Source of the DNA: Roseimicrobium gellanilyticum
GTDB taxonomy: Bacteria; Verrucomicrobiota; Verrucomicrobiia; Verrucomicrobiales; Verrucomicrobiaceae
DNA length: 64,000 nucleotides
Direction of reading: 5' to 3'
Assembly (NCBI RefSeq): GCF_003315205.1
Contig: NZ_QNRR01000005.1
Coordinates: forward strand, 310,001 to 374,000
Numbering within the stretch: the stretch's first letter is position 1; each line of letters begins with the position of its first letter. Below, one piece after another: positions 1-64,000 of this stretch. The notes under the pieces were generated by a model. It was given only the letters and a program-made list of their open reading frames with translations, did no database searches and was not told the origin of the DNA. Made by a program: the position numbers and the translations under genes.

Positions 1-110
1 TTTTTCTGCTGCTGGGGGAGTTCGGCTTCGATCATGGATGTCTGGAACGATGAATAGGGTTTCGGAAAAAGTGTAACAAAAAGGTCGGTCGACGAAAAGA
101 GTCTCGTTCG

Positions 111-329
111 TCAGGGTTTGCCATTGGGCGTCGGTGTGGGAGACGGGGCGGCATTCTGCTGGGCCTCTGCCAATCCCTTGCCGCTCAGCACGGAACCCAG
201 ATTCTTCCACTCCGTCTGGAACCCCTCGCTGAACCCCTTCCATCCGAAGCCATGCTCGAAGGCCACCATCCAGGAGTAGGTGGCCAGCAGGAACGCGGCG
301 ATCCAGAGTATTCGGGCAAAAAGACGCAT
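111..329 (-). CDS. Small single-pass membrane protein, unknown function
   Basis: Encodes 72 residues. A hydrophobic segment near the N-terminus (about residues 4-24) follows an MRLFAR start and would act as a signal anchor. The rest is a short soluble part ending in a Pro/Thr-rich tail (PSPTPTPNGKP). No enzyme motif is visible. It is transcribed in the same direction as the LysR gene that precedes it, with about 60 bases between them, so it may be the second gene of a small unit. I do not recognise the family. The start is the only ATG that keeps the hydrophobic segment, and no strong ribosome binding site is seen. Confidence 0.55.
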   Translation of the reverse strand: MRLFARILWIAAFLLATYSWMVAFEHGFGWKGFSEGFQTEWKNLGSVLSGKGLAEAQQNAAPSPTPTPNGKP

Positions 330-392
330 GACGGATTTTCAGTTTAAATTCAAAACGCTCCGTGCGGCAAGCGCGGAGTTGTTTCCTGCACG

Positions 393-1274
393 CTACGTGC
401 CAAAAAGCTCGCGAGCCAGTCCTTCCGCCACTTCCACGAACGTCTCCGCGAGGGGTGAGAGCCGACCCGCCCAGATGGCTCCCACGGTGAACTGGGGGAA
501 GCCCACCAGCGGCAGCTCCCGGACACCTTCGGGCTGCTCGCACCCCGGCAGACGCAGGCTCACCCCGACTCCGAAGCCCTCGCTGACATAGCGGGCGACC
601 AAATCGAGCCCACCGAGCTCCAGGCTGGGCACCCAGTCCACCCCCCGCTCGCGCAGTCCCGCTTGGAAAGCCCGGCTCACGCCCTCCGCAGGGCCGAGGG
701 TGATGAGCGGGAGGTCGATGCGGTCTCTGGACAGCAGTTCCTCCGCACTGGTGATGCCACTGTCTTCCTTTACGAGGAGGGCCAGGGTCATGCGGGCGAA
801 GTCGCGCGTCTCCAGGCCTGCCTCTGCTTTTTTGGTCAGGAGGGCGATGCCGAGATCCACCTCCTGCGCCTGCAGAAGGGTCTCACACTCCTCCTGCCTG
901 CCGTGGGTAAGGGTGAAATGGAAGCCGGGCACGCGCTTCCGCATGCGGGAGCAGAGCTCCGGCAGGTACTCGCGCTGCACAATCTCCGGCGCGGCGATGC
1001 GGAGACGGTCCTCTCCACCGCCGCGGAGTTGACGGCCCACCTCGTCCATTTTCGAGAAGAAGGGCAGGATGAAGTCATAGAGGGTACGGCCCTCCTTCGT
1101 GAGCTGGAAGGGACGCCGGCGGAAGAGGGTGACGCCGAGGTCATCTTCGAGCTGCAGAATCTGCGCGCTGATGGCCGGCTGCTGGATGCCATAGGGAATC
1201 TGCCGCGCCGCCGCACTCACGCCTCCATGCCGGGCTACATAATAGAAGAGCTCGAGGTGGTGGACGTTCATCAT
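393..1274 (-). CDS. LysR-family transcriptional regulator
   Basis: About 293 residues, the usual LysR length. Residues 1-60 hold the winged helix-turn-helix, with the typical run HHLELFYYVARHGGVSAAAR followed by QQPAISAQILQLEDDLG and LFRRRPFQLT. The remainder fits a periplasmic-binding-protein-like effector domain. The start chosen is the ATG pair at 1274/1271 because the reading frame upstream of it overlaps a palindromic repeat and has no family similarity. It lies divergent to the large DUF2339 gene across a 366-base space, a common arrangement for a LysR target, but no operator can be named and the effector is unknown. Confidence 0.9.
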   Translation of the reverse strand: MMNVHHLELFYYVARHGGVSAAARQIPYGIQQPAISAQILQLEDDLGVTLFRRRPFQLTKEGRTLYDFILPFFSKMDEVGRQLRGGGEDRLRIAAPEIVQREYLPELCSRMRKRVPGFHFTLTHGRQEECETLLQAQEVDLGIALLTKKAEAGLETRDFARMTLALLVKEDSGITSAEELLSRDRIDLPLITLGPAEGVSRAFQAGLRERGVDWVPSLELGGLDLVARYVSEGFGVGVSLRLPGCEQPEGVRELPLVGFPQFTVGAIWAGRLSPLAETFVEVAEGLARELFGT

Positions 1275-1291
1275 GGGAGTGGGGCGCTGCG

Positions 1292-1540
1292 GGAGGGAGG
1301 GTTGATGGTCTATGGTTGATAGTTGATAGCCTGAGTCAATGAACCTTTTGGGGATGTCGGGCAGGGATTGCATCGCCGGATGGGCGGGCCTTGCCTTCAA
1401 GGAGCGGCTGCCCGGCGTGGCAGGGCGGCCGACTTTTCATTGTTGAGGAGGGTGCAAACGGGTTCTCGTACGCGGCACTTCCCTCGTGGGAAGAGAGTTC
1501 AGGCTATCAACTATCAACCATAGACCATCAACCTCCCTCC
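1292..1540. repeat. Long imperfect inverted repeat between LysR and DUF2339 genes
   Basis: Arms of about 40 bases at 1292-1332 and 1501-1540 are reverse complements of each other except for one inserted G. The core word is ATCAACCATAGACCATCAAC. The arms enclose about 170 bases with no gene. The left arm lies just upstream of the LysR start, and the right arm lies 100 bases before the DUF2339 start. The rest of 1275-1640 shows nothing else that I can name. It could be a miniature mobile palindrome. Confidence 0.7.
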
Positions 1541-1640
1541 ATCGGGTTTCTCAATACTGGTCCCTGAAATTTCAATTTTTCATTCCTTCCAGGGGAGGCG
1601 AATCTCCGCGCCAGCGGGGCAATCTTTTCCCGCATCACCC

Positions 1641-4600
1641 ATGGAAGTTCTAGGTCTCTTTGTCCTGCTGCTGATCTTTATCCTGGTCGTAGTAGTCCCC
1701 ATCGCCGCCATCATCACCGCCCGGGGAGCCCGGGACCAGGCCGAGGCCACGGAGCGGCGGCTGGAAGCCTTGAAAAAACTCATCAACGACCGCCACGGTG
1801 AAGTGATGAGGAGTGTCGCACTGCTGGAGGAGCGGATTGCGGAGTATGAAAGTGCCGTTGCTCAAGCGACAGCCAGTGTGGAGACGGCTTCTGAGGCTGC
1901 CCCGGTGACTGTTGAGCCAAGAGTGGAGTCGATTGCCGAGGTCATGAAGGCGGCTCCTCCTGCGATGCCGGCAGTGTCCCCAGGCGAAGTGCCCACCCTG
2001 CACGAGGAGGAAGCGGAAGCCCAAGAGGTGTCCACGCCTGCTCCCGCATCGGCGGGCCCCCTCGCGCAACCGCCACCCCTGCCGCCCCCGTCCATACTGG
2101 CAGCTGCGAAGGTGGCCGAGCCTGCGAAGATGGCGCCGCCTCTCCCGGCGATGCCTCCTGTTCCCATCACGCCTCCGCCTCTTGTTGGGAAGGTATCGGC
2201 TGCACCTTCCCGGCCTTCCACACCGGCCACGGCAAAGCCTTCTGCCGGCACACTGGAGCAGTTCATGGGCGTGAAGCTCTTCGCGTGGGTGGGTGGACTG
2301 GCTCTGTTCCTGGGCATCGTGTTCTTCATCAAGCTGTCGTTGGAGAAAGGCTGGATCTCGGAGACGGCACGCATCGCCATCGGGTATGCCACAGGTCTGG
2401 CGCTGGTGGGCAGCGGGTGGTGGATCAATGCACGCAAGCTCTACACTGTGCTGGGACAAACGCTCTGCGCCACGGGCGTCGTCGCCCTGTATGGCGTGAC
2501 CTTTGCCGCACATGGGTACTACCACTTCCCGGCCTTCACGCCGATGGTGTCCTTTGGTGTGATGTCTGCCATCACCATCGGGGCCTTTCTGCTGGCGGTG
2601 CGCATGGAGGCGCAGGTGGTGGCCATCCTCGGGATGCTCGGTGGCTTTCTCACGCCCATCCTCTGCTCCACGGGACAGGACAATCCGTTTGGCCTCTTCA
2701 GTTATATCGCGTTGCTCGATATCGGTGTGCTCGCCGTGGCGATGCGCATGGGCTGGCTGCATCTCGCGCCGCTCGCGGCAGGCGGTACGGCGCTCATGCA
2801 GATGGCGTGGACCATGGTCTTCTTCACCAAAGGTGACTATGCACACGGCAGCAAGGTGTGGATACCGGTGAGTATCTTCCTGGGATTTGCCGCGCTCTTC
2901 ACCGCGGTCTCGTGGTGGCAGGCTTCGCGCAAGGAGCGCAGCATCTTTGCTCCGGTGTCGGCGATCATCTTGTGCGTGAGTGCCATGCTCGCGGCTCTCG
3001 CTTTTGCCATGCATGGTGACTCGCCGGACAGACCAGCCATGCTCTTCGGCTTCGCTCTCGTGGTGAATGCACTCGTGGCTGCGGTGGCGTGGAAGGAGCC
3101 CTGTGTGCGGGTGGCCATGCTGCCTGCAGCTGGCGCCACGGTGTGCCTGCAACTCGTGTGGGGCACGCATTTCTTCATTCCGATGGGCTATGCCGAAGGC
3201 GCAAAGACGTGGGGCGCGATGGCCATTTTCCTCGGCTTCGCAGTCGCGGCCACGGGTTATCTCTGGTGGAAGATGCGGACGCAGAAGCCCGGCAAGGGCG
3301 AGGACGAGTTCGGCTATGTGCCCACGGCGACCGCGCTGCTCTTCTGTGCGAGTGCGCTGGTGGCGGCGTTCGTTTTCCTCGCGTTTGGCAGCATCACCTC
3401 GCGTCCCTTCACGCTGTATGCCTTCGTCCTGCTTACGGGTGTGCTGGTGATGGGCGTGTCCTGGCTGGATGTGCGGGCGCGTGTGGCGCCTATCCTTGCG
3501 GCGTTCGCGTCCTTCCTCCATCTCACCTTCTGGACCAGCACGCGGCTTACGAATGAGCTGCTGCCTTCAGGTCTCGTGGTGTTCCTGGCCTTCGGTGCAC
3601 TGTACACCGCGTTCGTCGCTGTGTGGCAGAAGCACAAGACAGCGCCGCTCGGCGTGCCGATTGGCTGGGTGCCGGTGCCCTTGCTGGTGCTCATCATGAC
3701 TCCGGTCATCAATCTGGCGGAAGTGCATCTCGCGCTGTGGCCGGTGCTTTTGATGGTGAATCTGGGCATCCTCGGTCTGGCGGTGTACTCGCGGAAGCCG
3801 CTCACCGTCGTCATCTCCCTGATGCTCACCATGGTCACCGTGGGCATTCTGTTGATGAAGATGCCTTCGGGTGACCTGACCAACATGCCGCTCTTCCTCA
3901 CGGTGCTGGGTGGGTTTGCTCTGGTCTTCTCGGCCGCGGGATGTGTGATGACAAACTTGATTCTGCGTACGCAGGATGCGGATGAAACGGACCGCACTTT
4001 GGCGAAGTTCCTGCCCATCGGCGCGGCGGGCATGCCCTTCCTGCTGCTGGTGATGGCGGTGCTGCATCTGCACGTGCCGAATCCCTCGCTGGTCTTTGGC
4101 ATGGCGCTGTTGCTTTGCGTATTCATGCTTGGGTTCGGCTTGTATATGCGCGTCACCGTGCTCCCTCTCGCGGCGGCGATTGGCGTGCTGCTGCTGGAGT
4201 TTGCGTGGCATGGACGCGCGTTCAGTGTGGAGAGCCCGGTGGTGCCGCTGCTGTGGTATCTGGGCTTTGGTGCGCTCTTCATGGTGTATCCCCATGAATT
4301 CCGCCGGAAGCTGCAGGAGCATGTGGCTCCGTGGATCGCTGGTGCGGTGGCGTGGGCGGGCACCTTCCTGCTGGTGTATGATGTGGTGAAGCGCGTGTGG
4401 CCCAATGAAGTGATGGGCCTGTTGCCTGCCGCCTTTGCTTTGCCAGCGGGTGCGAGCCTGTATGCCGTGCTGAAGCTGCATCGTACGGAGAATTCGGCGC
4501 GTCTCTCACAGCTTGCGTGGTTCGGTGGACTCACGCTGCTCTTCATCACGCTCATCTTCCCCATCCAGTTTGAGAAGCAGTGGATAACCCTGGGCTGGGC

Positions 4601-5255
4601 ATTTGAAGGTGCGGCCCTGTGCTGGCTCTACCGTCGCGTGCCGCATCCCGGCCTGCGTGGCACGGGCACGGCGTTGCTGGTCATCGCTTTCATCCGTCTG
4701 GCGCTCAACCCCTGGGTGCTGGAGTACCAGGTGCGTGGCGACACCATGCTGCTGAACTGGCAGCTGTATGCGTACAGCCTTGCTGCCGCTGCCTTCTTCC
4801 TCGCCGCGTGGTGGCTCAATCCTCCCCGGCATCTCATGATGGGCATCCACCTGCGTGCGCTGTTTGGCACGCTGGGTACCATCCTGCTCTTCCTGCTGGT
4901 AAACATCGAAATCGCCGATGCCTTCACCTCACCGGGTGCGCCGTACATCGTGTGGGAGTTCAGCGGCAACTTCGCCCGTGACATGACCTACAGCATCGCG
5001 TGGGGCCTGTTCGCGCTCGGATTGCTCATCGCGGGGTTCATCATGCACAATGCACCCACGCGTTATGCGGGCATTGGGTTATTGGGCATCACGTTGCTGA
5101 AGCTCTTCTTCCACGACCTCGCCCGCATTGAAAGCATCTATCGCATCGGCGCGCTCATCGCCGTGGCGTTGATTGCACTCGCGGCATCGTTCTTGTACCA
5201 GCGGTTCCTCAACATGAACAAGGAGGAGTCAGCGCGGCCGGACGGTGAGCAGTAA
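1641..5255 (+). CDS. DUF2339 family giant multi-pass membrane protein
   Basis: A 1204-residue integral membrane protein. Residues 1-28 form one membrane segment, followed by a charged, probably coiled-coil stretch (about 30-80) and a Pro/Ala-rich linker to about residue 205. From FMGVKLFAWVGGLALFLGIV onward the chain alternates hydrophobic segments to the end, probably more than 25 of them. The sequence FMGVKLFAWVGGLALFLG followed by regular helix pairs is typical of DUF2339. The family's function is not established; a transport or envelope role has been guessed. The start ATG is 13 bases after a CCCGCATC run and fits the membrane start. Confidence 0.88.
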   Translation: MEVLGLFVLLLIFILVVVVPIAAIITARGARDQAEATERRLEALKKLINDRHGEVMRSVALLEERIAEYESAVAQATASVETASEAAPVTVEPRVESIAEVMKAAPPAMPAVSPGEVPTLHEEEAEAQEVSTPAPASAGPLAQPPPLPPPSILAAAKVAEPAKMAPPLPAMPPVPITPPPLVGKVSAAPSRPSTPATAKPSAGTLEQFMGVKLFAWVGGLALFLGIVFFIKLSLEKGWISETARIAIGYATGLALVGSGWWINARKLYTVLGQTLCATGVVALYGVTFAAHGYYHFPAFTPMVSFGVMSAITIGAFLLAVRMEAQVVAILGMLGGFLTPILCSTGQDNPFGLFSYIALLDIGVLAVAMRMGWLHLAPLAAGGTALMQMAWTMVFFTKGDYAHGSKVWIPVSIFLGFAALFTAVSWWQASRKERSIFAPVSAIILCVSAMLAALAFAMHGDSPDRPAMLFGFALVVNALVAAVAWKEPCVRVAMLPAAGATVCLQLVWGTHFFIPMGYAEGAKTWGAMAIFLGFAVAATGYLWWKMRTQKPGKGEDEFGYVPTATALLFCASALVAAFVFLAFGSITSRPFTLYAFVLLTGVLVMGVSWLDVRARVAPILAAFASFLHLTFWTSTRLTNELLPSGLVVFLAFGALYTAFVAVWQKHKTAPLGVPIGWVPVPLLVLIMTPVINLAEVHLALWPVLLMVNLGILGLAVYSRKPLTVVISLMLTMVTVGILLMKMPSGDLTNMPLFLTVLGGFALVFSAAGCVMTNLILRTQDADETDRTLAKFLPIGAAGMPFLLLVMAVLHLHVPNPSLVFGMALLLCVFMLGFGLYMRVTVLPLAAAIGVLLLEFAWHGRAFSVESPVVPLLWYLGFGALFMVYPHEFRRKLQEHVAPWIAGAVAWAGTFLLVYDVVKRVWPNEVMGLLPAAFALPAGASLYAVLKLHRTENSARLSQLAWFGGLTLLFITLIFPIQFEKQWITLGWAFEGAALCWLYRRVPHPGLRGTGTALLVIAFIRLALNPWVLEYQVRGDTMLLNWQLYAYSLAAAAFFLAAWWLNPPRHLMMGIHLRALFGTLGTILLFLLVNIEIADAFTSPGAPYIVWEFSGNFARDMTYSIAWGLFALGLLIAGFIMHNAPTRYAGIGLLGITLLKLFFHDLARIESIYRIGALIAVALIALAASFLYQRFLNMNKEESARPDGEQ

Positions 5256-5327
5256 GCGGTGCGACGGTAGGACGGTGGAAGGCGCGTCATGTCACGTGGA
5301 GTGAGGTGGCGCGTGGTGGGAGGGGAA

Positions 5328-5510
5328 GAACGCAAAGCAGCGGAGCAGCAAAAGATGAGCAGGAGGTTAGGCGTCTCGCCTGACATTGGGCGTTGGGCCT
5401 CTGGCCTGACGGCTGCTCAAACTCTCATCGGGGGGCGTGCATGGACGATCCCCGTCAGGAGCACGTCCGGTTAACCGCAAAGACGCAGAGGGGCAAAGGA
5501 CGCGGAGGGG
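5328..5510. repeat. Composite dispersed repeat, copy 1
   Basis: Three words occur in order: ACGCAAAGCAGCGGAGCAGC, then AGGAGGTTAGGCG with TGACATTGGGCGTTGGGCC, then GGTTAACCGCAAAGACGCAG. The same three words occur in the same order at 23828-24040 with different bases between them, so this is a mosaic repeat rather than coincidence. Confidence 0.65.
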
Positions 5511-6166
5511 GGAGGGTGGGTGCAGGGGACGTTTTTGAGTGAGAGGAGGTGGTGTGTCAGCCGATGCAGAGGAGGCAGAGATGCGCAGGAAGCGTTGGAA
5601 GGTGGGTTTGGGGCAGTCTTGGAGGGTCGCGAAGCAGCGGAGCAGCAAAGAGGAGTGGAAGGGGACGCGGAGGATGTACCAGTCGTGCTACCGTACCTGA
5701 CACACGCCTCCGGTCTATTTCTCCGCCCGCCAAACGACTGGTAGGGGGCTGCTGCGTCGGCCTCCTAATCAGGTGGGCGGAGGTGGTGTGGAACTGGTGC
5801 GTGAAAAGCCGATTTCACCCGGATGCTCCGCCCCACCTCCGCCCACGGAAATTTGGAGGCCGACGCAGCAGCCCCCTACCGGTCAACAGGTCGGCTGCAT
5901 CATGGACCAGAGGAGCACGGTTTTCCTTTCCCCACCTGTTCCGCTGAACCCATGATCACTGTGTTCAAATCCCCATTTTCCCCTTTGCTGCTCCGCTGCT
6001 CTGCGACCCTCCAAGGCCACCTGAAACCCACCTCCCCACGTTCCCTGCGCGCCTCTGCCTCCTCTGCTTCGGCTGACACACCACCTCCCAACAGCCCCAA
6101 ACGTCCCCTGCACCCACCCTCCCCCTCCTCTGCGTCCTTCGCCCCTCTGCCCCTTTGCGGTTAACC
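5469..6166. repeat. Very long inverted repeat (arms about 182 bases) enclosing another palindrome
   Basis: The left arm 5469-5650 and right arm 5983-6166 are reverse complements over most of their length. Shared words include GGTTAACCGCAAAG, GGTGGGTGCAGGGGACGTTT, GAGGTGGTGTGTCAGCCGA and GCAGCGGAGCAGCAAAG. The 330-base centre contains the separate palindromic element at 5712-5905. The two arms differ by scattered substitutions and small indels, as expected for an old inverted duplication. Confidence 0.75.
5712..5905 (-). repeat. Palindromic dispersed element family 1, copy A
   Basis: Inverted arms share TAGGGGGCTGCTGCGTCGGC and GGTGGGCGGAGGTGG. The centre carries GGAACTGGTGCGTGAAAAGC and CACCCGGATGCTCCG. 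Read on the reverse strand it matches copy B at 19459-19640 and copy C at 25628-25982, including the outer word ATAGACC. It contains no reading frame of its own. It resembles a MITE-like or large REP-like element. Confidence 0.75.
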
Positions 6167-6195
6167 CGAGATCACCCACCACTCCCCACCTCCCA

Positions 6196-6255
6196 CCGCC
6201 CCTCATTCCACCGCCCCTCATTCCACCGCCCCTCATTCCACCGCCCCTCATTCCA
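6196..6255. repeat. Four perfect 15-base tandem repeats
   Basis: The unit CCGCCCCTCATTCCA occurs four times without interruption, about 100 bases upstream of the mutS start. There are no spacers, so this is not a CRISPR array. Copy number could vary by slippage. Confidence 0.85.
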
Positions 6256-6353
6256 CCGTCCTACCGCCGCACCGCTCACCGTCGCACCGACTCCCACCAC
6301 CCAACACTTGCCACCCCCCACAAACCTGCCCATGATGCCGTTTTTTACCCCCC

Positions 6354-9164
6354 ATGTCCGAAGCGGTCGCCACCACCCCCATGATGAAGCAGTACCTCGC
6401 CATTCGGCGGGACCTGCCGGGGGATGTGATCCTGCTCTTCCGCCTGGGGGATTTTTACGAGATGTTCTTCGAGGACGCCAAGGTCGCCGCGGGCATCCTC
6501 AATGTCTCCCTGACGAAGCGCAACGGCATCCCCATGTGTGGCGTGCCGCACCATGCCGCGCAGAGCTACATCGCCCGCCTCATCCGCGCCGGGAAGCGCG
6601 TGGCCATCGGCGAGCAGGTGGGCGAGCCCGTGCCGGGCAAGCTGGTGGCGCGTGAACTCTCGGAGGTCATCAGCGCCGGCACCGTCACCGACGGGCGCTT
6701 CCTGGATGCGAACAAGTCCCACTACCTCGCCGCCATCTTCCGCGATGGCAAGAAGCACGGCCTCGCCTATGTGGACCACAGCACGGGCGAGTTCGAGCTG
6801 GCCGAGTTTGATTCGCTGGATGGACTGAATGACGAGCTCACCCGCATCGCTCCCAGTGAGCTGCTGTACGCGGATGACCAGCGCGAGCTCATGGAGTCGC
6901 TCGGCATGCCGAAGAGCGCGCAGATTTGTGAGAGCTACCTCTTCCTGCAGGACCAGGCGCTGCATGCCCTGACCCAGCACTTCAAGGTGCAATCACTCGA
7001 TGGCTATGGCTGCGGCCACCTCACCGCGGCCCTCGGCGCGGCGGGCGCCATCATGCAGTACCTGCAGTTCCAACTGCGCAAGGACGTCTCCCACATCAAG
7101 CGCCTGCGTGTGGCCTCGCTCTTCGACGGCGTGTGGATCGATGCCGCCAGCCAGTCCCACCTGGAACTGGTGAACAGCCGCAGCGGCGCGGAGCACACCC
7201 TCCTGCATGCGCTGAACCGCACCGCCACGCCCATGGGGGCGCGCAAGCTGCGCCGCTGGGTGCTGCACCCGCTGCGTGATCTCGCGCAACTCGTGTCGCG
7301 ACAGGAAGTCGTCAGCGTGCTCTTGCAGGACCCCATGCTGCTCGGGCAGTTGCGGGACATGCTCAAGGACATCCGCGACCTCGAGCGCACCGCCGGACGT
7401 CTCAGCCAGGGCAGTGGAAATGCACGTGACCTCCTCGTGCTCGCGCAGGCCCTCAGCGCCGTGCCCGCGCTGAAGCTCCTCATGGCCGAGTGCGGCTGCG
7501 GTCGCAACGGCGCCGATGGCATGGATAACCTGCCGGACATCGATGCGGGCATGGAGCCCGTCTCCGCGCCCAGCGTGCCGCTGCTGCGTGCGTTGCATGC
7601 CCAGCTCCACGACCTCACCGCCATGGCTGCGGAGATAGAGCAGGCCATTGTCGAGGAACCACCCGCCCCCATCAAGGAAGGCGGCATCTTCCGCGATGGC
7701 TACCTGCCTTTCCTGGATGAATTCCGCAGCGCCTCCACGCAGGGACGCGACTGGATTGCGAAGCTGCAGAATGACGAGATCGACCGCACCGGCATCAAGT
7801 CACTCAAGATAAAGTACAACGCGGTGTTCGGGTACTTCATCGAGATCACGAAGTCGAATCTCGACTCCGTGCCGAAGGACTACACACGGAAGCAGACGAC
7901 GGCGAATGGCGAGCGCTTCATCACCGATGAGCTCAAGCGCATGGAGGACAAAATCCTCGGTGCGGATGAGAAGGGCAAGGCGCTGGAGTACGAGGAGTTT
8001 GTGAAGCTGCGCAGCCGCGCCATGGAGCGCCTCGCGGAAATCCAGGAGACGGCAGAGGCCCTCGCCACGCTGGATGCGCTGTGCTCCCTCGCGGAGACCG
8101 CGCGCCTCTTCAACTACACCCGCCCCCTGCTGGATGAGTCCCGCACCCTGGTGATTCGCGATGGACGCCACCCCGTGCTGGACCAGAACCTCGCCGGGGA
8201 CCGCTTCGTGCCGAATGACACCTATCTGGAGGAGGTGGAGAACCGCGTGCTCATCATCACCGGGCCGAACATGGCCGGGAAGAGCACCTACATCCGCCAG
8301 GTGGCCCTGCTCACCCTCATGGCGCAAATTGGCAGCTACGTGCCCGCCGCCACCATGGAGCTCGGCCTCGTGGACCGCATCTTCACCCGCATCGGCGCGA
8401 GCGATGACCTCTCGCGCGGGCAGAGCACCTTCATGGTGGAGATGAATGAGACCTCCATGATTCTGAACAACGCCACGGACCGCAGCCTCGTCATCCTGGA
8501 TGAGATAGGCCGCGGCACCAGCACGTTCGATGGCCTCAGCATCGCCTGGAGCGTGGCCGAGCACCTGCACAACGACCTCGGCTCCCGCACCCTCTTCGCC
8601 ACCCACTACCACGAGCTCACCGCCCTCACCGCCACGTGCCGCGCCGTGAAGAACTACAACGTGGCCGTGAAGGAGTGGAACCAGCAAATCATCTTCCTCC
8701 GCAAAATCATCGCCGGCAGCGCCGAGAAAAGCTACGGCATCCAGGTCGCGAGACTCGCGGGACTCCCCGAGAGCGTGCTGCAGAGAGCGCGGCAAATCTT
8801 GGAGAGATTGGAAGCAGGACATCCGCCGAACGAAGTCGCCGTGAAACCGCTGCCGATTCTGGAGGAAATCGAAACGCCCGCGCCGAAGAAGCCGACGCGG
8901 CGGAAGGGGAAGGCGGGGGGTGGTGCGAATGCGAGCGCAGGTGGTGCAGGTGCTAATGCGAATGCGGATGCTGCGAACGCTGGTGCCGTTGCCGGAGCTT
9001 CCGTGGCCGAAGAGAGCGAGCTTGAAGAGGGTGACGGTGACGACGCCAGCGACGAAGGCGAAGGCGCGGATGGCAACGGCACAAGCACGAGCCGCGTGAA
9101 AAAGAAACTGCGCATCGAAAAGACCTCCGTGGCCTCCGAGGCGCAGATGAGTTTGTTTGGGTGA
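6354..9164 (+). CDS. mutS: DNA mismatch repair protein MutS
   Basis: A 936-residue MutS that recognises mismatched bases and starts methyl-independent or MutL-dependent repair. The mismatch-reading motif is GDFYEMF (F34 and E36). The ABC-type ATPase near residue 637 has GPNMAGKST, and the Walker B region near 711 has LVILDEIGRGTSTFDG. The body ends near residue 845. A low-complexity tail of about 90 residues follows, first Gly/Ala/Asn-rich, then acidic. The last residues are QMSLFG, a good match to the QxSLF beta-clamp-binding motif. The length exceeds the usual 850-880 because of this tail. The DNA that encodes the last 21 residues is duplicated at 9649-9712. Confidence 0.97.
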   Translation: MSEAVATTPMMKQYLAIRRDLPGDVILLFRLGDFYEMFFEDAKVAAGILNVSLTKRNGIPMCGVPHHAAQSYIARLIRAGKRVAIGEQVGEPVPGKLVARELSEVISAGTVTDGRFLDANKSHYLAAIFRDGKKHGLAYVDHSTGEFELAEFDSLDGLNDELTRIAPSELLYADDQRELMESLGMPKSAQICESYLFLQDQALHALTQHFKVQSLDGYGCGHLTAALGAAGAIMQYLQFQLRKDVSHIKRLRVASLFDGVWIDAASQSHLELVNSRSGAEHTLLHALNRTATPMGARKLRRWVLHPLRDLAQLVSRQEVVSVLLQDPMLLGQLRDMLKDIRDLERTAGRLSQGSGNARDLLVLAQALSAVPALKLLMAECGCGRNGADGMDNLPDIDAGMEPVSAPSVPLLRALHAQLHDLTAMAAEIEQAIVEEPPAPIKEGGIFRDGYLPFLDEFRSASTQGRDWIAKLQNDEIDRTGIKSLKIKYNAVFGYFIEITKSNLDSVPKDYTRKQTTANGERFITDELKRMEDKILGADEKGKALEYEEFVKLRSRAMERLAEIQETAEALATLDALCSLAETARLFNYTRPLLDESRTLVIRDGRHPVLDQNLAGDRFVPNDTYLEEVENRVLIITGPNMAGKSTYIRQVALLTLMAQIGSYVPAATMELGLVDRIFTRIGASDDLSRGQSTFMVEMNETSMILNNATDRSLVILDEIGRGTSTFDGLSIAWSVAEHLHNDLGSRTLFATHYHELTALTATCRAVKNYNVAVKEWNQQIIFLRKIIAGSAEKSYGIQVARLAGLPESVLQRARQILERLEAGHPPNEVAVKPLPILEEIETPAPKKPTRRKGKAGGGANASAGGAGANANADAANAGAVAGASVAEESELEEGDGDDASDEGEGADGNGTSTSRVKKKLRIEKTSVASEAQMSLFG
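9097..9160 (+). repeat. mutS 3'-end segment, parental copy of a direct repeat
   Basis: This 64-base stretch inside mutS encodes the final clamp-motif tail. By eye about 58 of 64 positions are identical to 9649-9712. The two copies flank a 490-base segment with a small orphan gene. Confidence 0.85.
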
Positions 9165-9242
9165 TTGGAGCCAAAGATACTGCCTTGAGTCGGACTCAGG
9201 GATTGCCACCTCCGGTGAACCTGGAGGATGTGACTGACTACC

Positions 9243-9593
9243 ATGACAACTGATGAAGCTTTTGTTGCGGAACTGCGCACAGCAATCCTGGGTGATATGC
9301 TGGAGCAGTATCTGACGATGGTTTGCGATACGGACCCTGCATCCATCAATGACGACGGATGGAGAGCATTTATCGGATGGGTGCAGGAAAGCGGGCCTCT
9401 GGGCACGACGTCTGCCCGGACCGTGATTCGTCAGGTGCTGTGCAATGCGATATCCAAGACACTCGCAGTCTTGGACGGATCTTCAAACCTCGCGACAATG
9501 CGAGAGAAGATTGTGGTGCTATACGACGGGCAAGAAATCCAAGACAACCTGACGGACAATTTTTGGGAGCAAGAGGAAGAAGAGGAGGGTTGA
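9243..9593 (+). CDS. Small acidic soluble protein, unknown function
   Basis: Encodes 116 residues with a balanced composition (MTTDEAFVAELRTAILGDML...), no signal peptide and no membrane segment. It ends in an acidic run WEQEEEEEG. A purine-rich TGGAGGAT lies about 17 bases before the ATG. I do not recognise the family. It sits between the two copies of the mutS 3' end, which suggests that it arrived with, or was trapped by, that duplication. The small size and orphan neighbours would suit a cargo or immunity-type gene, but nothing in the sequence proves this. Confidence 0.6.
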   Translation: MTTDEAFVAELRTAILGDMLEQYLTMVCDTDPASINDDGWRAFIGWVQESGPLGTTSARTVIRQVLCNAISKTLAVLDGSSNLATMREKIVVLYDGQEIQDNLTDNFWEQEEEEEG

Positions 9594-9648
9594 AGGTGAA
9601 TTCTAAAACGCTAGAAGAAAACCAACGGTGAAGCCTGGAACAGTGCCA

Positions 9649-9712
9649 TGAAAGAGAAATTGCGCATCGGAAATACCTCCGTGGCCTGCGAGGCGCAGAT
9701 GACTTTGTTTGG
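9649..9712 (+). pseudogene. Duplicated 3' end of mutS
   Basis: A near copy of mutS 9097-9160. In frame it reads MKEKLRIGNTSVACEAQMTL, followed by FG, from an ATG at 9648, and so keeps a clamp-like QMTLF. It then runs nine more residues to a stop at 9743. Nothing upstream resembles the rest of MutS, so it is a fragment. It could still be translated as a 31-residue peptide. Confidence 0.8.
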
Positions 9713-9739
9713 TCGAGCCTCAACCACGCCTGCCTCGCT

Positions 9740-10099
9740 GTGATTGCGACTACGACAGACTATTCTCGTCCCGTCGATGAGGAGCAGATATTGGAATATC
9801 ACTTCGATGACAATCTGAAGCGCCTGCTCAGTGACCGTGTGGTCTTTGAAGAGGAAGAAAGCCACTTCGCACCGGAACCCAGCGTTGCTTGCCGGATTCG
9901 CAATGACAAAGGATTCGAGTTCACTCTGATTTACCTACACAGGTCCAAGGTACTCATGGTGCTGGGCGAAGCTGGTGTTGACCGGGCGATGTCTGCCAGG
10001 GTGTTTGTCTCCGAGTTCCCGGAACTTGAAGCCTTCAGGATGGGGTTGCCAGACGAACCCAATGACAGCAGGGGCGTTGCCGACCCTCTAGATAATTAA
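9740..10099 (+). CDS. Small hypothetical protein
   Basis: Encodes 119 residues from a GTG that overlaps the stop of the mutS-tail fragment (CTGTGATT). Composition is that of a soluble acidic protein, with a central stretch that looks like beta strands (VACRIRNDKGFEFTLIYLH). There is no signal peptide or membrane segment and I do not recognise the family. No in-frame ATG exists near the N-terminus. It is followed by the REP palindromes of the transposase locus. It may be an orphan paired with 9243-9593. Confidence 0.5.
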   Translation: MIATTTDYSRPVDEEQILEYHFDDNLKRLLSDRVVFEEEESHFAPEPSVACRIRNDKGFEFTLIYLHRSKVLMVLGEAGVDRAMSARVFVSEFPELEAFRMGLPDEPNDSRGVADPLDN

Positions 10100-10160
10100 C
10101 AAGGATGATGCGGCTCGGATGGCTTTGAAGAACTGGCAAAGTAGAGCGGAGTTCGCAGGG

Positions 10161-10193
10161 AGCGGCACTAGCCTTAGTGCCGGTGGTCGGCAA
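10161..10193 (-). repeat. REP palindrome R1 of the RAYT locus
   Basis: AGCGGCACTAGCCTTAGTGC followed by CGGTGGTCGGCAAT. It is the reverse complement of the REP downstream of the transposase at about 11020-11054, including the attached GCCGACCACC word. Confidence 0.85.
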
Positions 10194-10244
10194 TCTGGGT
10201 GCGGAGCCGCTTCCTCATGCGAGGGTGAGTTGTCGCGGAAGATG

Positions 10245-10272
10245 ACGGCACTAGGCTAGTGCCGCTCCTTGG
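10245..10272 (+). repeat. REP palindrome R2 of the RAYT locus
   Basis: CGGCACTAGGCTAGTGCCGC followed by TCCTTGGA, in the same orientation as R3. With R1 it forms an inverted pair about 80 bases apart, upstream of the transposase coding region. Confidence 0.85.
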
Positions 10273-10297
10273 AGCGGTCGGCTTTTCATGTGGGAGG

Positions 10298-11041
10298 GTG
10301 GAGAGACGCGCAAACAATTTGCTCGACGAAAATGTATTCTATCGTTTCGTCCATGGCGTGGAGTTCAAGTATTTCAACCCCTTTGAATACGTCCGCGTCA
10401 CCCGCCAGAACTTGACGCATTGGCAGCAGCCGGGGGTATCCTATTTCCTCACGTATCACCTGGCGGATGCGATGCCCGCCGTGCTCCTCAACCAGTGGAA
10501 ACAAGAGCGGGCCATTTGGCTTTCCTTTCATCCCGAGCCCTGGACGCCTGAGGTGGAAGATGAATACCACCGTCGCTTCTCTTCACAGATGGAACGGTGG
10601 CTGGATGCGGGCCATGGTTCATGTGTGTTGCGTCGTCCCGAGGTGCGAGCGGAGGTAGAGGAGAGCTTCCGATACTTTGAAGGCGTGAGGTATCAAAGCT
10701 TCTCGTGGGTCATCATGCCCAATCACGTGCACTTGCTGGTGATGCTGCATCCGGATTGGACGCTGGAGAAGGTGCTCTTCACGTGGAAGCGACGGACCTC
10801 GGGACGTATCAATGAGCTTTGCGGCACGGAAGGGCAGCAGTGGCAGCATGACTACTTCGATCGAATCATCCGTGATGGGCAGCACTTTGACAACGTGGTG
10901 CGGTACATCCGGAGGAATCCCGTGAAAGCGAAGCTGCGGGAAGGGGAGTACACGCTGTGGGAGAGTGATGAAGTGAAGAGGGTGATGGGAAGCGAAGGAA
11001 GAAGTGGATCCGCGCCCAGAATTGCCGACCACCGGCACTAA
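10298..11041 (+). CDS. REP-associated tyrosine transposase (RAYT, Y1/HUH family)
   Basis: About 247 residues. Single-strand-acting HUH transposases use a His-hydrophobe-His metal site and a catalytic tyrosine. Both are visible: IMPNHVHLLV, and WQHDYFDRIIRDGQHF with the Tyr in DYFDR. The flanking YFLTYHLAD strand and YIRRNPVKAKL are typical of RAYTs. The start is uncertain. I chose the GTG at 10298, which clears the REP, but a GTG at 10259 is also open and lies inside R2. Three REP palindromes bracket the gene in mixed orientation. RAYTs are thought to move or maintain REP sequences. No TnpB partner is present. Confidence 0.9.
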   Translation: MERRANNLLDENVFYRFVHGVEFKYFNPFEYVRVTRQNLTHWQQPGVSYFLTYHLADAMPAVLLNQWKQERAIWLSFHPEPWTPEVEDEYHRRFSSQMERWLDAGHGSCVLRRPEVRAEVEESFRYFEGVRYQSFSWVIMPNHVHLLVMLHPDWTLEKVLFTWKRRTSGRINELCGTEGQQWQHDYFDRIIRDGQHFDNVVRYIRRNPVKAKLREGEYTLWESDEVKRVMGSEGRSGSAPRIADHRH

Positions 11042-11060
11042 GGCTAGTGCCGCTCCTTGA
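11022..11060 (+). repeat. REP palindrome R3 of the RAYT locus
   Basis: GCCGACCACCGGCACTAAGG followed by CTAGTGCCGCTCCTTGA. It overlaps the last codons and stop of the transposase gene, so the enzyme's C-terminus is encoded partly by the repeat. Confidence 0.85.
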
Positions 11061-11130
11061 ACTGTCGCCATTTCCAGATTAAATCGCGGGTGCTGACTTT
11101 GCAGGAATTCTCCACTCCTCCAGAAACTCC

Positions 11131-11400
11131 ATGGCATATGTCATCTGCCCCAAGCACGGAGGTTCCGGCGTTTACATGCTCTGCCCTCACGTGCTCCGTG
11201 ATTTTTTCGCGGGAGATTCGTTCGCGTGTTACCACGTGACCACTAATGAGTTCCTGGTACCGAAGATAGAACTCTGTGCTGACTGCCGCACTGAGTGGAT
11301 GAAACTCCAATCGGAAGACGAAATCGATGACTTCTTGGACAGGATTGGGCCGGTGTGTGGGCGATGCTTTCGCGAAAAGCAGGTAATTGAACTCACCTAA
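11131..11400 (+). CDS. Small zinc-ribbon-like protein
   Basis: Encodes 89 residues with four pairs of likely metal ligands: CPKH near the start, CPH, LCADC and VCGRC near the end. It has no signal peptide or membrane segment. I do not recognise the family; structural zinc binding is inferred from the Cys pattern. It converges on hrpA with only five bases between the two stops. The ATG was chosen because all Cys pairs lie after it. Confidence 0.6.
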   Translation: MAYVICPKHGGSGVYMLCPHVLRDFFAGDSFACYHVTTNEFLVPKIELCADCRTEWMKLQSEDEIDDFLDRIGPVCGRCFREKQVIELT

Positions 11401-11405
11401 CCCCC

Positions 11406-14400
11406 TCACCCCAGCATCGCCTCCAGCCGCTTTTCACTCACGGGCTGCGCGGTGCCGAGCTCGGGCGCGAACACCTGCACGCGGAATTCTTCCAGCATCC
11501 AGCGGTAGGTTTCGTGTTGGGACTTGGGCACGTGGGTGGGCCAGGCGTCGAAGGCGAAGTCGGCGATGAGGTCGGCTTTGGCGTCGTCCTTGGCGGCGTT
11601 GGCGATCCACCGGTCGTTGCGGACCTGGATGGCCTTGAGATAACGGGCGAGGTGGGTGAGCTGCGCGTGCGGGGTCACGGCGAGCACATCGGGGGGCACG
11701 AGGCGCTGCACGTCTTTTTCCAGGCCGGGATAGCGCTTGGAGAGCGTGAGCAGCTTGCCCTTCTGCTCCTGCACCTGGGTGACGAGGGACTTCACGCGAT
11801 GCGTGAGCGCGGGCAGTTCGCGGCGCACGGTGTCGCACAGCGCGAGGAAACGTTTTTCCGTGAGGGGGAACACCGGGTCAAGCCGCAGCGCATGCGCGAG
11901 GATGTGCTCATAGGCGCTGCGCTGCATCTGGTCCGCAGGCGAGGAGTTCTTCGCGACGGGTGCTGATGTCGCCCCCGCAGAAGAGCTGCCGCCCACATGC
12001 ATCTGAGAGAGCGCGGCGTGGAAGCTCACGGGGAGTTGCTTCGTCAGGTTCGCGCTGCCGCTGCCGGGGATATTGAGCATGCGCAGCTCCTTCATGAGCC
12101 ATACGAGGTCCTTGCCCAACGCGATCTCCGCCAGCTTGCGCACGCCACCCACGGAGACGCGCGCAGCTTCCTCACGCGTGCGGTAGAGGCGCACATCCAC
12201 CTCGTGCTCGCGCGCGGCGAGGCCGAACCATCCGCGCACCTCGACGCCGGCGACGTGCTCCACCACGAGGCTCTCCGGCAGGTCGCCAAAGGACCACGCC
12301 TTCAGCGCGTGCCGCTCCACGCGGGCCACGGTCTTCTCCCACGCATCGGACTTCACGTCCCGCTTCTTCACCGTCTTCTGGATCTCGCTGAGGTCGCGGC
12401 CCACCATGAGGGTGTTCTTCTTCTGGTCCAGCACCTCCACGCGCGGATGCAGGTGGCCTGGCAGACTGTTCGGCGGCCAGTCCTCCGGCTTCACGTCGAT
12501 GCCATAACGCCGCGTGAGATGACTCGCGAAGGTGGCGAAGAAATCCCCCGTGCCCGGGTCGAACTCGTGCGCCACTTCACGCGCCTTCGCCTCGATGGGC
12601 ATGAAGCTGCGGCGCAAGGCACGTGGCAGCGCACGCATGAGCACGGTGGCAATCTCCTCGCGCAGGCCGGGCACCATCCACTGCACTTGGGCGCTGGTGA
12701 GATGCGCGGCGATTTGCATCGGCACACGCACGGTCACGCCATCATCCTCCTCACCGGGACGGTATTGATAGGTCACCGGCAGCACGCTGTTCCCCACGGA
12801 CACCTGGTCCGGGAAAAGCTTCGGGTCACACGCGAAGTCCTCGCCGCGCGTCAGTTCCTCCTCCGTCACGCAGAGGAAGGAAGGCTGCTCCGCCGCGCGC
12901 TCATTCACAAACTTGTTCAGGTCATGGATGGAGGAAATATTCGCGCCAGAGAGATGCCGCTGGTAGAAGGTGAAGAGCCGCTCATCGATGGCATACACGC
13001 GGTTGTCCCGCACGCGCGTGAGCATGGTCTCTATCTTCTCGCGCACGGTGTGGTTGTGCTTGTAGAAGCGCAGCGTGATGGGTGTATCGCGGTTATCGAT
13101 AAGCGCGCCACGGATAAACAAATCCGTCGCCGCCACGGCATCCACCTTGCCGAAGTCGATGCTCTGCCGCTTCACCTCCAGCCCGTGGAGCAGGGTGCGC
13201 TGCGTGACGAGCACGCGACCCGCCTTCGCATGCCACTGCGGCTCGCTGTACTTGTACTGCACCAGGTGCGCGCCCAGCTCGGCAATCCAGTCGGGCTGTA
13301 TCTTCGCCACGGTGCGGGCGAAGAGCTGCGAGGTATGCACAATCTCCCCTGCCACAATCCACGCGGGCTGCTTGCTCTTCTCCTGCTGGCCCGGCTTGGC
13401 ATGCGGCGCATTCTTCTCGCGCCGCTCATAGAGGTTCGAGCCGGGGAAGAGCATCACCTCGCGATTGCCTCCCGCCTTGTAGATATTCTTCCCTTCCTTC
13501 AGTGCGATGTGGCTGAGCTGTCCCGCGAGGATGCAGCGGTGGATGCGGTCCTCCACGCTGAGGTTTGTCTTCAGCTCACCTGCTGCGGCTGATTCACGCA
13601 GGTCGCGGTCGAAGGTCTCTGTGAGTTGCTTCCAGATATCCCGCCACTCCGTCATGCGGGTGAAGGAGAGGAAGCCCGACTTGCAGAACTTGCCCAGCGC
13701 ATTGCGCGAGCGCTGGCCGGGCTCCGGAGACGCACTCCAGATTTTCCACAGCGTCATGAAATCCGAGTCCGGCGCGGCGAAGGCCTTGTGCGCGGCATTG
13801 GCCTGCTCCTTCTTCTCCTCCGGTCGTTCACGCGGGTCGGGAATGCTCAGACCCGCGGCGATGACGAGCATCTCCGGCAGCACGCGCTCCTCACGCGCCT
13901 GCAGCAGCATGCGCCCCAGCGTGGGGTCGAGCGGCAGCTTCGCGAGTTCATGGCCCAGTGAGGTGAGTTCATGCGTGTCACTCAGCGAACCGAGCTCGCG
14001 CAGCAATTCATAGCCGCCACGCACCGCCGCCTGCGTGGGCGGATTGATGAACGGGAAGCTTTCGATATCACCGAGCTTGAAGGCCTTCATGCGCAGGATG
14101 ACCTCCGCGAGATTCGCCCGCTGGATTTCCGGCATGGTGAAGCGTTCGCGCTTCAGGTAGTCCTCCTGCGAAAAGAGGCGGATGCACACGCCATCCTGCA
14201 CACGCCCCGCGCGACCGGCACGCTGGTTCGCGCTGCTCTGCGACACGGCCTCCACCGGCAGGCGCTTCGTGCGCGTGCGGGCGTTGTACCGGCTCACACG
14301 CGCGAGACCACTGTCGATGACATAACGGATGCGCGGGATGGTGATGGACGTTTCCGCCACGTTCGTCGCGATGACCACGCGGCGTTTCCGTCCCGGTGCA

Positions 14401-15212
14401 AAGATGCGCTGCTGCTCTGCCGAGGCCATGCGGCCAAAGAGCGGCAGCACCTCATAGCCATTGCCGATGCGTCCCTCAATGAGATCACGCGCATCGCGGA
14501 TGTCCCGCTCCGTGGGCATGAAGACGAGGATGTCGCCGTCATTGCTTTCGATGAGTGCATCCTCCACCGCAGCCACGGCGGCATCGATGACGCCCATGTC
14601 CTCGTCCTCTTCCTCGAAAGGCTTGTAGCGAATCTCGACGGGATACAATCGCCCGGACACCTCGATGATGGGCGCATTGCCGAAGGCCTTGGAGAACGCC
14701 TCCGTATCGATGGTCGCCGACGTGACGAGCAGCTTCAGGTCCGGGCGCTTCTTCAGCAGGCCCACGAGGTAGCCCAGGAGGAAGTCGATGTTCAGCGAAC
14801 GCTCATGCGCTTCATCCAGGATGAGCACCGAGTAGCCGCGTAGCATCGGGTCGCTTTGGATTTCCGCGAGCAGGATGCCGTCCGTCATGAACTTCACCCG
14901 CGTGTCGCGACTCGTGTCATCTGCGAAGCGCATCTTGCACCCCACCAGTCCGCCCCACGGCACATTGAGCTCCTCCGCCACGCGCTTGGAGACACTCATG
15001 GCCGCCACGCGTCGCGGCTGCGTGCAGCCGATTTTCCCCCGTGCCTCCGGCAGCGCCTCCAGGCACATCTTCGGAAGTTGCGTCGTTTTCCCCGAGCCCG
15101 TTTCGCCTGCGAGAATCACGACCTGGTGTTGCCGTATCGCCGCCACAATCTCCTCCCGCCGCGCCGTGATGGGCAGGTCTGCAGGATAGCGGATGTTGAG
15201 GGTGGGGGACAC
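11406..15212 (-). CDS. hrpA: ATP-dependent RNA helicase HrpA (DEAH box)
   Basis: A 1268-residue DEAH/RHA helicase, about the length of E. coli HrpA (1300), so full length. Motif I is GETGSGKTTQLPK (about residues 36-48), motif II is LDEAHERSLN, motif III is SATID, and motif VI is QRAGRAGR. The helicase-associated and OB-type regions follow, then the long C-terminal region typical of HrpA. It unwinds RNA in the cytoplasm using NTP and has been linked to ribosome rescue in E. coli. The start is a GTG at 15212. A short tandem repeat lies directly upstream in the leader. It stands alone, with no operon partner. Confidence 0.96.
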   Translation of the reverse strand: MSPTLNIRYPADLPITARREEIVAAIRQHQVVILAGETGSGKTTQLPKMCLEALPEARGKIGCTQPRRVAAMSVSKRVAEELNVPWGGLVGCKMRFADDTSRDTRVKFMTDGILLAEIQSDPMLRGYSVLILDEAHERSLNIDFLLGYLVGLLKKRPDLKLLVTSATIDTEAFSKAFGNAPIIEVSGRLYPVEIRYKPFEEEDEDMGVIDAAVAAVEDALIESNDGDILVFMPTERDIRDARDLIEGRIGNGYEVLPLFGRMASAEQQRIFAPGRKRRVVIATNVAETSITIPRIRYVIDSGLARVSRYNARTRTKRLPVEAVSQSSANQRAGRAGRVQDGVCIRLFSQEDYLKRERFTMPEIQRANLAEVILRMKAFKLGDIESFPFINPPTQAAVRGGYELLRELGSLSDTHELTSLGHELAKLPLDPTLGRMLLQAREERVLPEMLVIAAGLSIPDPRERPEEKKEQANAAHKAFAAPDSDFMTLWKIWSASPEPGQRSRNALGKFCKSGFLSFTRMTEWRDIWKQLTETFDRDLRESAAAGELKTNLSVEDRIHRCILAGQLSHIALKEGKNIYKAGGNREVMLFPGSNLYERREKNAPHAKPGQQEKSKQPAWIVAGEIVHTSQLFARTVAKIQPDWIAELGAHLVQYKYSEPQWHAKAGRVLVTQRTLLHGLEVKRQSIDFGKVDAVAATDLFIRGALIDNRDTPITLRFYKHNHTVREKIETMLTRVRDNRVYAIDERLFTFYQRHLSGANISSIHDLNKFVNERAAEQPSFLCVTEEELTRGEDFACDPKLFPDQVSVGNSVLPVTYQYRPGEEDDGVTVRVPMQIAAHLTSAQVQWMVPGLREEIATVLMRALPRALRRSFMPIEAKAREVAHEFDPGTGDFFATFASHLTRRYGIDVKPEDWPPNSLPGHLHPRVEVLDQKKNTLMVGRDLSEIQKTVKKRDVKSDAWEKTVARVERHALKAWSFGDLPESLVVEHVAGVEVRGWFGLAAREHEVDVRLYRTREEAARVSVGGVRKLAEIALGKDLVWLMKELRMLNIPGSGSANLTKQLPVSFHAALSQMHVGGSSSAGATSAPVAKNSSPADQMQRSAYEHILAHALRLDPVFPLTEKRFLALCDTVRRELPALTHRVKSLVTQVQEQKGKLLTLSKRYPGLEKDVQRLVPPDVLAVTPHAQLTHLARYLKAIQVRNDRWIANAAKDDAKADLIADFAFDAWPTHVPKSQHETYRWMLEEFRVQVFAPELGTAQPVSEKRLEAMLG

Positions 15213-15221
15213 GGGCGTGGG

Positions 15222-15266
15222 AGACGGGGAGACGGGGAGACGGGGAGACGGGGAGACGGGGAGACG
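15222..15266. repeat. 8-base tandem repeat in the hrpA leader
   Basis: AGACGGGG is repeated about 5.6 times, beginning ten bases upstream of the hrpA GTG. Such a tract can change length by slippage. It would alter leader spacing, not the reading frame. Confidence 0.85.
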
Positions 15267-15431
15267 AACGGGTGTGGGAGATTGAGGGCCGGGAATATGC
15301 CTCAGGTCGCGGGAAGAGCAGGTGATTTTGAGAACGCTGGCGTGTGGGGCAACCCACCAGGATGCATGGGCTTCAGGTTAAGAAAGCGAGGTGATACACG
15401 CGACTGATTTGGATGCTGTGACGCGAAGCGT

Positions 15432-15605
15432 CCTTGGACTGCGCGCAGCCCTGCTGCCGCTTTCCTCAAGTGCAGCCTTCTGCACGCTTCACTGCGACGA
15501 AGTCGCCAAGCTTGTCTGGAGACTTCACACTACGAGCGAGTGTCGCCATCGCCACAGCAGGCTGTGGACTCTGGAAAGCGGCAGCAGGCTGCACGCAGTC
15601 CAAGG
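15432..15605. repeat. Palindromic dispersed element family 2, copy 1
   Basis: The left arm 15432-15463 (CCTTGGACTGCGCGCAGCCC...) and right arm 15575-15605 (AAAGCGGCAGCAGGCTGCAC...) are reverse complements but for two small differences. The same arms recur at 17571-17758. Confidence 0.8.
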
Positions 15606-15727
15606 TGGCTTCGCCACACAAGTTACCCTATAGGCGAGATGGCGATGTCATGAGCATGTGGTGTGGCCGAGCGTGAGGGCACAGAGATGCCTCCCTACAT
15701 GATGGTCGCACCGTCGCACTCGCAGCT

Positions 15728-16591
15728 TCACGCCGCCCTTGCCGTCGCGTCCACCTTGTTCCCCACGCTCACATAGCTCAGGAGCTGCACAATCTGCTCA
15801 CGCATCTTTTCGCGCGGCACAATCATGTCCACGAGACCGTGCTCCAGCATGAACTCAGCCGTTTGGAAGCCGGGGGGCAGGTCGCTATGGGTCGTTTCCT
15901 TCACCACGCGCGGACCGGCGAAGCCAATCATGCACTTCGGTTCGGCCAGGATGATGTCACCCACCGTGGCGAAGCTCGCGGTGACGCCGCCCGTGGTCGG
16001 GTGGGTCAGCACGGAGATGTAGGGCAGTTTCGCCTCGCCGTGACGCGCCAGGGCGCCGCAGGTCTTGGCCATTTGCATGAGGCTCAAAATGCCCTCGTGC
16101 ATGCGTGCGCCACCGGAGGCACTGAAGATGATGACGGCACAACCATCCGCCGTGGCGGCTTCGATGGCGCGGGTGATTTTCTCACCCACCACACTGCCCA
16201 TGCTCGCGCCCAGGAAGCGGAAGTCCATGATCGCCAGCACCACGGGGATGCCCTCCATCTTTGCTCGACCCGTGACCACCGCTTCCGTCAGGCCGGTCTT
16301 GGTCTGGTAAGCCTTCACCTTGCCGAGGTAGTCCTTGAAGCCGAGAGCGTTTACGGAGTCCAGATTCGCATCCATTTCCTGGAAGGTGCCTTCATCCACG
16401 AGGCTGGCGATGCGCTCCGCCGAGGTCAGGGTGAAATGGTGTCCGCAGTGCGTGCAGACCTTCATGTTCTTGGCGAGGGCCACTTCGTAGAGGCTTTCGC
16501 CGCAGGAGGGACACTTGATCCAGAGTCCCTCGGGCATGTCCTTTTTCTTCTCGCCGAGGTTGGAGACGTTGCGCTTGGAAAAGATTCCCAT
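15728..16591 (-). CDS. accD: Acetyl-CoA carboxylase carboxyltransferase subunit beta
   Basis: A 287-residue AccD that transfers carboxyl from carboxybiotin to acetyl-CoA, the first step of fatty-acid synthesis, as a heterotetramer with AccA. The N-terminal zinc ribbon has C27-P-S-C30 and C46-T-H-C49. The crotonase-like carboxyltransferase fold follows, with IIFSASGGARMHEG and LTHPTTGGVTASFA in the expected order. Length is close to the E. coli protein (304). accA and the biotin carrier are not in the window. It has no close co-directional partner; comF lies about 130 bases upstream on the same strand. Confidence 0.97.
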   Translation of the reverse strand: MGIFSKRNVSNLGEKKKDMPEGLWIKCPSCGESLYEVALAKNMKVCTHCGHHFTLTSAERIASLVDEGTFQEMDANLDSVNALGFKDYLGKVKAYQTKTGLTEAVVTGRAKMEGIPVVLAIMDFRFLGASMGSVVGEKITRAIEAATADGCAVIIFSASGGARMHEGILSLMQMAKTCGALARHGEAKLPYISVLTHPTTGGVTASFATVGDIILAEPKCMIGFAGPRVVKETTHSDLPPGFQTAEFMLEHGLVDMIVPREKMREQIVQLLSYVSVGNKVDATARAA

Positions 16592-16722
16592 GGAGGTGGT
16601 CGTAGGGGAAAGTTGTGAAAGTCGGGCGGTGGGCTGCCGCGTGTACCGGGGGATGAACTCAGTTCAGATCCAGCGGCGGGCGCGGGCGGGTTGGGACTAT
16701 GGCAATCGGTTGAACCGGAATG

Positions 16723-17511
16723 CTAACCGCGGGCGACCGTGATCACAACTACCTTTTGGACCCCCGCCTCCCGCCTCAGGACCCGGGCGCACTCGCTGGT
16801 GGTGGACCCCGTGGTCAGCACGTCATCCACCAGAAGGACCGACCGGTTCTTGAGCGTGCTCTGACGCACCAGGGACGGGCTGGCCTGGAAGGCGCCCCGC
16901 AGGTTCTCAAAACGCTGGTGCCGGGAGAGGGACGCCTGGGCCGTGGTGGAGCGCACGCGGCGCAAGGCATCTACCACCGGGATACCGAACGTGCGGGACA
17001 GCTCGCGGCAGAGCTCCATGGACTGGTTGTAGTCCCTCTCCCGCTGCCGGGCATGGTGCAGCGGCACCGGGACCAGTGCCCACTCCGCAGGCGGCAACGT
17101 GGAGAGTCGGGAGTCTTCCATGGTCCGCCCCAGCAGGTGGCCCAGCACCCCGCGCAGGTGCAGACGGCGGTTGTATTTGAACTTGTGAATCAGCTCCCGC
17201 ACCACCCCCTCCGCCTGGCAGGCCGCGATTGCGAAGTCGAAGTGCAGCTTCAGCCCCGTGCAGTTCCCGCAGCGGAACGTCCCGGAGATGGCCCCGTCGT
17301 ATGACTCCCCACAGACCTCACAAAACGGCGGGTGGATGCGCTGCACCTCCTTCAGGCAGACATCACACAGCCAGCGCGCCTCGTCCTGACGCTGGGCGGG
17401 GAGGAAGACCTCACAGCCCTCGCATTTCCGCGTGTAGACCAGGTCCAGAAACGCCTCCGTGTATCCGCGCCACCAAGGGGTGGGTTTCGCGAGCGGGCTG
17501 GGGGTGACCAT
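16723..17511 (-). CDS. comF: ComF family phosphoribosyltransferase-like protein
   Basis: About 262 residues from the ATG at 17511; the frame is open a little further upstream, but that part lies in the intergenic repeat. The N-terminal part carries paired Cys (CEGCEVF, CDVC, CEVCGE, CGNC), a zinc ribbon typical of ComF. The C-terminal phosphoribosyltransferase signature is RSVLLVDDVLTTGSTTSE. ComF proteins are needed for DNA uptake in competent bacteria and act at the cytoplasmic side on incoming single strands. The only other pilus-related genes here are the unlinked pseudopilin cassette at 41281-47555. Confidence 0.93.
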   Translation of the reverse strand: MVTPSPLAKPTPWWRGYTEAFLDLVYTRKCEGCEVFLPAQRQDEARWLCDVCLKEVQRIHPPFCEVCGESYDGAISGTFRCGNCTGLKLHFDFAIAACQAEGVVRELIHKFKYNRRLHLRGVLGHLLGRTMEDSRLSTLPPAEWALVPVPLHHARQRERDYNQSMELCRELSRTFGIPVVDALRRVRSTTAQASLSRHQRFENLRGAFQASPSLVRQSTLKNRSVLLVDDVLTTGSTTSECARVLRREAGVQKVVVITVARG

Positions 17512-17570
17512 GTTGGGGGATTGTGGGGACGCGTGGCGGAAACGCAAGCGCGGAGCGAGCCGAAGGCCTT

Positions 17571-17758
17571 GGACTGCGGCAGCCTGCTGCCGCTTTGAAG
17601 AGTCTACAGCCTGCTGTAGCGATGGTGGCTAACTCTTGAGGCTTGGCCCCCCTGTAGGAGATTCATTGGCGGCTTCGCCGCAGTGGGACGTGCAGCAGGC
17701 TGCACTATGAGAAAGCGGCAGCAGGCTGCACGCAGTCCAAGGCCTTCGGCCCGGCTCC
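17571..17758. repeat. Palindromic dispersed element family 2, copy 2
   Basis: Arms at 17571-17606 and 17722-17758 share CGAAGGCCTTGGACTGCG and GCAGCCTGCTGCCGCTTT with their reverse complements, and match copy 1. The centre has a second small inverted pair built on CAGCCTGCTG and GCAGCAGGCTGCA. It fills most of the comF-DUF2851 intergenic space (17512-17863), which otherwise holds only a TCTGCGTCTCTGTGTTGAA repeat word. Confidence 0.8.
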
Positions 17759-17863
17759 CAGTGCTCGTGAGCATTCTCTATCTTCAACAAACTCCGTGTT
17801 TCCGTGACTCTGCGTCTCTGTGTTGAAATCCCAGACGCACCACCCTCGCCACCGCCACACCAC

Positions 17864-19282
17864 TCACCGTCCTACCGTCGCACCGAACTGCCACCCCTTC
17901 AGCTTCTCCGGAAACGGACACTCATTGCACGCCGAGTCGTCCTCCAGGCAGTAGTCCTCATAGATCTGCAGCAGCCCCTGCTGGTGAAACAGCCGCTTCT
18001 GGTAGCTCCCCGCCTCCGGGTGCTCGCCGAAGAGCCGCAGCGCCGCGCGCCGCACCTTCTGGTTATCCAGCATCGCGGGCAGTTCCAGGTAGTCCGCCCA
18101 CAGTTTCCCGCTCTCCGGCACCAGAAGCGGGTAGCAGACATTCGCCAAAATCTCCTGCACCCGTGTCCCTCCTACCAGAGCGAGCGGCTTCGTCGCGGGA
18201 TTCGCGAGCAAGGTGTAGTGCCCGTTCCAGTAGTCGTGCTCTAGTTCCAGTAGCGCTTCAGAAAAGCCCTCGCGACTCCAGGTCTTCGTGTCCTTCAGGA
18301 AGGCATACACGCTTTTCCACTTTCCCAGCATCGCACAGAGCGCGCCGAGCCGACGCTGCGGGTGATTCCCTGGCCTCGCGCCGCCAATCTTCCACACCGG
18401 CTGCTGCACCTCGGTGAGCCAGTTTGTGTACTGCTCCCGCTGCTTCCACCACTCGGACCACAGCTCGCGCAAATAGGCCCGCGTGTCCGGTTGGGTATCC
18501 TCATACCGTACCGATTCCAGAAAGCCTGACACCCCAAACAGCAGCGCCTCCCGCTCCAGCGCGCCGAGCTTGCCCAGCTTCTTCACGGGCAGTCGCTGCG
18601 CCAGAATGGTAAACGGCCGCTGGTTGTTCCGATATCCCATCGCGGCAGAGAGAGCCTGATACACTGCCTGCTCCCGCCCATGCAGCTTCACCAGCGCCTG
18701 GAGCTTCGCGGATTTCCGCTGCAACCGGTACTGCGCCGCTGCCTCCAGCAGCGAGTGTACGCGTGCCGGTTCCATCTCACGCAAGGGCGTGGCGCATCGC
18801 CCCAGTCGCGCCTCGGCCAGCAACTGCGGCCTTGCCCCGTCCCGCAGCATATCCCGGGTGAGGCGCACCTGCATCACCTCGCGATTGCCTGCCGTGCGGC
18901 TGAAGGCCCGCGCTTCCGGCCCCTCCAGATACAAGTGCAACGCCACTTTCTCATACGCCGGGTTCGTGGCATGCCCGTGCCGTTCCCAGTCCCGCACATC
19001 CGGGTCCAGCTCGATGTCCCCCTTCAGCACGCCAGCTTCCGTCTGCACCGCGCAACCCGTGAAGTCCGGCCCCGCCGCATGGTTCCACACACCGAAGTCC
19101 CGCACCGCCACCCGCTTGCCACAGGTCGTGGTGAACTCACTGCCGAACTCCCCGGCAAACCACAGGCTCTGTAGTTCCAGCTCCGTCAGCGGGCTTTCCG
19201 CGCGCAGCGGCAGCTCCGCTACACCTTCAGACATGCTGTCTCGAAAGAGCACATACTGCTGGGCCAGGACCGGATAGCTCAT
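17864..19282 (-). CDS. DUF2851 family protein
   Basis: A 472-residue cytoplasmic protein. The N-terminal third has the DUF2851 pattern: LQSLWFAGEFGSEF, then VRDFGVWNHAAGPDF, then KGDIELDPDVRDWERHGHAT and PAYEKVALHLY. This resembles a nuclease-like acidic core, but the family has no established function. Near the C-terminus a Cys cluster CNECPF follows YCLEDDSA. The start ATG keeps the whole conserved part. It stands alone, facing palindrome family 1 copy B. Confidence 0.88.
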   Translation of the reverse strand: MSYPVLAQQYVLFRDSMSEGVAELPLRAESPLTELELQSLWFAGEFGSEFTTTCGKRVAVRDFGVWNHAAGPDFTGCAVQTEAGVLKGDIELDPDVRDWERHGHATNPAYEKVALHLYLEGPEARAFSRTAGNREVMQVRLTRDMLRDGARPQLLAEARLGRCATPLREMEPARVHSLLEAAAQYRLQRKSAKLQALVKLHGREQAVYQALSAAMGYRNNQRPFTILAQRLPVKKLGKLGALEREALLFGVSGFLESVRYEDTQPDTRAYLRELWSEWWKQREQYTNWLTEVQQPVWKIGGARPGNHPQRRLGALCAMLGKWKSVYAFLKDTKTWSREGFSEALLELEHDYWNGHYTLLANPATKPLALVGGTRVQEILANVCYPLLVPESGKLWADYLELPAMLDNQKVRRAALRLFGEHPEAGSYQKRLFHQQGLLQIYEDYCLEDDSACNECPFPEKLKGWQFGATVGR

Positions 19283-19458
19283 GAGCGGTGGATGAATGGA
19301 CAGTGATATAATGAACAGTATATAAGTACGGGTTGCGCCATCCGGCTACCAGAAAGTTGGGTGGTTTTGAGAGCATCACAGAGTCTGGCGGAGCCAACAT
19401 GCCCGAAGTCAGCCGTTGGCGCGGACCATCCATTGCAGTCGATGCTTGGAAAAATCCC

Positions 19459-19640
19459 GGTGGGGGGGCCGCTGCGCCGGCTTCCTGGCTAGAGCGGGCG
19501 GAGGTAGGCCGGAGCATGCGGGTGAAAGCCGGCATGCCACGCACCAGTTCCACACCGCCTCCGCCCACCTGATTAGGAGGCTGGCGCAGCGGCCCCCTAC
19601 CAGTCGTTCGGTAGGCAGAATGATAGACCAGAGGGGAATG
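19459..19640 (+). repeat. Palindromic dispersed element family 1, copy B
   Basis: The left arm has GGGGGGCCGCTGCGCCGGCT. The centre has GGAGCATGCGGGTGAAAGCC and CACGCACCAGTTCCACACC. The right arm has CCGCCTCCGCCCACCTGATT and GGCGCAGCGGCCCCCTACC, ending in ATAGACCAGAGG. It is in reverse orientation to copy A. It occupies the main part of the 401-base space 19283-19683. Confidence 0.78.
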
Positions 19641-19683
19641 ATTTCCCCAGCCTCATGGCACGGCAGGTGCATACACCCCGAAC

Positions 19684-20526
19684 GTGCTTCGCCTGCCTTC
19701 CCTCCATTCGCTTGTTCCCCGCCTGACCACTCTCGCCGCCGCCCTCCTTCTAGGCATCAGCGCGACGACAGCGCTGGCGAATGCCAACGCGAGTTCCCAC
19801 TCCGGCATCCCTATCGAAATCCGCGATGGCCTCATCTGGGTGAAGGTCCAGGCGCAGGTCGCCGGCCAGACCCGCCCTCTCAATTTTCTCCTCGACTCTG
19901 GCGCAGGTTGCAGTGTGCTCAGTGCGAACGTTGCGGAGAAGCTCGGCATGAAGTATGGCCGGACGGAAAAGGTTCGCCGCGTGGAAACCACCACCACCGC
20001 CCGCCGCGTCCGCGACTTCCAAGCCAGCATCGGCGGCATCCCGGTCAGCGAGACCCCCTTGGCCCTTGACCTCACCGACGTGAGCGAGCTGTGCAGCCGC
20101 CCCGTGGATGGCCTGCTGGGTCACGATTTCTTCCAGGGTCGCATCATTCAAATCGACTTCCAGGCCAGCCGCCTGCGCATCCTCGAGGAAACCGCCCCCA
20201 CGGACGCCACCACCGTGCTCCGCATGAAGGTCGGCCAGGGTGCCATGCTCGTGCCCGTCTCGGTGAACGGCTCCGAGCCCAAGTGGACCCGCCTCGACAC
20301 CGGCTGCGACGATGGCCTGCATTGGGTCGCCGGGCGTGACGAGAGCTACGTCTCCACCTCGGTGCGGCTGGGCGATGAACAGCTTCGTGGTGTGAAGACT
20401 GCGCTGCACGCCGGGGAAATCTTCCCCAAAGAGGCCGGGATGCTCGGTGTGGGCATCCTTCGCAACTACCGCGTCACCATTGACGCCGTAAACCGCCAGC
20501 TCATTCTCGAAAAACGCTCATCCTGA
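19684..20526 (+). CDS. Exported retropepsin-like aspartic protease, two-motif form
   Basis: A 280-residue protein with a signal peptide (hydrophobic core TTLAAALLLGISATTALA). The first catalytic motif is NFLLDSGAGCS with Asp71. A second motif, RLDTGCDDGLHW, lies near residue 200, so the chain could fold as two retropepsin-like lobes and work as a monomer, whereas true retropepsins dimerise. A GLLGHDFF element between them is typical of bacterial gag-asp-protease-like proteins. The location is probably periplasmic. The start is a GTG at 19684 that keeps the signal peptide. The substrate is unknown and it stands alone. Confidence 0.85.
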   Translation: MLRLPSLHSLVPRLTTLAAALLLGISATTALANANASSHSGIPIEIRDGLIWVKVQAQVAGQTRPLNFLLDSGAGCSVLSANVAEKLGMKYGRTEKVRRVETTTTARRVRDFQASIGGIPVSETPLALDLTDVSELCSRPVDGLLGHDFFQGRIIQIDFQASRLRILEETAPTDATTVLRMKVGQGAMLVPVSVNGSEPKWTRLDTGCDDGLHWVAGRDESYVSTSVRLGDEQLRGVKTALHAGEIFPKEAGMLGVGILRNYRVTIDAVNRQLILEKRSS

Positions 20527-20619
20527 GCACTGTATCCCTTTCGATCGCATCCACCTTGTCACCCGCCCGGCTGCCCTTCAGGTCAGAACGGACGAGCTGA
20601 CAGAGGCAATCGGGCAGTC

Positions 20620-20871
20620 TTACCTGCCAGTCGTGGTCTTCTTGCTCTTGTACACCGCGATGTTCGTGGTGCCTTCCGCATTGCTGGCGACTGGGCGCGG
20701 GTTCGCCTTACTGTTGTTCTCAGTCACGTAGGTGGTCACTTCCACCCGGCGTGCTTCCGCCTGGGCTCTGTCGGCGATGTCCTTGCGCTGGTTCAGCGTG
20801 TGCATGTCCGGGCCCGCAATGGCGAAGGGAGCGGCCAGGATTGTGAGGAGAAGCGTGAGTTTCGTTTTCAT
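20620..20871 (-). CDS. Small exported protein, unknown function
   Basis: Encodes 83 residues. MKTKLTLLLTILAAPFAIAG is a clear signal peptide with a cleavage site after AIA or AIAG. The mature part of about 63 residues is hydrophilic, with a basic C-terminus KSKKTTTGR and no Cys. I do not recognise the family. It converges on the aspartic protease gene about 95 bases away. No terminator with a clear T-run is seen between them. Confidence 0.65.
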   Translation of the reverse strand: MKTKLTLLLTILAAPFAIAGPDMHTLNQRKDIADRAQAEARRVEVTTYVTENNSKANPRPVASNAEGTTNIAVYKSKKTTTGR

Positions 20872-21111
20872 CGGTTCTGTTTTGGTTGGATTTGAAACTG
20901 CCGTTGGGGGACGCCAGTAAAACAGGATATGAGACAGCGCCGGGGGTTGGATGCGCTTAAAAATGCTGGCGATGCCTCAATAGTTGAATCCGATTTCACG
21001 GTTCAAGCGAAGGCACCCGCGCCAAATTTTCCGTTCGAAAATGCCTCCGCGCACGCATCTTCCGCCATTCATCTTGCCTGCACCCTCACCCCCTGCTAGA
21101 ACTTCCCCGTT

Positions 21112-21702
21112 ATGCCAAAATTCCAAGTCACCACGCCAGACGGAGCCACGCATGAGTTTGAGCTTACGGCCAGCCGCGCCCGTTTCGGCCGCGCAGCGGA
21201 TAACGATGTCGTCATTCCCGACGGTTCCGTCTCCAGCTATCACGGTGAGTATGAGCTCACGGATAGCGGCGTGCAGTTGACCGACCGTGGATCCACCAAT
21301 GGTACGCATGTGAACGGCCAGCGCGTGGAGTCGGCGGATATCCCCTGGGGTGGCCGCTTCAAGCTTGGAAGCTGCGACGTGGTGCTCATCGGTGATGGTG
21401 GCGAAGAGATTGCAGCCGAAAGCTACGAGCCGGAAGCTGCTTACGAAGAACCGGTCGAAGAAGAAGCCGCCGCTCCCGCTGCCCGCAGAGGCTACTCCGG
21501 CGGCGGATACAGCAGCGCTCCCTCCAGCGCTGCGGTCATCACTGGCTTGGGCTCCACTCCCTGCCCATCCCAGCTTCGTCGCGGCTTCGGTCCCAAGACG
21601 AAGGAGAAAGATTCCGGTGGCGGCATGCTCATGGTTCTTGCCGTGCTTGGCATGCTGGCCTGCGGCGGCGCGGCCTTCATGATCTTCTCGATGAACGCCT
21701 AG
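21112..21702 (+). CDS. FHA-domain protein with C-terminal membrane anchor
   Basis: Encodes 196 residues. Residues 1-100 form a forkhead-associated domain, which binds phosphothreonine: FGRAADNDVVIPDGSVSSYH and the signature DRGSTNGTHVNG. An acidic and Gly/Ser-rich linker follows to about residue 165. The last 25 residues are one hydrophobic segment (MLMVLAVLGMLACGGAAFMI), so the FHA domain should face the cytoplasm on a tail anchor. No Ser/Thr kinase is present in the window. It precedes purA on the same strand by about 120 bases. Confidence 0.9.
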   Translation: MPKFQVTTPDGATHEFELTASRARFGRAADNDVVIPDGSVSSYHGEYELTDSGVQLTDRGSTNGTHVNGQRVESADIPWGGRFKLGSCDVVLIGDGGEEIAAESYEPEAAYEEPVEEEAAAPAARRGYSGGGYSSAPSSAAVITGLGSTPCPSQLRRGFGPKTKEKDSGGGMLMVLAVLGMLACGGAAFMIFSMNA

Positions 21703-21814
21703 ACCCCTCCTCTCAGCGGGCTTGGACGCCTCACCCCAGCGCCGTCGGCAGCATGCCGTGCGCTGGGCACGGAAACGGCTGCACCCGCCTGATTCCTTTT
21801 TCAGTGACCTTTAA

Positions 21815-23098
<1,284 letters not shown>

Positions 23099-23821
23099 AT
23101 GACTGCCCGCCCTGATACTCTAAAAATTCCCCGTCACGTCGCCATCATCATGGATGGCAATGGCCGCTGGGCCGCCGAGCGCGGCCTTCCGCGCACGGAA
23201 GGTCACCGCCGCGGTGCCGACTCTGTGCAGACCATTGTGGAGACGTGCGGGGAGATGGGCATCGAGTTCCTTACGCTCTACGCTTTCTCCACGGAGAACT
23301 GGAAGCGCCCCAAGACGGAAGTCGCCGCGCTCATGAAGATGCTGGAGCGTTTCCTCAAGACAAAGACAGAGGAAATGCAGAAGCAGAACGTGCGTCTGCA
23401 GGCCATCGGCCGACTCCACGATCTCCCCGAGGCGGTGCAGAATCAGCTCCACAAGAGCATCGCTCAAACGTCACAGAACACCGGCCTCACCCTCATCCTC
23501 GCGCTCAGCTACGGCGCTCGGGAGGAAATCCTCGATGGCATCCGCAGCCTGCTGGACAGCGTGGAGAAAGGCCACCTCGACAAGGCGATGATCGATGCGG
23601 ATGTCTTCAGCAAGCATCTCTACACCCGCTACTATCCGGACCCGGACCTGCTCATCCGCACCAGCGGCGAGATGCGCCTTTCGAACTTCCTCCTCTGGCA
23701 GCTCAGCTACACCGAGTTCTACATCACGCAGACCCTGTGGCCGGACTTCCGCAAGGAACAGTTCCACGAGGCCATCCGCGAATACACCCGCCGAGACCGC
23801 CGCTTCGGCGGCGTGAAGTAA
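23099..23821 (+). CDS. uppS: Isoprenyl (undecaprenyl) diphosphate synthase
   Basis: A 240-residue cis-prenyltransferase that extends farnesyl diphosphate to the C55 carrier used for peptidoglycan and surface polymers. The catalytic Asp is D19 in AIIMDGNGRWA. Other family motifs are LTLYAFSTENWKRP, ALSYGAREEI and the C-terminal PDPDLLIRTSGEMRLSNFLL with QLSYTEFY. It starts on the base after the purA stop. The lipid product is used by envelope pathways such as those in the glycosyltransferase region at the window's end. Confidence 0.97.
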   Translation: MTARPDTLKIPRHVAIIMDGNGRWAAERGLPRTEGHRRGADSVQTIVETCGEMGIEFLTLYAFSTENWKRPKTEVAALMKMLERFLKTKTEEMQKQNVRLQAIGRLHDLPEAVQNQLHKSIAQTSQNTGLTLILALSYGAREEILDGIRSLLDSVEKGHLDKAMIDADVFSKHLYTRYYPDPDLLIRTSGEMRLSNFLLWQLSYTEFYITQTLWPDFRKEQFHEAIREYTRRDRRFGGVK

Positions 23822-23827
23822 GAGGGG

Positions 23828-24040
23828 AAACGCAAAGCAGCGAAGCAGCAAAGAATTCAGTAGGAGGTTAGGCGTGCCGTCTGACAGTCCCGCTTTGCGG
23901 GATTAGGCCTCCGGCCTGACCAGCAATCCATGCCTGCTTGGCACTTCAGCGGAACATATGCTGGAGAGATGTGCGTCAGCAGCAGCTTCCGGTTAACCGC
24001 AGAGACGCAAAGAGGCAAAGGGCGCAGAGGATTGGAGGGT
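23828..24040. repeat. Composite dispersed repeat, copy 2
   Basis: ACGCAAAGCAGCGAAGCAGC, then AGGAGGTTAGGCGTGCCG with GGCCTCCGGCCTGACCAGC, then GGTTAACCGCAGAGACGCAA, in the same order as 5328-5510. It lies in the 514-base space 23822-24335, which holds no gene. Confidence 0.65.
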
Positions 24041-24116
24041 TCACCTTTCTGTCTTCATGGAGGATGGTCCACCTCGAACCAGAGGAGGCAAAGAGCGCGA
24101 AGGGATCGCCGTCAGG

Positions 24117-24172
24117 CAGGAGGTTAGGCCTTCTGGCCTGACAGTGGGCGTTGGGCCTTCCGGCCCGACAGC
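24117..24172. repeat. Short repeat with paired GGCC hairpins, third occurrence
   Basis: CAGGAGGTTAGGCCTTCTGG then CCTGACAGTGGGCGTTGGGC then CTTCCGGCCCGACAGC. It matches the middle module of the composite repeats at 5360-5413 and 23861-23920. Each half can form a small stem around GGCC. Confidence 0.65.
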
Positions 24173-24335
24173 AAGTTCTCAATCGGCCTGGTAGCAAGAT
24201 GTCCGCTAGTCGCCCTCAGACCTCGCGCACCCCTGACCCAAACCCTCTTGTGCCCTTTGCGTTCTGTTGCGGCCATTCCTTCCCGCATTCCATCTCCTTG
24301 CACCCCACGACTTGCCCTGCATCTTGCACGCCATC

Positions 24336-24917
24336 ATGTTCACGTGCGGATGGTGTAACAAGCATTACAGAAACTGGGTCAGCCAGTGCGAATCGTGTGG
24401 CGGTCCCATGCCGCCACCGCCCGGCATGGACATCGGCCCCGAACCACCTGCCGCCCCGCGCAAACTCCCCTCGGGATTCGCCATGCGCATGCGGGTCACG
24501 GGGAACATCACCACCATCATCGGCCTCATCTTCTCCGGAGTGGCGTGCTTGATGACACTCGCCATGATTGGGGCGAAAAACTGGGCCGCGCTCATTGGCG
24601 GAAGCATGCTGCTCGGCGGCCTGTTGATGGTGAAGGCGGGCCTCGGATCCGCCAATCGTATTCTCGATGCCTTCAAGAATGGGCGTCCTGTGCGGGGCAA
24701 GGTGGCCAGTGTGCGTGAAGACCCCAACACCACGGTGAATGGCCGTCATCCGTGGGACATCGTCTACACCTTTGAATCCGGCGGGCATCAGTACGAGGGC
24801 AAGATGCAGACTTATGAGACGGCTACGGCAAATCGTTATCAGGGCTGGCCGCCTGTCTGGGTGCTGGTGGTGGACGGGGACCCGGAACGCAATACCCTCT
24901 ACCCGCCGGTAAAGTGA
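24336..24917 (+). CDS. Zinc-ribbon plus two-helix membrane protein (DUF3592-like), first of tandem pair
   Basis: Encodes 193 residues from the ATG at 24336. The N-terminus is a zinc ribbon, FTCGWCNKH...CESCGGPMPP (two CxxC pairs 13 residues apart). Two membrane segments follow (about residues 55-75 and 88-108). A beta-rich domain comes last, with NGRPVRGKVASV, VNGRHPWDIVYTFE and VDGDPERNTLYPPVK, resembling DUF3592. The same architecture recurs in the next gene 32 bases downstream, so this is a tandem duplication. The function is unknown; a membrane-bound beta domain with a cytoplasmic zinc ribbon is inferred. Confidence 0.78.
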   Translation: MFTCGWCNKHYRNWVSQCESCGGPMPPPPGMDIGPEPPAAPRKLPSGFAMRMRVTGNITTIIGLIFSGVACLMTLAMIGAKNWAALIGGSMLLGGLLMVKAGLGSANRILDAFKNGRPVRGKVASVREDPNTTVNGRHPWDIVYTFESGGHQYEGKMQTYETATANRYQGWPPVWVLVVDGDPERNTLYPPVK

Positions 24918-24949
24918 GGATGTGGTAGTTTCTTCAAGCGATACCCGAT

Positions 24950-25573
24950 ATGCTGAAGCAATCTCTCTCCCGTGAAAGCGCACCTGTCACCCAGTACACC
25001 TGCGGCTGGTGCAATACCCACTTCAAGGAGTGGCAGAGCAAGTGCATCTCCTGTGGTGGCCCCATGCCACCCCTGCCCGGCATGACCCTGTCCGAGGAAC
25101 CGCCTCCCGCCCCGCGCGAATTGCCAAAGGGCTTTGAGACGAAGCAGAAGTGGGTGGGCAATGTGCCTGCCATGGTCGGCGGCATCTTCCTGTTGGTGGG
25201 TCTGCTTATTTTCACCGTGTTCATCTTCGTGCTGCCCATCGCCGCACCATTCCCGTTGCTCTTTGTAGGCCTGGGGTGGCTCTTCATGCGCATCGGGCGC
25301 AAGCATGCCCAGCGCATGCTCAACGCGTTCCGAAACGGCCGCGCCGTGAAAGGCACCATCACCGAAGTCTATCACGATGGTTCCATGCAGGTGAACGGTC
25401 GCTATCCCTGGCGCATCAACTACAACTTCAAGACCGCCGACGGGCAGACCCACGAAGGCTTCGCGAGAACCTTTGACCACACCGCCCAACAACGCCAACC
25501 CGGCCAGCCCATCTGGGTGCTGGTGAATGACGACAAACCCGAGGAGAACACGATTTATCCACCGGTGAAGTAG
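24950..25573 (+). CDS. Zinc-ribbon plus two-helix membrane protein (DUF3592-like), second of tandem pair
   Basis: Encodes 207 residues and is a clear paralogue of the preceding gene: YTCGWCNTH...CISCGGPMPP, two hydrophobic segments (about 66-90 and 95-115), then FRNGRAVKGTITEV, VNGRYPWRINYNF and the ending NDDKPEENTIYPPVK. It has about 13 extra residues before the ribbon. The two genes are probably one transcript. Divergence is moderate in the membrane part and low in the ribbon and the C-terminal signature, which points to those as the functional surfaces. Confidence 0.78.
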   Translation: MLKQSLSRESAPVTQYTCGWCNTHFKEWQSKCISCGGPMPPLPGMTLSEEPPPAPRELPKGFETKQKWVGNVPAMVGGIFLLVGLLIFTVFIFVLPIAAPFPLLFVGLGWLFMRIGRKHAQRMLNAFRNGRAVKGTITEVYHDGSMQVNGRYPWRINYNFKTADGQTHEGFARTFDHTAQQRQPGQPIWVLVNDDKPEENTIYPPVK

Positions 25574-25627
25574 AGCAGAGCTATGGAAGGGTGCTGGCCA
25601 AGGTCATGTATGGCGTCCTGCCTTCGG

Positions 25628-25982
25628 TGGGGAACCTCTGCGCTGGCTTCCTAACTTGTGCGGACGGAGGTGGTGCGGAGCATGCGGGTGCTGATGACCT
25701 GCAACGCTCTGGAGCGTTTTAAACAAAGTCGTGGCCATGGATCAGAGCTGACTCGCCGCATCGCGACCAGCGGTCGCAGCCACAGGAGAGCCAAGGCTGC
25801 TACTGCTGTGTGGCGGATGACTCAGTCTGTGGCTGCGACCGCTGGTCGCGGTTGAGGTTGCAAGTATGGCCACCCTGTAACTTAAACTGCTCGACTTCCA
25901 CGCCGCCTCCGCCCACTTGATTAGGAGGCCGGCGCAGCGGCCCCCTACCAGTTATTTGGCGGGCGAAGTGATAGACCAGTGA
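25628..25982 (+). repeat. Palindromic dispersed element family 1, copy C, interrupted
   Basis: The left part (CTGCGCTGGCTTCCTAACTT, GGAGCATGCGGGTGCTGATG) and right part (CCGCCTCCGCCCACTTGATT, GGCGCAGCGGCCCCCTACC, ATAGACCAG) match copy B. About 190 unrelated bases replace the CACGCACCAGTTCC part of the centre. It fills most of the 487-base space 25574-26060. Confidence 0.72.
25762..25850. repeat. Perfect 24-base inverted repeat nested in copy C
   Basis: Arms 25762-25785 and 25827-25850 are exact reverse complements (core CGACCAGCGGTCGCAGCC), separated by 41 bases. Each arm also contains a smaller palindrome around ACCAGCGGT. It lies inside the stretch that interrupts the family 1 element. Confidence 0.85.
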
Positions 25983-26060
25983 GGAGTCATCAAGGTCCCT
26001 GATACGAGTCTGACTCGACATTCCTCACCGCATGCACCATTAGGGTTTCACGCGGTCCTC

Positions 26061-27311
26061 TCACTTCCCCAGCGTCGCCGACACTATTCCCCGAATCGCA
26101 CGCTTCTCCGCGGCGGGAAGATACGCAAACTCACGAGACGGCGCGGTGTCATTCAGCGCCACACTCAGTTTGGCATACACACGATCCTTGAACTCCTTCG
26201 GCAATGTGGTGAAGGCCCTGGAGTAGATCATGTAGCTGCAGCGGTACTTGAAGATGCGGGTGCGCAGATCGAAGTCCTTCAGCGATGCCCCATCCGGTGC
26301 GGCCTTGCGGGTGCGGAGGAATTCTTCCTTGAACTTCGCATCACCAGCGATGCCCTCCTTTGGAAATGGCGCTTCATCGGCGAAGAGGATGTAGCGGACG
26401 AACTCCGCTGCTTTGGTATCCAGCATCTTTCCGTCTTCGTTGCTGATGCGACCCTTTCCAGCAGCCAGTGCCGCACGGGTGAGATAGCGCGCTTCGGTTA
26501 CGCGGTTGGTAAAGCCCACCTGGTGTTCGAAAATCAAATGCGGTAGCACGTCACTGGTGCTCACCGGGTAGCGTTCCATATCAAAGGCCCTTCCCGGCAC
26601 CACCTCAGAGAGGTCGATTTTCCCAGCCCGTGATTGGCCCGTCACGTTGCCATGATGCTTCAGGCTCGTGGGCGCACCCGTGACGTGCCAGCCGCCCCAG
26701 CGCTCCTCGAGAGGAATGTCGTGCCCACTCTTGCCGCGACGGAAGGCATCAAGGCTTCCCGCGTTCGGTCCGGAAATCACGGACTCCACTGCGAGTCCGG
26801 GCACCCGGTACTGCGCATCACCCGCGTGGCAGTTCATGCACCGCTCAGAGCGCTGGAAGCGCACCGGGGCATTGCCTGTGGGCATGTCGAAGATGTAGAA
26901 GATGGTGCCCAGCTCGGAGTCCAGCGAGGCCACCTCAAGCTGCCCTCCCGGCACATAACCGAGATACACATCCTCATTGAAGTACAGCGCCCGCGGATTG
27001 CGCGTGGAGATGCGGCCGCTCTGCAGGCTGGTGGCGGAAAAAATCCAGAGCTGTGAACTGGTGGGAATGCCCAACTGACCCAGCAGTTTCGTGACAAAGT
27101 CCTTCTCACTTCCGGTGGCATCCAGCTTCACCTCGCCCTTCTCCACGCGCTGCGTGAACTTGGTAAAAGGGTCATCCTTCGGCTGGGTCCAGTAGTTGTG
27201 CGGCTCATCGCCAAACGGCCCCACAGGAGTCGCGGCCGACGCGACCCCCGCCAGCCACAGGCATGCCATGGTGGCGGCGACGAGAAGGAATCTGGAGCAG
27301 AAGTTCCGCAC
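26061..27311 (-). CDS. Exported single-haem c-type protein, unknown family
   Basis: Encodes 416 residues with a signal peptide (LLVAATMACLWLAGVASA). One haem c site, CMNCH, lies at residues 158-162, in the middle of the chain rather than in a classical small cytochrome domain. The rest has no motif that I can place. It probably works in the periplasm as an electron-transfer or oxidoreductase partner. It follows the thioredoxin-like gene on the same strand by 90 bases, but a good terminator lies in that gap, so it may have its own promoter. Confidence 0.75.
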   Translation of the reverse strand: MRNFCSRFLLVAATMACLWLAGVASAATPVGPFGDEPHNYWTQPKDDPFTKFTQRVEKGEVKLDATGSEKDFVTKLLGQLGIPTSSQLWIFSATSLQSGRISTRNPRALYFNEDVYLGYVPGGQLEVASLDSELGTIFYIFDMPTGNAPVRFQRSERCMNCHAGDAQYRVPGLAVESVISGPNAGSLDAFRRGKSGHDIPLEERWGGWHVTGAPTSLKHHGNVTGQSRAGKIDLSEVVPGRAFDMERYPVSTSDVLPHLIFEHQVGFTNRVTEARYLTRAALAAGKGRISNEDGKMLDTKAAEFVRYILFADEAPFPKEGIAGDAKFKEEFLRTRKAAPDGASLKDFDLRTRIFKYRCSYMIYSRAFTTLPKEFKDRVYAKLSVALNDTAPSREFAYLPAAEKRAIRGIVSATLGK

Positions 27312-27325
27312 GATGAGTCTAAAAC

Positions 27326-27359
27326 GAACAAAACCGCGACACCTTCACGGGGTCGCGGT
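27326..27359 (-). terminator. Rho-independent terminator after the thioredoxin-like gene
   Basis: Read on the reverse strand, an 8-base stem ACCGCGAC/GTCGCGGT with an 11-base loop is followed by TTTTGTTCGTTTT. It sits 43 bases after the thioredoxin stop and only about 15 bases before the haem-protein ATG. Confidence 0.65.
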
Positions 27360-27401
27360 GATTGTGAAGAAATCAGGAGTCGGCAATTTTGATACCGGAG
27401 C

Positions 27402-27830
27402 TCATTTTGCCTTCTTGAGCACTTTTGCGAGCTTGTCAGCAAAGTCATCCGGGGAAGTGCCGCCGACCTGCTTGTCGATTTCCTTGCCGTCCTTGTCCAG
27501 GAACTGGATGTGGGGGATACCGGTCACGCCAGCCGCTTGGGCATCGGGTCCGTTCTCCTTCACATCGGTGTCGATGTAGGCCCACACAAATTTGTCGTGG
27601 TACTTCTTCACCTCGGCGCTGGGGTAGACTTTCTTCTTCATGGCCTGGCAGGGCGGGCACCACACGGCGGAATACACGGCAATCACCGGCTTGCCCTCAG
27701 CCTTGGCTTTGGTCTTGGCTTCGGTCAGGGTGGACACGAAGGCAGGGCTGCCTTCCGGGAAGTCGGAGGCAAGTGAGAATGAAGCCAGCGCGAGCGTGGC
27801 TACGGCGAGGAATTTGCTGAGCGATTTCAT
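27402..27830 (-). CDS. Exported thioredoxin-fold protein
   Basis: Encodes 142 residues with a signal peptide (FLAVATLALASFSLAS). The active site is AVWCPPC (C58, C61), with the cis-Pro region VTGIPHIQFLD. The domain is a complete thioredoxin fold of about 115 residues. A periplasmic thiol reductase or oxidase role is inferred. It is the third gene of a same-strand run (rhodanese, HMA, thioredoxin), all exported and spaced by 40-100 bases, which suggests one envelope redox or metal-handling unit. Confidence 0.88.
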   Translation of the reverse strand: MKSLSKFLAVATLALASFSLASDFPEGSPAFVSTLTEAKTKAKAEGKPVIAVYSAVWCPPCQAMKKKVYPSAEVKKYHDKFVWAYIDTDVKENGPDAQAAGVTGIPHIQFLDKDGKEIDKQVGGTSPDDFADKLAKVLKKAK

Positions 27831-27869
27831 GACAGTAGGGAATAAAATGGAATAGGGGATGGACGCGGC

Positions 27870-28187
27870 TTACTTCGACTTGTCGAGCGCGACGACCGTG
27901 TAAGTCTCGGCGTCCTTGCCCAAAGCCGTGACGACATCGTCCTTGGCGAGGGTACTTGAGGAGGACTTGAAGTTGGCCTTCACCGTTTCTTCCTTGTCAC
28001 CTTTTTCAAAGGTCACGCCATCCACGCCCGGCAGCTTTTTCAGCGCGACTTCGACGTGGGCTTTGCAGGCGCTGCACGTCACGCCGGAGACGGTGGCTGT
28101 GTAGGAGGCCTTCTCGGTATCTGCCGCATGCAGGGAGGCGGCCAGAGAGAGCGCGGAAAGGGCGGTGACAACGAGGCGGAAGAACAT
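27870..28187 (-). CDS. Exported heavy-metal-associated (HMA) domain protein
   Basis: Encodes 105 residues: a signal peptide (LVVTALSALSLAASLHA), then a single HMA fold. The metal-binding loop is VTCSACKAHVE with C38 and C41, matching the GxTCxxC copper-chaperone pattern. KLPGVDGVTFEKGDKEETVK is the usual strand-helix continuation. Exported single HMA domains are thought to bind Cu(I) or Hg(II) in the periplasm. It lies between the rhodanese and thioredoxin genes, 40 bases before the latter. Confidence 0.85.
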   Translation of the reverse strand: MFFRLVVTALSALSLAASLHAADTEKASYTATVSGVTCSACKAHVEVALKKLPGVDGVTFEKGDKEETVKANFKSSSSTLAKDDVVTALGKDAETYTVVALDKSK

Positions 28188-28286
28188 GGGGGAGGGCAGG
28201 TGGGAATGGGAAACTTGTCTTTGGCGGAGGAGCCAGGCGGCGGTTCTTATCCCGCCGCCCGGTTCGCATGAATCAATCAGAGAAGC

Positions 28287-28670
28287 TTATTTCTCGGTCT
28301 TCTCACCGGCCTGGAGCCATCCGGAGATGCCGGCGGAGAGGTGCTTCACATTCGTGTAGCCCAGTTCCTTGGCGGCATTGGCGGCCTTCTTGTAAGCGCT
28401 GCAGGTAGGTCCACCGCAATAGGCGACCACGAGGGTGCCCTTGTCGGAGGGGAGCTTCGAAGCGAGGTCGCTCTTCGCAGCGGCGAAGTCGATGGCGGTC
28501 GGCACGTGGCCCTTCGCATAGGAGGAGCTGCCATTCACATCGATGACGGCGACCTTCTTCTCTTCGATGGCCTTCTTCAGCTCATTGATGCTGATATCGG
28601 GATACTCGCTGTCAGCCATGGCAGGGATCGCGATGAAAGCAGCAGCAAGGAATGCGATGAGTTTCTTCAT
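28287..28670 (-). CDS. Exported rhodanese-like protein
   Basis: Encodes 127 residues with a signal peptide (LIAFLAAAFIAIPAMA) and one rhodanese domain. AVIDVNGSSSYAKGHVPTAI is the CDC25-type start, and the active-site loop is AYCGGPTCSAY with the sulfur-carrying Cys85. A second Cys90 in the loop is unusual and could allow a disulfide. Single-domain periplasmic rhodaneses carry sulfane sulfur or act in redox protection. It is the first gene of the exported run and probably carries its promoter in the 264-base space 28671-28934, where I see no further gene. Confidence 0.87.
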   Translation of the reverse strand: MKKLIAFLAAAFIAIPAMADSEYPDISINELKKAIEEKKVAVIDVNGSSSYAKGHVPTAIDFAAAKSDLASKLPSDKGTLVVAYCGGPTCSAYKKAANAAKELGYTNVKHLSAGISGWLQAGEKTEK

Positions 28671-28934
28671 GATGTCGTATGGTTTGTGTTGTCTATGGTT
28701 ATGGCACGTACCGGGCCCCGAAGGCTTTCCGCCGGGGTCCGGTAGAACTGTTAAGACGGGGGCAGCCTGTGTTTTATTTCGCTCCCCGGGAGGCCGGATT
28801 TCTTTTTTTCAATTTCCGGATCGACGCCAGACCGGATGTCATCACAGCGCACATGCAGGGTGGATGGATCGCGGGGCATCATTTCAAAAACGAATGTGTC
28901 TCGGACATGTTAGGTCTCAAAACGTCATCCGGAT

Positions 28935-30362
28935 TCACAAAAATTTGCCTGCCGGGGCGATTTCACCTGGCTCGTCCTCGAGGTGGTCGTGGGTACCCCG
29001 CAGCTTCTTGCGCAGGGTCGCGCGGTTCATTTGCAGCTCCCGGGCCAGAATTGTCGGCTTGTGCTGGTAGCGGGGTAGGAGGGCGGCCAGCAGGCGGCTC
29101 TCCAGCTCGTCATGGAGGGTGTCATAGTTCACCCCCGGCTCGCGGAGGCGGGCATCCAGCCATTCGTGCAGGGCGGCGTCCAGCGTGACAGAGGGCGGAA
29201 AGGCCTCGCCAGAGGAGGCATCGCGTATTTCACGGGGGAGATGGTTGGGCAGGATGGCGTCTCCGGGACACACCGCCACGGCATGCTCCAGAGCATTGCG
29301 GAGTTCGCGCATATTGCCCGGCCAGCCATACCCCTGCAGCACTTGCAATGCCTCCGCGGCGAGGGTGATCTTGCGTCCGGGAGCGATGGTGGCCAGCACG
29401 CAGCCGCAGAGCGCGGGCAGGTCACTCATGCGTTCCCAGAGCGCGGGCAGCTTCACCTCCAGCACCCGGAGACGGTAGTACAGGTCCTCGCGGAAACGCT
29501 TCTCCGCCACGGCGAGAGACAGGTCTTGATTGGTCGCGGCGATGATGCGCAGATCCACCTTGATGTCCTCATGCCCGCCCATCCGGGTGAAGGTTTTCTC
29601 TTCCAGAAATCGCAAGAGCTTCACCTGCATGGGCAGCGGCATCTCGACGATTTCACCCAGAAACAGAGTGCCCCCCGCCGCCCTCTCCAGATGACCCGAC
29701 CGTGGGACACCTGCTCCAGGAAAGGCACCTTCTTCATGCCCGAAGATTTCGCTCTCCAGCACGGTGTCTGGCAGACTGGCGCAGGAAAGCGACACAAAGG
29801 GTGCCGCGTGCCGGGAGCTGTGCCGGTGGATGACTCTGGCAGCAAGGGATTTGCCAATGCCGGTGGGTCCCGTGATGAGCACGGGTGCATCCGAGGCGCA
29901 GGCATGCGCGATGGCGGTGAAGGCGGGCTGCATGGCAGGCGCACTGCCAATGAGGAAGGGGGCGTCCGTCACGTCCGGAGGACTTCCTACGACCGGCTCA
30001 CCGGTGGGGCGCAGCAGCGAGCGCAGCACCTGCTCCAGCTCCCGCAGATCCAGAGGCTTCACCAGATAGCCGGAGGCGCCGCGCTTTTTGGCATCGAGCG
30101 CATTCTGCAAATGGCCATGCGCGGTGATGATGAGCACGGGCAGGGTGCTGCTGTGCTCCCTCAGGCGCGCCAGCACGTCCAGTCCGCTCATGTCGGGCAG
30201 ACCGATATCCAGAATGACCAGCGACGGTGAGGTGGGCTTCAGCTTTTGCAGGCCCATGGCGCCCGAGGCGCAGGTCACCGGCTCATAACCCAAACGCTTC
30301 GTCAGCATCGCCAGCGCGGAGGCGACGGAAGCTTCATCTTCGATGATCAGAATGCGATGCAT
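28935..30362 (-). CDS. NtrC-type response regulator with degenerate sigma54-activator motifs
   Basis: About 475 residues from the ATG at 30362. Receiver domain: phospho-acceptor D52 in LVILDIGLPDMSG and K in GYLVKPLD. AAA+ domain: Walker A GPTGIGKS near residue 165. The loop that contacts sigma54 reads GAFPGA instead of GAFTGA. Walker B reads GGTLFLGEI, with Gly where the family has Asp. A Fis-type helix-turn-helix lies at the C-terminus (NRATLRKKLR). It is co-directional with the kinase 66 bases upstream and surely its partner. The domain order is that of NtrC/AtoC, but the two changes make normal sigma54 activation doubtful. Confidence 0.92.
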   Translation of the reverse strand: MHRILIIEDEASVASALAMLTKRLGYEPVTCASGAMGLQKLKPTSPSLVILDIGLPDMSGLDVLARLREHSSTLPVLIITAHGHLQNALDAKKRGASGYLVKPLDLRELEQVLRSLLRPTGEPVVGSPPDVTDAPFLIGSAPAMQPAFTAIAHACASDAPVLITGPTGIGKSLAARVIHRHSSRHAAPFVSLSCASLPDTVLESEIFGHEEGAFPGAGVPRSGHLERAAGGTLFLGEIVEMPLPMQVKLLRFLEEKTFTRMGGHEDIKVDLRIIAATNQDLSLAVAEKRFREDLYYRLRVLEVKLPALWERMSDLPALCGCVLATIAPGRKITLAAEALQVLQGYGWPGNMRELRNALEHAVAVCPGDAILPNHLPREIRDASSGEAFPPSVTLDAALHEWLDARLREPGVNYDTLHDELESRLLAALLPRYQHKPTILARELQMNRATLRKKLRGTHDHLEDEPGEIAPAGKFL

Positions 30363-30428
30363 GGTGGCGGAGGAACAACAGAAATGACGGACTCCCACCA
30401 AACCTGCATACGACCGGCAATGGCAAGA

Positions 30429-31748
30429 TCATTGTTTCGCCGGAGGCAGCAACACCAGCACACTGGCTCCGCCTTGCTCGCGGTTCTCGACGCGCAGTTC
30501 ACCTTGATGCGCCTTCACAATCTCCGCCGCGACACTGAGTCCGATGCCCATGCCCCCTTCCTTCTCGGTGAAGAAGAACTCGGAGAATCGTGACAGCGCT
30601 TCTTTGGAGAAACCCTTTCCGCTATCCATGAAGGCAATGGTCGTGCCCTTCTCATCGGAGATGCCTTCCACCCTCAGGGTTCCACCCATGGGCATGGCCT
30701 GGATGGCATTGACAAGGAGATTGCTGAATACCTGGGCGAGACGGCGTGAATCACCACGCACAGTGAACTCCGCCGGGACTTCCAGCGAGGTGTGGATCTG
30801 TGCGTGCTCGAGTTGCGGTTGGTGTACCTGGAGGACCTGTCTCAGCACGGTGGCGAGATCCACGCGGCGCATGGTGGGTGGTTGGGGTTTGCTGAGATAC
30901 ATCCACTGGCTGACGAGGCTCTCGATTCGCGCAGCCTCGTGCTCGATGGTTTTTGCGGTGATGCGTCCCTCCTCCTCGCCGCCCGGCCAGAGTTGCGCAT
31001 GCATCTTGATGGCAGACACGGGGTTCTGGATTTCATGCGCGAGCGCTGCGGTCATGCGGCCCAGCACGGCGAGCTTCTCTGCCTGGGCGCGCTGCACACG
31101 CTCACTCTGCAGGGCCTCGCGCGTGCGGAGGAATGCGCGGGCTACGTCGCCGATTTCGTCCTGCCGTGAGGCTTCCGGCAGGGAAATGGGGCCGGGTGTC
31201 TCGATGGCCGGGAGTTGCTTTGCGAGATGGCGCAGCGGCAACACCAGTCCACGAGCCAGTGCCCAGCCAAAGGCCAGCGCCAGAAACCAGAAAACTCCCA
31301 GCATGGCAAGAGTCCTGGGATGCTGCAGGATCGCGGGCAGGCGTACCTCAGGCCGGACGAATACCAGGTCGCGGAGGTCACCGATGGGGATGGCCACGGC
31401 CTCCAATCCTTCAAAGGCGTGTGTCCAACCATCCGCAGGAAGTCGGACGAGAGACAAGCCCCGCTGAAGAATCTCCTGCGTCGGCGCTGGAGTCAGGATG
31501 CCAGTGTCCCGATGCCGGAAGTACACGGAGACATTCAGCACTTCACCAAGTTGGGACGCCATGCGCTCACTCGGTGGCAGCGTCATCCGGCGGAGGAATT
31601 CGGCATTCGTGCGTGCCAGCGCGGCAAAATCCCGGCTCTCATCCTCCCGCACACTCCACCACGTGAGTGCCACAAGGAGAATCGACCCCACCAGCACAAA
31701 GGCGGCGAATGGCAGGGCGATGCGCCATGGAAGACGGGCATGTGACAC
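30429..31748 (-). CDS. Membrane sensor histidine kinase
   Basis: Encodes 439 residues: membrane segments at about 8-30 and 147-170, with a periplasmic sensor part of about 115 residues between them. A HAMP-like linker follows, then the dimerisation box LAHEIQNP with the phospho-acceptor H238. The ATP-binding N-box is NLLVNAIQAM, with DSGKGF and GMGIGLSVAAEIV. This is the NtrB/AtoS-like kinase type that pairs with NtrC-type regulators. The sensor part has no named domain that I recognise. It is transcribed first, followed by the regulator gene. Confidence 0.93.
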   Translation of the reverse strand: MSHARLPWRIALPFAAFVLVGSILLVALTWWSVREDESRDFAALARTNAEFLRRMTLPPSERMASQLGEVLNVSVYFRHRDTGILTPAPTQEILQRGLSLVRLPADGWTHAFEGLEAVAIPIGDLRDLVFVRPEVRLPAILQHPRTLAMLGVFWFLALAFGWALARGLVLPLRHLAKQLPAIETPGPISLPEASRQDEIGDVARAFLRTREALQSERVQRAQAEKLAVLGRMTAALAHEIQNPVSAIKMHAQLWPGGEEEGRITAKTIEHEAARIESLVSQWMYLSKPQPPTMRRVDLATVLRQVLQVHQPQLEHAQIHTSLEVPAEFTVRGDSRRLAQVFSNLLVNAIQAMPMGGTLRVEGISDEKGTTIAFMDSGKGFSKEALSRFSEFFFTEKEGGMGIGLSVAAEIVKAHQGELRVENREQGGASVLVLLPPAKQ

Positions 31749-31977
31749 AGGGCGAAGTGTGGAGCGCGCTCCTCTGCATGCGAGGATTTTTGTTTCAGAA
31801 GGATGTGGGAGATGGGCAACCCCAGGTTAGTGGGCCGAAAGTCATGGATGCTTTTTGTTCATCGGGCCAAAGCCAAGGGCGGAATCTATCCATAATTGCC
31901 CTGATATTGTTCGGTGTGTATGCGTAATATGTTTAAAAACAGTTGGTTAAGATATGTGTGTGCGTGTGAAAATTTCT

Positions 31978-31989
31978 CCGCAATTGCGG
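31978..31989. promoter_or_regulatory. Perfect 12-base palindrome upstream of the outer-membrane protein gene
   Basis: CCGCAATTGCGG lies about 60 bases before the ATG at 32052, at the edge of an AT-rich stretch (31890-31980) that contrasts with the surrounding GC-rich sequence. The position suits an operator. The rest of the 303-base space 31749-32051 shows no clear promoter boxes and no sigma54 -24/-12 site. Confidence 0.35.
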
Positions 31990-32051
31990 ATCTTCACGCT
32001 TCCGTTCGCATGCCCCGTTTCGTTAGATGGCGGCCTCACCTCAACCAACCA

Positions 32052-32957
32052 ATGACAAACCGACTCCTCACCTGGCTGCCAGCAGCTCTGCTCGCAGCTT
32101 CCACCCTCCCGACTGCATTTGCTGAAAACGCCGAGCCTGCCGCGAAGAAGGATCTCCCGCCTATCTACGTGAATGCAAACGACTCTGCTGTCGTTTCGGA
32201 AAATGACCTCGTGGGACCCTACAAGGCACCCGAGTGGACCACCGCCCGCCGTTTCCCCACGACACGCGTGTACATCCAGCGTGCTCCTGGCGAGGTCGCC
32301 TTTGAGCAGTGGTGGCGCGCCCGCACCTATGATGACGGCCCGTCCAAGCACCTCTTCATTGAAGAGCTCGAAATCGGCCTGCCCCATCGCATGCAACTCG
32401 ACCTGTACTATGAGTGGGTGCATGAAGAAGGTGAGACCGACTTCAAGGACTTCGCCGTGGAACTTCGCTGGGCCCTTGCTGACTGGGGCGTGATTCCTCT
32501 CAACCCCACGCTCTACGGTGAATACAAGTTCGTCGACCCCGACCACGGTGATGACGTCATTGAACTCAAGCTCCTCCTCGGCACCGAAATCACTCCGCGG
32601 CTCCACTACGGATTGAACTTTGTGTACGAGCGCGAAATCGGCGGGGCACTCACCAACGAGTTCGTGGTCGCCCAAGGTATCAGCTACACCATCATCGACC
32701 GCATCCTCTCCGCGGGCCTTGAAATGCGCTATGTGTACGAGGACGAAGCCTCCAACCGCGGCTCCGGTGAGAACAAGTTCAACATCGGACCTTCAGTCCA
32801 GTGGCGCCTCTCCAACAAGGCTCACCTCGACCTCGTCTGCCTCTTCGGCTGCACGGACGAATCTCCTGAAACCGAATCCTACGTGGTCTTCGGCTGGGAC
32901 TTCGGCGGTCCTTCCAAGGAGAGCCACTACAAGCCCACCAGCGGCACGCGTCTGTAA
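32052..32957 (+). CDS. Exported outer-membrane beta-barrel-type protein
   Basis: Encodes 301 residues from the ATG at 32052, which gives a clean signal peptide (LLTWLPAALLAASTLPTAFA). The mature part alternates aromatic strands and polar turns (MQLDLYYEWVHEEG, LHYGLNFVYEREIG, GLEMRYVYEDE), typical of a small barrel. The final strand does not end in the usual Phe/Trp but in PTSGTRL. It is divergent from the two-component genes and upstream of a TonB receptor. A role in uptake or sensing at the outer membrane is inferred. Confidence 0.75.
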   Translation: MTNRLLTWLPAALLAASTLPTAFAENAEPAAKKDLPPIYVNANDSAVVSENDLVGPYKAPEWTTARRFPTTRVYIQRAPGEVAFEQWWRARTYDDGPSKHLFIEELEIGLPHRMQLDLYYEWVHEEGETDFKDFAVELRWALADWGVIPLNPTLYGEYKFVDPDHGDDVIELKLLLGTEITPRLHYGLNFVYEREIGGALTNEFVVAQGISYTIIDRILSAGLEMRYVYEDEASNRGSGENKFNIGPSVQWRLSNKAHLDLVCLFGCTDESPETESYVVFGWDFGGPSKESHYKPTSGTRL

Positions 32958-33018
32958 GGCATCATCAACTGATACACCAATTCATCCATTTCTGATCCGG
33001 TCGTAGAGGGCCGGAGAA

Positions 33019-33055
33019 GGAGCTTCCGGGCATGCAGTGTGTTGTCCGGAAGCTC
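33019..33055. promoter_or_regulatory. Strong hairpin between the barrel and TonB receptor genes
   Basis: A perfect 11-base stem, GGAGCTTCCGG and CCGGAAGCTCC, with a 15-base loop. No T-run follows, so it is a weak terminator candidate; it could be an RNA stabiliser or attenuator. A second, T-rich hairpin-like stretch (about 33136-33166, GGGCC/GGCCC) follows. The space 32958-33308 has no gene and no cobalamin-riboswitch motif that I can see. Confidence 0.5.
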
Positions 33056-33308
33056 CGCAGAAAGGGAGAAATATCTCTCCCACCCTTTAAGAGGGACATG
33101 GAGTCCGCAAAGGCTCGTGGACAAGAAATGTTCCGCGGGCCTTTTTCTGTGGCTAAAAGGGGCCCCGAGCAGCGCTTTTCCAGCAACGCGGGATCATTCA
33201 TTTTTTTCGTTCGCCATTTCCACTTTTGGCCTTCGGAAGTGAGTTCCGCAAGATGGCTGCCGGTCTCATGCACCCTGCAATGGGATGCATGGACTGCTCA
33301 CTCATCCC

Positions 33309-35501
33309 ATGAAACTCACCACCTCACTCCCAACATTGCTCGGGGCCCTGCTCGCCTCGCAGTCATTGTACTCCCAAGCCCCACCTCCCACGCCCACGCA
33401 AACTCTGGAGCCCGTGATCGTCACGGCCACGCTTTCGGAAGAAGCCGCGGACAATGTGCCGTATTCCGTCACGGTGATCGACGAGAAGCGCATTCAGGAA
33501 CTCAACGTCGCCAGCTTCCCTGAAGTGTTCAAGGAGACGCCTGGGGTCCTGTTTCAACAGACGGCGAATGGACAAGGTTCGCCCTTCATCCGCGGCTTCA
33601 CCGGCTTCCGCAACCTCGCACTCATCGATGGTGTCCGCCTGAACAATTCGGTCTTCCGTGAAGGTCCCAACCAGTACTGGAGCACGATTGACTCGCTCAG
33701 CCTTTCGGGCGTGGAACTCGTGAAGGGCCAGGGCTCGGTCCTGTATGGAAGTGATTCCATCGGTGGTACCGTGAATGCCCTGACCAAGGGCCCGGCCTAT
33801 CGTCAGCCGACGGCACCGGTCACCGTGTCCGGCAAACAGGGCAAGGGCGCGAAGACCGTGCAGCCTGTTTCCCAGCCCGTGGGCCTCGGCCCCTATGTGA
33901 CTGGCATGGGCTATGTGCGCTATGCTACTGGGGAAGATTCCTGGACGGGTCGTCTCGAAGGCAGCGTGAGCGAATGGGAGAAGTACGGTGTCTTCGTGGG
34001 CGTGACGGGACGCAGCTTCGGCAACATCGAGGCCGCTGACCTTGGCGAGCTGCCCTTCACTGGTTATGATGATCTGGGCATCGACGCGAAGGTGGAGATC
34101 TTCCTCGATCCAGACACGAAGCTGATCATCGCGCACAACCAGATGCACCAGTATGATGTGGTGCGCACGCACCGCACCATCTACGCCGTGCCTTTCGCAG
34201 GCAGCAGCGTGGGCACGGACCTGCAGCACTACTTCGACCAGGACCGCTACCTGAGCTACATCCGCCTCGAAGGAAATCCCGCTGGCGGCTTTGTGGATCG
34301 TTATGATTTCACCTTCTCCCACCACTTCCAGGGTGAAGACCGCTACCGTCTTCGCACCGGCTCCCGGTATGATGAAGAAGGCTTCGATGTGAACACGTGG
34401 GGCTTCGCACTCAATCTGCAGAGTGAAACTTCCATCGGTCTCTTGAGCTATGGCGCAAGCTATTACCTCGACCAGGTGGACTCCTACCGCCGCTCCTATC
34501 AAGGTGGGGATCTTGATAGCGTGGGCATTCAAGGCCCCGTGGGTGATGATGCCGACTACCATCTCGCCGGTGTGTACCTGCAGGACGAGGTCGATCTCAC
34601 GGATCGCTTCAAGATGATCCTCGGCGTGCGCTACACCTATGCGGATGCTGACATCGGCCGTGCTCAGGATCCAGACACAGGAGACGTCATCTCCATCAAC
34701 GACCACTGGCACAATGTGAGCGGTAGCGCCCGCTTCCTCTACAGCGTGGATGATGAAAAGAAGCTGAAACTCTTCGCTGGCATCTCCCAAGGATTCCGTG
34801 CACCGAACCTGAGCGACCTCTCTCGCTTTGACATTGCCCGCTCTGGTGAACTCGAAGTGCCCTCGCCCGGCCTCGATCCGGAAGAGTACATCCTCACCGA
34901 AGCCGGTGTGCGCTGGGATTCGGAGACGCTGTCCGCAAGCCTTGCCTACTTCTACACGGACATCACAGACATGATTGTGCGTGCTCCCACGGGGCGCATC
35001 ATCGACGGTAGTGCCGAGGTGGAGAAGAAGAACGCGGGTGATGGCTATGTGCAGGGCATCGAGTTTGCCTTGAACTGGCGGGTCACCGAAGACTGGAGCC
35101 TCTATGGCACCGTTGCCTGGCAGGATGGCAAGGTGGATGGCTTCCCCACGTCTTCACCGAAGTCCGTGGAAGAGCCGGTCAGCCGCCTTCTTCCCTTCAC
35201 CGGGCTGGTGGGTGTGCGCTATGACAATCCGTCCCGCCGCTGGTGGGCGGAGGCCAATGTGCAGATCACGGATCGCGCCGATCGCCTCAGCGCGGGCGAC
35301 AAGGCCGACACACAACGCATTCCTCTTGGCGGCACCCCCAGCTACACCCTTGCCACGGTGCGTGGCGGCTGGCGTGCCACGGACAACCTCACGCTCACCA
35401 TGGCGGTGGAGAATGTCTTTGATGAAGACTACCGCATCCACGGCTCCGGCCAGAACGAGCCTGGAGTAAACTTCGTTTTCGGTGCGGAAATGCGTTTCTA
35501 A
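33309..35501 (+). CDS. TonB-dependent outer-membrane receptor
   Basis: A 730-residue receptor that imports a chelate or complex using energy from TonB/ExbBD. A signal peptide (MKLTTSLPTLLGALLASQSL) is followed by the TonB box region LEPVIVTAT. The plug domain has VTVIDEKRIQEL, SPFIRGFTGFRNLALIDGV and VELVKGQGSVLYGSDSIGG. A 22-strand barrel follows, with the final strand PGVNFVFGAEMRF ending in Phe as required for assembly. The FIRGF...GPNQYWSTID plug region resembles haem or haemoglobin receptors, but the ligand cannot be assigned. A strong terminator follows. Confidence 0.95.
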   Translation: MKLTTSLPTLLGALLASQSLYSQAPPPTPTQTLEPVIVTATLSEEAADNVPYSVTVIDEKRIQELNVASFPEVFKETPGVLFQQTANGQGSPFIRGFTGFRNLALIDGVRLNNSVFREGPNQYWSTIDSLSLSGVELVKGQGSVLYGSDSIGGTVNALTKGPAYRQPTAPVTVSGKQGKGAKTVQPVSQPVGLGPYVTGMGYVRYATGEDSWTGRLEGSVSEWEKYGVFVGVTGRSFGNIEAADLGELPFTGYDDLGIDAKVEIFLDPDTKLIIAHNQMHQYDVVRTHRTIYAVPFAGSSVGTDLQHYFDQDRYLSYIRLEGNPAGGFVDRYDFTFSHHFQGEDRYRLRTGSRYDEEGFDVNTWGFALNLQSETSIGLLSYGASYYLDQVDSYRRSYQGGDLDSVGIQGPVGDDADYHLAGVYLQDEVDLTDRFKMILGVRYTYADADIGRAQDPDTGDVISINDHWHNVSGSARFLYSVDDEKKLKLFAGISQGFRAPNLSDLSRFDIARSGELEVPSPGLDPEEYILTEAGVRWDSETLSASLAYFYTDITDMIVRAPTGRIIDGSAEVEKKNAGDGYVQGIEFALNWRVTEDWSLYGTVAWQDGKVDGFPTSSPKSVEEPVSRLLPFTGLVGVRYDNPSRRWWAEANVQITDRADRLSAGDKADTQRIPLGGTPSYTLATVRGGWRATDNLTLTMAVENVFDEDYRIHGSGQNEPGVNFVFGAEMRF

Positions 35502-35542
35502 CCCCGGTTTCGTTCAGAAGCAGTAGTTAGTGTCGGTTGGTC

Positions 35543-35592
35543 ATCACCGCGCGTTGGAGAGGGAAACCTCCCGGTGCGCGGTGATTTTTGTT
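35543..35592 (+). terminator. Rho-independent terminator after the TonB receptor
   Basis: Ten-base stem ATCACCGCGC/GCGCGGTGAT, loop with an extra GGGAAACCTCCC-type inner pairing, then TTTTGTT. It lies 42 bases after the receptor stop. Confidence 0.8.
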
Positions 35593-35663
35593 GGGTGCCC
35601 GGCAAGGGGAGCGTCGCCACGGTGGTGAGCCGGCTGATCGTGGGTGAGTTTGAGTGCAGAGTG

Positions 35664-35846
35664 TTCAACGCAGAGACACAGAGACGCAGAGGAACTTCGG
35701 AGACTGGGATTGTTCCGAGTGAGTAGTCATCGATTTGCAGCCCATCAGAAACTGAACTGTGGCCAGCCCTCGGACCGGTATTTCCGCTGCTGGTGCATTT
35801 GTCTTTCTCCGAAGCTTCCTCTGTGCCTCTGCGTCTCTGTGTTGAA
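35664..35846. repeat. Inverted repeat of the GACGCAGAGG family
   Basis: Left arm 35664-35702 (TTCAACGCAGAGACACAGAG...) and right arm 35808-35846 (...CTCTGCGTCTCTGTGTTGAA) are about 85 percent complementary. The same words occur singly at 17807-17826, 5480 and 24000. It lies in the 386-base space after the TonB terminator, which contains no gene. Confidence 0.7.
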
Positions 35847-35887
35847 TCCAATGCAGCCCGCTACACCCAGGACCCTCCTGCCGGCGT

Positions 35888-36697
35888 CTACTTCTTCCTT
35901 AGCACCAGCACGATGTCGCTGTAGCTGTCATCCAGTTTGCGCTCCTCATCGACTTCATAGAGGAAGTCATGACACGCGACCAGTTCGAACTGGGGCGCGG
36001 TCTTGAGAAGGTTCTTCATCTGCGCTGCGTTGTACGTGCGGAACTGCCAGCGCGTCTCCTGCGTCCAGGTGCGTCGCTCGCGGGTGATGCGTAACTGCGT
36101 GCGAAGATCCTCCGTGCGCGCCCGGCGATTGGGCGGGTCGGTGTGCGTGTTGCAGGTGACCTTGATGCCGTCGCGCTTGCCTTCCCACTGCTCGTGCTGC
36201 GGGCTCGCATCGTTGTAGTCGGTGAGGTGCACGCCGAGGACGTAGAGCCCACCTTGGTACAAGCTGTCTGCCACCTTTTGCAGGTGGGACTCGGCGCCTG
36301 CGCCTTCCAATACATATTTGAAGGTGCTCACGAGGCAGTGGGCAAGATCGAAGCGCTTGCGTCCCGGGACACGGAAGTCTTCCAGGCGATCCTGCCACAA
36401 CGACACCTCAAAGTCGGTGTCCTGAAGACGCTCTCGCGAGTAATCGAGCATGTTCTCGTTCAAGTCGAAGCCGTGCACTTGATGCCCACGCTTCGCCAGC
36501 GCCGCTACCAATCGTCCGGAGCCACAGGCGGGCTCAAGAACTCTGAGCGGACCGCTGCGCGCCTTTTTCACCTGTCCATGACGCACCATCATCATCTCCA
36601 GAAAGTCCGCCTCCTTCTCCGTGTCCGCGTCGAAGATGATGTCGTAGTACAAAGGCGTGTCGTACCAGTCGCGGGATTCAGGGGTGGAGTTGGGCAT
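35888..36697 (-). CDS. Class I SAM-dependent methyltransferase
   Basis: Encodes 269 residues with a Rossmann methyltransferase core: motif I VLEPACGSGRLVAALAKRG (about residues 53-71) and motif II acid GFDLNENM. The post-motif region FDLAHCLVSTFKYV is where a catalytic or substrate motif would lie. Small-molecule and protein methyltransferases share this layout and the substrate is unknown. It is the last gene of a same-strand series below queA, separated from it by about 130 bases. Confidence 0.85.
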   Translation of the reverse strand: MPNSTPESRDWYDTPLYYDIIFDADTEKEADFLEMMMVRHGQVKKARSGPLRVLEPACGSGRLVAALAKRGHQVHGFDLNENMLDYSRERLQDTDFEVSLWQDRLEDFRVPGRKRFDLAHCLVSTFKYVLEGAGAESHLQKVADSLYQGGLYVLGVHLTDYNDASPQHEQWEGKRDGIKVTCNTHTDPPNRRARTEDLRTQLRITRERRTWTQETRWQFRTYNAAQMKNLLKTAPQFELVACHDFLYEVDEERKLDDSYSDIVLVLRKK

Positions 36698-36830
36698 GAT
36701 GGAAAGGGAAATTTTTGGACCGCTAGTGGACGTTTACAAACGCTAATAGGAGAACCCAGCAGCCGGGAAGAGCATGGAAGCGAGGCTATCAGCGTTCCTT
36801 AGCGCCTGTTAGCGGTCCCGTCGATGTTCT

Positions 36831-37805
36831 TCACACTATCAGCATGCAGTCCCCGTAGCTGTAGAAGCGGTACTGCTCGCGAATCGCCTCTTCATACGCG
36901 CGCAGCATCAGCTCGCGCCCGGCGAACGCACTTACGAGCATCATCAGCGTGGACTTGGGCAGATGGAAATTCGTGAGCAAGGCACCCACCACACGGAACT
37001 GGTACGGCGGGTGAATGAAGATGTTCGTCTCGCCACTCTCGGCGACGACCTTGCCATGCTTCGCAGCGGTGCTTTCCAGCACCCGTGTGGCCGTGGTGCC
37101 CACGGCAAGCACGCGCTTTGCGTCCGCAATCTTCGCCACCGTCTCTTCGCTGAGGGAATACCGCTCCGAGTGCATCACGTGGTCCTGCACTCGGTCCACC
37201 TTCACCGGCTGAAAGGTGCCGACGCCCACATGCAGCGTCACGAACGCATGTGGCAGCTTCGATAGTACGTCAGGCGTGAAATGCAGCCCCGCCGTGGGCG
37301 CGGCGATGGAACCTTCCTCACGGGCAAACACCGTCTGGTAGCGCTCCTTGTCATCCTCGCGATCCTGCCGGTGCATGTATGGCGGTAGCGCGAGATGTCC
37401 GTGGGACTTCTCATCCACCACGCGGTCGAACTCGATCAAGCGGTCACCGTTCTCATAAATCTCCAGCACCGTGCCCGTGGCCTCGCCGATGGTGATCGCA
37501 TTGCCAAGGCGCAGCTTGCGCCCCGGCTTCACCATGCAGCGCCACTTGGTCGGTGAGAACGCCTGCAGGCGCAGCAATTCCTTCGACCCATCATTGGAGA
37601 AGTACCTTGCCGGCACCACGCGTGTATCATTGAGCACCACGAGGTCCCCTTCGTGCAGATACTCCGGCAAATCACGGAAGCTGCGGTGCTCAATGCGTCC
37701 TTCCTCCCGATGCACCACCATCATGCGCGAAGCTGCGCGATCTGCGAGCGGTTCGCTCGCAATGAGCTCTTCAGGGAGGTGGTAGTCGAAGTCGGAGGTG
37801 AGCAT
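36831..37805 (-). CDS. queA: S-adenosylmethionine:tRNA ribosyltransferase-isomerase
   Basis: A 324-residue QueA that transfers the ribosyl part of SAM to preQ1 in tRNA to form epoxyqueuosine. Family motifs are LPEELIASEPLADRAASRM, the FRDLPEYLHEGDLVVLNDTRV block, and SIAAPTAGLHFTPDVL with HVGVGTFQPV. The C-terminal TNFHLPKSTLMMLVSAFAG is diagnostic. It is slightly shorter than the usual 340-350. It lies six bases after the zinc-ribbon gene on the same strand. No other queuosine gene is in the window. Confidence 0.97.
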   Translation of the reverse strand: MLTSDFDYHLPEELIASEPLADRAASRMMVVHREEGRIEHRSFRDLPEYLHEGDLVVLNDTRVVPARYFSNDGSKELLRLQAFSPTKWRCMVKPGRKLRLGNAITIGEATGTVLEIYENGDRLIEFDRVVDEKSHGHLALPPYMHRQDREDDKERYQTVFAREEGSIAAPTAGLHFTPDVLSKLPHAFVTLHVGVGTFQPVKVDRVQDHVMHSERYSLSEETVAKIADAKRVLAVGTTATRVLESTAAKHGKVVAESGETNIFIHPPYQFRVVGALLTNFHLPKSTLMMLVSAFAGRELMLRAYEEAIREQYRFYSYGDCMLIV

Positions 37806-37811
37806 CGTCTT

Positions 37812-38162
37812 CTAGGCAAGAATGTCCGCGCCGCATTTGCGGCATCTGGAGGTGGTCACGATGGCTTCGATGTCTGATGATTTGAATTCGCGGTCGCAGT
37901 TCGGGCATGTCAGAAAGCGTTTCTCTTCACGGCTCAATGTCTTGTTCCGAACCCAGATGACATACGCAAAGTAACTCGCGATGACCAGTTCATCGAGTGG
38001 CCACCATGTCTTCAGCCAGTACAACCCAAAGAGGGCGGCCGCCAGGATCAAGGTGGCAGTGAGGTAGAGCTTCCAAGCCCGGGCTTCGATGCGTCCCTTC
38101 TGCACAGCTTTCCAGAACGCGTCAAACCTTTCACGATTGAGCAACTGGAACTCCTTGATCAT
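37812..38162 (-). CDS. Small membrane protein with C-terminal zinc ribbon
   Basis: Encodes 116 residues: a basic N-terminal helix, two hydrophobic segments (about 33-49 and 57-71), then CPNC and CRKC 21 residues apart, a compact zinc ribbon at the C-terminus. I do not recognise the family. It is six bases ahead of queA and 25 bases behind the SDR gene, all on one strand, so it is probably part of that operon. The ribbon style (TCPNCDREF...SRCRKCGADIL) is that of general structural ribbons, not of a named enzyme. Confidence 0.7.
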   Translation of the reverse strand: MIKEFQLLNRERFDAFWKAVQKGRIEARAWKLYLTATLILAAALFGLYWLKTWWPLDELVIASYFAYVIWVRNKTLSREEKRFLTCPNCDREFKSSDIEAIVTTSRCRKCGADILA

Positions 38163-38187
38163 GGCGTGCGGCCGCGCACGAGAGGTC

Positions 38188-38961
38188 TTAGATCGTCATC
38201 GCCGAGTACCCGCCATCCACGACCAGTTCATGGCCGGTGATGAAGGAGCCCGCACCATTCGCGGCAAGCAGAAGGGCGGCGCCGACGAGTTCCTTGGCTT
38301 CGCCGAAGCGGGCCATCGGAGTGTGGGCCATGATCTTGGCCACGCGCTCGGGCACGAGCACCTTCTTGTTCTGCTCGGCGGGGAAGAAGCCGGGCACGAG
38401 GGTATTCACGCGGATGCCCAGAGGAGCCCACTCGCGTGCGAGGTTGCGGCTCAGGTTGTGCACCGCACCCTTGCTCATGGAGTAGGTGAAGACGCGGCTC
38501 AGCGGGATGAGGCCCGACATGGAACCGAGATTCACGATGCTCGCGGCAATCTTGTTATCCACGAAGTAACGGCCAAACACCTGGCAGGCCAGGAAGGTGG
38601 CCTTCGTGTTGATGTTCATGATGCGGTCGTACTCCTCCTCCGTAATGTCGAGGAAGGGGGTGGGGGAGTTCACACCGGCGCCGTTTACCAGGATATCGAC
38701 CTTGCCGCTGCGCTCGATGACTTCGTTCAGCAGGGATTCAAGTCCAGCCTTCTGGCCCACATCACAGGCCACGAAGTAGCCGTTGCCACCGGCGTCCTTG
38801 ATGCGGTCCAGCCTGGTCTGCGCCTTGGTCGCGTCCCGGCCTACCAGCACCACTTCCGCGCCAGCGGCGGCGTAGCCTTCCGCAATGGCGCCGCACAATT
38901 CTCCGGTACCGCCAATGACCACAGCGGTCTGGCCCTTCAATGAAAACAACTCCTGGCTCAT
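38188..38961 (-). CDS. Short-chain dehydrogenase/reductase
   Basis: Encodes 257 residues with all SDR marks: the cofactor loop [26 protein letters not shown], catalytic Ser in VNLGSMSG, and Tyr-x-x-x-Lys in [11 protein letters not shown]-terminal [11 protein letters not shown] is usual for sugar-acid or keto-acid reductases of the 3-oxoacyl-reductase type. A mannonate/fructuronate or gluconate-type substrate is possible but cannot be fixed from sequence. Its start overlaps the stop of lnt by four bases (ATGA), so it is translationally coupled to lnt. Confidence 0.9.
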
Positions 38962-40334
38962 GTACCGCTCTTCTTAGCAGCAGCGCCCGGCAGGAGCAAG
39001 GCGATCCACCACACGGCGGCCGCGCCCAGCATGAACCACGGCGCCAGCCAGCCAAAGCGGGTGTAGAAGGTCTGCTTGGTGCTGCGCTGCAGCACCCCGG
39101 TAAGCACCCCTTGCTGCATGGGGGCCAGGCTGGCATGCACATGGCCATTCGGGTCGATAATCTGGGATACCCCTGAGCTGGCTGCCACGAGCATCCAGCG
39201 TGCGTTCTCCGCCGCGCGGATGCGGAAGAGCTCGGCATGCTGCAGGTGCTGCCAGGTGCCCCAGCGGGCAGCATCCATGGAGGGCACCATGATGGTCTCC
39301 GCACTGGCGGCGGTCATGCGACGGGCCACATCGGCGAAGTCGCAGTCAAAGCAGACGGGCGTGCCCACGTTTCCCTTCCGGGTCGGCACCGGCAGGGAGG
39401 TTTTGCCGGGCACGCCATCATCGAAGAGGTGTACCGGGTGCACCTTGTGATGTTCCCCGCGCACGCCCAGGCCGTCCAAGGTGAGGGCGGTGTTGTACCA
39501 GCCCTCCTCTTTGTTGAGCTGGGTATGCGTGCCCAGTGTGAGGGTGATGTCCTCCTCCTTGCAGAAGGTGGTGAGCAGCTTCCACTCGGCCGCATGGGCG
39601 CGCACGTCGTAAGACAGGGCATGCTCCGGCCACACCACATGCTGGATTTCCTTGGGCAGTTCACGTGTCGCCTGAATCAAGTCGGAAAGCGAAATGTCCT
39701 CTCCCTGAATGGCAGCGACCCGGATGGATTGGGGGCCATTCTTGTCCGGCACGGGGACGGGACGCTGCACAAACGTGAGCGTTGCCAGCGCTCCCAGCGT
39801 GGTGAGTCCTGGGAACCAGCGTCGGCCGAGGAGGAACGCAGCGCCCAGGACCAGGCACGCACCGGCACCATACACACCCACCCGGGGCAGCAGGGCATTG
39901 GGGCCGAGGGCGAGCCCGGCCGTCATCCACGGAAAGCGTAGCGGGAACAATTCCGCGCGGATGAATTCCCACGCGGCCCAGTTCACCATGGTGAAGACCG
40001 CCAGCTGCCACCCACGCAGTCCCAAGCCCACGGCCCGGCCCTGAGCTACGGCAAATGCTCCCGGAAAGAGGGCCAGAATCGCCCACAGGAGGATCGCCCC
40101 CGCACCGAAGATGTGCCACAGCCAGGTGAGTCCCAGGCCAAAGGCCACCATGCCATGCAGGAAACCCACGACAAAGGCCTGCCGCCCACGCAGGCCACGC
40201 ACGGCCAGCAGCAGGCCCATGATGCCCGGGAGAATCAACCAACTCCCCTTCACAGGTGGGAAGGCCAGTGCATAAAACACACCGGACAGTGCTGCGAAGA
40301 AGCAGCGGGGCATGAGTGGGGGGGATTCACGCAT
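38958..40334 (-). CDS. lnt: Apolipoprotein N-acyltransferase
   Basis: About 458 residues from the ATG at 40334; a later ATG at 40313 is also possible. Lnt adds the third acyl chain to lipoproteins at the inner membrane. The N-terminal half has six or seven membrane segments ([20 protein letters not shown] begins them). The nitrilase-like half has the catalytic Glu in [11 protein letters not shown], a Lys in the [16 protein letters not shown] region and the nucleophile Cys in [13 protein letters not shown]. The last membrane segment is [16 protein letters not shown]. The stretch after the Cys reads FDCDF, whereas many Lnt proteins have Tyr-Glu there. It follows the HAD gene. Confidence 0.93.
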
Positions 40335-40416
40335 GGGCGGGGGACGCCATAGGCCAAGCAGCGCCCGTGGCAAGGGGCGGATGGCGAAAATAATTCATGA
40401 TGATCTGAGACTGGGC

Positions 40417-41187
40417 TTATGCGTCCACACTGTGATCGGGCTGAGGTCGACCCACTGGGTAGACGCCCACGGCCTGCCGGAGGGAGCTGCCCCAGTTTCC
40501 CCAGCGGCCAGCATAGGGCCGTGCCGGACGGAGCACCTGCCAGCGATGCTCCCTCCCGATGGCCTCCAGCGCAGGACTGGGATGGATGAGCATGGCGTTT
40601 CCTGCGAACTTGAGCAGGGGCAGGTCCGCGGAGCTGTCTGAGTAGGACCAGGAGTCCTCCAGTTCCTCCTTGGTGGCGGCGGCCACGGCGGGCACGGCCT
40701 GTTTCATGTGCACCAGCTTGGCCTCGCGCTTGTTGTTCAGGCCCACCACTTGGGGCATCACGTTCACCTTCTCTGGGATGATGACCTTCGTGGCGATGCT
40801 GTGGTCGAAGCCGAGGGCCTGGCCAATCAAAGGCGCATAGTAGTCCGGGCTGGCCGTGTTCAGAATGAGAGTACGTCCTGCCCGGCGGTGCTCCGCCATG
40901 ATCTCCAGCAGCTCCGGGTAGACCCACCGTTTCACATCGGTCTCGGCGAACTCCTTCGCGTAGGCGTGGAGTGTCTCACGCTTCATGCCGGCGTAGAGGC
41001 TCATGAAGGCGCGCTTGGTGGTCACTGTTTTTGCCAGTCCCACGGCTCGCATCACGGCCACGGGAACGATTCCCGCCAGCAGGCCCGTGCGCCAGCGTTC
41101 GCGGCGCAGCACGAAATTCGCAAACAGGGTCTGCGTGTCGAACGGCAGCAGGGTGTGGTCGAGATCAAAAAACGCGAAGCTGGGCAT
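40417..41187 (-). CDS. HAD-superfamily IB phosphatase
   Basis: About 256 residues from the ATG at 41187. The catalytic motif is FFDLDHTLLPFDT (nucleophile Asp and acid-base Asp). The second motif is LILNTASPDYY (Thr), the third Lys lies near KREAKLV, and the fourth is SYSDSSADLPLL. The order and cap type match the subfamily IB (SerB-like) phosphatases. The substrate may be a phospholipid head group or phosphoserine-like compound; this is inference. It leads the lnt-SDR-ribbon-queA run on the same strand and lies about 95 bases after the pseudopilin cassette. Confidence 0.88.
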   Translation of the reverse strand: MPSFAFFDLDHTLLPFDTQTLFANFVLRRERWRTGLLAGIVPVAVMRAVGLAKTVTTKRAFMSLYAGMKRETLHAYAKEFAETDVKRWVYPELLEIMAEHRRAGRTLILNTASPDYYAPLIGQALGFDHSIATKVIIPEKVNVMPQVVGLNNKREAKLVHMKQAVPAVAAATKEELEDSWSYSDSSADLPLLKFAGNAMLIHPSPALEAIGREHRWQVLRPARPYAGRWGNWGSSLRQAVGVYPVGRPQPDHSVDA

Positions 41188-41280
41188 GCCGTCACAGGGT
41201 GCGGCATTCGTGCGATGAGTCAAAAGCTATGGCGCTCAAAAAGTTTCACACAGAGGCATCCAGAGGCGCCGAGACAAAAG

Positions 41281-41931
41281 TCAGTAGAGCGTAACTTGAC
41301 CGTTGTAGGGATTCACCACGATCGAGCGAAAGTCCGGCGGCAGGTCTCCCTGGCCGCCCAGATGCTTCTGTTGCACCAAGGTGAGCACGGTCTTCTGGGG
41401 GCGCGGCAGGGTGGTCCCGCCATCTGGCCGGATGATGTAGCTGATGTATTCATACGATTCCCCGATGTCAGCGTCGTTGGGGCCAGCCTGCACGGGTGTC
41501 TTCGCCAGCAGGGTGGTGTGATTGGGATTCGGAGTGAATACAATGCCGGCAGGCAGGCGCTGGACTTCCTGGGTGAAGGCTATCTTCGGTTTCCCTTCTG
41601 CATCCCACCCCGTGATGGTGGCGATCTGGTAGGCGCGGAACTCCTTGCCTTCATCGAGTCCTCCGATGCCTGCCTCCGAGCATCGGTAGAATCGCACTTC
41701 CACAGGCTTGTTGTCCCGTTGGGCGATCATGGTGGCGTGGTCGAGGTCGCTCGCCACCTGTCTTGCCATGCCGCTGAGCTTCTGTGAGGCGATGGATCCT
41801 GGAACCGTGAGCCCCACCATGGCGAGCATCAGTGCCATGATGGAGACCACCACGAGGACTTCCACCAAGGTGAATCCATGTGCTTTGCGCCGGTGGCTGG
41901 CAGGAGAAAACGTGACGTGATGGGTATGCAT
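41281..41931 (-). CDS. Verru_Chthon cassette protein D (pseudopilin-like)
   Basis: Encodes 216 residues. A type IV prepilin signal is present: a basic leader ending in AHG, then FTLVEVLVVVSIMALMLAMV, with Glu at +5 of the mature chain. The rest is a soluble beta-rich head with DGGTTLPRPQKTVLTLVQQK near the end. The size and N-terminus match the GspH/FimT-like class and the family known as Verru_Chthon cassette protein D. It is the last of four co-directional genes, 12 bases after gene C. Processing by a prepilin peptidase and assembly on a secretion-type platform are expected but those genes are not in the window. Confidence 0.9.
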   Translation of the reverse strand: MHTHHVTFSPASHRRKAHGFTLVEVLVVVSIMALMLAMVGLTVPGSIASQKLSGMARQVASDLDHATMIAQRDNKPVEVRFYRCSEAGIGGLDEGKEFRAYQIATITGWDAEGKPKIAFTQEVQRLPAGIVFTPNPNHTTLLAKTPVQAGPNDADIGESYEYISYIIRPDGGTTLPRPQKTVLTLVQQKHLGGQGDLPPDFRSIVVNPYNGQVTLY

Positions 41932-41943
41932 GTGGGGCTCGGG

Positions 41944-43062
41944 TTATTGGAGTTCCGTGATCCACTTGGAGGCACGCAGGGAAACCGTGGTGGTGAGCAG
42001 CTTGTAGTGGAGCTTGAGCCCGCCAAGACCTGCTTCCACAGCCTTCAGATCGTCTGCGTTCTTGGCAAAGTCGGTGAACTTTCCTTTCAGCACTCCGCGC
42101 ACTTTTTCAGCCGCCGCATCCGCGTCGCCCCCGTTCAAGTTTACGAAGCGGTCGTATTCCTTTTCATCGGCCACGATCAGCGTGATTCCCACCATCGGTG
42201 GCAGTTGATGCTGCCGTGAGCGGCTGATGGTATTGACGCCATTCCACTGCAAGTCACGGCTGTCATATCCATACTTGGAGTCCGGCTCGATCTTGGTATC
42301 GGAGTAGCCGGAGCCTGCGTTCGTCACGGTGACATTCGCAGAGAATGGCACCAGCACCACGGCGAGCACGTTTTCCGCAACCGGTCGTGAATGCTCGGTC
42401 AGATCGTCTTGAAACCACTTGATGGCATCTGCCCGGGCCTTCTGGGTGTTTATCTTCAGCGTGGTGCTGTAGAGGATGCTCTTCTCCGCGGGTTGGGCAT
42501 ACTGCATGAGACGGAAGCGTTTCCGTTCGGGATTCACGTTCGTATTCTGCTGCATGAAGTTCGGCCGCTCGGCCAGGTCGCTGTCGTACTTCACGTAGTA
42601 ACCCCAGCAGTTCATGAGGTCATGAAGGCGCTCATACTGGGAGGTGGCGCCTCCGTTTCCGGCAGCTCCGCCCAGCGAGCCTGCATGACCCAGGGGCGCC
42701 TGGAAAAACACGGCCTGACCATGCTCTTCACCCTTGGTGCCCACGAGATCCTTGGAGGCTGCAAGAATGAAGTGGTGGTCCGAGGACCGCTCGTAGGAGG
42801 TGGCATTGCCATTCGCATCCCGCTTGAAAGCCCAATAGGCATCGAGCGAAGCCTGGGACAGCGAGTAGCTCATGGAGTCCAGTGCGGCGCGGGCCTCCTG
42901 GAATTCCGTGACCTGGGTGTTGGCCTTGCTGACAGTATCCTGAGTGCGAACCAGCACGTCTGCCAGCAGCGTGACCATCAAGGCCAGAATGCTGATCGCT
43001 ACCAGCAGCTCCACGATGGTGAATCCATACCTGTTCCGTCGTTGTTTGGAGGAAGAGTCCAT
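41944..43062 (-). CDS. Verru_Chthon cassette protein C (pseudopilin-like)
   Basis: Encodes 372 residues. The prepilin signal is RYG then FTIVELLVAISILALMVTLL with Glu at +5, on a short basic leader (SSKQRRNR). The head is large for a pseudopilin and has VLAVVLVPFSANVT and MVGITLIVADEKEYDRF, resembling the GspJ-like class. It matches the remembered Verru_Chthon cassette protein C family. It is third in the cassette, 45 bases after gene B and 12 bases before gene D. Confidence 0.9.
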   Translation of the reverse strand: MDSSSKQRRNRYGFTIVELLVAISILALMVTLLADVLVRTQDTVSKANTQVTEFQEARAALDSMSYSLSQASLDAYWAFKRDANGNATSYERSSDHHFILAASKDLVGTKGEEHGQAVFFQAPLGHAGSLGGAAGNGGATSQYERLHDLMNCWGYYVKYDSDLAERPNFMQQNTNVNPERKRFRLMQYAQPAEKSILYSTTLKINTQKARADAIKWFQDDLTEHSRPVAENVLAVVLVPFSANVTVTNAGSGYSDTKIEPDSKYGYDSRDLQWNGVNTISRSRQHQLPPMVGITLIVADEKEYDRFVNLNGGDADAAAEKVRGVLKGKFTDFAKNADDLKAVEAGLGGLKLHYKLLTTTVSLRASKWITELQ

Positions 43063-43107
43063 GATGATGGCGGTGGTGAAGGGCTGGGGAGGGAGACCGT
43101 GGGAGGA

Positions 43108-43653
43108 TCAGAGTTTCGCCATGGGTCCGGTCTGCTCGAGGTTGGCCACCCACACGGAGCGCTGGCTGAACTGCTTCGAGTTGTCCTTCAGCGCTTCGGC
43201 ATAGTTGGGTCTGTCGGTGAAGCGCAGACGGAGTTTGCGCAGGTAGGGATTCCCCCAGTTGTCGCCCTGGATGGTAGGAGGCACTTGCTCTACTTTCGCT
43301 TCGACAGTGTACATGCGGTCCGTGTCATCAGCGCCCGGCACTTCCGCGCCTGTCTGGTCGAAGAAGAACATCTTGTCCTTCAGTTCGATCTTGGTTGTCC
43401 CTGAGCCCTTGTCCTGCGTGACCCAGGGAGTGGTCTGGTAGAAGGACGTGATGGTCTGCACCATGCGCGCCTCGGCCTGCTTGTTTGCCGAGTGACGAAT
43501 CGAGTCCAGCCCAAAGGGGACCATGCCCATGAGCGTCAGGAGGCAGATGGTGGCAATCCCCACGGAGAGGGCCACTTCCGGAAGGGTGAATGCTGAGGCG
43601 AAGTTCCTTCGCGAGGATCGAAATGCAGCGGTGATGCTTTTCATGGGGATCAC
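43108..43653 (-). CDS. Verru_Chthon cassette protein B (pseudopilin-like)
   Basis: Encodes 181 residues from a GTG at 43653 that overlaps the stop of gene A (GTGA), or 178 from an ATG at 43644. The prepilin signal is SA then FTLPEVALSVGIATICLLTL with Glu at +5; the residue before the cleavage site is Ala, not Gly, which is tolerated in some pseudopilins. The head resembles the GspI-like class in size. The overlap with A shows translational coupling. It matches the family of cassette protein B. Confidence 0.88.
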   Translation of the reverse strand: MIPMKSITAAFRSSRRNFASAFTLPEVALSVGIATICLLTLMGMVPFGLDSIRHSANKQAEARMVQTITSFYQTTPWVTQDKGSGTTKIELKDKMFFFDQTGAEVPGADDTDRMYTVEAKVEQVPPTIQGDNWGNPYLRKLRLRFTDRPNYAEALKDNSKQFSQRSVWVANLEQTGPMAKL

Positions 43654-46600
43654 GGGGCGAATTGTTTGCGCTCCACCACGCGGAAGCGGTAGTGCTGGTC
43701 CCAGGTCTTGGGGAAGTCGCCGTAACCCTGACCCACGTTCACCAGTTCCTTGTCATTGGGATCCATGTAGCGCTCCAGCGTGGTGGAGCCGCGGTACTCG
43801 GACTGCACGCTATCCTTGCCCTCGATCCAGCGCGAGGCATCGGTGGAGCGCGCCTTGCGCAGCATCTGCACGCGATAGTGCACGGTGTACGTGTTCGACT
43901 TCGTGGTCAGTCGTGGATAGAGCTGGCCATAGGGCGCCTCGCGACTGTTGTCCCCGGTGATCTCGAAGGCATCAGCCTGGTTCAGATTGCCATTCCACCA
44001 CTGCACGATGTCCTCATAGGTGCCGGGTACTTTGGCATCATCATTGTACGTCTTTCCCGGAATGCGTTGGGGCACCAGGAAGATCTCGCAGATCTCCGAA
44101 GCGGAGCGGAATACATCCCCCTGGCCGAAGCGGCGCTTGAATCCCTTCAGCGTTTCCTTCACGTTCACCAGATAACGCAGCTCCTTGTTATGGATGGTGC
44201 CTTCCTTGTAGTTCTTGCCGCTTCCGTTGTTGTATCCGGCGGAGGTCTTGCCTCCTGCGGAGTTGGGCGTGATGGCCGCGAAGATCGTGGACTTCATCGC
44301 ACCATAGAGTCCCGTGCTGCGCTCGATGTGGCGGAAGGGCATCATCTCATAGTTGATGTTGATCTTGCCCGCCGTGGAGAAAGCCTCGCTGATCGCATAA
44401 GGCTCGACCACCGGCATCCAGAACAGGTCGAGGATCAGGTGATCCCGGGGTGACTTGAATCCCTCGTGATCGAGCTTGTTGGGTTCTGAGGTGGAGGATG
44501 TGGAGCGCGAGGCCGGATTGGGGCAGAAGAGCAGCGTCTGCCAGGGTCGGACCGCCGTTGCTGTGTCAGATGCCTTATACATGCCCGTGGGCAGCGAGCC
44601 AAAAGCCACGGCTGACGCGATCTGACGGTTCGGACTGTAGCTCGCGCCTGTTTCAACATTGAAGCTGCCCCTGCTGAAGTAGCTGTTGGCGCCAGTGGCC
44701 AGGTTTCCCTCGTCCGCCTTGTTGATATAGGGACCATCTTCGATCTTTCCGGTGCCATTGTCGAAGTCACCTGGCCTGCCATCCGCATTCATCGCGCCGT
44801 CGAGACCACGAGGCACTGCGGGTGGACAATCGCGATAATAGGTGACGCCTTTCACCAGCGTGCCGGCGGTTTTGTGCGTGTCTGCTCTCGAGTTGTTGTA
44901 GTTCTTTCCAATGGTGGCATCAGAACCCGGTGGACCAAATTGTCCTCCGTAGGTGTGATTCCCCATCCGGAGGAAATGCAGGCGCTCCACGTCGAGACTC
45001 GCATATTGCGGATGGGTGGTGAACCAGGTCTCCGGCACTTCCTTCATGAGTGACACCATGCGCAGGTCACCTTTGATGACATTGTCCACGCCGATCTCCA
45101 CGCTGCGGGTGATATCCCCGTCGCGGATGATGGAGGTCATGAAATCACCCGGTGCCACATTGAAGCGGCCAGCGATGTCATTGAACCCCTTGTTCAAGCT
45201 GTCATCGGTCAATCGTGGAACCTTGAGCTTCACTGGAGGAAAGGTCAGGGTCAGCTTTTGCACCGTTTGTGCCGCGCCCAGTCCATTCTGCACCTCGACG
45301 GTGATGGTACCTCCGGAGAACTGAAAGTCCGTCTTCCCGGTGACATTGATCTTCTTGCTGTAGAAGGGGAATCCCTTTTCCGGGTCACCTTGTACCAGGG
45401 TTCGGCCACCGGATTTTCCGTTGCCTGTGGCGCTGTCGATGTTCGCCTGCTTGAACTGCTGTGTCAGGCCATTGAACGGAGTGGAGTGTCCACCTCCGAC
45501 CCAGCCCACGGCCACATTGGCATGGAGCGTGGCATCGCTGGGAAAGCCGAGATTGTCCGAGCCAGCCTGAAAGCCCTGCAGTCCGGTGATCCTGTACCGC
45601 ACATCGGGCGACCAGCTCGGTGGTCCGGAGGTCGGTGAGAAGGGCTCCACGATGACAAAGGCCTGCATCTCGGAGGTGGCCTTGGTGCCGTCGGGTTTGT
45701 TTTGTGTCGCCGACGCCGCGAAGACGATGGCGACTTCAGTGACGGTAGGGAAGCGGCCAAATCCCCGGGAACCATTCGTCGAGACCGCTGGTACAGCGGA
45801 GGATTCTCCCAGATACTTGCCCGTGCGCTGGGGGAGGAAGTAGTACTTCGGCTCCATGGCCGTGCTGTAGCTGTTCACGGACCAGCGCAGAAGGTCGACC
45901 ATCTCGGTGAGCACCTGGTTGCGTCGATCTGCGCCCCACTTGATTTCAAAGGTGCTGCCAAATCCGGGAACGGGATAGGTGCGGTTGGCCGACTTCGCGC
46001 CCGTGTAGGGCTGCAGCATGCCGGTGTACATGTCCGTATTGCGGCCCGGGCATCCGTCGCCGAGTTCGCCTTTCACGTTCTGTGAAGAGCCGGGCTCGGT
46101 CGTCGATTTGAAATTGGACTGGCGATGGAAGTACCACGGTCGTCCACCCGCAGTCCCGAGGAATGCGAGCAGCTTGTCCATGGCATTCCGCTGGGAGGTA
46201 TTCAGCGACATGGGCCAGAGCATCACGCGCGGCTTGTTGAACATCGTGAGCTCCGGCGCGCGACTGTGCGCCGTGAGGAAGAATCTTCCCAGTGCGATAT
46301 CTGCATGCGTCAGCGGTGGGTCTTGCAGCTTCCGGTCCCGATCAAATACCAGCTCATCCAGATTCGCATAAAGGCGGGCGTCCTTTCCTGTGAGGGAAAT
46401 GGCCGTGGTCGCGGCCTCCGTACCGCCTTTGCTCCCACCCCATGCGATGCGTGGGCTGATTTTGAAGTAGGGTTCCAGTGCCTCGGCCAAGGCAGTATCA
46501 CTCGCGCCTGGATCGACCAGCCATGAGGAGCCAAAGGCTTGAAATACCGGGCTCAGACACGTCTGTGCCGGATGTCCTGCATAGCGGGCAAACTCATTCT

Positions 46601-47555
46601 GCACCGGCTGCTTCACCGCGTAGTTGTTTTCAGTGGCGGTGTAGGATCGCGGCACGTCCCACGGGCGGCTCTCGGAGGCCGTGTTGATGTTGATCTTGCA
46701 GGACTCGTCATCGGTCCAAAACGCCAGCCTGCCGGTGATGGGATTCTGCGCGGTGGGTTTGTCTGCAGGCAGGAATTCGAGGCCTTGTTCGGCGTTTCCG
46801 CCGACTGGCGCGACCAACTTGCCATCCGCCAGCACGTAGAGCCATTTCACCGGCATGGGCAGGCGCGCTTCGCGATCGGTCTCATCCGAGGGAATCTTGG
46901 TCCCCGGCACGGCCGATTCATCAATGGCGAATCCATCCACCGCCTTCCCACCGTTGCGGGCGAATGTGGCGCGCGGGTCAGAGATGGGGAATGCGGTTTC
47001 CACCTTGTCAGAGCCCGCTACGACCACCGGGGCTGGCTCATTCACATCCACATACATGCCCGGCACCTTCTGCCAGTCCTTGAGGGCGCTCACATCCGCA
47101 TCCAGAGCCGTCTTCACCTGGGCGGCGGTCATGCCCTCTTTCGTGGCAGTCGCGCCCTTGTTGGTCACTACCATCTGCTCGTCAGAATACAGCTTGTACA
47201 AGGCGATGGTTTTGGAGCGGGAATAGTCCGTGTTACCCACGGTTGCGTCTGCCTCCGTGCCAAACACACGCAGCATCCCCGGTTGGGATGACCAGGAGCG
47301 CTCCACGCCATTTTGCTCAGTGGCCCTGCGGATTTGGGCGATGGCAAGATTCACCGGAAGCTCAGAAAGGATCCGGGCATCCGTCATGTCAGAGAATGCG
47401 GCGGAAGACCGCTGCTCGGTACGGGAAAGCGCCAGCAGGGAGAGCACCAGCATGGACACCACTACGATGGTCCCCAGGACGAGGACGAGGGCGACTCCTG
47501 ATTGCGTATGCAGGCGTGTTCTTAGGTGAAAGTGTATCATAAAATAAGATTTCAT
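43650..47555 (-). CDS. Verru_Chthon cassette protein A (very large pilin-like protein)
   Basis: About 1301 residues from the ATG at 47555; a second in-frame ATG lies at 47540. The N-terminus has a basic leader (HFHLRTRLHTQSG) and the hydrophobic helix VALVLVLGTIVVVSMLVLSL, like a prepilin but without Glu at +5, as in GspK and PilX. The remainder is a huge soluble region rich in Gly/Asn/Thr with no enzyme motif that I can name. It is the first and largest gene of the four-gene cassette; B overlaps its stop. Surface or periplasmic display at the tip of a pseudopilus is inferred. Confidence 0.9.
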   Translation of the reverse strand: MKSYFMIHFHLRTRLHTQSGVALVLVLGTIVVVSMLVLSLLALSRTEQRSSAAFSDMTDARILSELPVNLAIAQIRRATEQNGVERSWSSQPGMLRVFGTEADATVGNTDYSRSKTIALYKLYSDEQMVVTNKGATATKEGMTAAQVKTALDADVSALKDWQKVPGMYVDVNEPAPVVVAGSDKVETAFPISDPRATFARNGGKAVDGFAIDESAVPGTKIPSDETDREARLPMPVKWLYVLADGKLVAPVGGNAEQGLEFLPADKPTAQNPITGRLAFWTDDESCKININTASESRPWDVPRSYTATENNYAVKQPVQNEFARYAGHPAQTCLSPVFQAFGSSWLVDPGASDTALAEALEPYFKISPRIAWGGSKGGTEAATTAISLTGKDARLYANLDELVFDRDRKLQDPPLTHADIALGRFFLTAHSRAPELTMFNKPRVMLWPMSLNTSQRNAMDKLLAFLGTAGGRPWYFHRQSNFKSTTEPGSSQNVKGELGDGCPGRNTDMYTGMLQPYTGAKSANRTYPVPGFGSTFEIKWGADRRNQVLTEMVDLLRWSVNSYSTAMEPKYYFLPQRTGKYLGESSAVPAVSTNGSRGFGRFPTVTEVAIVFAASATQNKPDGTKATSEMQAFVIVEPFSPTSGPPSWSPDVRYRITGLQGFQAGSDNLGFPSDATLHANVAVGWVGGGHSTPFNGLTQQFKQANIDSATGNGKSGGRTLVQGDPEKGFPFYSKKINVTGKTDFQFSGGTITVEVQNGLGAAQTVQKLTLTFPPVKLKVPRLTDDSLNKGFNDIAGRFNVAPGDFMTSIIRDGDITRSVEIGVDNVIKGDLRMVSLMKEVPETWFTTHPQYASLDVERLHFLRMGNHTYGGQFGPPGSDATIGKNYNNSRADTHKTAGTLVKGVTYYRDCPPAVPRGLDGAMNADGRPGDFDNGTGKIEDGPYINKADEGNLATGANSYFSRGSFNVETGASYSPNRQIASAVAFGSLPTGMYKASDTATAVRPWQTLLFCPNPASRSTSSTSEPNKLDHEGFKSPRDHLILDLFWMPVVEPYAISEAFSTAGKININYEMMPFRHIERSTGLYGAMKSTIFAAITPNSAGGKTSAGYNNGSGKNYKEGTIHNKELRYLVNVKETLKGFKRRFGQGDVFRSASEICEIFLVPQRIPGKTYNDDAKVPGTYEDIVQWWNGNLNQADAFEITGDNSREAPYGQLYPRLTTKSNTYTVHYRVQMLRKARSTDASRWIEGKDSVQSEYRGSTTLERYMDPNDKELVNVGQGYGDFPKTWDQHYRFRVVERKQFAP

Positions 47556-48110
47556 GATGCAAACACACAATGATATGTATCGGAAGACATGGCACAAATG
47601 GCGGCAACCGCTGCAGCGGCGCGCCTCTCAGACTCGGATGGGGGATCGGCTGGATGCTTCCTCGATTGCAGGCGTCACCTGATCACGCCTGCCTGTGCGG
47701 CCTCTATTGCCGCTCGCCCAGCCGGAGGACTCCTACTCTAGGGGAAAGACTCAGCGCGGACGCTGAGCGACATATGCTGCAAGTCGTGACCGGGGGCTTC
47801 CAGGTCCGTGCCTGAGTGGCGTGGAGCGGATCTGGTGTGGGCAGCATTTCGTGCCACCGATGGCAAGAGACAGGCAACACCTGGTTCGTCTCTAGCAGGC
47901 ACCGGGCGCGAACCGTGGGGGGAAGGGGCGCGCATGTTCGTTGGGGGATTTACATGGAATATACAGAATCCATCCCCTGAATGACCAGACTAAAACCGAT
48001 CACCTCTCATTATTAGTTATTCGAAGATAAAACAGCATTTTGCACGCTAACATAAGCGTGACATAACATGACGCGCTTATATCGAATAACCCACCTTGTG
48101 CAAGACGGCG
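47556..48110. other. Intergenic space upstream of the cassette, with an AT-rich palindromic island
   Basis: No gene is visible. 47600-47940 is GC-rich without repeats that I can place. 47940-48100 is notably AT-rich and contains GTTATTCGA (48016-48024) and its reverse complement TCGAATAAC (48082-48090). Between them lies CACGCT/AGCGTG (48043-48060). The island is just downstream of the metallo-hydrolase stop and about 450 bases upstream of the cassette. Confidence 0.5.
47570..47597 (-). promoter_or_regulatory. Candidate promoter of the pseudopilin cassette
   Basis: On the reverse strand TTGTGC and TATCAT are separated by 16 bases, ending about 15 bases before the ATG at 47555. If correct, the transcript would start almost at that ATG, which favours the later ATG at 47540 or a leaderless mRNA. 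The boxes match the consensus only moderately. Confidence 0.3.
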
Positions 48111-49088
48111 CTATTCCTTGCTTGCCTTCTCGTGTCGCAGGATGCCTTCATACGTACAGCGTGCGAACATGTCTGGTGTCATGAAGCCCTTGCCCAGCTT
48201 TTCATCGTACGCCTTGCTGGGGAGCGTGGAGACGGCCTCCTCCAGCGTGTGTCCATCGGACTGCAGGTTGTGCATCCGTTCATACATGGCTTCGAGGAAC
48301 GCGAGATACTCTTTCAAGTTTTGCTGCGTGGCGAGAGGACCATGACCGGGAATGACGCGGGTTTTTTCATCCGTGTACTCCAGGGCGGTGCGAACCGCTG
48401 CGGCCACGCCGCCCAGCCATCCCTTGCTGGAGAAGTCGATGAAGGGGTAGGAACCGTGGAAGAACACGTCACCGAGGTGCAGCACGTTCGCCTTCTCCAG
48501 ATGCACGAGCACATCGCCATCCGTGTGTGCGGGAGCCACGGGGACGAGGCGGATGACTTCACCATTGAAGTGAATCTGGGTTTCATCCTGGATCGCGACG
48601 ATGGGACGCGCTTTCGGCGGCAGCGCCGGCATGTCCTTGTTGAAAAACTCATTGCGCTGGTCCTTGGACACGCGTGCGAGGCAGTTCAGCGAAGAGAAAA
48701 TGCGCGCTCCGCCTTTAGAGAGATTCGCATTGCCGCCCACGTGATCGAAGTGCCAGTGGGTATTCACCAGGATGTTGGCGGGGCCGCCTGCGGCACGGAG
48801 AATCTCTGCTGCCACGCCCAGCGCGGCATTCTCCAGACCGCTGTCGACCACTACCACGCCATCCTCACCACCGAAGGCGAGGATGTTTCCGCCCGCACCG
48901 GAGATCATGGCGAGCTTCTCGCCGAGGCTTTCTGCTTTTATCGGCTGGGCGGGCGCGGCAGTAGGGTCTGGCTGTTTCTTTTCCTCAGCAGACACTTGCG
49001 ATCCAAAGGCCGCACCTCCCAGAGCAAACGCCATGGAGCGCAGGGAATCACGACGAGTAAGCAGAGACATGAGCGGCTGGGTCTTCAT
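48111..49088 (-). CDS. Exported metallo-beta-lactamase-fold hydrolase
   Basis: About 325 residues from the ATG at 49088; the ATG at 49070 is also possible. The N-terminus has a twin-arginine type signal, TRRDSLRSMAFALGGAAFGS, so the folded protein is probably exported by Tat. The metal site is NTHWHFDHVGGN, with later ligands in PVAPAHTDGDVLVH and VIPGHGPL. The family is broad (quinoprotein-relay-like, lactonase-like, sulfur dioxygenase-like) and the substrate is unknown. It stands alone between ilvC and the AT-rich island, with a hairpin pair upstream. Confidence 0.9.
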   Translation of the reverse strand: MKTQPLMSLLTRRDSLRSMAFALGGAAFGSQVSAEEKKQPDPTAAPAQPIKAESLGEKLAMISGAGGNILAFGGEDGVVVVDSGLENAALGVAAEILRAAGGPANILVNTHWHFDHVGGNANLSKGGARIFSSLNCLARVSKDQRNEFFNKDMPALPPKARPIVAIQDETQIHFNGEVIRLVPVAPAHTDGDVLVHLEKANVLHLGDVFFHGSYPFIDFSSKGWLGGVAAAVRTALEYTDEKTRVIPGHGPLATQQNLKEYLAFLEAMYERMHNLQSDGHTLEEAVSTLPSKAYDEKLGKGFMTPDMFARCTYEGILRHEKASKE

Positions 49089-49132
49089 GCCGCCAGTGTT
49101 TGTGCGGGTGCTGGTTTTGCCAAGCAAAACAA

Positions 49133-49257
49133 TGTAGAAGGCCTCTCCAGAGGCCTTTCATTCTGCCTGCCAGGCACAAAAAACGCGGACCAGTTTCCCG
49201 GTCCGCGTTGATGATTGTCTTGTGATGAAGAGCAAGGCTTCTGGAGAAGCCTGCTAC
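49133..49257. repeat. Paired inverted hairpin repeat (BIME-like), copy 1
   Basis: TGTAGAAGGCCTCTCCAGAG followed by GCCTTTCA at 49133, and AGCAAGGCTTCTGGAGAAGC followed by CTGCTACA at 49231, are inverted copies of one hairpin about 70 bases apart. The same pair occurs at 52512-52610. The ilvC terminator lies between the two halves here. Confidence 0.75.
49177..49209 (-). terminator. Rho-independent terminator of ilvC
   Basis: On the reverse strand a perfect ten-base stem AACGCGGACC/GGTCCGCGTT with an 8-base loop is followed by a run of T. It lies about 55 bases after the ilvC stop. Confidence 0.88.
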
Positions 49258-49262
49258 ACTTC

Positions 49263-50291
49263 TCACTCGTAGCTCGCCTGGGAGCCGCCGATTTCGCGCT
49301 TCTTCACCCAGCTCATGAGGCTGCGGAGACGGCCGCCCACTTCTTCAATCGGATGCTCTTTGCCTTCCTTGCGGAGGCGGTCGAAGTTGGGCTGGCCGGC
49401 GTTGAACTCGTCCATCCACTCCTTGGCGAACTCACCCTTCTGGATGCGCTCAAGCTGGGCCTTCATGTTGGCCTTCACGTGGTCGTCGATGATCTTCGGA
49501 CCCACCGTGACGTCACCGTACTCGGCGGTCTCGGAGATGGAGAAGCGCATGCCAGCGATGCCGGCTTCGAACATGAGGTCCACGATGAGCTTCAGTTCGT
49601 GCAAGCACTCGAAGTAGGCCATCTCGGGCTGATAGCCGGCTTCCACCAGCGTTTCGAAGCCAGCCTTTACCAGGGCGGTGGTACCGCCGCAAAGCACAAC
49701 CTGCTCACCGAAGAGGTCGGTTTCGGTTTCTTCCTTGAAGGAGGTCTCGAACACACCACCACGGGTGCCGCCGATGCCCTTGGCCCAGGCCAGAGCGATG
49801 TCCTTGGCGTTGCCGCTCTTGTCCTGATAGATGGCGATGAGCGTGGGAACGCCCTTGCCTTCGGTGTACTGACGGCGCACGAGGTGGCCAGGTCCCTTGG
49901 GGGCGACCATGATCACGTTCACGTTGTCCGGAGGAGTGATGGTCTTGAAATGAACCGCGAAGCCGTGGCTGAACAGGAGGGTCTTGCCTTCGGTCAGGTT
50001 GGGGGCGATGTCGGCGTTGTACACCTTGGGGATCACGGTGTCCGGCACGGCGACCATGATCACGTCTGCTTCCTTCACGGCGTCAGCGGTGTCGAGCACC
50101 TTGAAGCCGCGCTCTTCAGCCACCTTGCGGGACTTGGAGGCGGGGTAGAGGCCAATCACGACATTTACACCGCTCTCTTTGAGGTTGAGGGCGTGGGCGT
50201 GGCCCTGGGAGCCGAAGCCGATGACCGCGCAGGTCTTACCGCGCAAGGGTTCGAGGCTGGCGTCGTTTTCCGTATAAATAGTGGCTGCCAT
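49263..50291 (-). CDS. ilvC: Ketol-acid reductoisomerase (NADP+)
   Basis: A 342-residue class I enzyme of valine, leucine and isoleucine synthesis. The NADPH loop is [19 protein letters not shown]. Other family blocks are [29 protein letters not shown] and the Mg-binding [14 protein letters not shown], with the C-terminal ISETAEYGD. The start is the ATG at 50291; the frame upstream lacks similarity. It has its own terminator and no ilvB/ilvH partner nearby, so it is probably a single transcript. Confidence 0.97.
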
Positions 50292-50435
50292 GAGAGGGTC
50301 GTGGGTTTGGGTTAGAAGGGCGGGCAGTTTGGGGCAGGGGGCAGGGGGCGTCAAGGAAAACGCAGTACTCGCCGGACAGGCCCAAATGACTGCCAGCCGG
50401 GCCCGGCTGGGTTGGTGGTCGCCATGCCTTCAGGT

Positions 50436-51122
50436 TCAGGGCACTGAGAGCGACTTCCCGTTGTCCTGTTTTCCCAATTTCATGAGGTAAGGCACGGCTC
50501 TTTTGGCCCACTCACTGGCCTTGGGGTAGCTTGAGGCGTCTCCGCCGAAGCAACTCCGCAGCATCTCGGTATCGATGATGCCTGGGTTCAGCGCCACCAC
50601 GGCGATGTCACCGCCAGTCTCTTGGGCGACCGCCTGGCTGAGACCTTCCACGGCATACTTCGTGGCGCAGTAGGGTGCGACTTCAGGAGATGTGCTGCGG
50701 CCCCAGCCGGAGGAGAAATTTACAATGACGCCCGAGCCGCGTTTCATCATGGGCTGGATGAGGTGACGCATCATCGAGGCGGTGCCCTTGATATTCACAT
50801 CGATCACCTCACTGAATTCCTTCGCAGATACTTCCCAGATCGGGTTGCTGTGATTGATGAGGGCGGCGTTGTTCAGCAGGAGATCCGGTGCCCCGTGACG
50901 TTGCAGCACTTCCGCGCAGAAGTTCATCACATCCTCTTCATCCGCGACATTGGAGCTTTGAAAAAAGTGTGGTGCGGGGAATTCCGAACGCAGGGCGCTG
51001 ATGGCTTCCGTGCTGCGCCCACATCCTGCCACGGTCCAACCTGCCCTGGCAAACTCTGCGACCATGGCGCGGCCCAGACCGCGCGTGCAACCGGTGATGA
51101 CGACGTATTTGGAGGTGCTCAC
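50436..51122 (-). CDS. Short-chain dehydrogenase/reductase
   Basis: About 228 residues from a GTG at 51122; a TTG at 51143 is also open but lies in a repeat word. Motifs: cofactor loop VITGCTRGLGRAMVAEF, NNAALI, catalytic Ser in VNFSSGWGRS and Tyr-x-x-x-Lys as YCATKYAVEG. The C-terminus is short, as in classical SDRs of the oxidoreductase type with unknown substrate. It is upstream of ilvC on the same strand by about 145 bases. A copy of the AACGCAAAGCAG repeat word lies just before it. Confidence 0.87.
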   Translation of the reverse strand: MSTSKYVVITGCTRGLGRAMVAEFARAGWTVAGCGRSTEAISALRSEFPAPHFFQSSNVADEEDVMNFCAEVLQRHGAPDLLLNNAALINHSNPIWEVSAKEFSEVIDVNIKGTASMMRHLIQPMMKRGSGVIVNFSSGWGRSTSPEVAPYCATKYAVEGLSQAVAQETGGDIAVVALNPGIIDTEMLRSCFGGDASSYPKASEWAKRAVPYLMKLGKQDNGKSLSVP

Positions 51123-51314
51123 AAGCGGCAGGACTAAACGCAAAGCAGTGGAGCAGCAAAGAGGGAAATAAAGTAATCGCGTAGCACGGGTTGATTGGCC
51201 TTACCACCACAGCCAGAAATCATTGTGCGGACGGGATTTCGCAACGGAAGTTTCTAAATCCAGTGCGTGTGGTCTGGCGTAAAACCATTTACACCAAACC
51301 TATTTGCTCACACC

Positions 51315-52490
51315 ATGTCCTCCATGACCACCGTGCAGACCGCCGCCACCGGACGCAAGTTTCCGAAGTTTGATCTCGCCCGTCTCCTGGGGACGGTCTT
51401 TGAGCCCACTTTCGGTCGCCGTGTGTGCATCTTGATTGATCTTCCTGACCTCGCCGAAGCGAAGGGCATGGCCTTTCTGAACAACCCGGAGCGCAAGGTG
51501 CAGCGCAAGGCCCATGAAGCTTTCTACCAAGGTCTTCATGGCGGGGTGATGGAGGAACTCGCGCTCAAGGGCGGTGAGATTTTTGCCTACGAAAAGACCG
51601 GCGGCAGCAATCTGGATCTGCCCGACCGATGTGTGGACATGGAGGGCAATGAACTGAGCCTTGAGAAGGATGTGTATTCCAAGTATGACCTCGTTCTGTG
51701 CATTTCTACCTTTAGCGCCACCGCTCCTCTCACGGCTTTTGCGAAGCAGTACGGATTCCGCGGCGCCACCCTGCACGGTCTGAATGATGTGATTCTCAGC
51801 ACCGGTCTCGCAGTGGACTACAATGATGTGAGCCGCGATGCGGAAAAGCTCCGCGCGTCCATGACGAAGGCGGATTGGGTGGAAATCGATTTCACGGTGG
51901 AGGGCCACGAAGAAATGACTGTGCGCCTCGAACTGAATCGTCAGGAAGCGCAGAAGAGCCACGGCCTCTGTCAGGGTGATGCTCCAGATGTGGCGAACCT
52001 TCCCGCGGGTGAAGTGTACTTCGTGCCCACGGGTGCGGAAGGACAGTTTCCCCTGAAGTATGAAGACGGAACGCTCGGCCGTCTGACGGTCACCGGCGGC
52101 CGAATCATCAAGGCTGAGCTGATTGAAGGAAAGCAGGAGACCATTGATGAGCACAACCGGAAGCTGCAGGATGATCCCATGACCGGTGTGCTCGGTGAGT
52201 TGGGCTTTGGCACGCAGGTGTTGCCTGTCTCCGGCGCTGACATTCAGGATGAAAAGGTGCTTGGCACCTGCCATCTCGCCACCGGTCGCGATGACCATCT
52301 GGGTGGACACATCACGCCCGATCAATTCAAGCGCCGCCAGAATGCGACGCATGACGACATCCTCTTCGCCCCGCACAAGACGCCGAACTTTGACATCAAG
52401 CAGGCGCGCATGCACCGTGATGGCAAGACCACCGTGCTGATTGAGCACTTCCAGCCGGCGGAGTATCTGCGCAAGGCGTTGGAGAGCTGA
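51315..52490 (+). CDS. M29-like metallopeptidase family protein
   Basis: Encodes 391 residues from the ATG at 51315. The C-terminal half matches the thermophilic aminopeptidase M29 pattern: PAGEVYFVPTGAEG (first Glu), VLGELGFGT (second Glu), CHLATGRDDHLGGH and ATHDDILF (His and His-x-Asp). So the co-catalytic metal ligands seem to be present. The N-terminal half is the usual alpha/beta domain. True M29 enzymes and some non-peptidase relatives share this fold, so the substrate is not certain. It lies divergent from the SDR gene and upstream of the methyltransferase gene. Confidence 0.78.
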   Translation: MSSMTTVQTAATGRKFPKFDLARLLGTVFEPTFGRRVCILIDLPDLAEAKGMAFLNNPERKVQRKAHEAFYQGLHGGVMEELALKGGEIFAYEKTGGSNLDLPDRCVDMEGNELSLEKDVYSKYDLVLCISTFSATAPLTAFAKQYGFRGATLHGLNDVILSTGLAVDYNDVSRDAEKLRASMTKADWVEIDFTVEGHEEMTVRLELNRQEAQKSHGLCQGDAPDVANLPAGEVYFVPTGAEGQFPLKYEDGTLGRLTVTGGRIIKAELIEGKQETIDEHNRKLQDDPMTGVLGELGFGTQVLPVSGADIQDEKVLGTCHLATGRDDHLGGHITPDQFKRRQNATHDDILFAPHKTPNFDIKQARMHRDGKTTVLIEHFQPAEYLRKALES

Positions 52491-52511
52491 GATGCTGCGC
52501 GGAGCGCAGAA

Positions 52512-52610
52512 TGTAGAAGGCTTCTCCAGAAGCCTTTTGTGTCTGCGTTTCCCATGGCGTCCTCTTCGTGAAGGGCCCCAATGAAAGGCTTCTGGAGAAG
52601 CCTTCTACAT
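52512..52610. repeat. Paired inverted hairpin repeat (BIME-like), copy 2
   Basis: TGTAGAAGGCTTCTCCAGAA followed by GCCTTTTG, and AAAGGCTTCTGGAGAAGCCT followed by TCTACA, about 50 bases apart in inverted orientation. Each half is itself a hairpin around TTCTCCAGAA. The same unit occurs at 49133-49257. It lies between the M29-like gene and the methyltransferase. Confidence 0.8.
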
Positions 52611-52645
52611 TGAGTGCCTGCAAACCCCATCCTAAGCTCCCTTCG

Positions 52646-53383
52646 ATGAGCAACATTTACGAGAGCGAGCGCTTGCTGAACGAATACCTGCTTTTCCACT
52701 ATGGCAGCCCCACAGAGATTTTGCCGTGGGACTTCGGCCCGGTGGAAGCGCTGGGCTTCGCAGAACGCAGTGTGAATCTCCTGCAGGATCGCATGCTCAT
52801 CGCCGCTCAAGGTGCTGCTGCGCTTGATCTTGGCTGTGCCGTGGGCCGTTCATGTTACGAGCTCGCTCATGGTTGTGAGCGCGTGATCGGCATCGACTAC
52901 TCCCAGTCCTTTGTGAATGCGGCCGAGAAAGTGCGTGTCTCAGGCGAACTCCCCTACCAGCAGCACATCGAAGGTCGCGAAATCCGCGAACTCATTGCGA
53001 AGCGTCCCGAATGTGGCGATGCCTCTCGCATCTCTTTCGAGCAGGGAGATGCCATGAACATTCGCGCGGACATCGGAAACTTTGATGTGGTACACGCTGC
53101 TAATCTCCTCTGTCGCCTTCCTGAGCCGCAGAAACTCATCCAGCGCCTGCCCGACCTCGTGAAGCCCGGCGGGCAGCTTCTGCTCACCACGCCGTGTACC
53201 TGGTTGGAGGAGTTCACACCTTCACAAAACTGGCCTCAAGGAAGTACGTTCGAATGGCTGAAGGAAAGCCTCTCGGGCAGCTTCGAACTCGCCGAGCAGG
53301 TGGACCTGCCCTTCCTGATTCGCGAACACGCGCGGAAATATCAGTGGAGTGTGGCACTCGGCACGCGATGGGTCAGATTGTGA
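52646..53383 (+). CDS. Stand-alone OvoA C-terminal-type methyltransferase (putative 4-mercaptohistidine N1-methyltransferase)
   Basis: Encodes 245 residues from the ATG at 52646. The pattern YESERLLNEYLLFHYG, then ALDLGCAVGRSCYELAH, GIDYSQSFVNAAE, VHAANLLCRLPEPQ, LLTTPCTWLEEFTPS and IREHARKYQWSVALGTRW matches, in order, the methyltransferase half of OvoA. In OvoA that half N-methylates mercaptohistidine to give ovothiol A. Here the iron-dependent sulfoxide synthase half is absent and the gene starts cleanly, so it is a separate enzyme. No ovoA-like gene is in the window; the first-step partner would have to lie elsewhere. Confidence 0.82.
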   Translation: MSNIYESERLLNEYLLFHYGSPTEILPWDFGPVEALGFAERSVNLLQDRMLIAAQGAAALDLGCAVGRSCYELAHGCERVIGIDYSQSFVNAAEKVRVSGELPYQQHIEGREIRELIAKRPECGDASRISFEQGDAMNIRADIGNFDVVHAANLLCRLPEPQKLIQRLPDLVKPGGQLLLTTPCTWLEEFTPSQNWPQGSTFEWLKESLSGSFELAEQVDLPFLIREHARKYQWSVALGTRWVRL

Positions 53384-53400
53384 GCCACCGGCTCCATCGC

Positions 53401-54174
53401 ATGAGAACCTTGTTCGTCTTTCTTTGGCTCGCGCTCCTCACGGGAACCCCCAGCCTCCACGCTCAATGGCGCCTTGCCGGCCAGTCGGAGGCCGTGGTGC
53501 TCGCGAGTGGCGCCACGCATGTACGACGTGGTGTGAGTGGCCCTGCGAACGTGGAGTTGAAGCTCGTGTTCTTTGACGCAACGAAGTGTGACCTTCGCAT
53601 CATCGACCAGCCGCAGCGCTCCAGCGCGGGCTCCCTCGGTGACGTCATGCGCTCGGACAACTTCATCGCCGGATGCAATGCAGGTTACTTCAATCCAGAG
53701 TTTGGACCACTTGGCCTCGTCGTTTCCAAGGGAACGCGCGTCGGCAGCTTTCAGAAGTCGTCCCTGCTGGGCGGAGTGATCCAAGTTCGCAAGGGTCGGC
53801 CCACCCTGCTCTGGCGGGATGAGTACACAGAGCAGAAAGGCATCACGGAACTGGTACAGGCCGGGCCGCGCCTCGTGAATGGAGGCAAGCCGGTGGCCGG
53901 TCTGGAGGCCACCAAGCGCCGTGCCCGCACCTTCATCATGACAGATTGCGCCGGGAAGTGGGCCATTGGCATCTGTGATCGCGCCAGCCTGCGGGAGCTT
54001 TCGGACATCCTCGCCACACCAGCGCTCTTCCCCGAGATGGAGGTGGAGCGCGCGCTCAACTTTGATGGAGGCAGCTCCACCGGGCTGTGGTTTCGCCAGG
54101 CGGATGGAAAGGAAAGCTACAGCCGCGAATTCGCCACCGTGAGGAACTTTCTGGCCGTCATGCCACGGAGATGA
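53401..54174 (+). CDS. Exported phosphodiester glycosidase-like protein (NAGPA/DUF2233 fold)
   Basis: About 257 residues from the ATG at 53401, giving a signal peptide LFVFLWLALLTGTPSLHAQ. Family marks: FIAGCNAGYFNPEFGPLGLV near residue 90, GPRLVNGGKPV, and the C-terminal LNFDGGSSTGLWF. This is the fold of the mannose-6-phosphate uncovering enzyme. Bacterial members may remove phosphodiester-linked sugars in the envelope. The start lies 17 bases after the methyltransferase stop, so the two may be one transcript. Confidence 0.87.
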   Translation: MRTLFVFLWLALLTGTPSLHAQWRLAGQSEAVVLASGATHVRRGVSGPANVELKLVFFDATKCDLRIIDQPQRSSAGSLGDVMRSDNFIAGCNAGYFNPEFGPLGLVVSKGTRVGSFQKSSLLGGVIQVRKGRPTLLWRDEYTEQKGITELVQAGPRLVNGGKPVAGLEATKRRARTFIMTDCAGKWAIGICDRASLRELSDILATPALFPEMEVERALNFDGGSSTGLWFRQADGKESYSREFATVRNFLAVMPRR

Positions 54175-54234
54175 TATTTCACACGAATCCCGCCCTCCGG
54201 GGCGTAGTCCCTTTGATCTCACCTGTTACCAGCC

Positions 54235-55314
54235 ATGCTTGATCCCAACGCCAAAAATTTCCTCATCGATCTCCTCAGCACTCCGAGCCCGACCGGATTT
54301 GAATGGCGCGGCCAGAAGAAGTGGGCCGACTACACCCGGCAGTTCGCGGACAAGGTGGAAAACGATGCCTACGGTAATGCTTGGGCCACCCTGGAAGGTT
54401 CCGGGAAGAATCCGCGCCGCATCATGCTGGAGTCCCACGCGGATGAGATTGGTTTCATGATCAAACAGATCAACGGCGAGGGCTTCCTGCGTCTCGACCG
54501 GGTGGGCGGCTCTGACGTGGCCACCGCTCGCGGTCGCCGCTTGGACATCCTCGGGGACAAGGGCGTGGTGCGTGGCATCATCGGAAACACGGCCATCCAC
54601 ATTCGTGATCGTGAAAACGAGAAAGTGCCGAAGGTGCACGAATTGTACGTGGACGTCGGTGCCAAGAATCCCAAGGAAGTGGCGGCGCTGGGCCTCCGTG
54701 TTGGCCATGTGGCCGTGTATGCCGACCAGCCTGAGTTCATCGGCGACAAATACATCGTGGGCCGTGCGCTCGACAACCGCCTCGGCGGCTTCATCATCGC
54801 CCAGGTGATGCGGCGCCTGAAGGACCGGAAGAAGCGCGTCAGCAGCACCGTGCTTGCCGTCAATGCCGTGCAGGAGGAAGTTGGAGGCCATGGCGCCAAG
54901 ATGGTCACCCACCGTCTCATGCCCGATGTGGCCATCTGCCTGGACGTCACCCACGCCACGGACACGCCGAGCATCGACCGTGCCCAACATGGCGAAGTGA
55001 AGCTCGGCGAAGGCCCCAGCGTCACGCATGGCACCTGCAATCACCCCATGGTCGTCGAGCGCCTGCTCAAGGCCGCGGACAAGGTGAAGGTGAAGATCCA
55101 GCACGAATCCTCTTCCCGCTACAGCGGCACGGACACGGATGAAATCTTCCGCGTGCAGCATGGCGTGCCCAGTGGTCTCATTTCGCTCCCCCTGCGCTAC
55201 ATGCACTCCGTGGTGGAAATGGCGAACCTCAAGGACGTGGAGCAGGTCATCCAGACTCTCGTGGCCTTTGTGGAGAGCGTGGAGGACAAGGACGAGTTTG
55301 GGATCAAGCTGTGA
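54235..55314 (+). CDS. M42 family glutamyl aminopeptidase-like metallopeptidase
   Basis: A 359-residue cytosolic peptidase of the FrvX/PepA-glutamyl type. All five metal ligands appear in order: His in ESHADEIGFM, Asp in RALDNRLGG, Glu-Glu in VQEEVGGHGA, Asp in CLDVTHAT and His in LRYMHSVVE. These proteins form large tetrahedral assemblies that trim peptides. The start is at 54235 with a good MLDPNAKNFLIDLLS beginning. It stands alone, with an inverted repeat after its stop. Confidence 0.95.
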   Translation: MLDPNAKNFLIDLLSTPSPTGFEWRGQKKWADYTRQFADKVENDAYGNAWATLEGSGKNPRRIMLESHADEIGFMIKQINGEGFLRLDRVGGSDVATARGRRLDILGDKGVVRGIIGNTAIHIRDRENEKVPKVHELYVDVGAKNPKEVAALGLRVGHVAVYADQPEFIGDKYIVGRALDNRLGGFIIAQVMRRLKDRKKRVSSTVLAVNAVQEEVGGHGAKMVTHRLMPDVAICLDVTHATDTPSIDRAQHGEVKLGEGPSVTHGTCNHPMVVERLLKAADKVKVKIQHESSSRYSGTDTDEIFRVQHGVPSGLISLPLRYMHSVVEMANLKDVEQVIQTLVAFVESVEDKDEFGIKL

Positions 55315-55359
55315 CCCGGTCGTTGGCTCTCTGGGGGTGGAGCGAGCGTAAGTAGTGAT

Positions 55360-55456
55360 CAGTAAGTGGTAAGTAGAAATGCTCCGATAGGTCGAGTCGT
55401 GCTCGACACTGTCTGGTGGGCTTCTGTCAGGACTAACTACCACTTACTACTTACTG
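55360..55456. repeat. Inverted repeat between the M42 and GNAT genes
   Basis: Arms of about 17 bases, CAGTAAGTGGTAAGTAG and its near reverse complement around CTACCACTTACTACTTACTG, separated by about 60 bases. Within the centre is a smaller GTCGAG/CTCGAC pair. The GNAT ATG starts 13 bases after it. Confidence 0.7.
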
Positions 55457-55468
55457 GATACTCTCCTC

Positions 55469-56047
55469 ATGCAACCCCTCGCTCAGCTCGCCAATGGCCA
55501 GTCCGTATTGCTGCGGATGTTCACGCCGGCGGATCGGGATGCGGTGCGGGAGGCATTTCGCAGGCTCTCACCGGAGTCGCGGTACCACCGCTTCTGGGAC
55601 ACGCAGCAGGAGATTCCAGATTCGGTCCTCAACCGGTTCCTGAATCCCAAGCCGGGCTTGCACGAGACTTGGGCGGCGCAGCATCCTGAGGCCCCGGATG
55701 AGCCCGGCTACGGAGGCGCCTCTTTCTGGCGGAATGAGGATGAACCCTGGCGGGCGGAAATTTCCCTGACCGTGGCGGATGAGGCGCACCACACCGGCGT
55801 AGGCACCGTGCTCATGGCCGTCCTCTGGACCCGGGCAAAACGAGCGGGCATCACGGAGTTTTTCGGACACGTCCTGCCGGACAACTACGCGATGCTGGAC
55901 TGGGTACGTTCCCTTGGCTCCCGGCCCCGGCTGGAGCGCGGTCAGTATGTCTTCCGGCTGGAGCTCGATGAGGCAAAGCTTCGCGCCACCCCCACGGCGG
56001 ACCGGTTGAAGACCCGCCTCCGGGAGGTGGAGGACTGGGGTTTGTAG
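55469..56047 (+). CDS. GNAT-family N-acetyltransferase
   Basis: Encodes 192 residues. The acetyl-CoA loop is in AHHTGVGTVLMAVLWTRAK (the GxGxxL pattern is slightly changed), preceded by AEISLTVADE. The N-terminus GQSVLLRMFTPADRDAVREA with SPESRYHRFW resembles the acetyltransferase domain of protein-lysine acetyltransferases of the Pat type, but the CoA-ligase part is absent. Substrate unknown. It lies 94 bases ahead of xseB on the same strand. Confidence 0.85.
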   Translation: MQPLAQLANGQSVLLRMFTPADRDAVREAFRRLSPESRYHRFWDTQQEIPDSVLNRFLNPKPGLHETWAAQHPEAPDEPGYGGASFWRNEDEPWRAEISLTVADEAHHTGVGTVLMAVLWTRAKRAGITEFFGHVLPDNYAMLDWVRSLGSRPRLERGQYVFRLELDEAKLRATPTADRLKTRLREVEDWGL

Positions 56048-56141
56048 GGCTCTGGGAAAAATGGCATGCCTGGACCGCCCTCATTCCGCTTGCGGGCGGG
56101 GACGTGCGCGGCATGGTAGACGGCTCCCCCGGTCCAATCCG

Positions 56142-56516
56142 ATGTCCGACGAAGAACGCCAGCCAGATGAACTCAGTTTTGAAGATGCGATGGAATCGCT
56201 TGAATCCATCGTGTCCTCCCTTGAGGGCGAACGCCTCCCACTGGAGGAGATGCTGCAGAGCTATGAGCGGGGCGTGAAGCTTCTCCGCGTCTGCCGCAGC
56301 CGCATCGAGACGGCCCGCCAGCGGGTGGAAATCATCACCGCGGATCTTGAGGGTCGAGGCAAGGCCACCTTGAGCGACTTCAGTGCGCTCGAAGTGCCTG
56401 AAGCAGCCTCTCCCGCAGAAGAATCCTCTGCGAAGCGCTCCGTCCGGAAAAAGCCTGCTGCACCGGAGCCCCCGGCCGGAAATGGCAGCCCGGACGAAGA
56501 CATTCGTCTCTTCTAG
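56142..56516 (+). CDS. xseB: Exodeoxyribonuclease VII small subunit
   Basis: Encodes 124 residues from the ATG at 56142. Residues about 12-65 form the helical XseB core: LSFEDAMESLESIVSSLEG and LPLEEMLQSYERGVKLLRVC. It binds several copies to XseA to form exonuclease VII, which degrades single-stranded DNA to oligonucleotides. E. coli XseB has about 80 residues. This one has an extra C-terminal tail of about 50, Ala/Pro/Lys-rich, ending in DEDIRLF. xseA is not in the window. dxs follows 50 bases later, an arrangement known in other bacteria. Confidence 0.92.
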   Translation: MSDEERQPDELSFEDAMESLESIVSSLEGERLPLEEMLQSYERGVKLLRVCRSRIETARQRVEIITADLEGRGKATLSDFSALEVPEAASPAEESSAKRSVRKKPAAPEPPAGNGSPDEDIRLF

Positions 56517-56566
56517 TCCCGTCATCGACAGAACGCACTTTCCCAGCGCACGCCTCACGCTTTCCA

Positions 56567-58453
56567 ATGCCCGACCTTCCCGCCATCAAGTCCGCCGCTG
56601 ATCTCAAAAATCTGCCCCAGGAGCAGCTTCCCGAGCTTGCGGAGAAGATTCGCGAGACCCTCATCAAGACACTGGCGGAGACAGGCGGCCACTTGGGCCC
56701 GAATCTCGGCGTGGTGGAGTTGAGCATCGCCTTGCATCATGTGTTCAACACGCCGGAGGACAAGTTCGTCTGGGACGTGGCGCACCAGGCCTATGTGCAC
56801 AAGATGCTGACTGGTCGCTGGGACCGCATTCACACCATCCGCCAGTATGAAGGCCTCAACGGTTTTGCCCTCCGCTCGGAGAGCGAGCACGACTGCTATG
56901 GTGCCGGTCATGCAGGCACAGCGGTGTCTGCTGCACTGGGATTTGCCGTGGGGCGTGACCTCAAGGGCAGTGACGAGCATGTGGTGTGCGTGGCGGGCGA
57001 TGCCGCCTTCACCTGCGGGGTGACCTTCGAGGCACTCAACAACGTGGCAGCCCAGACCAAGAAGTTCATCCTGGTGCTCAATGACAACGAGTGGAGCATC
57101 GACCGCAACGTCGGTGCCATTGCGAAATACTTCAATCACATTGCCACCCATCCGGCGTACGCTTCACTTCATCAGACCGCTGCCGGCCTGCTGGAGAAGA
57201 TTGGAGGGAAGACCATCCGCCGCCTGGCTGGCAAGGTGGAGGAGAGTGCCAAGGGCCTGTTCCTCACCACCTCCTCCCAGCCCAGCCCGACGACCTCGGT
57301 GATCTTCGAAGAGTTCGGCTTCCGTTACTACGGCCCCATTGATGGCCATGACATCCCGCTGCTCATCAAGACTTTTGAGTTTCTGAAGACGCAGAACGAG
57401 CCTGTCATTCTCCACATCATCACGGAGAAGGGGCGTGGCTACAAACCTGCGCTGGAAGACCCCGGCAAGTTCCACGGGTTGGGCAAGTACCACATTGAAA
57501 CCGGTGAAACACCTTCCACCGGCACGCCCACGTACTCCGCGATTTATGCACGCAACGTCACGGACTTTGCGAAGGTGGATGAAAAGATCGTGGCGATCAC
57601 TGGAGCCATGCCAGGCGGCACGGGATTGAGCGTGTTCAAGAGGGAGATCCCCGAGCGCTACTACGACGTGGGCATCGCCGAGGAGCATGCGGCACTCTTT
57701 GCGTGCGGTCTGGCGGCGCAGGGCTTGAAGCCCTTCCTTACGATCTACTCCACCTTCATGCAGCGCGCCTATGACATGATTATCCATGACATGGCGATCC
57801 AGAATCTCCCCGTGCGCCTGTGCATGGATCGTGGTGGCCTGAGTGGTGATGACGGCCCCACGCACCATGGCCTGTTTGACATCGGTTACCTGCGTCCCGT
57901 GCCCAATCTGGTGCACATGCAGCCCAAGGACGAAGACGAGTTCGTGGACATGCTGTGGACCATGGCGAACTACGACAAGGGCCCCATCGCAATTCGCTAC
58001 CCGCGCGGCTCCGGCACCGGTGCCAAGTTGAAGGACAAGCCTGTGCTCATGGAGATCGGCAAGGCCGAGGTGGTGGAACCGAATGGTGAAGTGGCCCTCG
58101 TCGGACTCGGCTCCATGTTTGAGATGGCCGAGGAGACGCGAGACCTTCTTGCCAAACAGGGCATCACCGCAGCGCTGATCAATCCGCGCTGGATCAAGCC
58201 GCTTGATGGTGCGGTCCTCGAACGCTTCGCGAAGCAGTGCAAAGTCATCTGCACCTTTGAAGATCACGTGCTGCGCAACGGCTTCGGCTGCGGAGTCATT
58301 GAGCATCTGAACGACGCCGGATTGAAGACACCAGTGGTGCGTATTGGCTGGCCGGATGAGTTTATCGAGCATGGCAACGTTCCTGCTCTGCGTAAGAAGC
58401 ACGGGCTCACTGCCGAGGCTGCCGTCCAGAAAATTCTGGCAGCCCTGAAGTAG
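56567..58453 (+). CDS. dxs: 1-deoxy-D-xylulose-5-phosphate synthase
   Basis: A 628-residue thiamine-diphosphate enzyme that joins pyruvate and glyceraldehyde 3-phosphate in the first step of the MEP isoprenoid pathway. Domain 1 has VWDVAHQAYVHKMLTGR and the ThDP/Mg motif VAGDAAFTCGVTFEALNN. In this motif the usual GDG is GDA and the usual TGG is TCG. Domain 2 has YDVGIAEEHAALFACGLA and DRGGLSGDDGPTHHGLFD. The transketolase C-terminal domain closes it. Length is normal. It follows xseB closely and feeds the same pathway as uppS at 23099. Confidence 0.96.
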   Translation: MPDLPAIKSAADLKNLPQEQLPELAEKIRETLIKTLAETGGHLGPNLGVVELSIALHHVFNTPEDKFVWDVAHQAYVHKMLTGRWDRIHTIRQYEGLNGFALRSESEHDCYGAGHAGTAVSAALGFAVGRDLKGSDEHVVCVAGDAAFTCGVTFEALNNVAAQTKKFILVLNDNEWSIDRNVGAIAKYFNHIATHPAYASLHQTAAGLLEKIGGKTIRRLAGKVEESAKGLFLTTSSQPSPTTSVIFEEFGFRYYGPIDGHDIPLLIKTFEFLKTQNEPVILHIITEKGRGYKPALEDPGKFHGLGKYHIETGETPSTGTPTYSAIYARNVTDFAKVDEKIVAITGAMPGGTGLSVFKREIPERYYDVGIAEEHAALFACGLAAQGLKPFLTIYSTFMQRAYDMIIHDMAIQNLPVRLCMDRGGLSGDDGPTHHGLFDIGYLRPVPNLVHMQPKDEDEFVDMLWTMANYDKGPIAIRYPRGSGTGAKLKDKPVLMEIGKAEVVEPNGEVALVGLGSMFEMAEETRDLLAKQGITAALINPRWIKPLDGAVLERFAKQCKVICTFEDHVLRNGFGCGVIEHLNDAGLKTPVVRIGWPDEFIEHGNVPALRKKHGLTAEAAVQKILAALK

Positions 58454-58477
58454 TCGCAACGCCAACGTTCTTGTTTG

Positions 58478-58876
58478 ATGCCACCGGAAAGCACTTCAAC
58501 CGCCGCAGCGCCGCGTAACGACCTCAACGGACGCAGGGTGAAACATCCCGAACAGGGAGCGGTGTTCTTGATAGACACGGGTTTCAAGCGTCTCATTGGC
58601 ACTCCGCAGATCTTCAATCGGCTCTTCGCTGATTGGAAGACCATCGACCTTCAGTCCGAGCTGGACAGCATCCCCAACGGTCCACCGCTCAGCGATGGTG
58701 CGGTGCTGGTGTCCGCGGAGGGCGGGGACAAGATCTACCTCGTGGATCGCGGCGTGCGCAGACTGATTGGCTCGGACGAGTTGTTCGAGAAGTATGGCTT
58801 CAACCGCAAGAAGATTGCTGTGGTGCCGCCTCTCGTGCTGGAGAGTGTGCCCGCTGGACGTCCGCTTTCGGCGTGA
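58478..58876 (+). CDS. Two-repeat beta protein of unknown function
   Basis: Encodes about 132 residues. The chain contains two copies of one motif: AVFLIDTGFKRLIGTPQIFN near residue 27 and KIYLVDRGVRRLIGSDELFE near residue 83, each followed by a helix and a hydrophobic strand. The repeat resembles short beta modules scattered in surface or secreted proteins, but here there is no signal peptide. It starts about 25 bases after dxs and may be co-transcribed with it. I do not recognise a function. Confidence 0.7.
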   Translation: MPPESTSTAAAPRNDLNGRRVKHPEQGAVFLIDTGFKRLIGTPQIFNRLFADWKTIDLQSELDSIPNGPPLSDGAVLVSAEGGDKIYLVDRGVRRLIGSDELFEKYGFNRKKIAVVPPLVLESVPAGRPLSA

Positions 58877-58906
58877 GCGTGTTGGAGGTGATGGTGGTCT
58901 GCGCCA

Positions 58907-60370
58907 TTACGGTTCCGGCACCTTGGTGAACCCAATTTGAAAGATGGGAAGTCCGAGGACACGCGAGTCCTTGCTGTCGGATTGCTTTTGCGCAGGGGTG
59001 CAGGTGATGGAGAGAATCTGGCCGCCGTTATCCCTGAAGTATCCTTTCTTGAGGCGGTATGCCAGACGCCCGTGACCGGTACTACTGGGCAGACGTTTGA
59101 GGGGACGGCCATTCCAATAGAGCCGCACGTCGTCTTTCTGGGGATGTGTCAGCTGCCCGAGGTGCAGCGAGATTGCGAACTCTGCACGGGGAATGTCCAG
59201 CCGCACGGAGGCGGCGACGGTGCACCATCGGAAGCGCTGCCCCCGCCACTCTTCCACATCGTAGAAACCTTCGAGTGTGTTGCGCGGCACATCGCCAAGG
59301 CGTAACACACCGTCCGATGGTACGGATATGCTGGTGGGACTTGCGGTGCCGTTGGTTTCCTCGTGAAGCATCTCTTCCAGAGACAGGTCGCCACAGTACT
59401 GCCAGCATCTCTGGAAGGCAGCGTACTGGGCCTCTGCATCGCTTCCTGCAAGCGCGAGAACCACCCGGGACTTCCAGTAGCGCAGCCGCGCACGCCACAA
59501 GGGAGAAGGCGAGGGCAGCATGCTCTGCATCAGGGCCAGGGCTTGTGTCCGGTTCCCTGCACGCCGATCGCGCAAGCTCTTCCACGCGGCGCGCCTGCTT
59601 GCCTTGCGAAGGGAGGCGTCTGAATGAGGGGTGACCAGTGCACCTCCAACATTCACAGCGGGATGGTCTCTGAGATGAAGTTGTTCATAACGGCGATACT
59701 CCCGCGCGTAGTCGAAAGTCTCGTCGAGATCTTCGGCATTGTAATGCGTTACGACCGCATGCGGTGTGTGGCCCAGCCGTGAACCTTGATCTCGAAGCCG
59801 GGCACCCACGGGAATGACCGAGTAGCGGTGGTATCGGGCATCCAACCCTCCCACGGCTTCATAGGCGGAACGACGCAACAGGAACCCACGTTTGGTGAAT
59901 TTGCGCCAATCGTTCTCGTCACTCAGAATCTTGAAGTCGTCCTCATACATGCGTGCCTCGATGCGCTGGGCCCATTGCGTTTCCTCGCAGGGGAGGGTGC
60001 GCACGCAGGAGCCGTCCAGATTTCGGGCGTTCACATCGGCCAGCAGCCTCTCCAGGGTGTCCGGAGCGGCGATGACATGAGCTTCTGTGAAGAACAGCCA
60101 GGCGCCGCGTGCGTGTTTTGCCGAGTGTGCATACATCGCGGCCTCGTTGGTTGTGTCCAGATGCAGGAACCGGTCTGCAGGACCGAGCTCTTGTTTCACG
60201 CGGTGTTCCAACAACGCGTCCTTGCCGTTTCCCGTGATGATGATTTCGATTTGTTCCCGCGGCAGCGTTTGCCCCTCGCCCCAGCTCTTGATGCACTCCA
60301 GGATCCGTCCGCGCGGAAAACTCGTGGTGAACACGACGGAGACGAGGGGCTCTGGCATGGACGCAGACAT
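58907..60370 (-). CDS. Glycosyltransferase family 2-like protein with C-terminal beta-sandwich module
   Basis: About 487 residues from the ATG at 60370; a second ATG at 60358 is just before MPEPLVSVVFTTSFPRG. The N-terminal part is a GT-A type domain (VSVVFTTS, EIIITGNGKDALLEHRVK, ARGAWLFFTEAHVIA), with the nucleotide-binding acidic spot less clear than usual. A helical middle region follows (LRKASRRAAWKSLRDRRAG). The last 135 residues form a beta module, LEGFYDVEEWRGQRFRW to SRVLGLPIFQIGF, which resembles the end of the partial gene at 63550-63990. It diverges from the PhyH gene. Confidence 0.8.
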   Translation of the reverse strand: MSASMPEPLVSVVFTTSFPRGRILECIKSWGEGQTLPREQIEIIITGNGKDALLEHRVKQELGPADRFLHLDTTNEAAMYAHSAKHARGAWLFFTEAHVIAAPDTLERLLADVNARNLDGSCVRTLPCEETQWAQRIEARMYEDDFKILSDENDWRKFTKRGFLLRRSAYEAVGGLDARYHRYSVIPVGARLRDQGSRLGHTPHAVVTHYNAEDLDETFDYAREYRRYEQLHLRDHPAVNVGGALVTPHSDASLRKASRRAAWKSLRDRRAGNRTQALALMQSMLPSPSPLWRARLRYWKSRVVLALAGSDAEAQYAAFQRCWQYCGDLSLEEMLHEETNGTASPTSISVPSDGVLRLGDVPRNTLEGFYDVEEWRGQRFRWCTVAASVRLDIPRAEFAISLHLGQLTHPQKDDVRLYWNGRPLKRLPSSTGHGRLAYRLKKGYFRDNGGQILSITCTPAQKQSDSKDSRVLGLPIFQIGFTKVPEP

Positions 60371-60475
60371 GGGGGTGACGGAACACAGCATGGATCGCCG
60401 TGATGACAACTCTCAAGCAATTCGCAGCCACATTGCCATCTTGACCATGTTCGCGTCACCACCGATCAACGTTCC

Positions 60476-61432
60476 ATGGACGCAGAGACCCCTGGACAGC
60501 TCTTTGAGATTTCCGTCACGGATGCGGAGCGTGACCAGCACGTTCTTTTTCCTGAGACCCTGCGCCTGGCGACACTGCTGCTCCATACCCGGGGGTATGT
60601 GATTCTGCGTGGTGGCATGCCGGTGCAGATCGCGGAGGAGGCTGCGGAGCGGTTTCGCCAGATCCACGCTGATTGCATGGCCAGCCGTGAAGGGGATGGC
60701 TGGTGGCAGGTGGGGCACCAGACGAAGGCAGTCTTTTGGGAAAGGAATCACCGCTGGCGCATTTTTCCCAAGCTGACAGGGGCTTTCGCCAATGAGTGGA
60801 TCCTCGCGAACCCCTTCGCCCTGCAGATTTTGGAGCAGCTCCTCGGAGAAGGAATCTACTGCAAGTTTGTCTCCAGTGACACTTGCATGAAGGGGACCAC
60901 GCTCCAGTCGCCCCATCGGGAAATGGGTGGCGGGAACACTTGGGAAGCCCAGTCTTTTATCGTCAATGTGCCGCTGGGTGTTTGCGGGTTGCACAATGGC
61001 CCTCTCGAAGTGTGGCCCGGTGGAAGCCACCTCTGGCGAAATGAGCTGCTGCGCCGTCTGGAGGTGAATGATGATGTGCAGGACGGACGGAATCCGGAGT
61101 TCGAGTGGTTCGCCACGCTCTTCCCTTCCCGAAAAGTGGAGCTGTTTCCCGGGGACCTGCTCATCCGGGATCCGGGCTTGATGCATCGCGGCACCGTCAA
61201 TGAGAGTGAGCAACCCAGGAGCATGCTGACCATTTCCTACTTCCGCGAGGGCTTCACACATGACTATGGCAACCCCGAGCACAATCTTGATCGGGAGCTC
61301 TGGGAGATGCTGGAGCCTCGGGTGAAGCGGCTCTTTGCTTATGTGTTCGAAGGTGGAGTTCCGACGGTGCGCCCGCCTTCCACGTCGCCCCAGATGACGG
61401 ATGCCCAAGTCAGCCCTTTGTGGGAAGACTGA
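60476..61432 (+). CDS. PhyH-family Fe(II)/2-oxoglutarate dioxygenase-like protein
   Basis: Encodes 318 residues with the double-stranded beta-helix layout of phytanoyl-CoA dioxygenases. The metal triad region is SPHREMGG (His-x-Glu, where most members have His-x-Asp) and the distal His is in LMHRGTVN. The 2-oxoglutarate-binding Arg may be that in QPRSMLTISYF. Such enzymes hydroxylate lipids, sugars or small metabolites. It lies between glycosyltransferase genes, and its 3' end overlaps the next, convergent gene by 23 bases. A sugar or lipid modification in that cluster is inferred only from position. Confidence 0.82.
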   Translation: MDAETPGQLFEISVTDAERDQHVLFPETLRLATLLLHTRGYVILRGGMPVQIAEEAAERFRQIHADCMASREGDGWWQVGHQTKAVFWERNHRWRIFPKLTGAFANEWILANPFALQILEQLLGEGIYCKFVSSDTCMKGTTLQSPHREMGGGNTWEAQSFIVNVPLGVCGLHNGPLEVWPGGSHLWRNELLRRLEVNDDVQDGRNPEFEWFATLFPSRKVELFPGDLLIRDPGLMHRGTVNESEQPRSMLTISYFREGFTHDYGNPEHNLDRELWEMLEPRVKRLFAYVFEGGVPTVRPPSTSPQMTDAQVSPLWED

Positions 61433-62420
61433 CATTGTCAGAACTACGTTCCGACTTTGTGCCTTTCGCCAGACGCAACGCTCCTTCCATGAATCCGAGC
61501 GCGTGGTGGTAGCGGATCAACCACGCGGGACTGGTTCCTTTGCCGAAGAAATACTGCCGGGGCATGAGCAGAAGCACGCGGACCATCTCTTCAACCGCCC
61601 ACCACAGGCTGCGATTCCGGTTTCGCGGTGTGAGCGGTTCATGATGGGATAGCAGGCGGAGATATCCCTCCACCAGGCCGAAGCCGTGGTGGAGACTGCA
61701 CTGGTAGTGCAGTGTGGTCCGCGATCTGGTGATCACGTGACGCAGGTGGAGATCCGGAGTATACCAGACCTCCCATCCGGCATTGCGGATGAAGAATACC
61801 ATTTCCGAGTCCTCTCCCGCGTGCACATCACGAGGACCACGACCGACCAGGCGGCCCCGGTCGAGGAAGCCGCTGCCCATGAGTGCTGAGCGGTTCAGGA
61901 TAAGACCCGCGCCACAGGGAGCCGGCCGTCCCCGGTCGGGGAGGCGGCGGGGCTCCTCGCCGAAGTTTTGATGTGCCAGGCTGTCCGCATGGTCCATGCA
62001 CCAGAGCGGTGTATCAGGAGGCCACACGATTTCATTCCGCCCTGCAAAGGCGCCGGCATAGGGTTGCGATTCCGCGAAAGTACTCGCCTGATGCACCCAA
62101 TCCGGAGCCAGGAGACAGTCGTCATCCACCATGGCCACCCAGGTGGCACTGCTGTGGCGTACACCGGTGCAGCGGGCGTAGGCGACTCCGGGCCGTGGCT
62201 CGTCCACGACACGCAGCAAAGGAATGCGCGAATCCTGCGCGTAGCGTTCAGCGACGGAGTTGGTTTCATCCGTGCAGGCATTGGTGACCACCAGTACGTC
62301 CCAGCGGACGATCGCCGGGACCTGCTGCATCGCGATCGCCTCCAGCGTCGCTGCGAGGGACGGGGCGCGATTGTGCGTGCAGATGATCAGCGTGAGCTGT
62401 GTGACGTGACCTTCAGCCAT
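61410..62420 (-). CDS. Glycosyltransferase family 2
   Basis: A 336-residue GT-A fold enzyme: TLIICTHNRAPSLAATLEA at the start, VLVVTNACTDET, and the metal-binding MVDDDCLLAPDW. NRSALMGSGFLDRGRLV and AGEDSEMVFFIRNAGWEVWY form the acceptor side with the usual ED motif. The C-terminus has a hydrophobic stretch (VEEMVRVLLLMPRQYFF) that may sit on the membrane. It is convergent with PhyH (23-base overlap) and 51 bases after the polyprenyl-type glycosyltransferase on the same strand. Confidence 0.92.
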   Translation of the reverse strand: MAEGHVTQLTLIICTHNRAPSLAATLEAIAMQQVPAIVRWDVLVVTNACTDETNSVAERYAQDSRIPLLRVVDEPRPGVAYARCTGVRHSSATWVAMVDDDCLLAPDWVHQASTFAESQPYAGAFAGRNEIVWPPDTPLWCMDHADSLAHQNFGEEPRRLPDRGRPAPCGAGLILNRSALMGSGFLDRGRLVGRGPRDVHAGEDSEMVFFIRNAGWEVWYTPDLHLRHVITRSRTTLHYQCSLHHGFGLVEGYLRLLSHHEPLTPRNRNRSLWWAVEEMVRVLLLMPRQYFFGKGTSPAWLIRYHHALGFMEGALRLAKGTKSERSSDNVSLPTKG

Positions 62421-62471
62421 GCAGATGGAAGCATGGTTGGTTCAACAGAGGTGTGCCACAACATTCAATGC

Positions 62472-63497
62472 TCAAACAGGGGGCTGAGCCTGGCCGGGTG
62501 GAGTCACTGTGGGCTTCTGGTTTTCGGCAAGGTTGAGCGTGTAGTCCACGAGCCACAAGGGGCGGCGTTTCACTTCCGCGTAGGTGCGACCCAGGTACTC
62601 TCCCAGCAGGCCGGCCGACAGCGAGATGACGCTCAGGTTGAGCAGCAGCAGGAAGAGCAGCGTCATGAAGCCGGGAGGCGCGTGTTTGCCGAACATCAGC
62701 AGAACAATCTGCACCGGCACGAGGGCCAGCGTGAACAACAACACGAGCGCGCCAAAGGCGGAGAAGAGGCGCAGCGGCTTGAGTGAGAACCCAAAGACGG
62801 CATTGGCCATTACGCTCACGAGGCCGGCGATGAATCCCGTGCCACCGACAAGCCGGCCTTCCTGGCCGAACTGCCTGCCACGCCGCACATACGGGATCCC
62901 GAGCTGCTTGAAGCCCAGCCAGTGGATCATGCCGCGTACGTAGCGGTTTGATTCAGGCAACTGGATGAAGGCGTCCCGCACCCGACGGGAAATGAGCCGA
63001 AAGTCCCCGCTGTGCGCGGGCATGGGATGATCGGAGAGCCAGCGGATGGCGCGCATGGCCCACATGGTGATCGCGATGCGCCAGGCAGGCTCTCCCGTGC
63101 GTCGGCTGCGCACGCCGTAGACGATCTCGTAGCCCTCGTCCCAGTGCTTCAGGAAGTCGGCAATCATCTCGGGTGGATCCTGCAGATCCACGTCGATGAC
63201 CACAATCGCCTGGCCACGGGCCAGCGTCATGCCTGCGGTGATGGAGTTTTGGTAGCCAAAGTTGCGGCTCAGGCGCACGTACTTCCACTGGGGATCCTGC
63301 CGGGTGATGTCCTGCATGATCTTCTCCGTTCCATCCGTGCTCCCATTGTCGGTGACCAGCACTTCGTACGTCCTGCCAAAGCCTTGCAGAAGTTTGTTCA
63401 GTTCTTCCCTCGCGAGCGGCAGGGCCTGTTCTTCGTTATACACAGGCACGACTACTGTCAGCACCGGTCCGTCATTGGAATCTGGAGCACCGTTCAT
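62472..63497 (-). CDS. Polyprenyl-phosphate-type glycosyltransferase (GtrB/DPMS-like)
   Basis: About 341 residues from the ATG at 63497; the frame is open further upstream but overlaps another gene there. GT2 domain: VTVVVPVYNEEQALPLAREE, VTDNGSTDGTEKI, and the DxD VIDVDLQDPPEMI. Two membrane segments follow near the C-terminus (FSAFGALVLLFTLALVPVQI and LLFLLLLNLSVISLSAGLLG), then YLGRTYAEVKRRP. This is the layout of the enzymes that load glucose or a similar sugar onto undecaprenyl phosphate for transfer to surface polymers. It is co-directional with the neighbouring glycosyltransferase. Confidence 0.93.
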   Translation of the reverse strand: MNGAPDSNDGPVLTVVVPVYNEEQALPLAREELNKLLQGFGRTYEVLVTDNGSTDGTEKIMQDITRQDPQWKYVRLSRNFGYQNSITAGMTLARGQAIVVIDVDLQDPPEMIADFLKHWDEGYEIVYGVRSRRTGEPAWRIAITMWAMRAIRWLSDHPMPAHSGDFRLISRRVRDAFIQLPESNRYVRGMIHWLGFKQLGIPYVRRGRQFGQEGRLVGGTGFIAGLVSVMANAVFGFSLKPLRLFSAFGALVLLFTLALVPVQIVLLMFGKHAPPGFMTLLFLLLLNLSVISLSAGLLGEYLGRTYAEVKRRPLWLVDYTLNLAENQKPTVTPPGQAQPPV

Positions 63498-63549
63498 GGT
63501 CAGTTGAGAATTGTGAGGTGGACGGAAGGTGTGTGGGGCTTGGAGTACT

Positions 63550-64000
63550 TCACTCGAGAGAGCAGGTGAAAACACGGAAGTTGAGGATGCGCGGTTCTCC
63601 GCGAGGCGAGGGCAGTCCACCGCCTTCCACATGGAGTTGGCAGACTTCGTTCGGCAGCAGTGGTCGGGACAGCTTGAGCTGCAGCTCAGCGTAGGTGTGG
63701 ATGTGAGTGCTTGCCAGCACTTCACCGTCCTTGGCGCGCACCTCCAGGGTGGCTCCGTCTTCTCCCGCACCGGGTCCACACTCCACGGTAAGCCGGAGAG
63801 TCTCAACGGATGTCGACCAGATGCCAGGCTTGATTTCCGCATCGTTGGTCACCCACCGGAAGGTTTTGCCATCGTATCGCTCCAGAGGATGCCAGTTTTC
63901 ACCCAGCACTGTTCCCGGTTCTGTAACGTCTGATCTTTTCCGTGCGGGGAAGGCCCGTTTCACGGTGCCGGCGCGGTAGGCCTTGAGCACCGGGGGGGCA
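63550..64000 (-). CDS. C-terminal part of a protein with a beta-sandwich module, cut by the window edge
   Basis: The frame is open to the last base, so the N-terminus is outside; a GTG at 63990 exists but is probably internal. The visible 146 residues are beta-rich: ENWHPLERYDGKTFRWVTND, then ETLRLTVECGPG, EVRAKDGEVLAST and the ending EPRILNFRVFTCSLE. The start and end patterns resemble the C-terminal module of the glycosyltransferase at 58907-60370, so this is perhaps another glycosyltransferase or glycan-binding protein of the same cluster. Confidence 0.65.
   Translation of the reverse strand, partial: APPVLKAYRAGTVKRAFPARKRSDVTEPGTVLGENWHPLERYDGKTFRWVTNDAEIKPGIWSTSVETLRLTVECGPGAGEDGATLEVRAKDGEVLASTHIHTYAELQLKLSRPLLPNEVCQLHVEGGGLPSPRGEPRILNFRVFTCSLE

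Follow-up and report, generated by a model that had tools for sequence, protein, structure and literature searches.

The DNA analysed here carries a four-gene pseudopilin cassette, and several of its sister copies adjoin genes for giant repeat proteins with a PEP-CTERM tail. These neighbours are the main clue to the cassette, and they lay outside the view of an earlier, sequence-only reading of the same DNA. The reading that we prefer, and which we place just short of an even chance, is that the four proteins (A, B, C and D) form a tip for a shared core and that PEP-CTERM giants, exported over the outer membrane, are the usual cargo. The cassette families were already known as models; the linkage of sister cassettes to giant PATR-repeat/PEP-CTERM proteins is new. 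Our literature search found no paper naming the cassette families and no published function, and on PEP-CTERM export no link to the cassette pseudopilins was found in titles, abstract openings and passages. The TIGR numbers of the cassette models neighbour those of PEP-CTERM (TIGR02595) and EpsH (TIGR02602), and these adjacent numbers suggest that the curators may have been aware of the linkage.

The window carries a complete Verru_Chthon cassette

The window is the whole stretch of DNA that was analysed, 64,000 nucleotides corresponding to bases 310001-374000 of contig C5 in a genome of 7.93 Mb and 32 contigs. Its cassette lies on the minus strand and is transcribed in the order A-B-C-D. The features are as follows.

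43650..47555, minus strand: cassette protein A, putative giant GspK-like minor pseudopilin (TIGR02600); the open reading frame opens at a TTG at 47597
47310..47555, minus strand: leader and N-terminal pilin helix of A (SG^VALVLVLGT, without Glu5), containing the GspK-matching stretch
43108..43653, minus strand: cassette protein B, prepilin signal SA^FTLPE (TIGR02598; GTG start)
41944..43062, minus strand: cassette protein C, prepilin signal RYG^FTIVE (TIGR02599)
41281..41931, minus strand: cassette protein D, prepilin signal AHG^FTLVE and GspH-like N-terminus (TIGR02596)
47556..48110, minus strand: intergenic stretch upstream of A, without a cargo-like gene

The start codon of B overlaps the stop codon of A (4 bp), and gaps of 45 bp and 12 bp separate B from C and C from D, in agreement with the four co-directional, overlapping or closely spaced genes described by the sequence-only reading. 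The position 47555 given there as the start of A is an in-frame ATG at residue 15 of the open reading frame 43650-47597, which has a TTG start. The identification of the genes as Verru_Chthon A-B-C-D was borne out, since all four proteins scored above the curated NCBIfam cut-offs: A reached 1291.5 bits on TIGR02600 (cut-off 332.3), B 180.1 bits on TIGR02598 (51.4), C 409.2 bits on TIGR02599 (256.5) and D 195 bits on TIGR02596 (70). The profile comparison proposed beforehand therefore placed the four proteins with the cassette models and not with GspH-K. The four genes of the window are a real and full Verru_Chthon cassette and not a chance resemblance.

On one side the cassette is flanked by genes for a HAD-family hydrolase, a weak match to apolipoprotein N-acyltransferase, a short-chain dehydrogenase and QueA, and on the other by a gene for a metallo-beta-lactamase-fold protein. 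The apolipoprotein N-acyltransferase-like protein (38961-40373 of the window) scored 111 bits, against a cut-off of 132.9 for lnt. Promoter-like matches around 47556..48110 were not above chance.

Prepilin signals and the GspK-like N-terminus of protein A

Three of the four genes had been credited with textbook prepilin signals. C and D fit this description, with Gly as residue -1, Phe as residue +1 and Glu5; B departs from it slightly, as it has Ala at -1 although Glu5 is present (SA^FTLPE). Protein A has Gly at -1 and lacks Glu5 (SG^VALVL). Across the collected cassettes the residue at -1 was Gly or Ala in 41/41 B, 19/19 C and 16/16 D proteins, with Ala in 4, 9 and 8 of them, respectively. 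Glu5 was found in the same 41/41, 19/19 and 16/16 proteins, a share that arises partly by construction because the script demanded an acidic residue (Glu or Asp) at +5. Among 133 distinct A proteins the leader site was placed in 125 and not placed in 8, and Glu stood at +5 in a single one of the 125. Three subunits with Glu5, as given by a B-D site search that required Glu or Asp, and one subunit without it is also the composition of GspH-I-J-K of the type II secretion system (T2SS), the genes of which likewise adjoin. The subunit without Glu5 is GspK in T2SS and PilX in type IVa pili (PMC7541494, in excerpt).

A profile built from 44 A proteins matched the Verrucomicrobiota GspK profile with a probability of 94 (E 1.4e-7) over A residues 24-92, compared to 11, 33 and 44 when B, C and D, respectively, were compared with the same GspK profile. 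Past residues 24-92 no significant likeness of A to GspK was found; short collinear matches with E-values of 0.0076 and 0.074 were not counted as evidence. AlphaFold predicted an N-terminal helix of 62 residues at moderate confidence, with A modelled as two halves (pLDDT 74.3 and 72.0, pTM 0.59 and 0.73), a split that may have divided a pilin domain built from both ends. Foldseek gave no PDB match at E <= 0.001 for either half, and in a second structure comparison, performed with the N-terminal half only, the best Z score of 4.3 fell on a lone helix. A profile search of the PDB returned nothing for the N-terminal half and, for the C-terminal half, two matches with E about 1 that were taken as chance. 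A resembles GspK at its N-terminus, and its large remainder has no match to solved structures.

The sequence-only reading had also proposed that the cassette builds a modified tip of a T2SS or type IV pilus. This is supported only indirectly, by the three Glu5 subunits and one without, by the GspK-like N-terminus of A and by the lack of GspG among the four proteins.

A core secretion machinery is encoded elsewhere in the genome

The matches of the genome to the secretion ATPase (PF00437), secretin (PF00263) and prepilin peptidase (PF01478) all lie outside the window, as the earlier reading had stated, and its prediction of a core machine encoded elsewhere proved correct. Contig C22 carries gspE-F-G-H-I and a fourth pilin-like gene at the gspJ position. 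The genes gspK and gspD (secretin), with three unassigned genes between them, are found on contig C5 about 80 kb from the window. Of these T2SS proteins, G scored above the equivalog cut-off of its best model and E, F and D below theirs; H, I and K matched their own families best, below cut-off, and the product of the gene in the gspJ position had no GspJ match. A single prepilin peptidase match was found genome-wide, on contig C4. Further T2SS-type genes are present on C8 (ATPase and platform), C17 (ATPase, platform and secretin) and C14 (ATPase and secretin), and the genome also holds a PilM match and two exosortases. With 12 ATPase and 13 secretin matches above cut-off, the core used by the cassettes is not singled out.

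Cassettes occur in many copies and evolve as units

The own genome (G000) encodes 11 full A proteins, one of them in two pieces, and one weak match that is the true GspK. All 11 own cassettes are complete with B, C and D, as are the five examined in other genomes (16/16 in total). Over these 16 cassettes the gene order is A-B-C-D in 12, B-C-D-A in three and B-C-A-D in one. The distances among A, B, C and D proteins agree over the 16 cassettes (Mantel r 0.77-0.88, p 0.0002), which suggests that the cassettes evolve as units. The presence of 11 cassettes, a canonical T2SS elsewhere and one prepilin peptidase makes it look as if the cassettes were spare tips served by one common core.

Of 387 genomes from the phylum, 8 had matches above the TIGR02600 cut-off, compared to 37 of 40 genomes of the own family and none of 14 controls. 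A second collection, in which the best 80 of 351 stretches were kept, included Verrucomicrobium, Prosthecobacter, Phragmitibacter, Chthoniobacter flavus, Spartobacteria, Methylacidiphilales and others as hosts. Genome G394 (8,220,857 bases) has 24 A loci above cut-off and the same-genus genome G387 has seven.

When weaker matches were considered, 207 of the 387 Verrucomicrobiota genomes had some TIGR02600 match. Most of the listed matches cover just the first 50-60 model positions, often in frames of 700-1500 residues, and some of the weak ones are short frames or ordinary GspK. Examples among loci L081-L095 are L083 (4434-8180) and L090 (4934-8674 and 10453-14310). Several of these weakly matching frames adjoin other pilin-like genes, pointing to a wider, unnamed giant-pseudopilin family. 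In L160 of G394, two 351-aa genes with near-identical starts (10241-11296 and 15616-16671), REP-type transposase-like by eye, lie close to cassette genes and are a possible means of spread.

Giant PEP-CTERM proteins lie beside sister cassettes

The giants adjoining sister cassettes range from about 800 to more than 4000 residues and have a Sec-type start, as judged by eye, and a PEP-CTERM tail, as found by pattern. Four giants were scanned: three contain PATR/autotransporter-type repeats and one a T5SS/PEP-CTERM-associated repeat, and no autotransporter barrel was found in the four. Two of them scored 18.3 and 19.3 on TIGR02595 (cut-off 16); the other two show the tail by pattern only. In the own genome a giant is found directly beside 6 of the 11 cassettes and 4 kb off for a seventh. 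The other four, including that of the window, have no giant within the 5-7 kb in view on each side.

To quantify the linkage, same-strand PATR giants, drawn from the best 150 scored matches per genome, were counted within 6 kb of A loci. Such giants were found at 5 of 11 A loci in G000, 4 of 7 in G387 and 11 of 24 in G394, where three PATR giants were each scored for two A loci; before counting, the true GspK had been removed for G000 and G387, and three weak A loci for G394. The corresponding null means were 0.43, 0.23 and 0.76 (p <= 1e-4 each), obtained with guessed lengths for contigs C18 and C19 and with small contigs excluded. Within 2.5 kb, 4 (p 1e-4), 2 (p 0.008) and 7 (p 1e-4) loci had such a neighbour. 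Among 80 named loci, 22 have a PEP-CTERM/PATR gene within 1.5 kb, in 17 cases same-strand and at <=300 bp; at 8 more the gene lies further away, and at 50 none is in view, some of them limited by contig ends. A distance of <=300 bp from a PEP-CTERM/PATR gene was thus seen for 17/80 named loci versus 18/546 other genes there (Fisher p 9e-8, with some loci being close relatives and hence not independent). Among the 26 listed PATR frames of the own genome, 20 have no adjoining cassette.

The similarity of A proteins was also compared with that of their neighbours. No significant correlation was found within the own genome (r -0.02, p 0.53, n=6) or within G394 (r 0.26, p 0.06, n=12). The overall correlation (r 0.44, p 0.0002, Spearman -0.03) reflects orthologues and is based on 24 pairs picked from cassettes with a neighbour, with L156, the downstream L019 giant and the second A gene in each of L148 and L149 left aside. 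A lock-and-key relation at the level of paralogues is unsupported by the within-genome tests.

Several arrangements near cassettes were observed in addition. In L148 and L149 of G394 two different cassettes or A genes flank a single PEP-CTERM giant, and in L158 and L159 an A gene without labelled B-D stands beside a divergent giant. Upstream of cassettes, PATR open frames of 8045 residues (G000:C1:585073-605991) and 10060 residues (G387:C1:1383440-1412335) were found. A small sigma-factor-like gene with a larger partner, recognised by eye near cassettes in L015 (4623-6817) and L077 (240-3091), is a possible regulator.

The cassette-giant pair is conserved across genera and the cassette can differ beside one giant

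When orthologous cassettes of different genera were compared, the giant was the sole non-cassette gene in common, within view, between L010 and L077, L164, L165 and L146, between L018 and L079 and L151, and between L011 and L148, with one flank gene in view for L146, one for L151 and two for L148. The giant of L010 lies downstream and is convergent, while in L077, L164, L165 and L146 it lies upstream on the same strand. In the L009 and L172 pairs the giant was unlisted owing to gene-calling and a half-length rule; the tails of L009 and L154 agree. L076 and L154 have one additional frame in common (62% over 258 residues), and the Verrucomicrobium loci have flank genes in common among themselves. 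G387 lacks the giant of L010, and no A protein among its seven has L010 as its closest counterpart.

At one locus two kinds of cassette were found beside the same giant (L015/L137 on contig C10 of the own genome versus L157/L277 at 0.41 Mb, within 0.40-0.43 Mb, of G387). The flanks are syntenic, with proteins of 193, 538 and 781 aa that are 93%, 87% and 84% identical and, on the other side, 94% identity over 302 residues, and the PEP-CTERM giants are orthologous (71% over 2224 residues). The cassettes, however, differ: A has 1389 aa in the order A-B-C-D on C10 versus 1023 aa in the order D-B-C-A in G387, and the cassette proteins align pairwise in pieces only, at 26-47%. They each match their family profile (133, 63, 67 and 74 bits), and A of G387 is above the TIGR02600 cut-off with its pieces summed (414 bits). 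On the simplest reading, one cassette subfamily replaced a distantly related one next to a giant that stayed in place, though the cassette may instead have diverged quickly at its site.

The cassette of the window itself has no PEP-CTERM neighbour, and no PEP-CTERM tail was found by pattern within the window. Its closest relatives (L162, L166 and L170; 60% identity) likewise have none in view, and beyond the cassette genes and frames over them no neighbour common to the window and these relatives was found. The next relatives (L010, L077, L164, L146 and L165; 55-58%) do have a neighbour, a giant of the 815-aa type. A second copy of the L010 giant was not found in the own genome, and G387 has no A protein nearest to that of the window. 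The cassette of the window may act on a giant encoded elsewhere or have another job.

A model for the cassette and its alternatives

In the mechanism that we propose, A, B, C and D would be four minor pseudopilins from which one shared prepilin peptidase removes the leaders. B, C and D, which have Glu5, would assemble with A, which lacks it as GspK and PilX do, into a complex that primes a short pseudopilus and forms its tip. A core with genes at other sites, most simply the canonical T2SS, would supply the shaft, ATPase, platform and secretin. The outer portion of A, which is very large, would face the cargo, and each cassette would be an alternative tip. The usual cargo would be a giant repeat protein with a Sec signal for entry into the periplasm; its PEP-CTERM tail would hold it at the inner membrane until release by exosortase, after which it would be pushed through the secretin. 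In known systems the pseudopilus tip consists of minor pseudopilins with GspK (XcpX) on top (PMC6211770, in excerpt), and GspK has been proposed to contact substrates (excerpts of PMC7541494). In contrast to the GspH-K set of a T2SS, A has about 1300 aa versus 318 for GspK, no GspG or core gene is among the four, and 11 cassette copies exist beside one canonical T2SS.

GlyGly-CTERM with rhombosortase and MYXO-CTERM with myxosortase resemble PEP-CTERM in combining a C-terminal motif, a helix, a basic end and a membrane protease, and T2SS is named for the outer-membrane step (PMC3237569, PMC11980579). Proteins with these tails of the same plan rely on T2SS to reach the outer membrane (PMC11980579, in part). 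In our case the tails are of the PEP-CTERM/exosortase type, and their link to a T2SS-like tip comes from gene linkage only. In Akkermansia, levels of PEP-CTERM proteins in intracellular fractions exceeded those in outer-membrane fractions (PMC4960237, in excerpt); this, together with the exchanged cassette being a distant homologue rather than an unrelated one, reduced our confidence in the export reading. Proteobacteria and cyanobacteria have PEP-CTERM proteins as well (PMC1569441, in excerpt), and there the evidence on cassettes consists of the 14 negative controls, and a general route can therefore not be assumed.

We consider it unlikely that the cassette instead caps a type IV pilus, the large part of A being a displayed adhesin and the giants co-regulated surface partners rather than cargo. 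This would agree with the several ATPase and secretin genes and the PilM match, and it fits orphan cassettes better. Moreover, Myxococcus xanthus uses 12 minor pilins and three PilY1 proteins with one type IVa pilus machine, and its minor pilin/PilY1 clusters 1-3 resemble the cassettes in being several tip clusters for one machine, with one subunit without Glu5 (PilX) and a large tip protein (excerpts of PMC7541494). However, A-D gave no PilX or PilY1 Pfam match (E up to 1) and only PilV matches below cut-off (21.4 and 13.4 vs 52.2), and cassette and giant are kept together across genera, which is true of no other gene in view. The M. xanthus system also differs in having three clusters of four pilins with a separate PilY1 (same excerpts), compared to 7, 11 and 24 A loci in three Verrucomicrobia genomes, where the large part lies inside pilin A itself and the cassettes are linked to PEP-CTERM giants.

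Improbable in our view is mere hitch-hiking, by which two functionally unconnected kinds of gene would have been duplicated in unstable regions. Both cassettes and giants are highly duplicated families, and the similarity of A and neighbour is not significantly correlated inside one genome, as this explanation would have it. Against it, the linkage is enriched in three genomes, the same pair recurs across genera in a different arrangement, and G387 has neither the giant of L010 nor an A protein closest to L010.

The Hps pseudopilins of filamentous cyanobacteria have a role in polysaccharide secretion. By analogy, the cassette could drive secretion of exopolysaccharide (EPS), with the PEP-CTERM proteins as simultaneously made matrix proteins, a possibility to which we assign little weight. 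Among the Hps models in NCBIfam (HpsC, HpsB), HpsC is the best non-cassette match of C (E 1.6e-7), and PEP-CTERM systems are tied to EPS genes (PMC1569441, in part). However, the HpsC score of 31.2 is far below the cut-off of 200, and no HpsA match was listed for A.

That A-D are mere extra copies of GspH-K of an ordinary T2SS is very improbable and was rejected on scores: D resembles GspH and A resembles GspK at the N-terminus, and D scores 41.0 on GspH, equal to the own GspH of the genome (40.8), but all four exceed the cassette cut-offs and none those of GspH-K (best score/cut-off: GspH 41/80, GspJ 20/64.85, GspI 15.8/44.35, GspK 14.7/130), and, as the own GspH (40.8) and GspK (82.8) miss these cut-offs too, it counts further that these two proteins reach just 19.9 (cassette model D) and 27.2 (model A) and that A is about four times as long as the own GspK.

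Returning to the reading of A-D as a tip for a shared core, about half of the eleven cassettes lie directly beside giants, which suggests that these kits equip a shared secretion machine for giant proteins. The two kinds of cassette that stand beside one and the same giant offer a ready natural pair for comparison. A further-reaching and rather doubtful version is that of a tool-changer, in which one T2SS-like core would serve a dozen or more exchangeable four-pilin tips for different PEP-CTERM giants, with tips being exchangeable at a fixed cargo locus. If true, such a system would fill a gap in exosortase sorting in Verrucomicrobia, namely its missing step at the outer membrane.
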